From the IMG/VR virus record IMGVR_UViG_3300037584_004099, positions 1 to 27,117 of that record: 27,117 bases of DNA; one strand, given 5' to 3'. This stretch comes from a virus. A model generated the notes under the pieces. The model made no database searches. It was given only the letters and a program-made list of their open reading frames with translations, and had not been told where the DNA came from. Below, piece by piece: positions 1 through 27,117 of the stretch. Position numbers and translations under genes: made by a program. Position 1 is the first letter of the stretch, and every line of letters begins with the position of its first letter.

Positions 1-762
1 ATCAGCAACAAAACGCCAAGGTGCATTTTGATCAATACCAAACCCGTATTGAGTCGCTAACGAGGATACCAAATCAAAATTTGCGTCTAAAAAATATCTA
101 TCTGACTTCGGAAAATCATCGTTATGGTCATCCTCACTCGTACTAATAACAAGACCACTATTTAAGGGCGAGCAGTAAAAACTCTCTACAAAGCCAGATA
201 TAGTTATTGGGCCTGTTGATTTAGTATACTCTTCAACAAAATCCGTAAACACTCTCAAGAAAGAATCAACATCAACAATCCTATCATTTTCTTTTGGAAA
301 AGTACCAAGGTACGCATTTGAAAATAAAGGGTAAACAGTATCGATCATATAAGAATGGTACTGGCTTGTAACGCTTCTGAAGGCTTTTTTAGCAGATAGG
401 TTTGCATAGGGTCCGCTAGGCTCCATAGTTCCGTTTTCGACTAATTCTTTTACTTTGTCGCCAAGGTCTCTCCAGGCATCAGCCACAAAATTGATTGCAA
501 ACAATGGCTCGTTAGCATCAGAGTGACGCAATGGTTTTAAATATTGCTCGTTAACAATACTAGCATTACCTACGTTGTTTATTCTGCCAAGGAAAAAGTC
601 TTCCCCCCAAAAATTAAAAGCTCTCTGAGGTCCTATTAGTGGCAAAACAGAGTCTACATATTTTCTTCTTTGTTCGTGTGCTCTTCCGGCGTTGGACGAC
701 TCCTTGGCGACTGAAAAAAGGTAGGGTGCATTAACGATTGTTGGTTTGGGTGGTTGAGCCAT
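1..762 (-). CDS. Unrecognised probable tail/baseplate protein, 3' end beyond window
   Basis: Open reading frame of 254 codons that runs off the left edge, so only the N-terminal part is present. It starts at an ATG (minus strand, 760-762) preceded by AGGAGAG about 11 nt upstream, and begins MAQPPKPTIVNAPYLFSVAK. The start lies three bases beyond the stop of the 882-aa gene, so it continues the tail operon. No signal peptide, membrane segment or catalytic motif is visible. It is a soluble mixed alpha/beta sequence rich in aromatic residues (for example FNFWGEDFFLGRINNV). I do not recognise the family. Its place directly after a probable hub protein suggests a baseplate or virion structural role, but that is inference from context. 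Confidence 0.75.
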   Translation of the reverse strand, partial: MAQPPKPTIVNAPYLFSVAKESSNAGRAHEQRRKYVDSVLPLIGPQRAFNFWGEDFFLGRINNVGNASIVNEQYLKPLRHSDANEPLFAINFVADAWRDLGDKVKELVENGTMEPSGPYANLSAKKAFRSVTSQYHSYMIDTVYPLFSNAYLGTFPKENDRIVDVDSFLRVFTDFVEEYTKSTGPITISGFVESFYCSPLNSGLVISTSEDDHNDDFPKSDRYFLDANFDLVSSLATQYGFGIDQNAPWRFVAD

Positions 763-765
763 GAG

Positions 766-3414
766 CTATAACTCTCCTGGTCGCTGCAAAAACATACAGG
801 TTAAACGAGTCTCAAACGTAGAGGAACTTATTGTATTCTCAGACTTGACAACCATATAATATCCACCTATGCCTAACTTCTTAGCAACTTCGTTACCAAG
901 TGCAAACCCTGCGTCAACATAAATAATACTACCGTTTCTAAAAAAAGTATTGCCCACCATAGTAAGTTCCACATCCTGTGGCAATATCAAAGCAGAACCC
1001 ATATTATTATTTTCAATATGCATAGCCCGTAGTTGTGGCATTTTCTTTTCAGAGAAAGTAAAACTCTTAACGATACCCCTATCACTCCCTAGAGCGACGT
1101 GAAATATTCCAGATTCCCGATCTTTTTTGGGATCTCCAGTTAACTTACCTTTATCTTTGATAGTAGCAAAAACAACAAAAAAGGTTCTTGTTGGTCCAGA
1201 CTTGGCCATAGCTTTATTCTGGGTCGCTGCTTTGGATGCTTCACTTATTTGTCCTCTGCCTAGCCTCCCGCCAACTGAGGCTTTCTTTAAATCAGTACCA
1301 GGAACTTTTGGGTATGTCAAGGTGGTCATTGAAAAGTTAATTGAGACCTTCTTATTTGGTGTCTCAAGCGCTTGGTTTAACAACGGAGCAACAAGGTTCG
1401 ATAGTAATTTATTGATGAAAGATCTTAAACTTATTCTTTGTGGTGGTGGGTTACCACCAGTGTAATTATCTATGAACCACTGCCCGAACCACTCAACGTT
1501 AATTGGAATATCTGCTATTGAAAAGTTAGCATCTTTGTTTGTTGTAAGTCCAGCAGAATAACCACTAAAAGCACCAAATATTAGATTGCCATCTACTAGC
1601 TCTAAAAGTGTTTGTCTCTTGCCATTAATATCGCTATTGGCAATATCAATCAAATCTCCAACTGTGAAAAATACGACTTTGCTTGCCTCCGTTTTTGAGT
1701 CAACAAAAACATTTTTCGGGTCCAGAGCAAATTTTGTGTCAACTGGATCTAGTCCCGCATCCTTTCTTCTTTTATTGGTCATAGCATCTCTGAACGCTGC
1801 CTGCCTTTGCCCAATAGCGGTAACCCCCTGTCCTAACTTACCTACCTTAACATTGACGGAGCCACCGCTAGACATGGCTGTTTCTGGCTTGGTTGATTGT
1901 AAAACAGAGGGCTCAACAGTCACATACCTTAGCCTACCAGAGTCCAAAAGCTGCATCATAAACTGACTATGCCTTCTAGTGTTCATTCTGGAGTCTATCA
2001 TAGATCTGACAAGCCGGCAAGATTCTATGCCATTTTCAATCTTTTCCAACTGTTTAGCATACTTATCCCCGTTTTGACCGTTTTGCTCAATAAGGTATTG
2101 CCTAGCCATCAAGAGTGTTTTTTCCTCATAGTCAACTGCGTCGAGACTAATTTTAAAGCCCGGACTAAGCGTAAATCCGTCTGTTACAGCAGCCTTATGT
2201 AATTGTTTGGCAATAAAACCAACCATTTGCTTGTCATTGGGTCCAAACTCTCCAGTGCCAAGGTTGATAGGGGTGCTATCATCTGCTTTGTAGCCAAAAG
2301 CCTTGTCCCCCACTTTTCCATCTTTTGCTTTGTTTTTATCAGAAAGGTAGCCAAAAGTGGCCCAGTTTGCCCAACCCTTCTCAAGGCTTATCGCTCGGGG
2401 TACAATCGTTATTTGAGATTTTGGTTCTGTTCTTACCCGCTCAAAAATGTCGGCTGCTTCCGGATCAGATAACAAACTATCCAAAGAGCCAACATACTCT
2501 ATGTTTAGATTAACCTGCCCCTGTTGACCAAACTCTAGTTTATATTTGGTAAAGTTTAAAAGAATGGTTTTTTGAGTTGCGGCAACAGAGGCCTTAAAGT
2601 CCCTGATTTGATTAACATTCATCCCAGCAAAAAACACTTCCTCGTTTATTCTCTGAGGCATACTCCAGCCAACTTTTATTTTTAGTTGTTTGAATGACTT
2701 CTTATCGTCGGCTTTTTTTAGTGCCCCGACATCTTGTATGGTCTTCTCCTTCATCGTATTAAATCTTGCAATGATGTCGTTAAAAGCGGCTGTCTTATCT
2801 GTTTGTGACTTAACTAACTCATCCTCATTATTAACATTAAATATGAATCTTAAAAACTGCTGAGATAATAACTCTTGGGCACTGCTAAAAACTAAATCAA
2901 CCGAGGCCTTTAGTGTTTTGTCACCTTGGTGTTTGTTATCAAACATCCACGAAAATTCTTTTACGCCAACTTGTGATCCCGCTGTACTGGCATCAAGTAT
3001 TGTTTTTCCGTTTCGAATTTCTAAGTTGCCACCATAGAGTTTTTTACCCATCTCTATCATGCGCTTGCCAGAAACGTGATCACTAAAATTAAAAGGAGTC
3101 TCCTCTAAGACACCGTTAACATTTTCCACAAAAAAGAACTCTAATCTTGGTGTTAGAGCGCTCAACTGTGCCGGATTGGCATCTATAAAATTCTGTATTA
3201 TTGGTGGGTTTGCCATTCTTGAAATTAGTCCAACATTCGACTCCCCCCTTCCAAACGAGGGAGTGTGAGCCAACACGTTGGTAAACTTAGATCGGCGAAC
3301 CTCTGTCTGTATAGCTTCGAATGCTCCTAAAAGATATGCTTGAGCGTTTGCCTGTGTTCTGGCAATAGCGGCCTCAGCAGACTCTTCGCCTTTCTTTTCT
3401 TCTTCTTCTGACAC
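766..3414 (-). CDS. Large probable baseplate hub / virion structural protein, 882 aa
   Basis: An 882-residue protein starting at GTG (3414), one base overlapping the TAG of the preceding gene, with GGAG 7 nt upstream. The N-terminus is a short charged, Glu/Lys-rich stretch, followed by a long soluble sequence without membrane segments. The last ~70 residues contain GNTFFRNGSIIYVDAG and then GIGGYYMVVKSENTIS before a beta-rich end. In sequence style these resemble the C-terminal parts of contractile-tail hub proteins (gp27 / late-control-D type), where the peptide follows a statement of fibre or tube position. The gene follows tape measure, tube-initiator and LysM wedge genes, which is where a hub is expected. 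The hub assignment is inference; 'virion structural protein' is firmer. It is much longer than T4 gp27 (about 390 aa), so it may be fused to another domain. No lysozyme or peptidase motif was recognised in it. Confidence 0.6.
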   Translation of the reverse strand: MSEEEEKKGEESAEAAIARTQANAQAYLLGAFEAIQTEVRRSKFTNVLAHTPSFGRGESNVGLISRMANPPIIQNFIDANPAQLSALTPRLEFFFVENVNGVLEETPFNFSDHVSGKRMIEMGKKLYGGNLEIRNGKTILDASTAGSQVGVKEFSWMFDNKHQGDKTLKASVDLVFSSAQELLSQQFLRFIFNVNNEDELVKSQTDKTAAFNDIIARFNTMKEKTIQDVGALKKADDKKSFKQLKIKVGWSMPQRINEEVFFAGMNVNQIRDFKASVAATQKTILLNFTKYKLEFGQQGQVNLNIEYVGSLDSLLSDPEAADIFERVRTEPKSQITIVPRAISLEKGWANWATFGYLSDKNKAKDGKVGDKAFGYKADDSTPINLGTGEFGPNDKQMVGFIAKQLHKAAVTDGFTLSPGFKISLDAVDYEEKTLLMARQYLIEQNGQNGDKYAKQLEKIENGIESCRLVRSMIDSRMNTRRHSQFMMQLLDSGRLRYVTVEPSVLQSTKPETAMSSGGSVNVKVGKLGQGVTAIGQRQAAFRDAMTNKRRKDAGLDPVDTKFALDPKNVFVDSKTEASKVVFFTVGDLIDIANSDINGKRQTLLELVDGNLIFGAFSGYSAGLTTNKDANFSIADIPINVEWFGQWFIDNYTGGNPPPQRISLRSFINKLLSNLVAPLLNQALETPNKKVSINFSMTTLTYPKVPGTDLKKASVGGRLGRGQISEASKAATQNKAMAKSGPTRTFFVVFATIKDKGKLTGDPKKDRESGIFHVALGSDRGIVKSFTFSEKKMPQLRAMHIENNNMGSALILPQDVELTMVGNTFFRNGSIIYVDAGFALGNEVAKKLGIGGYYMVVKSENTISSSTFETRLTCMFLQRPGEL

Positions 3415-3773
3415 TAGACATCTCCATTCGATCGCTCAAAAAAATTAAGCACCTCTGTTATATTTGTAGGAACATAAAAAACATCGCCAGTTTGAAAGTG
3501 TGCCTCCGTTGGCTTTTGGTTAAACCACGCTATCAACCACCAGAGCCTTGGATCACCATAAAACTCATTTGCTAAATTGTATAGCTTAGAGGTTGAGTTC
3601 CAAATCAAAGTTGACAGTGCCATGTTTCCACGCTCTTCGGTGGTGGGGTAGTAAAATCTAGCTGTATCATACTGAGTTAGCTTTTTTATATCTCGCTGAT
3701 CAAAAAAAGCCTCTCTGTAAGACTCTTTGTCATTAACCAATAATCCACGAGTTGAGTACCTAGTAAAAGACAT
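3414..3773 (-). CDS. gp53: Baseplate wedge protein, gp53-like with LysM-type domain
   Basis: A 119-aa protein with an ATG start at 3773. The N-terminal half (TRYSTRGLLVNDKESYREAF) is followed by a LysM-like fold from about residue 55 to 108. Key residues are the N-LA-EFYGDPRLWW-LIAWFN helix pair and the GDVFYVP turn near residues 97-103, which are typical of LysM modules in phage baseplate proteins. In T4, gp53 is a wedge component that carries a LysM-like domain and locks wedges around the hub. The ATG lies 5 nt from the stop of the upstream gene, and the gene's TAG overlaps the GTG of the 882-aa gene by one base, so the three are probably translationally coupled. It is shorter than T4 gp53 (about 196 aa), so the wedge-specific part is reduced. 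Family assignment is fairly secure; exact equivalence to gp53 is inferred. Confidence 0.68.
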   Translation of the reverse strand: MSFTRYSTRGLLVNDKESYREAFFDQRDIKKLTQYDTARFYYPTTEERGNMALSTLIWNSTSKLYNLANEFYGDPRLWWLIAWFNQKPTEAHFQTGDVFYVPTNITEVLNFFERSNGDV

Positions 3774-3778
3774 GTTGT

Positions 3779-4573
3779 TTACCGCCTATTTCCAAGCACC
3801 TGTTGATTAGCTTGTGCGTTCGCTGTAGAGTCACCAGTAGCAGGGGTGTTCCTAGCACCGCTAGACCTTCCCGCAGAGGGGACTGGGGTGTCAGTCTTGT
3901 AAGGGAACCCGCCTGCCGACTCTCTCAGCACCGGCTGCCCATCGTTCTTACCAGTAGTCCAGCCCATCAAGTGCTCGTGGAGAACATTCAACTCAAAGTT
4001 TAGGGCAACAGTCTTTGGATAGATAGCGGTGTTTTTACCGTCCATAAACATACCGTCTTCGCTTCTAACATCTACCGTAAAGCCGTTTACATACCCTAGC
4101 AGGCCTTTATCTTCATCTTTTGCATTATGTATAAGATTAACAAACTTAACCCTCAACAGGGGAGACATATTTAAAACAGAACCAACGTTTGAGCCGCCCT
4201 GTTGTTGATAGGTAGGGTACATAAATGTCATCAAAACATTTATCACGTCCATATTTCTCTTGGCCTGTTCAAAAGAACTAGCCGGGACGTTCCAAGACAT
4301 AGCGATCGCCCGTCTAGTGTTTTGGTAAACAGCTATTGGATCCATACGACCATAAACGTCCTCCGCATTCCAAGTTTGAGTATAGGCATCACTGAAGTTT
4401 TCTAAGAAAGCTGGGAAGTTAACCTTATACCCTGTCGGTAGGTGCTCTATTTCTAGTTTGTACCCTTTGTTATACATCTGACCAATTCCAGGAATCCCAT
4501 GGTTAGCCGACTGTTCGGGTGATGAAATGTTATCAATACCTTTTTTTAGATCTCTTGGTTTAAATACAGACAT
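3779..4573 (-). CDS. Baseplate tail-tube initiator-like protein (gp48/gp54 position)
   Basis: A 264-aa protein with an ATG at 4573 and an AAGGGGG Shine-Dalgarno motif, which lies partly over the stop of the tape-measure gene. The central part (about residues 40-205) is a compact beta-rich domain carrying NAEDVYGRMDPIAVYQNTRR, MYPTY and GLLGYVNGFTVDV segments. The last ~60 residues are low complexity, rich in Gly, Ser, Ala and Asn and probably disordered. In T4 the genes directly after the tape measure are 48 and 54, tube-like proteins that form the first rings on the baseplate and nucleate tube growth. This gene occupies that position and its domain looks tube-related, so it probably starts the tube. 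I recognise it as a conserved protein of T4-related aquatic phages. The precise T4 counterpart is inferred from context. Confidence 0.6.
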   Translation of the reverse strand: MSVFKPRDLKKGIDNISSPEQSANHGIPGIGQMYNKGYKLEIEHLPTGYKVNFPAFLENFSDAYTQTWNAEDVYGRMDPIAVYQNTRRAIAMSWNVPASSFEQAKRNMDVINVLMTFMYPTYQQQGGSNVGSVLNMSPLLRVKFVNLIHNAKDEDKGLLGYVNGFTVDVRSEDGMFMDGKNTAIYPKTVALNFELNVLHEHLMGWTTGKNDGQPVLRESAGGFPYKTDTPVPSAGRSSGARNTPATGDSTANAQANQQVLGNRR

Positions 4574-4584
4574 ATTTTACCCCC

Positions 4585-7098
4585 TTATTTCGGCTTTAAA
4601 TCGTACTTGTCAGCCAGTATATTAACTATCACTTCGCCAAGTTTTCTTCCGTCTACTTTAAGTTCCACAGTCTTATTTCCAACACGTTCTTCCCCGGTGA
4701 CTGCGGGAACAACTGCATCGGCGAGTGCATTTAGGGCCGGCACACTAGCGCCATTTGATTGGACCATAACACTTATTATTTTGTCAAATACCGATTCTGC
4801 ACTTTCAAGCTGTGCTTTATCCATTTGGGATGTTACCTTAACTACTTGTGTTAGTTTTTCCATCGAATCGGCGGATACTGTAACATCCTCACTCAAACTA
4901 CCAATGGACTCGATAAACATTCCTATACCCGCAGCAGCAGCGCCAATACCAATTCCTATTAGGGCTATGGCACCACCCATAGCGTATAATATGCCAGTTG
5001 CTATGGTGCCAACTTTAGCAAACCCAGCCAAAGCCGGAATCAAGAAATATAACCCAACACCCAGTCCAACTAAACCAAGCCCAGCGGCTAGTAACTGCCC
5101 TGTGTCTAATTGATTAAAAGACTCGACAAAGTTACCCATACCTGTTGCTGCAAAATATATTCCGGCACCAATGAGCGCAACCGCTGCGCCTAAAGCTAGC
5201 ATCTTCATCGCAGCGCCACCGGCTGCATTACCGGCAGTGGTCGTAGCAGTAGCGTTCGTCGTCTGAGCCTTGGCAAGTCTCAGTTCGGAAACTTCCCGCT
5301 GGAGGTTGGCGACCATTGCTTCGAGGTCAGCCTTAGCGCCAAGACTTGCTGCTCCGGCTCCTGCGCCGTCTGCGGCGGTGTTAAGTTTGGTCGCTGCGGC
5401 TTTTTGCAGTGTCGTTAAGATTCCATCTTTTTGGATCCCCATGTTCACTCTCAATATAGTGTTGAAAAGAACCATCCCAGCAACTATAGTCTTAACAGCA
5501 CCAACAAGACCCAGAATAATTCCGCCGAAGATCGCAAACCCTTGTCCAACTGGTCCCGCCATAAGCTCGGCGACGGCAGCAAACTTATTAATAAGTGGAG
5601 CAAGCATTATGGAAATATTTTCAAGTGCAGCAGCTTGTTTTTGTTGTATCGTTGTCAGTTCTTCGGCACGTTCAGCGGCGGTCTTTTGAGCCCTTGCAGC
5701 AGCTTGGAAGTCTGCCTCACTTCCAAAGAACTTAGCAGCCATGCTAACGTCCATTCCCATCATTTCAGCAACGGCCTGCTTTTGACGCCTACCAAGTTGT
5801 TCGAAGTTCATTCCACTTTGAGCAAACTCGGCTCTTAATAGTTTGATTCTTTGCTCGTGGGTGGCTCCCAACATTTCAACAGAATTTATTTGCAGTCCTA
5901 ATTGAGCGTTGAGTTTTCCTGCCATATCAGCAGCACCCTCAAAAGTGTCAAATGCCTCTGCAAGATCAAAAGCTTCAGAAACATCAACACCAAGTTTTCT
6001 GGCTTGTTCAGCCAATGCGCTAAATTCTTTTTTAGCATCTTTACCAAACCTAGCGAGCTTAGGCCCTAGTTTTGTGAAATCTTCGATAAGCCTGCCAGTT
6101 GGCATACCAAGGCGTCCGGCTAGGGCATCAAATTCAGGCAAGGCGTCTCTAGCACCCTGCAAGCTCATTCCCATGCCCTTAGTTAACAGGTCAATTGCCT
6201 GTGCTGACACCCCTGAAGCAACACCCAGTCTTTCAAACTGGACAATTGTGTCTGCAACCGAAGCTTGTGTAGCTTGATCCGCTGCTAAAAAAGCTACGGA
6301 TGTAGCCCTGAGTTCACTTAGGGCTTTGGTTGCCTCCTCCGAGACAACACCAAATTCGGTGTTTCTTTGAACAAGCGACTCCATTTGTTCAACTTGCTCT
6401 TGTCCTGCGCCAGTGTTCTGTTGGAAGGCAATTCTGTTATCATCAAGCTTTATTCCCATCTGGGTTAAACCTGATATGGCTGAGCCTAACCCGTCAGAAA
6501 AGTTTAAAGTTTCGTATCCAGCCATATTCATAGCCTTGGACATTCCAGTAATAGCTATACCCGTAAAACGAGTATTATCTGATAAGGATCTTTGTATTTC
6601 AGCAAGTCTTGAAAGCGTTTGCTCCCGTTCAGCTAGAATCTTTGCGTTGTCTATATAAGCTGCGGCCGCTTCACGAAGGCCTTGGACCTCGCCAGCGCTA
6701 GCGGCGGTTGATTCTAAAATTCTCTCCTGAAGTTCGATCTGTTGCTCAATGAACTCTTTTCGCTGGTCATTACCCGTACCAATAGCGTCTGCTAATTCTC
6801 TCTGGAGAGCACCAAGAGACAATGCCGCAGCCTGAAACTGAAGGGCTCCACCTTCTAGGTTTTCAAAAGCGTTAACTTGATCACGCAAGACCCCAAGAAA
6901 TTCTCGGGACTGCTCAACGTCAAAGGCACCCTTTAAGTTATCGAGGGCGCCCTGTAGTTTGCTTACCTTCTCAGCAGCTTTTTCCGCAGATTCGCCCTGC
7001 TGGTCTAAAGACTCAGCGTTTTCCTTGTTGGATTCAGTGTTTTCCTCTGTAGCCTCAGATCGTTTTTTAATTTCTTCTGGATCGTCACCGTTTGCCAT
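4585..7098 (-). CDS. gp29: Tail tape measure protein
   Basis: An 837-aa protein starting at ATG 7098 behind AGGAG with a 6-nt spacer. It shows the usual tape-measure organisation. The N-terminus is highly charged and coiled coil (Glu/Lys/Gln heptads, about residues 8-170). A long helical Ala/Gln-rich middle runs to about 500. Hydrophobic stretches rich in Gly, Ala and Ile follow near 510-545, 630-655 and 668-728, which could insert in the host membrane during DNA ejection. The C-terminal ~100 residues are a small soluble domain. The protein sets tail length and is threaded inside the tube; it is longer than T4 gp29 (590 aa), implying a longer tail if the usual length relation holds. It lies after the probable tail chaperone pair and before the baseplate genes. 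No peptidoglycan hydrolase domain was recognised in it. Confidence 0.85.
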   Translation of the reverse strand: MANGDDPEEIKKRSEATEENTESNKENAESLDQQGESAEKAAEKVSKLQGALDNLKGAFDVEQSREFLGVLRDQVNAFENLEGGALQFQAAALSLGALQRELADAIGTGNDQRKEFIEQQIELQERILESTAASAGEVQGLREAAAAYIDNAKILAEREQTLSRLAEIQRSLSDNTRFTGIAITGMSKAMNMAGYETLNFSDGLGSAISGLTQMGIKLDDNRIAFQQNTGAGQEQVEQMESLVQRNTEFGVVSEEATKALSELRATSVAFLAADQATQASVADTIVQFERLGVASGVSAQAIDLLTKGMGMSLQGARDALPEFDALAGRLGMPTGRLIEDFTKLGPKLARFGKDAKKEFSALAEQARKLGVDVSEAFDLAEAFDTFEGAADMAGKLNAQLGLQINSVEMLGATHEQRIKLLRAEFAQSGMNFEQLGRRQKQAVAEMMGMDVSMAAKFFGSEADFQAAARAQKTAAERAEELTTIQQKQAAALENISIMLAPLINKFAAVAELMAGPVGQGFAIFGGIILGLVGAVKTIVAGMVLFNTILRVNMGIQKDGILTTLQKAAATKLNTAADGAGAGAASLGAKADLEAMVANLQREVSELRLAKAQTTNATATTTAGNAAGGAAMKMLALGAAVALIGAGIYFAATGMGNFVESFNQLDTGQLLAAGLGLVGLGVGLYFLIPALAGFAKVGTIATGILYAMGGAIALIGIGIGAAAAGIGMFIESIGSLSEDVTVSADSMEKLTQVVKVTSQMDKAQLESAESVFDKIISVMVQSNGASVPALNALADAVVPAVTGEERVGNKTVELKVDGRKLGEVIVNILADKYDLKPK

Positions 7099-7107
7099 CT
7101 AAAGCTC

Positions 7108-7446
7108 CTACGGATTCTTGATAGGCCAGTTAATCTTTGCCTCTCGTTCGAATCTCTTTATGGCAACGTCAAGTTTAGATTTTTGCTTGTAGGTCAACGG
7201 ATCATCAAGACCATATTTCTTGATGTAGTCCATATATCTTTTTTCATTTACCAAAGCATCAGTAAAGCGCTGGACTTCAATGCGGTTTCCTCGGACCTTG
7301 ACAGGGATGCGTCTCCCCTTGTACATTTTGGAGAGCAAATACTCAATCCAAGCAGCGAATACATGAAGTATGTTTTCATTAAGTTCTCCCTTGCGGGCAG
7401 CCCCCAAATCAAACACCATATCTTTCAATTGATCTTCAGTAAGCAC
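7108..7446 (-). CDS. Conserved small tail-module protein, GTG start
   Basis: A 112-aa protein whose start is a GTG at 7446, supported by a strong GAGGGG Shine-Dalgarno motif 5 nt upstream; no upstream ATG competes. The sequence is largely helical and basic, beginning MLTEDQLKDMVFDLGAARKG and ending with a Lys/Arg-rich helix (QKSKLDVAIKRFEREAKINW). It has no membrane segment or cysteine pair. It sits between the gp26-type / small chaperone-like genes and the tape measure, with its stop 9 nt from the tape-measure ATG, so it belongs to the tail operon. I have seen similar proteins next to tape measures in T4-related phages but do not know a function. A role in tape-measure handling or baseplate assembly is a guess from position. 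Confidence 0.72.
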   Translation of the reverse strand: MLTEDQLKDMVFDLGAARKGELNENILHVFAAWIEYLLSKMYKGRRIPVKVRGNRIEVQRFTDALVNEKRYMDYIKKYGLDDPLTYKQKSKLDVAIKRFEREAKINWPIKNP

Positions 7447-7493
7447 AGGTACCCCTCAGCAATATAGACGGTTGCTTAATAAGTAGGTTGTAA

Positions 7494-7510
7494 ATAACTA
7501 TTTTAGTTAT
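7494..7510 (-). other. AT-rich hairpin after the small chaperone-like gene
   Basis: Perfect 7-bp inverted repeat ATAACTA / TAGTTAT with a 3-nt loop. It starts 3 nt past the TAA of the 7513-7776 reading frame and lies in the 66-nt gap before the 112-aa gene. On the minus strand it is followed by TTTACAACC, which is too short a U run for a confident intrinsic terminator. It may be an RNA 3'-end stabiliser or a weak terminator. Confidence 0.4.
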
Positions 7511-7512
7511 AT

Positions 7513-7776
7513 TTAGCGACGCCTTGATTTGGCTTTCCTCATAGCGTCTTCGTGCTGCTTGTTTTCTTTTTCTTTTTGTTGTACGAGGCGATTCAAAAAC
7601 CATCTTCGCAGCACAATGGGTAGGTTATAAGCCTCAAAAAAGCTCCAACCACCATAATATTTCAAGTTGAAAAACTCTTCATAAATGGCAACGTTATATT
7701 CGTCATTTAGGCCAAAGAAAGTCCGCAGTAAGCGGCACCTCCAGGGCCGCCTGATGTCCGCAGTTATCACACTCAA
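7513..7776 (-). CDS. Small tail-assembly chaperone-like frame without ATG; probably entered by +1 frameshift
   Basis: Open frame of 87 codons overlapping the 3' end of the gp26-like gene by 74 nt, in the +1 frame relative to it. The conserved-looking part is YYGGWSFFEAYNLPIVLRRW followed by a Lys/Glu/Arg-rich helix and SRRR. This Gly-Gly-Trp / Asn-Leu-Pro / Arg-Arg-Trp pattern resembles the small proteins that follow gp26-type genes in T4-related phages. No ATG exists upstream of the conserved core. The first possible starts are a TTG (7776) and a GTG (7770), neither with a ribosome binding site. Entry by frameshifting near CTT TGG C (7711-7717) would add 66 residues to the gp26-type protein, giving about 351 aa. 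That arrangement would match lambda G/GT-type chaperones. The coding frame is convincing; its start is not settled. Confidence 0.6.
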   Translation of the reverse strand: MSVITADIRRPWRCRLLRTFFGLNDEYNVAIYEEFFNLKYYGGWSFFEAYNLPIVLRRWFLNRLVQQKEKENKQHEDAMRKAKSRRR

Positions 7777-8569
7777 AGTTTGATGTCATATCAACATTAG
7801 GCGTAATCTTAACCATTAAGTTTCTGAGGTACCTTGAGTCCTTGGCTGGCATTGCGTTAATGAATTGCAATTTGTTTAATTTATCATCATTACCGTTAAC
7901 GGTGACAATCATCAAAGCCAGTTGTGTAGTTAAAGTATTCGACGCTTGATTTGTACGGTCCTTTCGCATAGTATTTTTTGCGATGGTGTTCTCATCCTTA
8001 CCATTTAGCATACGACACTCTACTACGACTTTTGACATTGGAAGTTCCACTCTAAATGTATTAGAATCAGTTATAGCGACTGCTTCCTCCTCAAGGGCGG
8101 AATTAAAATCTGTGTGTCCCAGTTCCTCAAGATTAAAAACATGATCACCCGTCTCATAGCAGGCTGGACATTTTACTTTTGTTTCATATTCTGGCCCGTA
8201 CCCTGTAATCCGAGCGGAAACAAGGATAGCATTCTTGTCTCCGACAAGCAAAGTATCAAGATTGATCTTTTTATCGACCAGAATGTTTTGTAGCATACGA
8301 TCGACAGCAATACCTTTTTTAAGCAAGGCTCGATCCGTTAGGATGTCCTCCTCTTTAGCTGTCATATACTTAATTTCAACTGTTTCCGCATTATGGAGCG
8401 GATGGCCGGGTGGATAGAATTTACCCTTACTTGGCAACTCCACAAACTCTGTGGGTAAAGCCCAATTAAACTGTGTATTTGCCGCAGATGCAGCAACAGC
8501 CGAAGATCCCTCGTCCTCTGGAGTTGGGAGTCCCTCGGCTGCGTTGAAGCGTCCTTCATTTCTGCTCAT
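7703..8569 (-). CDS. gp26: T4 gp26-family baseplate/tail assembly protein with zinc ribbon
   Basis: A 288-aa protein with an ATG at 8569 and AAAGG upstream. The first ~35 residues are low complexity (Ala/Glu/Ser). The core begins with PTEFVELPSKGKFYPPGHPL near 39-58, then the KYMTAKEEDILTD segment near 67-79 and GDKNAILVSARITGYG near 110-125. These are hallmarks of the family Pfam calls T4 baseplate (gp26/gp51 type). Two Cys pairs, CPAC at 134-137 and CDNC at 267-270, can form a zinc ribbon around an inserted ~130-residue domain. It is larger than T4 gp26 (208 aa). It lies directly after the tube gene and before the tape measure, where tail-assembly chaperones are usually encoded. Its end overlaps the next frame, so it may also be made as a frameshift-extended form. 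Baseplate/hub assembly factor is the conservative role. Confidence 0.78.
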   Translation of the reverse strand: MSRNEGRFNAAEGLPTPEDEGSSAVAASAANTQFNWALPTEFVELPSKGKFYPPGHPLHNAETVEIKYMTAKEEDILTDRALLKKGIAVDRMLQNILVDKKINLDTLLVGDKNAILVSARITGYGPEYETKVKCPACYETGDHVFNLEELGHTDFNSALEEEAVAITDSNTFRVELPMSKVVVECRMLNGKDENTIAKNTMRKDRTNQASNTLTTQLALMIVTVNGNDDKLNKLQFINAMPAKDSRYLRNLMVKITPNVDMTSNFECDNCGHQAALEVPLTADFLWPK

Positions 8570-8602
8570 ATTTTAAAACCTTTCTTAAAACTTCTAGGAG
8601 TG

Positions 8603-9124
8603 CTAGTTGCTTTGTGTTTTCTCTGCCCAGTCAAACGTCAGTTCGATGGTTAACTCTAACATCTCATCAGAAGTATAGTCCAGACTACCACCATAATCTA
8701 CATTCGTTAAGAACGAGTTACGAAGAGTCCACTCCTCAATGATAAGCCCATCGCCATCTAACAATTGAAGCTTGGGATCACCACCAAGGGCGTCACTGAA
8801 GCCCTTTTTGGAAAGGGAGTTCTTTGTTAGTCCAGCGCTTTCATCCGGAAAGAAATATCCAGCGGCTCGGAAAGCATCATAAAGAACATCAGTTGGGTCA
8901 TCAACACCTCTCGATGGAGCCACAAGCGTAACACTAATCGGGTCCCAAGTAACACGACCTGGGAACTTGAAGTTATAATCGAAATAGCTATGCTCAACAA
9001 CCGAAACTGTAGCTTTTGGCATTGTTGCGGTCTTGACGTAGAATTCTTGAACGTCACCTACTTTAAGCTTGTACTTAAATCTTCTTTTAGGATCTACTCC
9101 TACCTGTGCCCAACTAATTGACAT
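8603..9124 (-). CDS. gp19: Tail tube protein, gp19-like
   Basis: A 173-aa protein starting at ATG 9124 after a GGGAG motif. Length is close to T4 gp19 (163 aa). The sequence is beta-rich with an N-terminal RRFKYKLKVGDVQEFYVKT strand pair, a central FKFPGRVTWDPISVTLV hairpin and a C-terminal TSDEMLELTIELTFDWAE strand. This is the pattern of Hcp-like tube proteins, and the central 'PGR..W.P...T' motif is common in T4-like tubes. It lies directly downstream of the sheath, in the classic sheath-tube pair. Hexameric rings of this protein form the inner tube through which DNA passes. No oddities seen. Confidence 0.88.
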   Translation of the reverse strand: MSISWAQVGVDPKRRFKYKLKVGDVQEFYVKTATMPKATVSVVEHSYFDYNFKFPGRVTWDPISVTLVAPSRGVDDPTDVLYDAFRAAGYFFPDESAGLTKNSLSKKGFSDALGGDPKLQLLDGDGLIIEEWTLRNSFLTNVDYGGSLDYTSDEMLELTIELTFDWAEKTQSN

Positions 9125-9171
9125 TTTTTATTTTCTCCCTTGTATCATTAAGTAGATATGAAACTTATTTT

Positions 9172-12100
9172 TTAGTCCTCAAAACTCGCTCCGCTGTTAG
9201 TAACCACGAAGTCGATGGCGAAGAACTCAACGGCCTTAGTTGGCTTTACAAGCAACTTAGCATAGATGATGTTTTGATCAACCAAGTCAGGAGTCGTAGT
9301 CGTGTCATCAAGAATGAGTCTAAACTCTTCGATACCAAATCTTGACTTAACATCGTTAAGGACAACCTCTGCCTGGCGGCGGAAACGGTCCCAAGTCGTT
9401 TGGACGTTTGGATCAAACAGCAACCTTGAGGCGATGAAAGATATTTCACGCTTCAGGAAGATCATCAGACGGCGAACGTTGATACGATCAAGTGCCGAGC
9501 GAGTTTGCTGGAGAGTCTTCTGTCCGAAGATCACAATACCCTCAGCAGGGAACTTGGCGATCGGGTTAATGTTTGCATCATAAAGATCATCACGCTGCTC
9601 TTGTGTATATTTTCTTGACACATCAAGGACAGGGATACCTGCTGCGCCTTCAGTCAGCCCGCCTCTGGTAAATCCAGCAGGAGCGAACCAAGGTCCTTGT
9701 TTATTGTCCGTTGTCGAAAGCACGCCGAGCGCTGCCACCGATGGCGGAACCCAAAGAGTTCTTTGGTTAACTGAATCTCTGACTCTAACCCAAGGGGCAT
9801 ATGCGGCACCATAACTATTGTTAAGGTTTCTATCCCTAAGGCTGTCAACAGCTTGTTTGACTGTTGCCGAGTTTCTTTCAGAAACGCTTTGTGTGTTTTC
9901 GGTATCTGGCGTATAAACATTATCAATGTCAATTATGGCCAGAGTATCTGAGCGGTCTTCAGCAACATCCAGAAGGTGCTCAGTCACGTTGTTCTGGGTA
10001 ACACCAGGCAACGTAATAACATTATATTGTGCATCCTCAGGGTCAGAGACTATGTTAATAGCTCTGCGCAAGGTGTGCAACTGATAAGATGCTTTTTCAT
10101 TGTTTGCAGTGCTATAGGCACTGTTTCTGAAAGGATCTTTCTCAGTGACGTCAAAGCCTTCAAAGCCACCGTGCAGAACGGTCGTAAATCGATCCAAGCC
10201 TGCATCCAAAGCGCCCGAATAGGACGCACTAGCAGCAGTAACACTTTGCACGTTTGTTCTTTGTGCTGTCCAGTATTGTCCCTGACGTGAACCCGAGACA
10301 AACTCATACCCCTCGGCCACTGAGCCCGAAACATCATCAAGAGTAAAGTGCCAGGAGATGACCAATGGATCATTTACAGCACCTTTTTGTTGCGGACTAA
10401 ACTGCAAGTCGTGCATCGCAGACGGATTCGTCTGAAGACCCTTGACTCTTGGCTTAAGCATATCTAAAATCGAGTCGTTGAAGGTAACATCTGTTGCAGT
10501 TCTACCTGTCCACGCACCCCAGAAAGTGCTCTTAGCATCTTTCGGTGTTCCCCAGTTGCTCTGAATACGCAGAGGCACAGATGGGAAAATCACAGAAGCG
10601 GTAAACGCCGTAGCGCCGAATGCCGGTCCACCAATGGCGCTGTTTAGAGCGCCAAGCATCCCAACTCCGGCAACGGAGCCACTATATGACCCTACGCCAC
10701 CAAGTCCGAATGTTGCAGCAGGACCACCGTCGATCAACGATGCGGCAGTGCCAGCAGCAGCACTAAGATCAGTGCTGTTGCCTGCTCTTGCAGATGCCGA
10801 AACACTGACCATACCCTGTGAGCCACTCGTAATCGTGACTGAGCGATAGGTCAGAGGACCAAACACACCAAATGGTAGCATCTCTGGGTCCGTGACACCA
10901 GCGTCAACATCGTCATTCATCTCAACACGAATGTACTTTGACCTGTTCGGATATTGTCCGTATTCTCTGTTTCTTTTTTCTGTTACATCGTACAAATTAA
11001 ACTTGTCACCAATCTTTTTGGCAAGATAGTTCGGCGATGCCGGGTTCAAATCACAATTATCATATCGCTCAAGAATGACAGGCTTGTTATCACTGTCAGA
11101 GAGCTTACGAATTAGAACACTAAACGTTCCGTATTGCTCAAACTCTCCTCTAGGAGCCTTAATGTCTGCGATAGAAATTTTAATTTCGTTCTGAGCCCAG
11201 TCACCAGGAGTCAAGGCCTCGAATCTAAACAATTTCTGCTGATTCAAAGCATCATAAGATGCTGATGCTATACCTTGATTCATATCCTGACAGAAGTAGA
11301 ATCCTGTGGTCGATTTTTGTGCTTCAAAGTTAAAATCATTACCAACTTCAGTGATATTTTCTTGGTTTCTCAATGGAAGAATAGCAGCGTATGCTTTAGA
11401 ACTTCTAAGATCAACACCCTGGGCATCATTTGCACCAGTAAGCGAACCTTCGAGGTTCTTTGAACCAGAACCTATAATAACACCAATGGTGTTTCTTCGC
11501 TGTCCGAGAAGACTGAACTCGAAAGTTTCACCGAGCCAATATTTTCCACCCTGGTTTGCGGTAGCGGTACCAGCACGGGTGATATCGGTGTTTGTCACCG
11601 TCGGATTAGTGTTCAAAACTTTTCTAATAAAGTTGTTTTTATTTGGATTCATGCTAACAGAAACTTTTTCAAAGTTATCAAAAGTTCCATCTGAAGTGAA
11701 TATCAAATCAATGTCGCCATTGTCGTTTGTCTGGTATAATTCGCAAGCCGATGCTGTGAGGTTAGCATGCTCTGCGCCGATACCGATTCTTGTTCCTGAC
11801 AAAAGAACACGTCCAGCGGTCAGGTAAAATGTAGCAGCTAAGGCTCCCGAAAGAACACCACCACCGTCTTCATTAGCGGCAGGAGTCTGGATATTTCCAG
11901 AAGGCCACAAGAAAAGCCCATAGGCACCACCGGCAGCAGGGACGTTACTTATTTCACCAGCTTTAAACCCAGCTAAACCAGCGGATGTTGCATCAGGATC
12001 TTGCACACCAACTGTTCTCATGAAAGTCAGAGGAGAAGAGTTTCTTAACCAAGCTTGAGCAGCGTATGCTCCATAAGTTGGACCAAGCGTGTTTCCATAT

Positions 12101-12327
12101 CTAGAAATATCGCCGGTTTCGTTACCTGGCATTGGATTACCAAACGTATCTATAAATTCAGAGAACGAATCAACTGTAACAGGCTGCATAGCCGGTCCTT
12201 TTCGTGCTCTACCTATAACCATTGGCCCAACCGTTGCTGGAGTAGCAGGCAGTTGGCTGTTGTCTATCTCGTCAACGAAAACGCCTGGAGAAATAAACTT
12301 AAACTTCTTTGTGGGATCATCCGCCAT
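9172..12327 (-). CDS. gp18: Contractile tail sheath protein, gp18-like, enlarged
   Basis: A 1051-aa protein starting at ATG 12327 with GAGGAG 11 nt upstream. The N-terminus carries the sheath signature ISPGVFVDEIDNSQ (about residues 12-25), followed by a VIGRARKGP segment. The C-terminal ~200 residues hold the conserved sheath core: ANINPIAKFPAEGIVIFGQK, INVRRLMIFLKREI and LVKPTKAVEFFAIDF, which mediate handshake contacts in the T4 family. It is far longer than T4 gp18 (659 aa). The extra length lies in the middle, including an Ala/Gly/Ser-rich stretch near 500-575, so it probably adds surface domains. Codons here are more often C- or G-ending than in neighbouring small genes, which fits high expression. 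A 101-nt gap with two hairpins precedes it. Identification is secure. Confidence 0.93.
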   Translation of the reverse strand: MADDPTKKFKFISPGVFVDEIDNSQLPATPATVGPMVIGRARKGPAMQPVTVDSFSEFIDTFGNPMPGNETGDISRYGNTLGPTYGAYAAQAWLRNSSPLTFMRTVGVQDPDATSAGLAGFKAGEISNVPAAGGAYGLFLWPSGNIQTPAANEDGGGVLSGALAATFYLTAGRVLLSGTRIGIGAEHANLTASACELYQTNDNGDIDLIFTSDGTFDNFEKVSVSMNPNKNNFIRKVLNTNPTVTNTDITRAGTATANQGGKYWLGETFEFSLLGQRRNTIGVIIGSGSKNLEGSLTGANDAQGVDLRSSKAYAAILPLRNQENITEVGNDFNFEAQKSTTGFYFCQDMNQGIASASYDALNQQKLFRFEALTPGDWAQNEIKISIADIKAPRGEFEQYGTFSVLIRKLSDSDNKPVILERYDNCDLNPASPNYLAKKIGDKFNLYDVTEKRNREYGQYPNRSKYIRVEMNDDVDAGVTDPEMLPFGVFGPLTYRSVTITSGSQGMVSVSASARAGNSTDLSAAAGTAASLIDGGPAATFGLGGVGSYSGSVAGVGMLGALNSAIGGPAFGATAFTASVIFPSVPLRIQSNWGTPKDAKSTFWGAWTGRTATDVTFNDSILDMLKPRVKGLQTNPSAMHDLQFSPQQKGAVNDPLVISWHFTLDDVSGSVAEGYEFVSGSRQGQYWTAQRTNVQSVTAASASYSGALDAGLDRFTTVLHGGFEGFDVTEKDPFRNSAYSTANNEKASYQLHTLRRAINIVSDPEDAQYNVITLPGVTQNNVTEHLLDVAEDRSDTLAIIDIDNVYTPDTENTQSVSERNSATVKQAVDSLRDRNLNNSYGAAYAPWVRVRDSVNQRTLWVPPSVAALGVLSTTDNKQGPWFAPAGFTRGGLTEGAAGIPVLDVSRKYTQEQRDDLYDANINPIAKFPAEGIVIFGQKTLQQTRSALDRINVRRLMIFLKREISFIASRLLFDPNVQTTWDRFRRQAEVVLNDVKSRFGIEEFRLILDDTTTTPDLVDQNIIYAKLLVKPTKAVEFFAIDFVVTNSGASFED

Positions 12328-12379
12328 TTTTCTTTGTTCTCCTCATAAGCTAACAAATGTAATAATAAACCTTAAATGT

Positions 12380-12412
12380 AGGTTTGCTAATAATAAATAG
12401 TAAGACAAACCT
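12380..12412 (-). other. Long-loop inverted repeat upstream of the sheath gene
   Basis: Perfect 7-bp arms AGGTTTG (12380-12386) and CAAACCT (12406-12412) flank a 19-nt AT-rich loop in the gap before the sheath gene. No U tract follows on the minus strand, so it is not a standard intrinsic terminator. It lies about 50-80 nt upstream of the sheath ATG and could act in mRNA processing or stability, or mark a promoter region. Confidence 0.4.
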
Positions 12413-12413
12413 C

Positions 12414-12431
12414 TAAACTCCTTTGAGTTTA
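12414..12431 (-). terminator. Hairpin at the end of the gp15-like gene (weak terminator candidate)
   Basis: Perfect 7-bp stem TAAACTC / GAGTTTA with a 4-nt loop that contains the TAA stop of the gp15-like gene. On the minus strand it is followed by GAGGTTTGTC rather than a run of U, so termination efficiency is doubtful. An RNA 3'-end or processing element is equally possible. Confidence 0.35.
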
Positions 12432-13310
12432 TGGTCGATACTTATCTTTTCTATTTGGGTTGAAGTCTGGGATGTCACCAAGTTCGGATCTCTCCCTGCT
12501 GAACCTTATTTTGGCTGGACTTTGACGCTTAACAGTAATCGGTGTGTTTTGATTATCTTTATCGCCAACAAGATAGCCTAAAACTTTTATTGACAATGCT
12601 GTTTTAAAAATTCTTTCAGTAACACCAAGTCCGTCTGCCTTAAAATCTATATTGTAGTTTGGGTCTAAAAAAGCCTCATATGAATTTCTTTCGTGCTCAA
12701 CAGTGAACACACTGGGGTCACCTGTATGAGTGTGAAACTTTCCAAGTATTTGATTCATTTGTGTTTGATATTCGGTTACGATATCTATCGTATATGTCAT
12801 CTCAACAAACGTTGGCATAGGGATCATCAACGTTTCGTAAACAATATTTTTGTTTTTCCCTGGGAAAGTTTGTCTATTCTTATTCATCCCACCTTCTGAT
12901 TTTCTTATTGCGTTGGCATTTGCAAAATTTGCTGTTTTTTCTTGTTGTACCACTCTTGCTATGGGGATAGAACCACCACGCTTATAATAGTCAAAAAATG
13001 GAGGTATATTTATTCCGTAAACTCCTTTGTTAGCTGGGTTTTGAACGGCAGATACTTTATGAATAGAAATTAGTGGGTACTTTAGTGTTCTACCGTTCGG
13101 CCTAAGATCAGGATCATTTTTTATTTGATAAGCTCTCTCTGGCAAAGAGTATATCACAGGGACTTTTTCCCAGCCCTCGTTCGTATCAACAAAAATATCT
13201 AATTTTTCGTCCACAAATTTATAAACAGCGTAATCTATATCCTCTATCTTTGATGGAGCAAGGGAATAGGAAGAACTTAATTGAGTGTTAGTAGGTGTTC
13301 TAATCGGCAT
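12429..13310 (-). CDS. gp15: Tail completion / sheath terminator protein, gp15-like
   Basis: A 293-aa protein. The best start is the ATG at 13310, which has GAGGA 7 nt upstream and overlaps the preceding stop by 11 nt. An in-frame TTG at 13343 would add 11 residues, but I see no ribosome binding site for it. The N-terminal domain has YKFVDEKLDIFVDTNEGWEK near residues 30-50. A central strand-rich part carries VYETLMIPMPTFVEMTYTID and TEYQTQMNQILGKF near 155-195. This recalls the gp15 family, whose hexamer caps the tail, ends the sheath and tube and joins the tail to the neck. T4 gp15 is 272 aa, so the size fits. Its place after gp13- and gp14-like genes and before the sheath supports the role. 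Homology was judged by eye and is moderate. Confidence 0.68.
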   Translation of the reverse strand: MPIRTPTNTQLSSSYSLAPSKIEDIDYAVYKFVDEKLDIFVDTNEGWEKVPVIYSLPERAYQIKNDPDLRPNGRTLKYPLISIHKVSAVQNPANKGVYGINIPPFFDYYKRGGSIPIARVVQQEKTANFANANAIRKSEGGMNKNRQTFPGKNKNIVYETLMIPMPTFVEMTYTIDIVTEYQTQMNQILGKFHTHTGDPSVFTVEHERNSYEAFLDPNYNIDFKADGLGVTERIFKTALSIKVLGYLVGDKDNQNTPITVKRQSPAKIRFSRERSELGDIPDFNPNRKDKYRP

Positions 13311-13812
13311 TAAATAGTCCTCGTCTGGCCTGTTTACCAACAAGAGTTACTTCCATTGAAGTCTCATCGTTTGTAAAAGCACTGTCTTGTCCAAAAATAT
13401 ATCTTGGCTCAAATAAATCCACAATCTCAAAAAGCATGTCATCATATTGCAAGAAGTCACCCAGTCGGGCAAACAGATCTTGATCTTCAACCAAACGACG
13501 TTTGTGCGTATGAACGTTAATATTATACAGGTTATCAAATCCATATTTTTCTTGCACTCGATCAGAGCCAACATACTCGACCAAGGCATAAACTCTAACT
13601 GGAGGGAGAAAGGTTTTCTTGATGGATTCTCCATACAAGGGATGAAAGTTAGATCTCTCGACATCTATTGGATAATACAATACCTGTTGTCCGACAATCT
13701 TTTCGACTATCTCATCATTTATTTGTTTAACAAAGTTTCTCTCCGCTTGCCCGACAAAAAGCGGGGGTGGAGGAGAGGCCGGTTGAGTCCATTTATTCTT
13801 TTGACTAGTCAT
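13300..13812 (-). CDS. gp14: Neck protein, gp14-like
   Basis: A 170-aa protein starting at ATG 13812, 4 nt from the gp13-like stop. After a Pro-rich N-terminus (about 1-18) comes a helix with QINDEIVEKIVGQQVLYYPI, then a pattern seen in gp14 relatives: a Y-Y-P motif, a short linker with LYGE, the VRVYALVEY strand, a KYGF segment and an HTHKRRLVED strand, ending with a YDDMLFEIVD hairpin. T4 gp14 (256 aa) joins gp13 on the portal after packaging to form the collar and tail attachment site. The protein here is shorter. Its stop is overlapped by the next gene, so the three neck genes are coupled. Alternative: another head-tail connector of the same operon position. Confidence 0.68.
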   Translation of the reverse strand: MTSQKNKWTQPASPPPPLFVGQAERNFVKQINDEIVEKIVGQQVLYYPIDVERSNFHPLYGESIKKTFLPPVRVYALVEYVGSDRVQEKYGFDNLYNINVHTHKRRLVEDQDLFARLGDFLQYDDMLFEIVDLFEPRYIFGQDSAFTNDETSMEVTLVGKQARRGLFNAD

Positions 13813-13816
13813 TTAG

Positions 13817-15061
13817 TTATCCAACATAAATGCCATGAGGAATCGTCTTAAACACATTATTAATACTATCTTGCATTGCGGCATCACCCTCTGCAAGTTT
13901 GCCATAGACCATTTCATCAAGGACTGTCTTAAGTTCTTCCCTTAGAGTGCTTTGTTCCTCCTTTGCCTCAGAAATAAGCGCTGCGCCGTTCAAAGTAACA
14001 TCATTGCCAGGAATTGGAATTGAACCTAGTTTCGATCTAACTTGTCCAAGAACTTCTTTACAGAGGGCCAAAGCATACCTTCTAATCCACTGTTTGCCAA
14101 TACTGTTAATATTTTTGTAAGGGACATTAGGGAAAGGCAGAGAGTTCATATTATTAACTCCGTCTGCGCCATATTTTCTGTCTTCCTCTTCTTGAAAGGC
14201 ATCTTCGGAAACTCTAAATCTAACCCAGAAATTGTCTGGATTTTGACCATCCGGGGTCGGAAATATTCTAAGCTTATTGTTATTAATTTGGAAAGAAAAA
14301 TGAGAGGCTCTAACTTTCATATCTTCTTCATAGGCATATGCCTGTAAAGTGTTTTGCCAGTTTGGCACTATTTGAAAATTAGAATCGTCAGCGTACATTC
14401 CATAAGTTGATAGGTTCCCAATGGTGCCTACACTGTAGCCGCCAAAAAATCTCCAAGCGGCTCTTGGAGTTTTATAATACACTTGTTGTATTGTTATTGA
14501 GCTAGACCCAATCTTGTTATAGAAAGGCTGTGAAGACTCTAAAGATGCGCTGTAAATGACAGCTTGTAGATCATAGTCCTGAACATCTCTAGAGGCTGAG
14601 AACGAAGCTGAGTAAATTGTCTGGGAGGCTCCCAATCCTGCGTGTACACCAACACCTCTACCAATATGTGTAGCATATCCCAACTGAAATCTAGGAAACT
14701 TTAAATTTGCTTTTGTTTGATATGTTCCACTTAGTTCACCATCTTGATCAAATGTACCTGTTGTATTCCCTAGCAAGTCTGACAACACGTTTTTGGCCTG
14801 ATGCGTATTAACAATATATGAATACTCTAAACAAGCCTCTTCATAAGCATTGTAAACATTATCAGGTTGTATCTCTAAGTCAAGAACATTTCCCCCAAGC
14901 TTATTATAAACATAGGTTACTTGATCAACGGCTCCGCTAAGAAAATTTGAGTCGCTACTATAGATACCATAAGCTAACGCATCGGATACATCACCGAAGG
15001 TTCCTGTTGAGGGCAAAACCAAAGCACTGGTTTGACTGGTTGGCTGTAAATTTACAGGCAT
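13817..15061 (-). CDS. gp13: Neck protein, gp13-like
   Basis: A 414-aa protein starting at ATG 15061, the first gene after the capsid terminator. The N-terminal half contains the NVYNAYEEACLEYSYIVN helix (about 67-84), typical of phage connector proteins, and a Ser-rich beta region. The C-terminal part, from about residue 320, has GKQWIRRYALALCKEVLGQV, then GSIPIPGNDVTLNG and a long charged helix. This matches gp13 of T4-related phages, which binds the filled head's portal with gp14 and forms the tail-joining surface. T4 gp13 is 309 aa; the extra length is mostly in the Ser/Tyr-rich middle. It probably has its own promoter in the preceding gap. Confidence 0.78.
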   Translation of the reverse strand: MPVNLQPTSQTSALVLPSTGTFGDVSDALAYGIYSSDSNFLSGAVDQVTYVYNKLGGNVLDLEIQPDNVYNAYEEACLEYSYIVNTHQAKNVLSDLLGNTTGTFDQDGELSGTYQTKANLKFPRFQLGYATHIGRGVGVHAGLGASQTIYSASFSASRDVQDYDLQAVIYSASLESSQPFYNKIGSSSITIQQVYYKTPRAAWRFFGGYSVGTIGNLSTYGMYADDSNFQIVPNWQNTLQAYAYEEDMKVRASHFSFQINNNKLRIFPTPDGQNPDNFWVRFRVSEDAFQEEEDRKYGADGVNNMNSLPFPNVPYKNINSIGKQWIRRYALALCKEVLGQVRSKLGSIPIPGNDVTLNGAALISEAKEEQSTLREELKTVLDEMVYGKLAEGDAAMQDSINNVFKTIPHGIYVG

Positions 15062-15084
15062 TAATTAATCCTCACATTGATTTT

Positions 15085-15101
15085 TAAGACACTTGGTCTT
15101 A
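15085..15101 (-). other. Small hairpin in the gp13-like leader
   Basis: Inverted repeat TAAGAC / GTCTTA, 6 bp with a 5-nt loop, between the possible promoter and the gp13-like ATG. No U tract follows. It would sit in the 5' leader of a transcript starting near 15115. Confidence 0.3.
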
Positions 15102-15121
15102 GTAAGTAGTTTTAATGTTAA

Positions 15122-15130
15122 ATGATAGCA
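15122..15130 (-). promoter_or_regulatory. Possible extended -10 promoter element for the neck/tail operon
   Basis: On the minus strand TGCTATCAT matches the extended -10 pattern TGnTATAAT with one mismatch. It lies directly downstream of the capsid terminator and about 60 nt before the gp13-like start. No good -35 box is present at 17 nt, and no T4-type late box (TATAAATA) was found here. The location makes a promoter plausible; the match alone is weak. Confidence 0.25.
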
Positions 15131-15166
15131 TATAAAAACAAAAAACCTCGCCACAAGGACGAGGTT
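15131..15166 (-). terminator. Rho-independent terminator after the major capsid gene
   Basis: Minus-strand stem AACCTCG / CGAGGTT (arms at 15160-15166 and 15144-15150) with a 9-nt loop, followed by TTTTTTGTTTTTATA. It begins 30 nt past the capsid stop codon. It is the only classical intrinsic terminator seen in the window and probably separates the head operon from the neck/tail operon. Confidence 0.88.
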
Positions 15167-15196
15167 CTCTGCGTTATTATTCAACCTTAAGGTTAA

Positions 15197-16987
15197 TTAG
15201 CCATTAAGATCGTAACAAACAACTAGACCGTAGTAGTCAGGACGCACCATCTTCTTGGCATAGCGAGTCATCACGCCCTTGCGGGGCACGAAGTCTTCGG
15301 TACCAAAAATGGTAGGCGTGACTTGCAGCGGAACATAAGGAGCATACACATAGCCACTTTCAAGGAAGCTATTACCCTTACGTCCAACAAGAATCACGTT
15401 GCGAAGGAAGTACGGATCAACGTAGATGTCCATCTTGCGGCTCAACGAACCAACATTGACGGCACCCCACGAACCCTGATCATCCTCAGGCGTGACGCTT
15501 GCCTTGAATCCAGCGGTGAACTCAAGGAGGCTGGCCACTTCCGGCGAACAAACGATGAAGTTTGCACCACCACGAAGGGTCTTACGATGCATACGAGCGC
15601 TGAGATCATTAATGGTCTCAAGCAAGGTCTCGTACCACTCACTCACGGTACCCGTAAAGGTCGGAGCCAAGCTGTTCGAGATATCTGCACCAGTTTCACG
15701 ATCAAGGAACTTACCAGGGCGACGGCTCCAGTAAAGCTTACCAGCCGTTGCACCAGCAACAAGATCCGAAAGAATTTCCTGATCAATTTCAAGAGCAATC
15801 TGCTCGGAAAGAATGCTTGTCAACTCAACTTCAGCGTCGAGGTTATGATAAGCGTTCAAGTCCTGAGCAAGCTCGGGGCTCCACTTAGCCTTGAGCTTCT
15901 TGGTGACTGCTGTGACAGCGGTGCTGTCCACCTTGATGTCGATCTCTGGGATCTGCTGTTGGGTTTCAAGTCCCCAACCTTGGTTACCGTTTGCACCCTT
16001 AAGGGCACCAAAAGGATCACCAGCAGCAACGAATTCGTCCGCAATCGGGAAGGAAACCTTACCGACAGCGAGCGCACCACCCTGCGAGGCTCCACCAATG
16101 GCGTCACCTGCCAGCGAGTGCGAAAGCGCCACTGCTGACAGTGTTGCATTGCGGCTGACGCCGACAACAAGAACTCTGTCTCTTCTGGTTCCGGAGAACT
16201 GAGTGAGACGACGAGCCTGATATGCTTCGCCAAGCGCTGAGGTGCCTGCTTTGGTACCAAGATCACCAGCACCATTAACACCCGAGACCACAAAAGCGGC
16301 AAGGTTGTCTAAGTTAGCACCGTTAGCGTTGGTAACATCAAATTCAGCAATAACGTAAGTCGAGGTACCCGAAATAAGATCAGGGTCACGACGAAGAGTC
16401 TGCACATCATTAGCCGACTCGTTCGCACCGAACGTACCCGACGAAATAACGGTAAGACCTGTAATCGAACCTGTTGGGCTCGAATATCCGTTACCAAGGT
16501 TATAAAAACCTTTCTCACCAGCAGAGTCGGCAAGATTAGCACCACTCATAATCTGGTTGGCGACACGGCCTTGACCGTAAATCGACTCATTGCCAGTGGC
16601 ACCGAGACGGTGAGCGCTACCGCTACCATCAATTGCGCCCATAGCGCTATCAGGACTATACACGAAGTCCATGAAGAAGATGAGTCCACTTGGGAGGCTC
16701 ATCGGTTGCACGGAAACGAGGTCCTGTGCTAACAACCCACCGAATACACGGCGAACAATTGGGAATGCAACAGAAGCGAATCCTTCGACATCACCTGCTT
16801 GCATGGTAGTTTGCTCTTTGAGAAGTTGAGCAGCTTGGTTCTCCAAAAGACGAGCCATATTCGAGCGATCATTATCACCCAGCCCTTCCAGAAGACCAGT
16901 CTTGGCCCACTTATCAAGTAGAGCTTCACCTTCATGGGCGAGCGAACGTCGTTTGATTCCTTCAGTCAAAGTATCAATTACAGACAT
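15197..16987 (-). CDS. gp23: Major capsid protein, gp23-like
   Basis: A 596-aa protein starting at ATG 16987 behind AAGGAG (T4 gp23 is 521 aa). The N-terminal 60 residues form a charged prohead-core-facing propeptide. It is followed near 65-95 by GDVEGFASVAFPIVRRVFGG and VSVQPMSLP, the most conserved signature of T4-type capsid proteins. A candidate protease cut is LLKE at 55-58, which fits the L-x-E specificity of the gp21 family. The rest carries the HK97-type core with inserted beta domains and ends VRPDYYGLVVCYDLNG. Codons are strikingly different from neighbouring genes: Phe is mostly TTC and Arg mostly CGC/CGT, against TTT and AGA elsewhere, as expected for the most abundant virion protein. 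It follows the scaffold by 25 nt and is closed by a strong terminator. Confidence 0.95.
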   Translation of the reverse strand: MSVIDTLTEGIKRRSLAHEGEALLDKWAKTGLLEGLGDNDRSNMARLLENQAAQLLKEQTTMQAGDVEGFASVAFPIVRRVFGGLLAQDLVSVQPMSLPSGLIFFMDFVYSPDSAMGAIDGSGSAHRLGATGNESIYGQGRVANQIMSGANLADSAGEKGFYNLGNGYSSPTGSITGLTVISSGTFGANESANDVQTLRRDPDLISGTSTYVIAEFDVTNANGANLDNLAAFVVSGVNGAGDLGTKAGTSALGEAYQARRLTQFSGTRRDRVLVVGVSRNATLSAVALSHSLAGDAIGGASQGGALAVGKVSFPIADEFVAAGDPFGALKGANGNQGWGLETQQQIPEIDIKVDSTAVTAVTKKLKAKWSPELAQDLNAYHNLDAEVELTSILSEQIALEIDQEILSDLVAGATAGKLYWSRRPGKFLDRETGADISNSLAPTFTGTVSEWYETLLETINDLSARMHRKTLRGGANFIVCSPEVASLLEFTAGFKASVTPEDDQGSWGAVNVGSLSRKMDIYVDPYFLRNVILVGRKGNSFLESGYVYAPYVPLQVTPTIFGTEDFVPRKGVMTRYAKKMVRPDYYGLVVCYDLNG

Positions 16988-17012
16988 TTTTTTTCTCCTT
17001 AATAAATCTGTT

Positions 17013-18029
17013 TTATTTGTTGTATATACCAGCTAGTGTAGACCAGCGCTTTAAAACCGGATTACTATCACCATCGGATGTTTCAGACTCACGTCTTCCG
17101 CTTAGAACAACTGATGATTTTCTTGACACAGCTTCAGACAACGATTGTGGGGCTTTCTTAGATGAACTGCCCGCCATTGTCTTTTGAAGAGCTTCAAAAA
17201 TCAACTCTGCTTCTTTAACCGATTGTGCCTCAGTGACTAACTCAACAATTTTACTTTTTTGCTGCTCATTCAGGGAGGAGTCCTGTAGTACACGATTGGT
17301 ATACAACAACCTAGCGTTAGAGAGGTTAACCTCTTCCAAACGATTCTTAACTTTTACTAATAAATTCTTTAGATCTTTGTTTTGTTTTGTAAGTTCTTCA
17401 TTTTTCATTTCAAGCCTGTCGGTCTTGTATTCCAAACTTTCAAGATCTTCTTTGGAAACGCCATCTTCAGCGGGCGAGGCCACATACATTCCTGCCTCTT
17501 CCTCAGACTCAGCGACTTCCTCTTCGTCGTACTCTGCCACCATAGCTTGATCTTCTTTGTCTATGTCAACAGTCAAAATTTCTTTAAATATGTCAACAAG
17601 ATCAGACTCGTCAACTTCAATTTCATCATCGTCCCTGTTGCCAGGTTCAACTCCATCTTCTATGCTTACGTCAAGTCCAACTTCATCAGCGATTTCTTGG
17701 CGGTCAAGCTCAAAATCTGTCTCTTCTGGGTCCTCTTCGGACTCGGCAGCGGCGATTATTTGGTCTAAATCAACAACAACCACATCATCACCTTCTACAT
17801 CAGGATCATATGCCATCGGAATATCTAGATCATCACCGCCAGCTTCATCAGTGTCCATCTCGTCATCCATCCCAAGGTCCATTTCTTCATCTTGTTCTAG
17901 AATGCTCTGCATGGCTTGCTCAACTTCCGTTGAATATTTTTCAATTACGGCGCTTTCAGCGCTTTTCAGAGCAGCTTCTCGTAATTGAGACGCATCAATA
18001 ATGGCTTGTTCAAGCATAGAGTTAGACAT
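17013..18029 (-). CDS. gp22: Prohead core scaffolding protein, gp22-like
   Basis: A 338-aa protein starting at ATG 18029 with AGGGG about 10 nt upstream. It is extremely acidic from about residue 45 to 190 (runs of Asp and Glu such as EQDEEMDLGMDDEMDTDEAG). A coiled coil follows at about 195-245 (YKTDRLEMKNEELTKQNKDL), then a basic, Ser-rich tail. T4 gp22 (269 aa) is the main component of the prohead core and is degraded by the gp21 protease. Acidic helical composition, coiled coil and position immediately before the capsid gene all fit. The acidic middle part is longer than I would expect for T4. Assignment is by composition and position rather than strict sequence identity. Confidence 0.82.
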   Translation of the reverse strand: MSNSMLEQAIIDASQLREAALKSAESAVIEKYSTEVEQAMQSILEQDEEMDLGMDDEMDTDEAGGDDLDIPMAYDPDVEGDDVVVVDLDQIIAAAESEEDPEETDFELDRQEIADEVGLDVSIEDGVEPGNRDDDEIEVDESDLVDIFKEILTVDIDKEDQAMVAEYDEEEVAESEEEAGMYVASPAEDGVSKEDLESLEYKTDRLEMKNEELTKQNKDLKNLLVKVKNRLEEVNLSNARLLYTNRVLQDSSLNEQQKSKIVELVTEAQSVKEAELIFEALQKTMAGSSSKKAPQSLSEAVSRKSSVVLSGRRESETSDGDSNPVLKRWSTLAGIYNK

Positions 18030-18109
18030 AAATATATCCCCTTCGAAGAGAGTTAATCAAATTAAATAGTTGTGACAAACACAAATAGGACTTTTTTCTA
18101 CTTGTAATA

Positions 18110-18538
18110 TCAGTCTGAAACACCTGATCCAGTCGGTGTCAACATCTCACCGGAAGCAATATTTGTAATTTCAGCATAGATTTGATAATTCACAGTCTGT
18201 GCAGCAGTGGCATTTGAAATGTAAATATCTTTCATTCTGCCGTTCAAAGTAATTTGATTACTTCCTGTTAAGCCGCCGGGAGTTAGGGCACCAGAAACTG
18301 TTATAAAATGCCGGGTCGTCTCTGGAGTATTCATTGAACCTGTGGGAGCAAAAGAAATTCTTAGTGCGTGGGCACCGTGGTTTATGACAGTGACAGATTT
18401 TGCGATAGGATCAAAAGAATGAGGGTCTTGCTCACCAGCGCCCAGGGCGTCAGTTCCAGAAAGATATGGCAGCCCGGCCATCTGATACGATCCAACGTTA
18501 TTAACTCCTGGGGTTCCCCAATTAGCATTTCTACCCAT
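18110..18538 (-). CDS. Small beta-rich virion protein, head decoration candidate
   Basis: A 142-aa protein starting at ATG 18538. Its start overlaps the stop of the bS21-like gene (TAATG), and its ribosome binding site AGGAGGAG lies inside the Arg-rich tail codons of that gene. The N-terminus NNVGSYQMAGLPYLSGTDAL resembles a motif I recall from small proteins encoded near capsid genes in T4-related aquatic phages. The rest is predicted beta strands (SVTVINHGAHALRISFAP, KDIYISNATAAQTVNYQIYA) without charge clusters or membrane segments. Size, strand-rich composition, strong ribosome binding site and position before scaffold and capsid suggest an abundant capsid-surface protein. No enzymatic motif. 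The decoration role is inference; another small structural role is possible. Confidence 0.65.
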   Translation of the reverse strand: MGRNANWGTPGVNNVGSYQMAGLPYLSGTDALGAGEQDPHSFDPIAKSVTVINHGAHALRISFAPTGSMNTPETTRHFITVSGALTPGGLTGSNQITLNGRMKDIYISNATAAQTVNYQIYAEITNIASGEMLTPTGSGVSD

Positions 18539-18834
18539 TATCTTCTCCTCCTAGAACGTTTGGCAGTTCTCTTACTACTAGGATTAAATAGTTCGTCTCT
18601 ATCTCTATTGACCTTATCAATTACTCTTTGCCTGTTTGCTTTCTTTTCTGATTTAAGCACAGATGGTTTCTTAAATCGTGTTCTAGATCTAAATTCTTCC
18701 ACGATACCTTCTTTCTTTGCTTTCTTGATAAACTTTCTGACCATTCTCTCGTTATTATCACCACACTCTTGTGCGGTTACAGTGATACAGCCACTTATAT
18801 TTTTCTGGAATTTCTTGTTTCTTTGTTTTCTCAT
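18538..18834 (-). CDS. Ribosomal protein bS21-like protein with Arg-rich tail
   Basis: A 98-aa, strongly basic protein. I take the ATG at 18834, 5 nt after the preceding stop, with AAGAAAG upstream; a TTG at 18861 would add 9 residues. The central ~50 residues align by eye with bacterial bS21: ERMVRKFIKKAKKEGIVEEF matches the E. coli segment beginning ALRRFKRSCEKAG, and RTRFKKPSVLKSEKKANRQR matches [20 protein letters not shown]. The protein then continues ~30 residues into a tail ending KRSRRRR. bS21 binds the small ribosomal subunit near the mRNA exit and anti-Shine-Dalgarno region. Phage copies are known and are thought to redirect host ribosomes. Location among head genes also allows a virion or RNA/DNA-binding role. 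The TAA overlaps the next start, so translation is coupled. Confidence 0.78.
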   Translation of the reverse strand: MRKQRNKKFQKNISGCITVTAQECGDNNERMVRKFIKKAKKEGIVEEFRSRTRFKKPSVLKSEKKANRQRVIDKVNRDRDELFNPSSKRTAKRSRRRR

Positions 18835-18838
18835 TTTA

Positions 18839-19234
18839 TTACTTTCTTGTTTTGGAGGCAACTGCTGCCCAATTACCCATTCCTGGGAGGTTAGTTATAT
18901 CAACACCCGAGTCCCCAGGTGGTAGCCCACTAAGTGGACCTCTACCGGACTCTGGTATTGGTTGAGTTCCCTCAAATAACTGAGGGTTTGAAAATTTGCT
19001 CTTAACGTCGTCATATGCATTGGATCCGATAGCGTCAAGAACTCTTTTTTTAGATTCTATCATTTGTGTTGATTGTCGTGATGGCGTTTTACGCTCTTGT
19101 TCGAACATTGGCTTTGTTGGCGCAGAGGTCAACCCTTGGGCTACCTCTGTGATAATACCAGAAAGAACACCCTCTTCAAAGATTACCTCTTTGACACATT
19201 CTTTAATAATATTTTTGAGTTCCGATTTTTTCAT
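18839..19234 (-). CDS. Small uncharacterised head-module protein with amphipathic N-terminus
   Basis: A 131-aa protein starting at ATG 19234 after GGAAAGAG. The first 30 residues (KKSELKNIIKECVKEVIFEE) form a charged amphipathic helix of the kind found at the N-terminus of several small marine-phage virion proteins. The remainder is Pro/Gly/Ser-rich and probably unstructured (GRGPLSGLPPGDSG). It sits between the fibre-like protein and the bS21-like protein, 12 nt after the former's stop. It has no cysteine pairs, membrane segments or catalytic motifs. A prohead-core or internal head component is a reasonable guess because the helix resembles assembly tags and the operon is a head operon; I do not know its function. 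Confidence 0.65.
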   Translation of the reverse strand: MKKSELKNIIKECVKEVIFEEGVLSGIITEVAQGLTSAPTKPMFEQERKTPSRQSTQMIESKKRVLDAIGSNAYDDVKSKFSNPQLFEGTQPIPESGRGPLSGLPPGDSGVDITNLPGMGNWAAVASKTRK

Positions 19235-19246
19235 CTCTTTCCTTTC

Positions 19247-20476
19247 TTATTTAACTTGGTGCCAGGCCTGGTGTGCGCCCTCGCTAATCCAAACATATTC
19301 AGTTGCGGTTACTCCAGCATCATTGTTAAGGCTATCAAAAGTGCCACTTATGAGTCCCGAAGGTAGAATGAAGACATTGTTAGTAGTTGTTTTAACAATT
19401 AGTGAGAGCCTTGTGCCAGAATCATTCCCTCTAGGAAAAGCTAGATCGTGAACTTCCATTCCCCCGCCCATATCAAAGCCGTTAATTGAGTCTGCATCTA
19501 ACAATATGGTACCAGAGGCCACAGTTAAACTGCTATTTGTGCCACTTCCAAGATCTTGTTCTTTTACTTGGGTAACATAAAATTGTGAAGTGGTTGTGCC
19601 TGCTACTTTTGCGTTTCCAGAAACCTCCAGTGGATGTGTTGGAACTTTGGTGTGAAGACCTATAAAGCCATTGCTACCCTCGATAGTGATGCGGGCCTTA
19701 TTAGTGCCATTAGTTTGATCGGTTGCTATTTGAAATGGTCGGGCACCGGCAGCATTAGGACAGTGGGCATTAAGGAAGAAAGCATTTGCAAGAGAATCAG
19801 TAAATGAAGCATTTGCGTCGCCTTCCATAGCAATACTAGCCAGGCGATTTGCTCTAGAATTAGAGTTCTGTCCATCCTGATAAAAGTCTATGTAAGGATT
19901 ATCATTTTCACCAGAGTTGTCACTATCCGCAGCTAGTCTGATTCCAACATCAGCAGAACCCATTAGGCGAAGACAACTCTCTACTCCAGTTCGCTCTTGA
20001 ATGTCAAGTGAAAAAAGCGGCTGGTTAGTACCAATACCGATACGATTATTTGCGCCATCGACATGAAACATGTTTGCGTTGTTATTGGTTTCTACCCGAA
20101 AATCAATATCAACCCCTTCCTCATTAAAAGTTATTTCGTTATTAGTACCCTGAGTGATATCAATAAAATTAACTCCGCCGGCTTGGATGTTTATGTCGTC
20201 GGTGGTAAAATTAATAAAGGTGTCATCATCACCTCTGTGGTAGATAAACTGACCAACTTCCATGCTTCCACCAACAGATAATTTGTAGCTTGGATCAGCA
20301 ACACCAAGTCCGACACGACCGTTTGCTAAGAAAAATACATTTTCATTTAACTGAAGAGTGCCCGTAACTTGATGTAGGTCGCCATCGCTATTTCCTAGCT
20401 TTGTGTCGCCATCGGCCTCAAGCCGAATTGCGAATCCCTGTCCACCACTACCACTAGCACCAAAACCGGCTGACAT
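19247..20476 (-). CDS. Fibre-like virion protein with GIGT-type repeats
   Basis: A 409-aa protein starting at ATG 20476, one base after the protease stop. Three copies of the phage fibre repeat G-x-(I/V)-G-(I/L)-x-T/V-x-x-P-x-x-x-L-x-(V/I) are visible: GRVGLGVADPSYKLSVGG at 53-70, NRIGIGTNQPLFSLDIQE at 144-161, and GFIGLHTKVPTHPLEVSG at 270-287. Between the first two lies the common fibre stretch HRGDDDTFINFTTDDINIQA with FNEEGVDIDFRVET. All are typical of trimeric beta-helical tail fibres of aquatic phages. There is no C-terminal S74 intramolecular chaperone; it ends with a short WISEGAHQAWHQ segment. Placement between protease and scaffold genes, not with baseplate genes, hints at a head fibre or collar fibre. 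Receptor binding is inferred. Confidence 0.78.
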   Translation of the reverse strand: MSAGFGASGSGGQGFAIRLEADGDTKLGNSDGDLHQVTGTLQLNENVFFLANGRVGLGVADPSYKLSVGGSMEVGQFIYHRGDDDTFINFTTDDINIQAGGVNFIDITQGTNNEITFNEEGVDIDFRVETNNNANMFHVDGANNRIGIGTNQPLFSLDIQERTGVESCLRLMGSADVGIRLAADSDNSGENDNPYIDFYQDGQNSNSRANRLASIAMEGDANASFTDSLANAFFLNAHCPNAAGARPFQIATDQTNGTNKARITIEGSNGFIGLHTKVPTHPLEVSGNAKVAGTTTSQFYVTQVKEQDLGSGTNSSLTVASGTILLDADSINGFDMGGGMEVHDLAFPRGNDSGTRLSLIVKTTTNNVFILPSGLISGTFDSLNNDAGVTATEYVWISEGAHQAWHQVK

Positions 20477-20477
20477 T

Positions 20478-21074
20478 TTAGTCTCCTATAACATCATTTA
20501 AAGCACGATTAATTCTATCTGCTTTAGTTAGGTTAGTTTTAATTTCTTTACCCTCCGCAACCAAGAAAGCGCCGCTAGTGCTTGGCTCGGATACCAAATC
20601 AAAACACAGCAACTGAAAATCATCTTCGACCATGGTCGTGCCACCTTCCTGTCGTGTCGAACCCAGCCCACGACTGGATATACCCAATTGAACTCCACCT
20701 TTTACAAGTTGCTTGGCGACCTGGCCAGCGGGCGTATCAAGAATTTTTAACTTGCCCATCACGTCGTCACCATCCCACCAAACCTCAGTTACCAAATGAC
20801 TAGCATTTTTAAGTTCTACAACAGAACTATCTGGGTGGTCAAGTTCACCAATGGCTCGCCCTTCTTTTACAAGTTTTGTATAGTTTTTCATTTCTCGCTC
20901 AAGAATTGGTCGTGGGTAAATGCGACCGTTACCATTCTTTGCATCAGCAGCTTGTATTTTGCCTGCCAAAACGAGGTGAATACCATTTTTATTACCTTCA
21001 CGCTCGTCTTCTGTGAGAAGATCGTCACTGTAATCTAGATTCATAAACTCTTGAAGCACATATTTCTTAGTCAT
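20478..21074 (-). CDS. gp21: Prohead core maturation protease, gp21-like
   Basis: A 198-aa serine protease starting at ATG 21074 with a strong AAGGAG. The domain starts GIHLVLAGKIQAADAKNGNG with RIYPRPILEREM near 51-62, the substrate-groove pattern of the T4 gp21 / U9 prohead protease family. Catalytic residues visible are His80 in GELDH and a Ser in GISSRG at 133 or 134; a third residue is likely the Asp of LLCFDLVSEPS near 155-165. Length is close to T4 gp21 (212 aa). It cuts scaffold, capsid and core proteins at L-x-E or I-x-E sites when the prohead matures. It is preceded by a 7-bp hairpin and followed, after a 1-nt gap, by the fibre-like gene. Confidence 0.93.
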   Translation of the reverse strand: MTKKYVLQEFMNLDYSDDLLTEDEREGNKNGIHLVLAGKIQAADAKNGNGRIYPRPILEREMKNYTKLVKEGRAIGELDHPDSSVVELKNASHLVTEVWWDGDDVMGKLKILDTPAGQVAKQLVKGGVQLGISSRGLGSTRQEGGTTMVEDDFQLLCFDLVSEPSTSGAFLVAEGKEIKTNLTKADRINRALNDVIGD

Positions 21075-21089
21075 TTTTATCTCCTTAGA

Positions 21090-21108
21090 GTGCGGGCGCT
21101 ACCCGCAC
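21090..21108 (-). other. GC-rich hairpin directly upstream of the protease ribosome binding site
   Basis: Perfect inverted repeat GTGCGGG / CCCGCAC, 7 bp with a 5-nt loop, within the 41-nt gap between membrane-protein and protease genes. There is no U run after it on the minus strand; instead the AAGGAG ribosome binding site follows at once. It may tune protease translation, block upstream decay or mark RNA processing. Confidence 0.55.
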
Positions 21109-21115
21109 GATACTG

Positions 21116-21460
21116 CTACCCCTGCAACAATTGGTTACTGGTCTTAGCATCCATTTTTGCGTCCACATTCCTTTTAGTTCTGTATTCATGCTGGAATCCT
21201 CCGTCAGATATTAGCATACATAACGCATATGACGTGCCAGAAGACAACCATCCCATCACAAGGGCATTGACTAAAGATACGTCAAATGTAAATAGTTCGG
21301 TAAAAGGGTTTAGGAGCACAAGAAGAACACCAACCCAAAAGCCAACACACATTGGGCAATGAAAAAAATGGTGAGTTGGTCTTAATTTATCAAATAGAGT
21401 AGAGAATACGAGTATCTGGGTAAGACCATAGCTCGCTAGAATAAAGTAAACTAATTCCAA
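21116..21460 (-). CDS. Small membrane protein with CxxC motif (DUF1360-like), TTG start
   Basis: A 114-aa protein. Start is a TTG at 21460, supported by GAGG about 6 nt upstream; the ATG at 21471 is in another frame and soon hits a stop. Three hydrophobic helices lie near 3-21, 40-58 and 60-84. HCPMCVGFWVG at 34-44 has the C-P-x-C-x-G-F/W motif that I associate with DUF1360-type membrane proteins. The C-terminal 30 residues are charged and soluble. It is the only clear multi-pass membrane protein in the window. T4 starts prohead assembly at the inner membrane with help of gp40, so a membrane-anchoring role for the portal or core is conceivable. That is inference; the DUF has no known function to me. 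Confidence 0.7.
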   Translation of the reverse strand: MELVYFILASYGLTQILVFSTLFDKLRPTHHFFHCPMCVGFWVGVLLVLLNPFTELFTFDVSLVNALVMGWLSSGTSYALCMLISDGGFQHEYRTKRNVDAKMDAKTSNQLLQG

Positions 21461-21471
21461 GGTGCCCTCAT

Positions 21472-22023
21472 CTAATATAAGTAGCCATACCCAACAAAAC
21501 TGTAAGGTATGTCGTAACTTCTAGATCTTCCGTAAGGAGTTTCTTCCTCCGGAGTAATTTCTCCAAGCTCGGTTGTCTCGGATTCCTCTGGGTCCGTAAA
21601 TCTATCCTCAATGTGCTTGTCATATTGTGCTGACTTGATTTCTTCCCCGAGGCTTTTCTTAATATATTTCTCTATTTCAAGTAAAGCAACTTGAATATTG
21701 TCAATACCCTCGGGTGCATCTTCTATTTTTGCTTCCAAGACACCAAATTTTAAGCCACCTTGAATCATATTGTGGCTTATCACTCCACCCTCCTCCAAAG
21801 ACTGCATCAAATCTCTCTGATAACTATAGATGTTGGAGTTGTCACCCGAATACATTTTTGGTATAGCAGAAACTGAACCCGCTTTGGGGGACACAACAAT
21901 ATTCATTTTTTCATGATCTAAAATTAGAATATTTCCGTCAAGTGTTTTACGGATTTGTAGTTCAATTGTGGCCTGAGGTGGTTTTGGCGGCTCAGGCTTA
22001 TTTATCTTAATTTTCAGCGTCAT
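21472..22023 (-). CDS. Uncharacterised head-module protein
   Basis: A 183-aa protein starting at ATG 22023, overlapping the preceding gene by 17 nt. The N-terminus is Pro/Lys-rich (KINKPEPPKPPQ), followed by a mixed region with ELQIRKTLDGNILILDHEKM strands, a helical middle (NIQVALLEIEKYIKKSLGEE), an acidic patch near 140-160 and a Tyr-rich end. No membrane segment, cysteine pair or catalytic motif. It lies between another unknown and the membrane protein, in the part of the operon where T4 carries prohead core genes 67 and 68. The sequence shows no clear similarity to those, so a core or connector-associated role is only positional inference. Confidence 0.7.
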   Translation of the reverse strand: MTLKIKINKPEPPKPPQATIELQIRKTLDGNILILDHEKMNIVVSPKAGSVSAIPKMYSGDNSNIYSYQRDLMQSLEEGGVISHNMIQGGLKFGVLEAKIEDAPEGIDNIQVALLEIEKYIKKSLGEEIKSAQYDKHIEDRFTDPEESETTELGEITPEEETPYGRSRSYDIPYSFVGYGYLY

Positions 22024-22840
22024 CGGATTCGTATTCTCTTACTAAAGTCTGAAGTTTTAGAACCTTTTTAAGGTCTGCCTCTGTTATACTTGAAACATCA
22101 AACGATCCAATCTTCTCTAATACGACTTTAGTGCTATTGAGCATTTCCTCGTCAGACTTAACTTCTTCAAGTGTCAAAGACTGTTCGACTTTATCTCTTA
22201 TTCTGCTTAATTCTTCTACAAGGTGAATTTGAAAGTCAGCATAATTATCCCCTAACGAAACAATATACTTATTTAACAAGTCACGTTGCTCGGGTAACAA
22301 TTCTTTATATTTATCATTGTAATTTTTGACAAAGCTGCTAACAACTAAATTATCAACTGGCTTCATAGCGCCCTCTTGTATGGTTTCCCCTGAAGACAAT
22401 GAATCTAAAACTTCGTTTTCCAAAATAACACGCTTATTAACCGGGGTGCTGGAATTAAATATCTGGCTAACTGTTGCAAAGCTTTTATAGTTTGGTACAA
22501 AGTTTGAAAAAACAGAAGACCCAAGCTCTTGATTTATTGTTTTAATAAGTTTACTTTGTTCATTAAAGATCTGGTTGGGGGAAAGCTTTTCGTGTTCTGC
22601 CCGAACATGAAATATCATCTTTTCTGCGGTGTACTTGTCCAATTCTTTGGTTTCGATAAGTGCTTTATAACATTTCAGTTCTTTGCTCAAGACAGAGCCA
22701 TTTGAAAAATGCTCCTTTATTATACTAACAATTTTATTCTTTCTATTAGCGTTCTTAGTTACAATGGCTTTTGTGACCTCTCTAATAAGAGCCTCGAAAA
22801 CAAAAGCAGTGTTTCTTTTCTTATTGTGTTTAGTTCTCAT
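22007..22840 (-). CDS. Uncharacterised portal-adjacent head protein
   Basis: A 277-aa protein starting at ATG 22840, overlapping the portal stop by 11 nt. The N-terminal KHNKKRNTAFVFEALIREVT motif (about 4-23) is familiar from conserved unnamed proteins beside the portal in T4-related aquatic phages. The remainder is helical and charged, with Leu-rich segments near 60-110 and 180-275 and no membrane stretch or Cys pairs. Coupling to the portal gene by overlap suggests stoichiometric expression. Candidate roles are prohead core or internal head protein; I know of no experimental function. Codon use is AT-rich (AGA for Arg, TTT for Phe), like other moderately expressed genes here. Confidence 0.72.
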   Translation of the reverse strand: MRTKHNKKRNTAFVFEALIREVTKAIVTKNANRKNKIVSIIKEHFSNGSVLSKELKCYKALIETKELDKYTAEKMIFHVRAEHEKLSPNQIFNEQSKLIKTINQELGSSVFSNFVPNYKSFATVSQIFNSSTPVNKRVILENEVLDSLSSGETIQEGAMKPVDNLVVSSFVKNYNDKYKELLPEQRDLLNKYIVSLGDNYADFQIHLVEELSRIRDKVEQSLTLEEVKSDEEMLNSTKVVLEKIGSFDVSSITEADLKKVLKLQTLVREYESDDAEN

Positions 22841-24743
22841 TGTTTTTTTCCAAATCCCTGATCAATCGAAGTACATCGTTGTTTGATTCCCTTAATAGAG
22901 TCTCTTCACGATCTAGTGCTTCACCAACCGTTCCCCTTGATAAAGGTCTCATTTCGCCTGCCCACCCTTTATATAGGTTTCTATCAGAGCTAGATGCCAC
23001 GCTATCTCCTGCACTAGCTAAATAACTTCTCAATCTTGCGCCGGCACGGCGGCCGTCAAGCGTTACCTTTTCATAGCCGTTATCGTTTCTTTGACCTGGT
23101 TCTGGTTCTGCCAGTAAAGGACCTTCGTCGGCTGGCTCATCGGCGGCTGGTATTTCGTCAGTCGCTGCGTCGAGGCTTTGGTCTGCCCCAAGATCGTCAC
23201 CACCGAGGTCACCGCCTGCTTCACCTGCTCCTGCACCGGCTGTAACGGCAGCAGTCATCGCCTCACCAGCGGCGGTGCCAATTGACTCCATAGAGGCCGT
23301 GTGCTTAGAGTCGCCATACTGTTCAAACATAATTCGTTCGACTTCATCATCATCAAGCTTGAATATATTTTTGTAAATCCATCGTTTGGAGAAATACCCA
23401 TCAGTCGCTGCACCAGCTATTTCAAACTTAGTTCTAAAATGTTCAAGCTCTTGCAATTCAGCGATCTTAGATGGATTATTCAAAGTCAACTTAAAGTTAG
23501 TTAGATCGTTATTCCTATAGCCCAAAGTAAACAAGTGAATAATACACAACTTTTCTAGCTCAGCTAAGACCACCCGCTGTAATCTTTGGATAGTCCTTGC
23601 AAAACGAATATCTTTTTGCGCTAAGGTGGTTTTGTCCTCCATCGCATCAGACTGAGCCAAATATGCTTTTGGTACCTTAAGTGCTGAAAACAACTTGTCT
23701 CTCAAATAATTAACATCGTCGATGTCACCAGTGAAAGAGCCACCAGCCAGTGTTTCAATACGAGAAGATTGTCCTGCTCGCACCGGAATGTAGTAATCTT
23801 CATCGATGCTCATAGCATTGTATCTAAGGTCAACTCTGCCTGTGTCGGCATCAACAATTTGATTTCTCTTCATCTGAGTCTTTACTTGCTCGATATACAT
23901 TTCAACATCCTCAGCAGGGATGTTCCCGACATCAATGTAAAAAACTCGACGCTCAGGAGAACGAACAATTCTGTAGGCCATCATTGCGTCTTCTAAGAGT
24001 GTTAACTGTCTCCAAATTCTTCTAGAGGGTTCCAACACAGAAGTTCCATAGGGGACGTATTTATCGTTCCCCAAAACTCTAAAATGGGCTATTTGCCAAT
24101 TTTCGAACGTGACACCAGGCTGGGAATCTCCCGACCAATAATATTGAACATAGTTTGGATTTGTTGGATCTTTTCCTTCTAGTCTCTCGACTTCACGGAC
24201 AGGAAGCGGTATGACATTAGTAACTCCCAAATCATCATCAACGTCCAGATATAAATAATAGTCCCCAAACTTACACATACTACGAGCCCAACCAAAAAGG
24301 TTTGACTCAACATTTAGAACAGTATATAAAAGAGTATTAATTATTTCCTTTATTTCTCTGTTGTGGCACTCAATGTGAACCAAGGGGTTTATTTCAGAGG
24401 ATGTTGTTATCTCATCAGCGTAAACATCCAAAGCAGAAGCGATCTCAGGCATATATTCCATTTGATCAAAGTCAGTATAGCGCAACTGCTTATCCCTATT
24501 CAGCAGGACCTTGCTCTGTAGTCCAGAAAAGGGGTTGTAGTATTCTTTTTTCTTAAATTCTTTACCATTTGCAGTTGTAAACTTATATTTTGTAACAGTC
24601 CTGGCCGTTGTTCTTGTAACAGTAGGCTGATTGTAATCAACTAATGGACCACTAAACAACCTTGTAAGTCTTTTAAACAAAGTGGACTGTTGATTCCGAG
24701 GATTGTTTTGATCACTCTTGTGTTGGTTACTATTATCTGACAT
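22830..24743 (-). CDS. gp20: Portal vertex protein, gp20-like
   Basis: A 637-aa protein starting at ATG 24743, two bases after the terL stop, with AGGGG upstream. T4 gp20 is 524 aa. The conserved portal core includes MPEIASALDVYADEI near 98-112, IRVSPERR-type YRIVRSPERRVFYIDVGNIP near 254-273, and LRDKLFSALKVPKAYLAQ near 345-362. The C-terminal extension from about residue 490 to 550 is low complexity, rich in Ala, Gly, Asp and Glu, and is followed by a Lys/Arg-rich tail. The dodecamer at one vertex starts prohead assembly, docks the terminase and becomes the neck attachment. The flexible acidic tail is absent from T4 and probably lies inside or beside the crown. Identification is secure. Confidence 0.93.
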   Translation of the reverse strand: MSDNSNQHKSDQNNPRNQQSTLFKRLTRLFSGPLVDYNQPTVTRTTARTVTKYKFTTANGKEFKKKEYYNPFSGLQSKVLLNRDKQLRYTDFDQMEYMPEIASALDVYADEITTSSEINPLVHIECHNREIKEIINTLLYTVLNVESNLFGWARSMCKFGDYYLYLDVDDDLGVTNVIPLPVREVERLEGKDPTNPNYVQYYWSGDSQPGVTFENWQIAHFRVLGNDKYVPYGTSVLEPSRRIWRQLTLLEDAMMAYRIVRSPERRVFYIDVGNIPAEDVEMYIEQVKTQMKRNQIVDADTGRVDLRYNAMSIDEDYYIPVRAGQSSRIETLAGGSFTGDIDDVNYLRDKLFSALKVPKAYLAQSDAMEDKTTLAQKDIRFARTIQRLQRVVLAELEKLCIIHLFTLGYRNNDLTNFKLTLNNPSKIAELQELEHFRTKFEIAGAATDGYFSKRWIYKNIFKLDDDEVERIMFEQYGDSKHTASMESIGTAAGEAMTAAVTAGAGAGEAGGDLGGDDLGADQSLDAATDEIPAADEPADEGPLLAEPEPGQRNDNGYEKVTLDGRRAGARLRSYLASAGDSVASSSDRNLYKGWAGEMRPLSRGTVGEALDREETLLRESNNDVLRLIRDLEKNNEN

Positions 24744-24745
24744 TT

Positions 24746-26326
24746 TTACCCCTTAATAATCCAAGATAAGTCGTATCTTTTTCCGTCATTACCTTCGAAA
24801 CTACTTTGTGGACCCTTCTTAGGCTTAAAGCCTTGCATTCCAGGTATTTTAGTGTCAAAGGTACTGTTACTAACAGATATACCACCTATCATTGCTTTTT
24901 TATAATCTATTTCCCTCTTATTTACAGTTAACGCTGTGTCTCTAACCCAACATCCGATACTTGTTGCTATAACAAGATCATCATTATACCCTCTCATCGC
25001 CTGTGGTCGCCCATTATGCCAGACAAAAGTTTTAATTTCGCTAGCAAGACGTTTCGAGTTAATATTAATTAGTTTGTTTCTAACGAATTCTTCAAACTTA
25101 GCAATCACTAATGGTCTTGTCTTCATTGACATGGTGAAACCGGCCACACCACCGATTGCCTCTGCCGTAGCTTGGTCCACATATTCATGTGTTGACTTGA
25201 TGCTATAATAAATGTTAGGATAGTCTAAATCTTCAAGTCTGTTGAGCACACCAATACCCAGAGAATTGTTCTCAATCACAAGAAGAGCTTGATTATACTC
25301 TGTAGCCATGCTATAAAGCAAAGGAGCAAACATATCTGGTGTTATTTTACCTTGGTATTCCGCCACTTGATTCATAGTCTGAATATCTATTATCTGACAT
25401 ACACTATAATCCGAGCCATCCCCTCTAGCAACGTCTGCAATAGCTAAATAGTCTCTCCCATCTTGAGGAGTTTCCCATATCCAATAATTTCTATCAAAGC
25501 CAGTTTTTCTCTCTGGGTCAGATATGTTTTCTAAAATTCTATTTAAGTCGTCGCCATGAACCACCGTCTCGCCTGAAGCGTTGAAGTTACACTCAAGCTC
25601 TTGAGCGATTTCACGTTTAGACATATTCCTAGTTTCTTTTTGAAACCAGGCTGCATCTCTTTCCGGATGCACGTCCCACGGCAGTTTGATCGGGTTAAAG
25701 TCGTTTTTACCTAATTCTGCTTCGGTGTAGTTTTTGTGAAACCAATTACCAACACCATAAGGAGTGCTTAGTGCTATACAGGTACCACCAGTTGAAAGCG
25801 TGGGATACAAACCAGCCCACATCTCCTCAAGTCCCTCAACAATGGCCGCCTCATCAATAACCAAAAGAGAAAGTGCCTCTGAACGACCGGCATCGCCTGA
25901 TGTTGAGGATGCCTTGACTTGAGAGCCATTAGTTAACTCAAACGAGTTTCTATTGTCAATAGCAATAGACGCAATCTTTAACCACGCTGGTAAATTTTTG
26001 TATATGGCTTTTGATTTTTTAACAAGGTTCGCAGCAGTGTTTAGCTTTGTTGCTACGACCAAAATGTTTTTATCACGATGGAACAACATTAACCAAGCAA
26101 CATAGGATGCAACTGTGGTTGAAATGCCTAGCTGTCGTGCCTTCAAGATAATATTGAAGCGATGTTTTTTAAAATCTTTCAGGGCGTTTTCCTGAAATTT
26201 ATACATATCAAAAGGTATCAACCCATGCATAGGGTGTGATATTTTTGCATATTTATTAGAAAAGTAGACAGGATCTTTTCCGCAGCGGACGATCTCTGCC
26301 ATCATATCTTTTCTTGTAAGGCTCAT
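24746..26326 (-). CDS. terL: Terminase large subunit (packaging ATPase/nuclease), gp17-like
   Basis: A 526-aa protein starting at ATG 26326, directly adjoining the preceding TAA. The N-terminal ATPase has a Walker A loop KARQLGIST at 62-70, Walker B LLVIDEA at 154-160 (Asp158, catalytic Glu159) and coupling motif ALST at 185-188. The C-terminal RNase H-type nuclease shows its acidic triad as Asp298 (IADVARGDGSD), Glu352 (LVIENNS) and Asp449 or Asp450 (RGYNDDLVIA). The Walker A loop has Ile where T4-like terminases often have Lys before Ser/Thr, so the exact P-loop residue may be Arg64 or Lys62. It drives headful DNA packaging through the portal. T4 gp17 is 610 aa, so this is slightly shorter at the ends. 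Completely intact. Confidence 0.96.
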   Translation of the reverse strand: MSLTRKDMMAEIVRCGKDPVYFSNKYAKISHPMHGLIPFDMYKFQENALKDFKKHRFNIILKARQLGISTTVASYVAWLMLFHRDKNILVVATKLNTAANLVKKSKAIYKNLPAWLKIASIAIDNRNSFELTNGSQVKASSTSGDAGRSEALSLLVIDEAAIVEGLEEMWAGLYPTLSTGGTCIALSTPYGVGNWFHKNYTEAELGKNDFNPIKLPWDVHPERDAAWFQKETRNMSKREIAQELECNFNASGETVVHGDDLNRILENISDPERKTGFDRNYWIWETPQDGRDYLAIADVARGDGSDYSVCQIIDIQTMNQVAEYQGKITPDMFAPLLYSMATEYNQALLVIENNSLGIGVLNRLEDLDYPNIYYSIKSTHEYVDQATAEAIGGVAGFTMSMKTRPLVIAKFEEFVRNKLININSKRLASEIKTFVWHNGRPQAMRGYNDDLVIATSIGCWVRDTALTVNKREIDYKKAMIGGISVSNSTFDTKIPGMQGFKPKKGPQSSFEGNDGKRYDLSWIIKG

Positions 26327-26869
26327 TTAGGCCTCTGGCGTATCAGGATTTTTTGGTGCTTTATCGTTACTTGGTCTCTTATCAGAGAAAAGATCTAAGA
26401 ACTTCTTGATCCCATCATCAACTGTATCCTTTGATGGTTGTCTAAGGCTCTCAACGCCTTCAACGCCGCCGATCTTATATCTTTTAACTGCTTGGACAAA
26501 GTTTCTAACCCTAGAGGTGCTTTGCACCATTATGTCAGCTTCAGCAACTTCACTAAGTGTTACTGAAGTTTTTGTCACCTTGTTGTACTCTTTCTTAAGA
26601 TACTTAATAATATCCCCAAATTTTCTTTCGATCTCATTTTCGAACTGGGCTCTGGGATGAATCTCTTTCATTAGAACTTCGCTGTGGTAAGTTACGATCA
26701 TTTGGTCAGCCGAAAACCGAACCTTAAATCCATCGATAACACGGCTGTCCAAAATTGGGTGACCCTCTTCTCGTTTCAAACCTATTTTTTCGTCCATGTT
26801 CTCGTAGCCGTCATAGGCATTAGAAGCTGCTTGACTCAAACCCTTAATTACATCTAAAATGGTAGCCAT
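26327..26869 (-). CDS. Conserved protein in the small-terminase position
   Basis: A 180-aa protein. I choose the ATG at 26869, which has GGAG 9 nt upstream; an in-frame TTG at 26884 would add five residues but would overlap that ribosome binding site. The sequence has KVRFSADQMIVTYHSEVLMK strands near 49-68, then the FGDIIKYLKKEYNKVTK helix near 84-100 and SRVRNFVQAVKRYKI near 119-133, ending in a disordered Pro/Asp/Lys-rich tail. I recognise it as a conserved gene before terL in T4-related aquatic phages. In T4 this slot holds gp16, the small terminase, but the mixed alpha/beta pattern here is not clearly gp16-like. DNA recognition for packaging is therefore possible but unproven. Confidence 0.7.
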   Translation of the reverse strand: MATILDVIKGLSQAASNAYDGYENMDEKIGLKREEGHPILDSRVIDGFKVRFSADQMIVTYHSEVLMKEIHPRAQFENEIERKFGDIIKYLKKEYNKVTKTSVTLSEVAEADIMVQSTSRVRNFVQAVKRYKIGGVEGVESLRQPSKDTVDDGIKKFLDLFSDKRPSNDKAPKNPDTPEA

Positions 26870-27117
26870 GTTTTTATTCTCCAAAATAATCTAGAAATGT
26901 AAGCTCTGAAAAAACGACCTATCCTTTTAGGTAGTGGTGGTTTCCAAACGCCGTCGCCAGGTCGCCAGCCAGATTTCCATCGCTCCTCTCTAAACTCTAC
27001 ATAGTTAATATAGCACTTTTCACAGCACTTAAACCTATTCATATATAGGTCGTCCCTAGACGAAAATGAATAAGTTTTACAAACAGGACAAGACCTGTCT
27101 GTAGATGTGACTTTTTT
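26854..27117 (-). CDS. Zinc-ribbon protein, 5' end beyond window
   Basis: Open frame running in from the right edge; 87 residues are visible and the true start lies outside. Counting from the edge, Cys pairs occur at C10-P-V-C13 and C32-E-K-C35 (with an additional Cys31), spaced as in a zinc ribbon, followed by YINYVEFREERWKSGWRPGD and a basic Trp/Arg-rich tail ending WRIKTWLPF. A shorter reading from the ATG at 27042 would discard the first Cys pair, so the longer frame is preferred. The stop overlaps the next start by 16 nt. Such zinc-ribbon proteins sit just upstream of terminase in related aquatic phages. Nucleic-acid binding is suggested by the fold, but the role is unknown. Confidence 0.72.
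   Translation of the reverse strand, partial: KKVTSTDRSCPVCKTYSFSSRDDLYMNRFKCCEKCYINYVEFREERWKSGWRPGDGVWKPPLPKRIGRFFRAYISRLFWRIKTWLPF

Follow-up and report, generated by a model that had tools for sequence, protein, structure and literature searches.

How does a small reading frame with neither an ATG nor a ribosome binding site come to be translated? The question is raised by a frame of 87 codons on the minus strand of the window, by which we mean the whole 27,117-nucleotide stretch of marine phage DNA analysed here. The frame (positions 7513-7776, with its stop codon at 7513) has TTG as its first possible start and contains no ATG ahead of its conserved core. Neither the TTG (7776) nor the GTG (7770) was preceded by a Shine-Dalgarno-like sequence, as the initial annotation had reported; most other genes in the window begin at an ATG that follows a purine-rich ribosome binding site. 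The frame overlaps a gp26-like gene (7703-8569, minus strand, 288 aa), which itself begins with an ATG preceded by AAGG, and lies in the +1 frame relative to it. This frame relation had been correctly recognized in the initial annotation, which proposed a +1 programmed frameshift parallel to that producing lambda G/GT, and comparison with 74-76 non-redundant relatives strongly supported the proposal. Based on these comparisons of sequence, we consider it highly probable that the gp26-like gene encodes a tail assembly chaperone in two forms, the longer of which would be made by +1 slipping.

The gp26-like gene matched PF12322 (T4_baseplate) with E=1.8e-14 and 54.4 bits, above the curated cut-off of 24.5, and phrog_150 (baseplate hub) with E=1.8e-17; its product is the candidate short chaperone (TAC-N / G-like). 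On the minus strand it is preceded by a tail tube protein gene (8603-9124; phrog_4542 tail tube, E=6.5e-18) and followed by the extension (to 7513), a 112-aa gene (7108-7446) and an 837-aa tape measure candidate (4585-7098). The last of these was assigned by its position, its length and its presence at the same place in relatives, and had no family match in Pfam-type and phrog profile searches. Two overlapping frames are thus found between the tail tube and tape measure genes, as in known chaperone pairs. The initial annotation had, however, put the small frame immediately before the tape measure, a point that must be corrected because the 112-aa gene intervenes. This gene has a GTG start behind GAGGGG and is 84-94% identical in the relatives L002, L004 and L005; it is without a family match and is more strongly conserved than gp26 itself. 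The window holds a second overlap of frames, between 12429-13343 and 13300-13812 (both minus strand). The first possible start of the downstream frame is again TTG, and its real start may be an internal ATG.

A scan of viral contigs recovered 80 relatives of the window locus, to which we added annotated phages (Microcystis phage Mel-JY01, the Flavobacterium immuto phages, Bacillus phage SP-15, LIS04, GXN1 and jumbo phages) and uncultured genomes. Non-redundant sets of 74 loci were used for re-pairing at the slip site and of 76 loci for starts and stops. The small domain followed in the +1 frame in all but a few related loci. A scan of genomes yielded 8 loci, all from assembled metagenome bins; the gene end was readable in 7 of the 8, and all 7 had the T-run site together with the +1 frame. 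A scan with a jumbo-phage protein as the query returned no loci.

Only the part of the small frame that lies 3' of the slip site was conserved, a stretch of 66 codons (7713-7516) in which leucine, proline and arginine residues are invariant among the relatives. The description of the whole frame as conserved therefore stood for these codons but failed for the 21 upstream of them. The conserved part corresponds to a T-like extension (7513-7713, minus strand, 66 codons plus stop) with three predicted helices. Starting one codon ahead of the site, the +1 frame of the 76 loci was free of stops throughout the scored stretch, with many stops located just upstream. Between the window and L002, its closest relative, synonymous codon changes outnumbered non-synonymous ones by 29 to 6 in the +1 frame beyond the gp26 stop. 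In the stretch preceding the site the corresponding numbers were 1 and 9 in the +1 frame, and 3 and 8 in frame 0. The +1 coding signal therefore begins at the site. Taken together, these counts indicate that purifying selection acts on the extension in the +1 frame, and that the small frame is conserved beyond chance.

The proposed slip site, TTT CTT TGG CCT (7709-7720, minus strand), comprises codons 284-287 of the gp26-like gene. All 74 non-redundant relatives ended the gene with TTT TTT TGG CCT or a variant of it: TTT TTT T was found in 58 loci, TTT CTT T, the form seen in the window, in 7, and other variants in the rest. A conserved slip site is thus followed by a conserved extension frame. 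Re-pairing in the +1 frame by a P-site Phe or Leu tRNA was possible in every one of the 74 loci; the P-site candidates in the window are UUU_C (codon 284) and CUU_U (codon 285). The A site had a sense codon in every locus, TGG in 63 of the 74 and in the window itself. With a usage of 8.2 per 1000 window codons, TGG is neither a stop nor strikingly rare, a point that speaks against slipping. The initial annotation had pointed to CTT TGG C (7717-7711), which is indeed present, and to the CUU to UUU slip known from prfB; such a slip is possible in the window, but represents a minority form, since most relatives have TTT TTT TGG. What is general is therefore a slip of one base by a Phe (or Leu) tRNA in the P site. 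The spacing of slip site and stop varied among the relatives, and a shift at the stop of gp26 itself (AAA TGA C) was discarded as the general site for this reason.

No stimulatory element common to the +1 loci emerged. A Shine-Dalgarno-like GGAGG (7738-7742, minus strand) lies ~20 nt upstream of the slip site in the window, where it may simply be Glu-Val codons. It was found at -22 in 23 of 71 loci, with no such motif in 36, and so characterizes the clade of the window rather than the whole family. We accordingly rejected it as a stimulator of +1 slipping. In 35 of 60 cyanophage loci, by comparison, a GAGGG-type motif was located at -15; this motif is better placed, there for a -1 shift. Conserved RNA structure 3' of the site was not strong either: mean z values were about -0.7 to -0.8 at the +1 loci and -0.2 in control stretches, a difference that we did not find convincing as evidence of a stimulatory structure.

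Alignment of the homologues bore out the initial proposal in that the frame relation, the slip site and the lack of independent starts were all conserved, together with selection in the +1 frame. That ribosomes slip, how often and at which codon they do so, and that the products act as chaperones, is what we infer, as follows. Most ribosomes would terminate at the TGA (7703-7705, minus strand) to give the short form of 288 aa. A minority, on reaching TTT CTT TGG close to the 3' end of the gene, would shift forward by one base, with either the P-site tRNA-Leu moving from CUU to UUU or tRNA-Phe moving from UUU to UUC, and would thereby bypass the stop. Continued reading in the +1 frame would yield a long form of 351 aa, the length originally predicted, bearing the 66-residue helical extension. 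By analogy with lambda G/GT, the two forms would together coat the tape measure protein and bring in subunits of the tail tube; they would be absent from the finished virion.

The small frame might instead be a separate gene, translated from an internal start (TTG, GTG or the CTG that follows GGAGG) or through termination-reinitiation where gp26 stops. L002 has an ATG at -8 behind GGAGG in the small frame, which is the kind of homologue that the initial annotation had held to be decisive against frameshifting. This start was not conserved: the window has CTG at the same place, and the near relatives L004, L006 and L008 have a +1 stop there. Some start with an SD-like sequence was present in 6 of 74 loci, L002 among them, an ATG occurs 25 nt downstream of the slip site in some, and public records enter separate or shorter coding sequences. 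When we searched from the last +1 stop to 31 nt past the slip site, however, 34 of the 76 loci had no ATG, GTG or TTG able to start the small frame, and 14 had none of seven start-like codons (ATG, GTG, TTG, CTG, ATT, ATC, ATA). A +1 stop lay within 30 nt upstream of the site in 39 of the 76. Moreover, the site is directly followed in the +1 frame by an invariant leucine, and the -1 lineage described below carries a canonical -1 heptamer that would be superfluous for internal initiation. We therefore regard a separate gene as very unlikely.

Two other routes into the same frame appear more improbable still. Phage Mu uses a -2 shift for its G/GT pair (PMC5009743), and TTT TTT TGG would permit -2 re-pairing in 61 of the 74 loci; the remaining 13, the window included, lack a matching -2 pairing, whereas +1 pairing is available in all 74, leaving little room for a -2 slip. 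RNA polymerase slippage on the run of seven consecutive T found in most relatives, which would generate mixed mRNAs, has the least to recommend it, as a C breaks the run in the window (TTTCTTTGG) and in six other non-redundant loci that nonetheless keep the +1 frame. Somewhat more weight, albeit still little, falls on the idea that the +1 products are real but serve in hub or baseplate assembly instead of coating the tape measure. T4 gp26 and gp51 have been listed as hub assembly chaperones (PMC3004832), and members of PF12322 are annotated as baseplate hub proteins. The position of the gene between the tail tube gene and the tape measure candidate argues against such a role, as does the 2022 assignment of T4-like TAC genes as tail assembly chaperones, reported in papers that cite Vladimirov et al.

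Whereas slipping into the +1 frame is the rule among the relatives of the window, the same domain was found in the -1 frame, behind A_AAT_TTC, in L038, L040 and L069. L038 and L069 are nested inside the +1 clade in the tree, indicating that the fusion is kept while the direction of slipping changes within one gene family. The domain also lies at -1 in the jumbo phages RAS14 and XacN1, which have T_TTT_TTT, and behind T_TTT_TTC in L088, Aeromonas phage 65.2 and phage SRB7757. All 81 of the 81 cyanophage-type loci, S-RIM8 included, end the homologous gene with T_TTT_TTC, one codon and a stop, with the domain at -1.

These observations lead us to propose, with slightly more confidence than doubt, a class of +1 site in which a P-site codon for Phe or Leu (UUU_U, UUU_C or CUU_U) precedes a sense codon, usually UGG, and at which no stop codon, close Shine-Dalgarno sequence or strong structure was found. 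A large phage lineage would have conserved this site, with a -1 heptamer taking its place in a single nested branch that retains the fusion. The production of short and long chaperones from one gene by slippage is known in tailed phages; it is the slip site that is unusual here. A literature search, with subscription journals mostly outside it, returned no description of this +1 site, and both the UUU_UUU_UGG / CUU_UGG sense-codon site of the lineage and its local switch to -1 appear to be undescribed. The many natural variants of a bacterial sense-codon +1 site allow the rules of +1 slipping to be tested against evolution, in a gene family that has altered the direction of slipping and retained the fused product.

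In lambda, too, the region between tail tube and tape measure encodes a short form and a frameshift-extended one (gpG/gpGT), a likeness of design. Lambda shifts by -1, at a different heptamer, in contrast to the +1 shift proposed here. The +1 frameshift of prfB (CUU_UGA_C) shares the CUU to UUU slip that is possible in the window, but prfB has a stop in the A site in place of the sense codon UGG, and the locus described here has no Shine-Dalgarno sequence close to the site and no autoregulation. Influenza PA-X, made by a +1 shift at UCC_UUU_CGU (PMC3498833), resembles our site in the slip of a Phe tRNA from UUU to UUC while the A site has a sense codon, and differs from it in employing a eukaryotic ribosome and in gene and function. 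A +1 tail chaperone shift at TTT-CGC has been proposed for the HF1-group and HSTV-2 haloviruses (PMC7230728; PMC5009743). The first HF1 chaperone did not match PF12322 or the gp26 profile and was rejected as a homologue. In the second HF1 chaperone frame (L187:19257-20040), MTPFQRQIF resembles the cyanophage extension motif MPWEKEIYV, by eye alone.

The closest parallel by family is with T4. Vladimirov, Gautam and Davidson 2022 (doi 10.1016/j.virol.2021.11.003) are reported to have identified T4-like TAC genes, including the two-gene form of T4; papers citing this work describe some T4-like phages as having a short copy alongside a long, fused one, and refer to poly-T -1 slip signals. As far as these sources go, the design is the same short-plus-long one, and our own searches place the genes in the same family, PF12322. 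A 2016 review lists T4 as the exception to G-T frameshifting (PMC5009743). T4 gp26 and gp51 both matched PF12322, gp51 through residues 1-201, and the gp26 and gp51 profiles matched each other (E=4e-17). The cyanophage -1 domain matched the C-terminus of gp51 (E=5e-8); its match to the window-type domain was weaker (E=1.7e-5). Direct profile comparison of the window-type extension with gp51 was not significant, and was rejected as a direct match; the link runs solely through the cyanophage form. To judge by these matches, gp51 is a gp26-type domain joined to the same C-terminal domain, a fusion encoded as one plain gene, and the short and long forms of T4 are therefore two genes, in contrast to the single gene with a +1 site described here. 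The published oddity that the initial 200 residues of T4 gp51 are missing from cyanophage gp51 (PMC3037559) fits the reading of the cyanophage piece as an extension of gp26.

We modelled gp26 and the extension as separate chains with AlphaFold. The gp26 model (mean pLDDT 88.0) had the HK97 tail assembly chaperone 2ob9 as its best PDB match, which was weak and not significant (E=0.99, probability 0.30), and matched many predicted viral proteins of baseplate-hub type. The extension model formed three helices (mean pLDDT 87.6). At the level of sequence, the window extension scored 15.3 bits against DUF6760 (PF20546), below the curated cut-off of 27, while the extensions of 14 of 71 relatives matched this family at E<=0.01, the best with 3.1e-5.

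Our results also bear on annotation, as public phage records omit the extension, shorten it or enter it as a separate gene. It is entered as a short coding sequence from an internal start in the records of SP-15 (L086:2809-2928), immuto 3-5A (L084:3836-3946) and S-RIM8 (L092:2732-2869).

Follow-up and report, generated by a model that had tools for sequence, protein, structure and literature searches.

The window analysed here is a virus record of 27,117 bases. On its minus strand, a gene for a 98-residue homologue of the ribosomal protein bS21 is located among genes for head proteins (Table 1). The protein was matched by PF01165 (E = 5.7e-7, 29.6 bits, curated cut-off 27), by the NCBIfam model TIGR00030 S21p (32.6 bits, curated cut-off 28.95) and by PHROG 21469 'ribosomal protein S21' (E = 3.9e-5); the PHROG S21 family matched 58 of the 62 members of the alignment. 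An earlier note on this DNA, made from the letters alone, had proposed a bS21 homologue with a bS21-like central part and had named a search with PF01165 as one check. That search was carried out and gave a significant match, the Pfam and NCBIfam scores exceed the curated cut-offs, and the Pfam match corresponds to the central residues 26-71. The coordinates of the gene had been given exactly, and the strand, which had been left out, is the minus strand. The gene is a real and well-conserved member of a known gene kind, phage bS21. A basic N-terminal extension is present in the clade resembling the window and absent in most other relatives, with two exceptions (L034 and L079). The relatives were divided into clades by sequence pattern, and L034 was placed in the second group despite its N-terminal extension.

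The placement of bS21 among head genes was confirmed, since a T4-type Gp20 portal, Gp21 protease and Gp23 capsid protein are encoded on the same strand. Between protease and capsid gene lie genes for a 409-aa protein, a 131-aa protein, bS21, a 142-aa protein and a 338-aa protein. The 409-aa protein has weak PHROG matches, one of them to a tail fibre family (E = 3e-5). The 131-aa protein is lineage-specific, with a conserved C-terminal motif of the GVDIS type, and had no family match in Pfam, PHROG or NCBIfam; two PHROGs each matched one of the 45 members of its family (E about 0.009). For the 142-aa protein, no match over the cut-off was found in Pfam, PHROG or NCBIfam. Its predicted structure is beta-rich (pLDDT 77), which agrees with the 'probable decoration protein' of the earlier note, but no Foldseek match at E ≤ 0.001 was obtained, leaving this assignment plausible only. 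The 338-aa protein, which had no match over the cut-off in Pfam or PHROG, occupies the scaffold position. The order of portal, protease, scaffold position and capsid protein is that of gp20, gp21, gp22 and gp23 in the T4 head cluster. To our knowledge, the T4 head cluster contains no bS21. Unlike T4, the lineage of the window encodes a candidate internal protein, bS21 and a beta-rich protein in the stretch that separates the protease from the scaffold position.

A gene for a 377-aa protein lies upstream of the head cluster in a close long relative (L015:974-2107, phage record G002); by its glycine-rich motifs we presume this protein to resemble a tubulin/FtsZ-type GTPase.

Table 1. Genes and sequence elements of the bS21 region (positions in the window)
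Feature	Position	Strand	Basis or remark
Portal, Gp20 family	22830..24743	-	PF07230, E 2.7e-79
Prohead protease, Gp21/S77 family	20478..21074	-	PF03420, E 7.3e-29
Upstream neighbour, 131 aa, candidate internal/core head protein	18839..19234	-	conserved N-terminal segment ending ITE/V (slash, cleavage-type site)
Phage bS21 gene	18538..18834	-	98 aa plus stop; PF01165, TIGR00030, PHROG 21469
Basic N-terminal extension of bS21, about 17 residues	18784..18834	-	alignments
bS21 core domain, residues 26-71	18622..18759	-	Pfam match
Long basic C-terminal tail of bS21, residues 72-98	18541..18621	-	outside Pfam match
AGGAGG, Shine-Dalgarno of downstream gene, from in-frame bS21 Arg codons	18547..18552	-	duplex -10.2 kcal/mol
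TAATG, bS21 stop overlapping downstream start	18536..18540	-	sequence
Downstream neighbour, 142 aa, beta-rich, candidate decoration protein	18110..18538	-	position, model
338-aa protein, scaffold position before capsid gene	17013..18029	-	position; Asp/Glu-rich to eye
Major capsid protein, Gp23 family	15197..16987	-	PF07068, E 1.4e-72

The position of bS21 is nearly invariant among relatives

A profile of 11 bS21 sequences yielded 79 viral loci, from the best 80 of 142 relatives, and one locus in a Flavobacteriaceae MAG; together with L012 these make up the 81 loci compared. On this basis (best 80 of 142 relatives), bS21 is immediately preceded, on its own strand, by a homologue of the 131-aa gene in all 81 loci; in 72 of them the next labelled gene is a homologue of the 142-aa gene. 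Because these loci had been chosen for having a bS21, the test was redone with the 131-aa gene and the protease as seeds, using the best 80 of at least 350 and the best 80 of 487 relatives, respectively. The three seed sets share contigs and are not independent. Among the matches listed for the 131-aa gene, two of 80 loci end too early to be judged. In 75 of the remaining 78, bS21 follows directly (69 by script and 6 by reading the rows, where open frames overlap beyond the limit of the script). At two further loci (L127 and L164) bS21 is found between the 142-aa homologue and the scaffold position. L134, where 1,004 bases remain, shows no labelled bS21, though the gene could be situated further on. 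The protease seed gave 77 listed loci; the 131-aa gene was not in view in 34 and two end too early, while all 41 others have bS21 directly after the 131-aa gene (39 by script, 2 by reading). Over both seeds, 119 loci of these best-scoring relatives could be judged, and 118 of them have bS21 within the head cluster.

In each of 11 chosen long contigs (127-203 kb) a single bS21 match (E ≤ 0.01) was detected. Near-invariant placement and single copy indicate that bS21 behaves as a core gene of the lineage, and by this measure it is evidently no stray acquisition. A large group of uncultured T4-like phages thus appears to have bS21 fixed in the capsid-gene cluster. Neither for bS21 nor for its 131-aa upstream neighbour were close relatives found in named phages, and PF01165 gave no match at E ≤ 1 in Flavobacterium phage immuto or Rhodothermus phage RM378.

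The end of bS21 provides the start signal of the next gene

In the window, the TAA stop of bS21 and the ATG of the downstream gene share one base. The AGGAGG sits 8 nt before this ATG, within the last bS21 codons AGG AGG AGA AGA, and is the strongest Shine-Dalgarno site between the terminase and the capsid gene. Among the 72 loci in which the downstream start was seen (best 80 of 142 relatives), the one-base overlap occurs in 29; the other junctions have gaps of 11-60 nt (33 loci), 0-10 nt (9 loci) or more (1 locus). Duplex values range from -7.3 to -10.3 across 18 distinct overlapping bS21 tails. The Arg-rich C-terminal extension described in the earlier note does exist, but its last codons double as the Shine-Dalgarno sequence of the next gene, so that the Arg-rich end is at least partly a by-product of this signal. 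Only partly, it seems, since basic residues also end many members that have a gap before the next gene. The combination of TAATG and AGGAGG is compatible with translational coupling, or may simply be a strong ribosome-binding site of the downstream gene.

The start signal of bS21 itself is weak in the window (-0.7 kcal/mol). In loci resembling the window it averages -3.9 (36 loci), compared to -9.0 for the next gene (33 loci). In the window the bS21 gene begins 4 nt after the 131-aa gene, and the weak start together with this short spacing suggests that bS21 is translated by ribosomes leaving the 131-aa gene.

Comparison with described phage bS21 genes

Phage bS21 genes among head genes, with late expression, were described by Chen 2022, who suggest replacement of bS21 in the ribosome, preferential translation and packaging in the particle (PMC9723584). 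The literature thus already contains the late, head-linked phage bS21 as well as the ideas of ribosome steering and of virion cargo. In that study, 388 of 900 published bS21 phages are reported with a core structural gene no more than ten genes away (PMC9723584), a set to which members of the present lineage may belong. The freshwater Bacteroidetes phages of Chen 2022 resemble the window in having bS21 among terminase, portal, prohead protease and capsid genes (PMC9723584). In those phages the strand opposite to the structural genes encodes bS21, and the genes of the region do not form a single transcribed operon, whereas here bS21 shares the strand of its upstream neighbour (81 of 81 best-scoring loci). 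The residue equivalent to Tyr54 of Flavobacterium johnsoniae bS21 is aromatic in 61 of 61 sequences there and in 0 of 63 distinct sequences in the lineage of the window. The stop/start overlap (29 of 72 loci) is a further trait of this lineage unlike those phages. Judging by these features (same strand, overlap, Shine-Dalgarno site in the coding tail, non-aromatic contact residue), the arrangement differs from the one described. In titles, abstract openings and passages of the open-licence literature on phage S21, the arrangement of the window was not found described; passages of PMC11242549 describe a phage S21 gene, with no mention of S21 in the virion, and those of PMC13157829 concern a cyanophage that has several ribosomal proteins. 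What appears to be new in detail is that the position is fixed on the same strand and that the last codons form the start signal of the next gene.

Other phages share single features with the window. The Pelagibacter phage HTVC008M is likewise a myovirus with a bS21, and passages of Mizuno 2019 report that this bS21 enters E. coli ribosomes and that such ribosomes are about 5% active in vitro (PMC6375957). The HTVC008M gene (91228-91431) has CobS, Hsp20 and sliding-clamp genes as its neighbours, in contrast to the head cluster of the window. The rpS21 proteins of huge phages have basic N-terminal extensions too, and ribosome takeover is proposed for them in passages of Al-Shayeb 2020 (PMC7162821). 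In an uncultured phage record of 484 kb (LR756508, L090), bS21 directly precedes the gene in scaffold position, which suggests that the placement may reach beyond the lineage of the window; unlike in this lineage, bS21 and the next gene both lack a Shine-Dalgarno site there.

Selection, conserved residues and predicted structure

The dN/dS of bS21 had a median of 0.13 over 30 pairs, at a median dS of 1.59, which is near saturation; pairs with a dS of 3 or more were excluded. Values of 0.10-0.14 were obtained for the direct neighbours and the scaffold-position and capsid genes, and 0.03 for the protease (5 pairs). By these ratios, bS21 is evidently under purifying selection. For comparison with cellular proteins, 30 Bacteroidota loci (29 plus L092) were collected, the 29 being the best-scoring ones of this one phylum; the motif used allowed 26 to be parsed and excluded 4. 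Column variability in 63 distinct phage and these 26 Bacteroidota bS21 sequences is correlated (Spearman 0.46, p = 1e-4, 64 columns). F35, K38, R51 and S58 are conserved in both sets, whereas several positions invariant in the cellular set (E26, G43 and R62) vary in the phage proteins. The predicted structure has helices at residues 28-42, 44-50, 57-83 and 87-97, with moderate confidence (pLDDT 77, pTM 0.41). Foldseek returned just three matches, all mitochondrial ribosome chains and non-significant (E 1.8 to 5.5); one of them, 6nu2_AQ, is named S21.

These data bear on the possibility that bS21 no longer acts in the ribosome and serves the prohead instead, in head assembly or nucleic-acid binding. 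Such a role would fit the near-invariant linkage to the upstream head-cluster gene, the basic extensions at both ends of the protein and the position among prohead and capsid genes. We nevertheless regard it as unlikely: several conserved residues of cellular bS21 are kept, the family cut-offs are still reached, and the location of the HTVC008M gene away from head genes indicates that a phage bS21 as such needs no head cluster. The reading we favour is that the protein still works in the ribosome.

Carriage in the virion

A second alternative, already put forward (PMC9723584), would have the virion carry bS21 and inject it, so that it acts on ribosomes as infection begins. Passages of PMC9026906 report that T4 head substrates are cleaved after L/I-x-E, that internal proteins have N-terminal targeting propeptides and that T4 internal proteins are ejected into the host. 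The 131-aa neighbour of bS21 has an N-terminal site of this type: [LIV]-x-E-[VI] was found in 44 of 45 sequences, 15 of these 44 having strict L/I-x-E at this site and the rest Val by manual count. Within residues 15-40, the strict motif is present in 43 of the 45 members and the loose motif in all 45, compared to 17.7 expected in shuffled sequences. The 131-aa protein is accordingly a reasonable candidate for a head protein of the internal or core type. The bS21 of the window has no L/I-x-E before residue 44; its sole such motif is IVE at residues 44-46, inside the core. An L/I-x-E within residues 15-40 does occur in 33 of 62 bS21 sequences; most of these are presumably core motifs in members of the shorter clade. 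I-x-E at the place of the IVE is common among relatives. The adjoining gene with its prohead-protease-type site and the ejection of T4 internal proteins thus speak for carriage, but the lack of an N-terminal propeptide motif makes packaging of bS21 less likely, and cleavage at the IVE of the core could split the protein inside the prohead. On balance we hold carriage in the virion to be quite unlikely, and continue to favour action of newly made bS21 in the ribosome.

Shine-Dalgarno use and the host

In the window, Shine-Dalgarno pairing is stronger at gene starts than at internal ATGs (mean -5.7 versus -2.9, p = 3.5e-5), and the same holds for head-gene starts in two groups of relatives (-6.4 versus -3.1 and -5.8 versus -2.7). 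In two long relatives the Shine-Dalgarno signal is genome-wide. The earlier note had suggested that bS21 could steer ribosomes to late phage mRNAs. A distinct start signal by which this could occur was not found in these two relatives: Shine-Dalgarno strength did not differ between structural and other genes of at least 150 aa (-5.96 versus -5.41, p = 0.27; -5.03 versus -5.17, p = 0.52), using crude gene calls (ATG only, at least 60 aa) and counting as structural those homologous to genes of the window. With the signal spread over the genome, it is probably also present on genes translated before phage bS21 exists, and this speaks for Shine-Dalgarno sites being read by the host's own ribosomes.

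According to passages of PMC9976891, bS21 of Flavobacterium johnsoniae contributes through its Tyr54 to hiding the anti-Shine-Dalgarno sequence, and ribosomes with Y54A give more output from mRNA with a strong Shine-Dalgarno sequence. The equivalent position is Arg in 59 of 63 distinct phage bS21 sequences and aromatic in none; among the 26 parsed Bacteroidota sequences, which are best-scoring loci and not a census, it is Arg in 20 and Tyr in 6. The closest isolates by TerL are Flavobacterium phages, tied with a Microcystis phage (44.5% each). Flavobacterium phage immuto is among the closest by TerL and capsid protein, and Microcystis phage Mel-JY01 is close by both proteins as well. No Shine-Dalgarno signal was detected in immuto (mean -0.39, 0 of 26 starts at -6 or below); Rhodothermus phage RM378 gave a mixed picture, with a mean of -4.1 and 5 of 17 starts reaching -6 or lower. 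One relative is located in a Flavobacteriaceae MAG whose own bS21 is of the Tyr type with a strong Shine-Dalgarno site, while the few genes beside it are without such sites. The 131-aa gene was absent from the 394 other sampled Bacteroidota genomes (1 of 395, the seed itself), so that the link to the MAG may be misbinning.

It is very unlikely, in our judgement, that the non-aromatic phage bS21 acts as a specificity switch turning Shine-Dalgarno-blind Bacteroidia ribosomes toward the Shine-Dalgarno-rich mRNAs of the phage: the non-aromatic residue, the Flavobacterium phages level with a Microcystis phage, the Tyr-type MAG and the effect of Y54A would agree with it, but genes needed before bS21 probably depend on Shine-Dalgarno sites themselves, immuto manages without them in such a host, Arg also occurs in most of the parsed Bacteroidota bS21, and the MAG may be misbinned.

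Further genes related to translation were seen in long relatives. A tmRNA gene is present in a relative of 203 kb (L293:9569-9990, phage record G410; ARAGORN tag ANNNNNFESVRLAA, Rfam RF00023 at 112.5 bits); it adds to the translation-related genes of the lineage and may hint at the host. Genes for four tRNAs (Arg, Met, Thr and Gly) are found in a relative of 190 kb (L287:5423-6347, phage record G408).

A proposed role for bS21 in late infection

We consider it fairly probable that a genuine bS21 is made together with the head proteins and that, late in infection, it exchanges with the bS21 of host 30S subunits and so keeps up or alters how initiation proceeds on phage mRNAs. Late production and entry into host ribosomes are probably part of the phage cycle. 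The proposal draws on homology, purifying selection, fixed co-directional position, single copy and the dual use of the tail codons. Transcription of bS21 would occur late, together with the head genes, and the operon would set its timing and dose. Ribosomes leaving the 131-aa gene would do most of its translation, and the end of the bS21 gene would load ribosomes onto the next gene. The protein would then be incorporated into host ribosomes, as passages of PMC6375957 report for HTVC008M bS21 in E. coli, to the benefit of the phage; it may maintain initiation when host bS21 runs short. The genome-wide Shine-Dalgarno signal in two relatives makes a general effect more likely than one specific to late mRNAs. 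As ribosomes with HTVC008M bS21 are nearly inactive in the assays given in those passages, the phage protein could inhibit host translation as readily as take it over.

Several observations stand against an exchange into ribosomes. A protein with a part in head assembly should likewise be tightly linked to a single head gene, the structural model is moderate with non-significant Foldseek matches, and some cellular invariants vary; the N- and C-terminal extensions may be accounted for only partly by such an exchange.

In the lineage of the window, bS21 behaves as a core head-cluster gene rather than as an occasional auxiliary one. This status makes the role of a phage bS21 testable by proteomics of ribosomes and virions, and the window-type and aromatic-type phage bS21 proteins would form a clean pair for testing a change in Shine-Dalgarno recognition.
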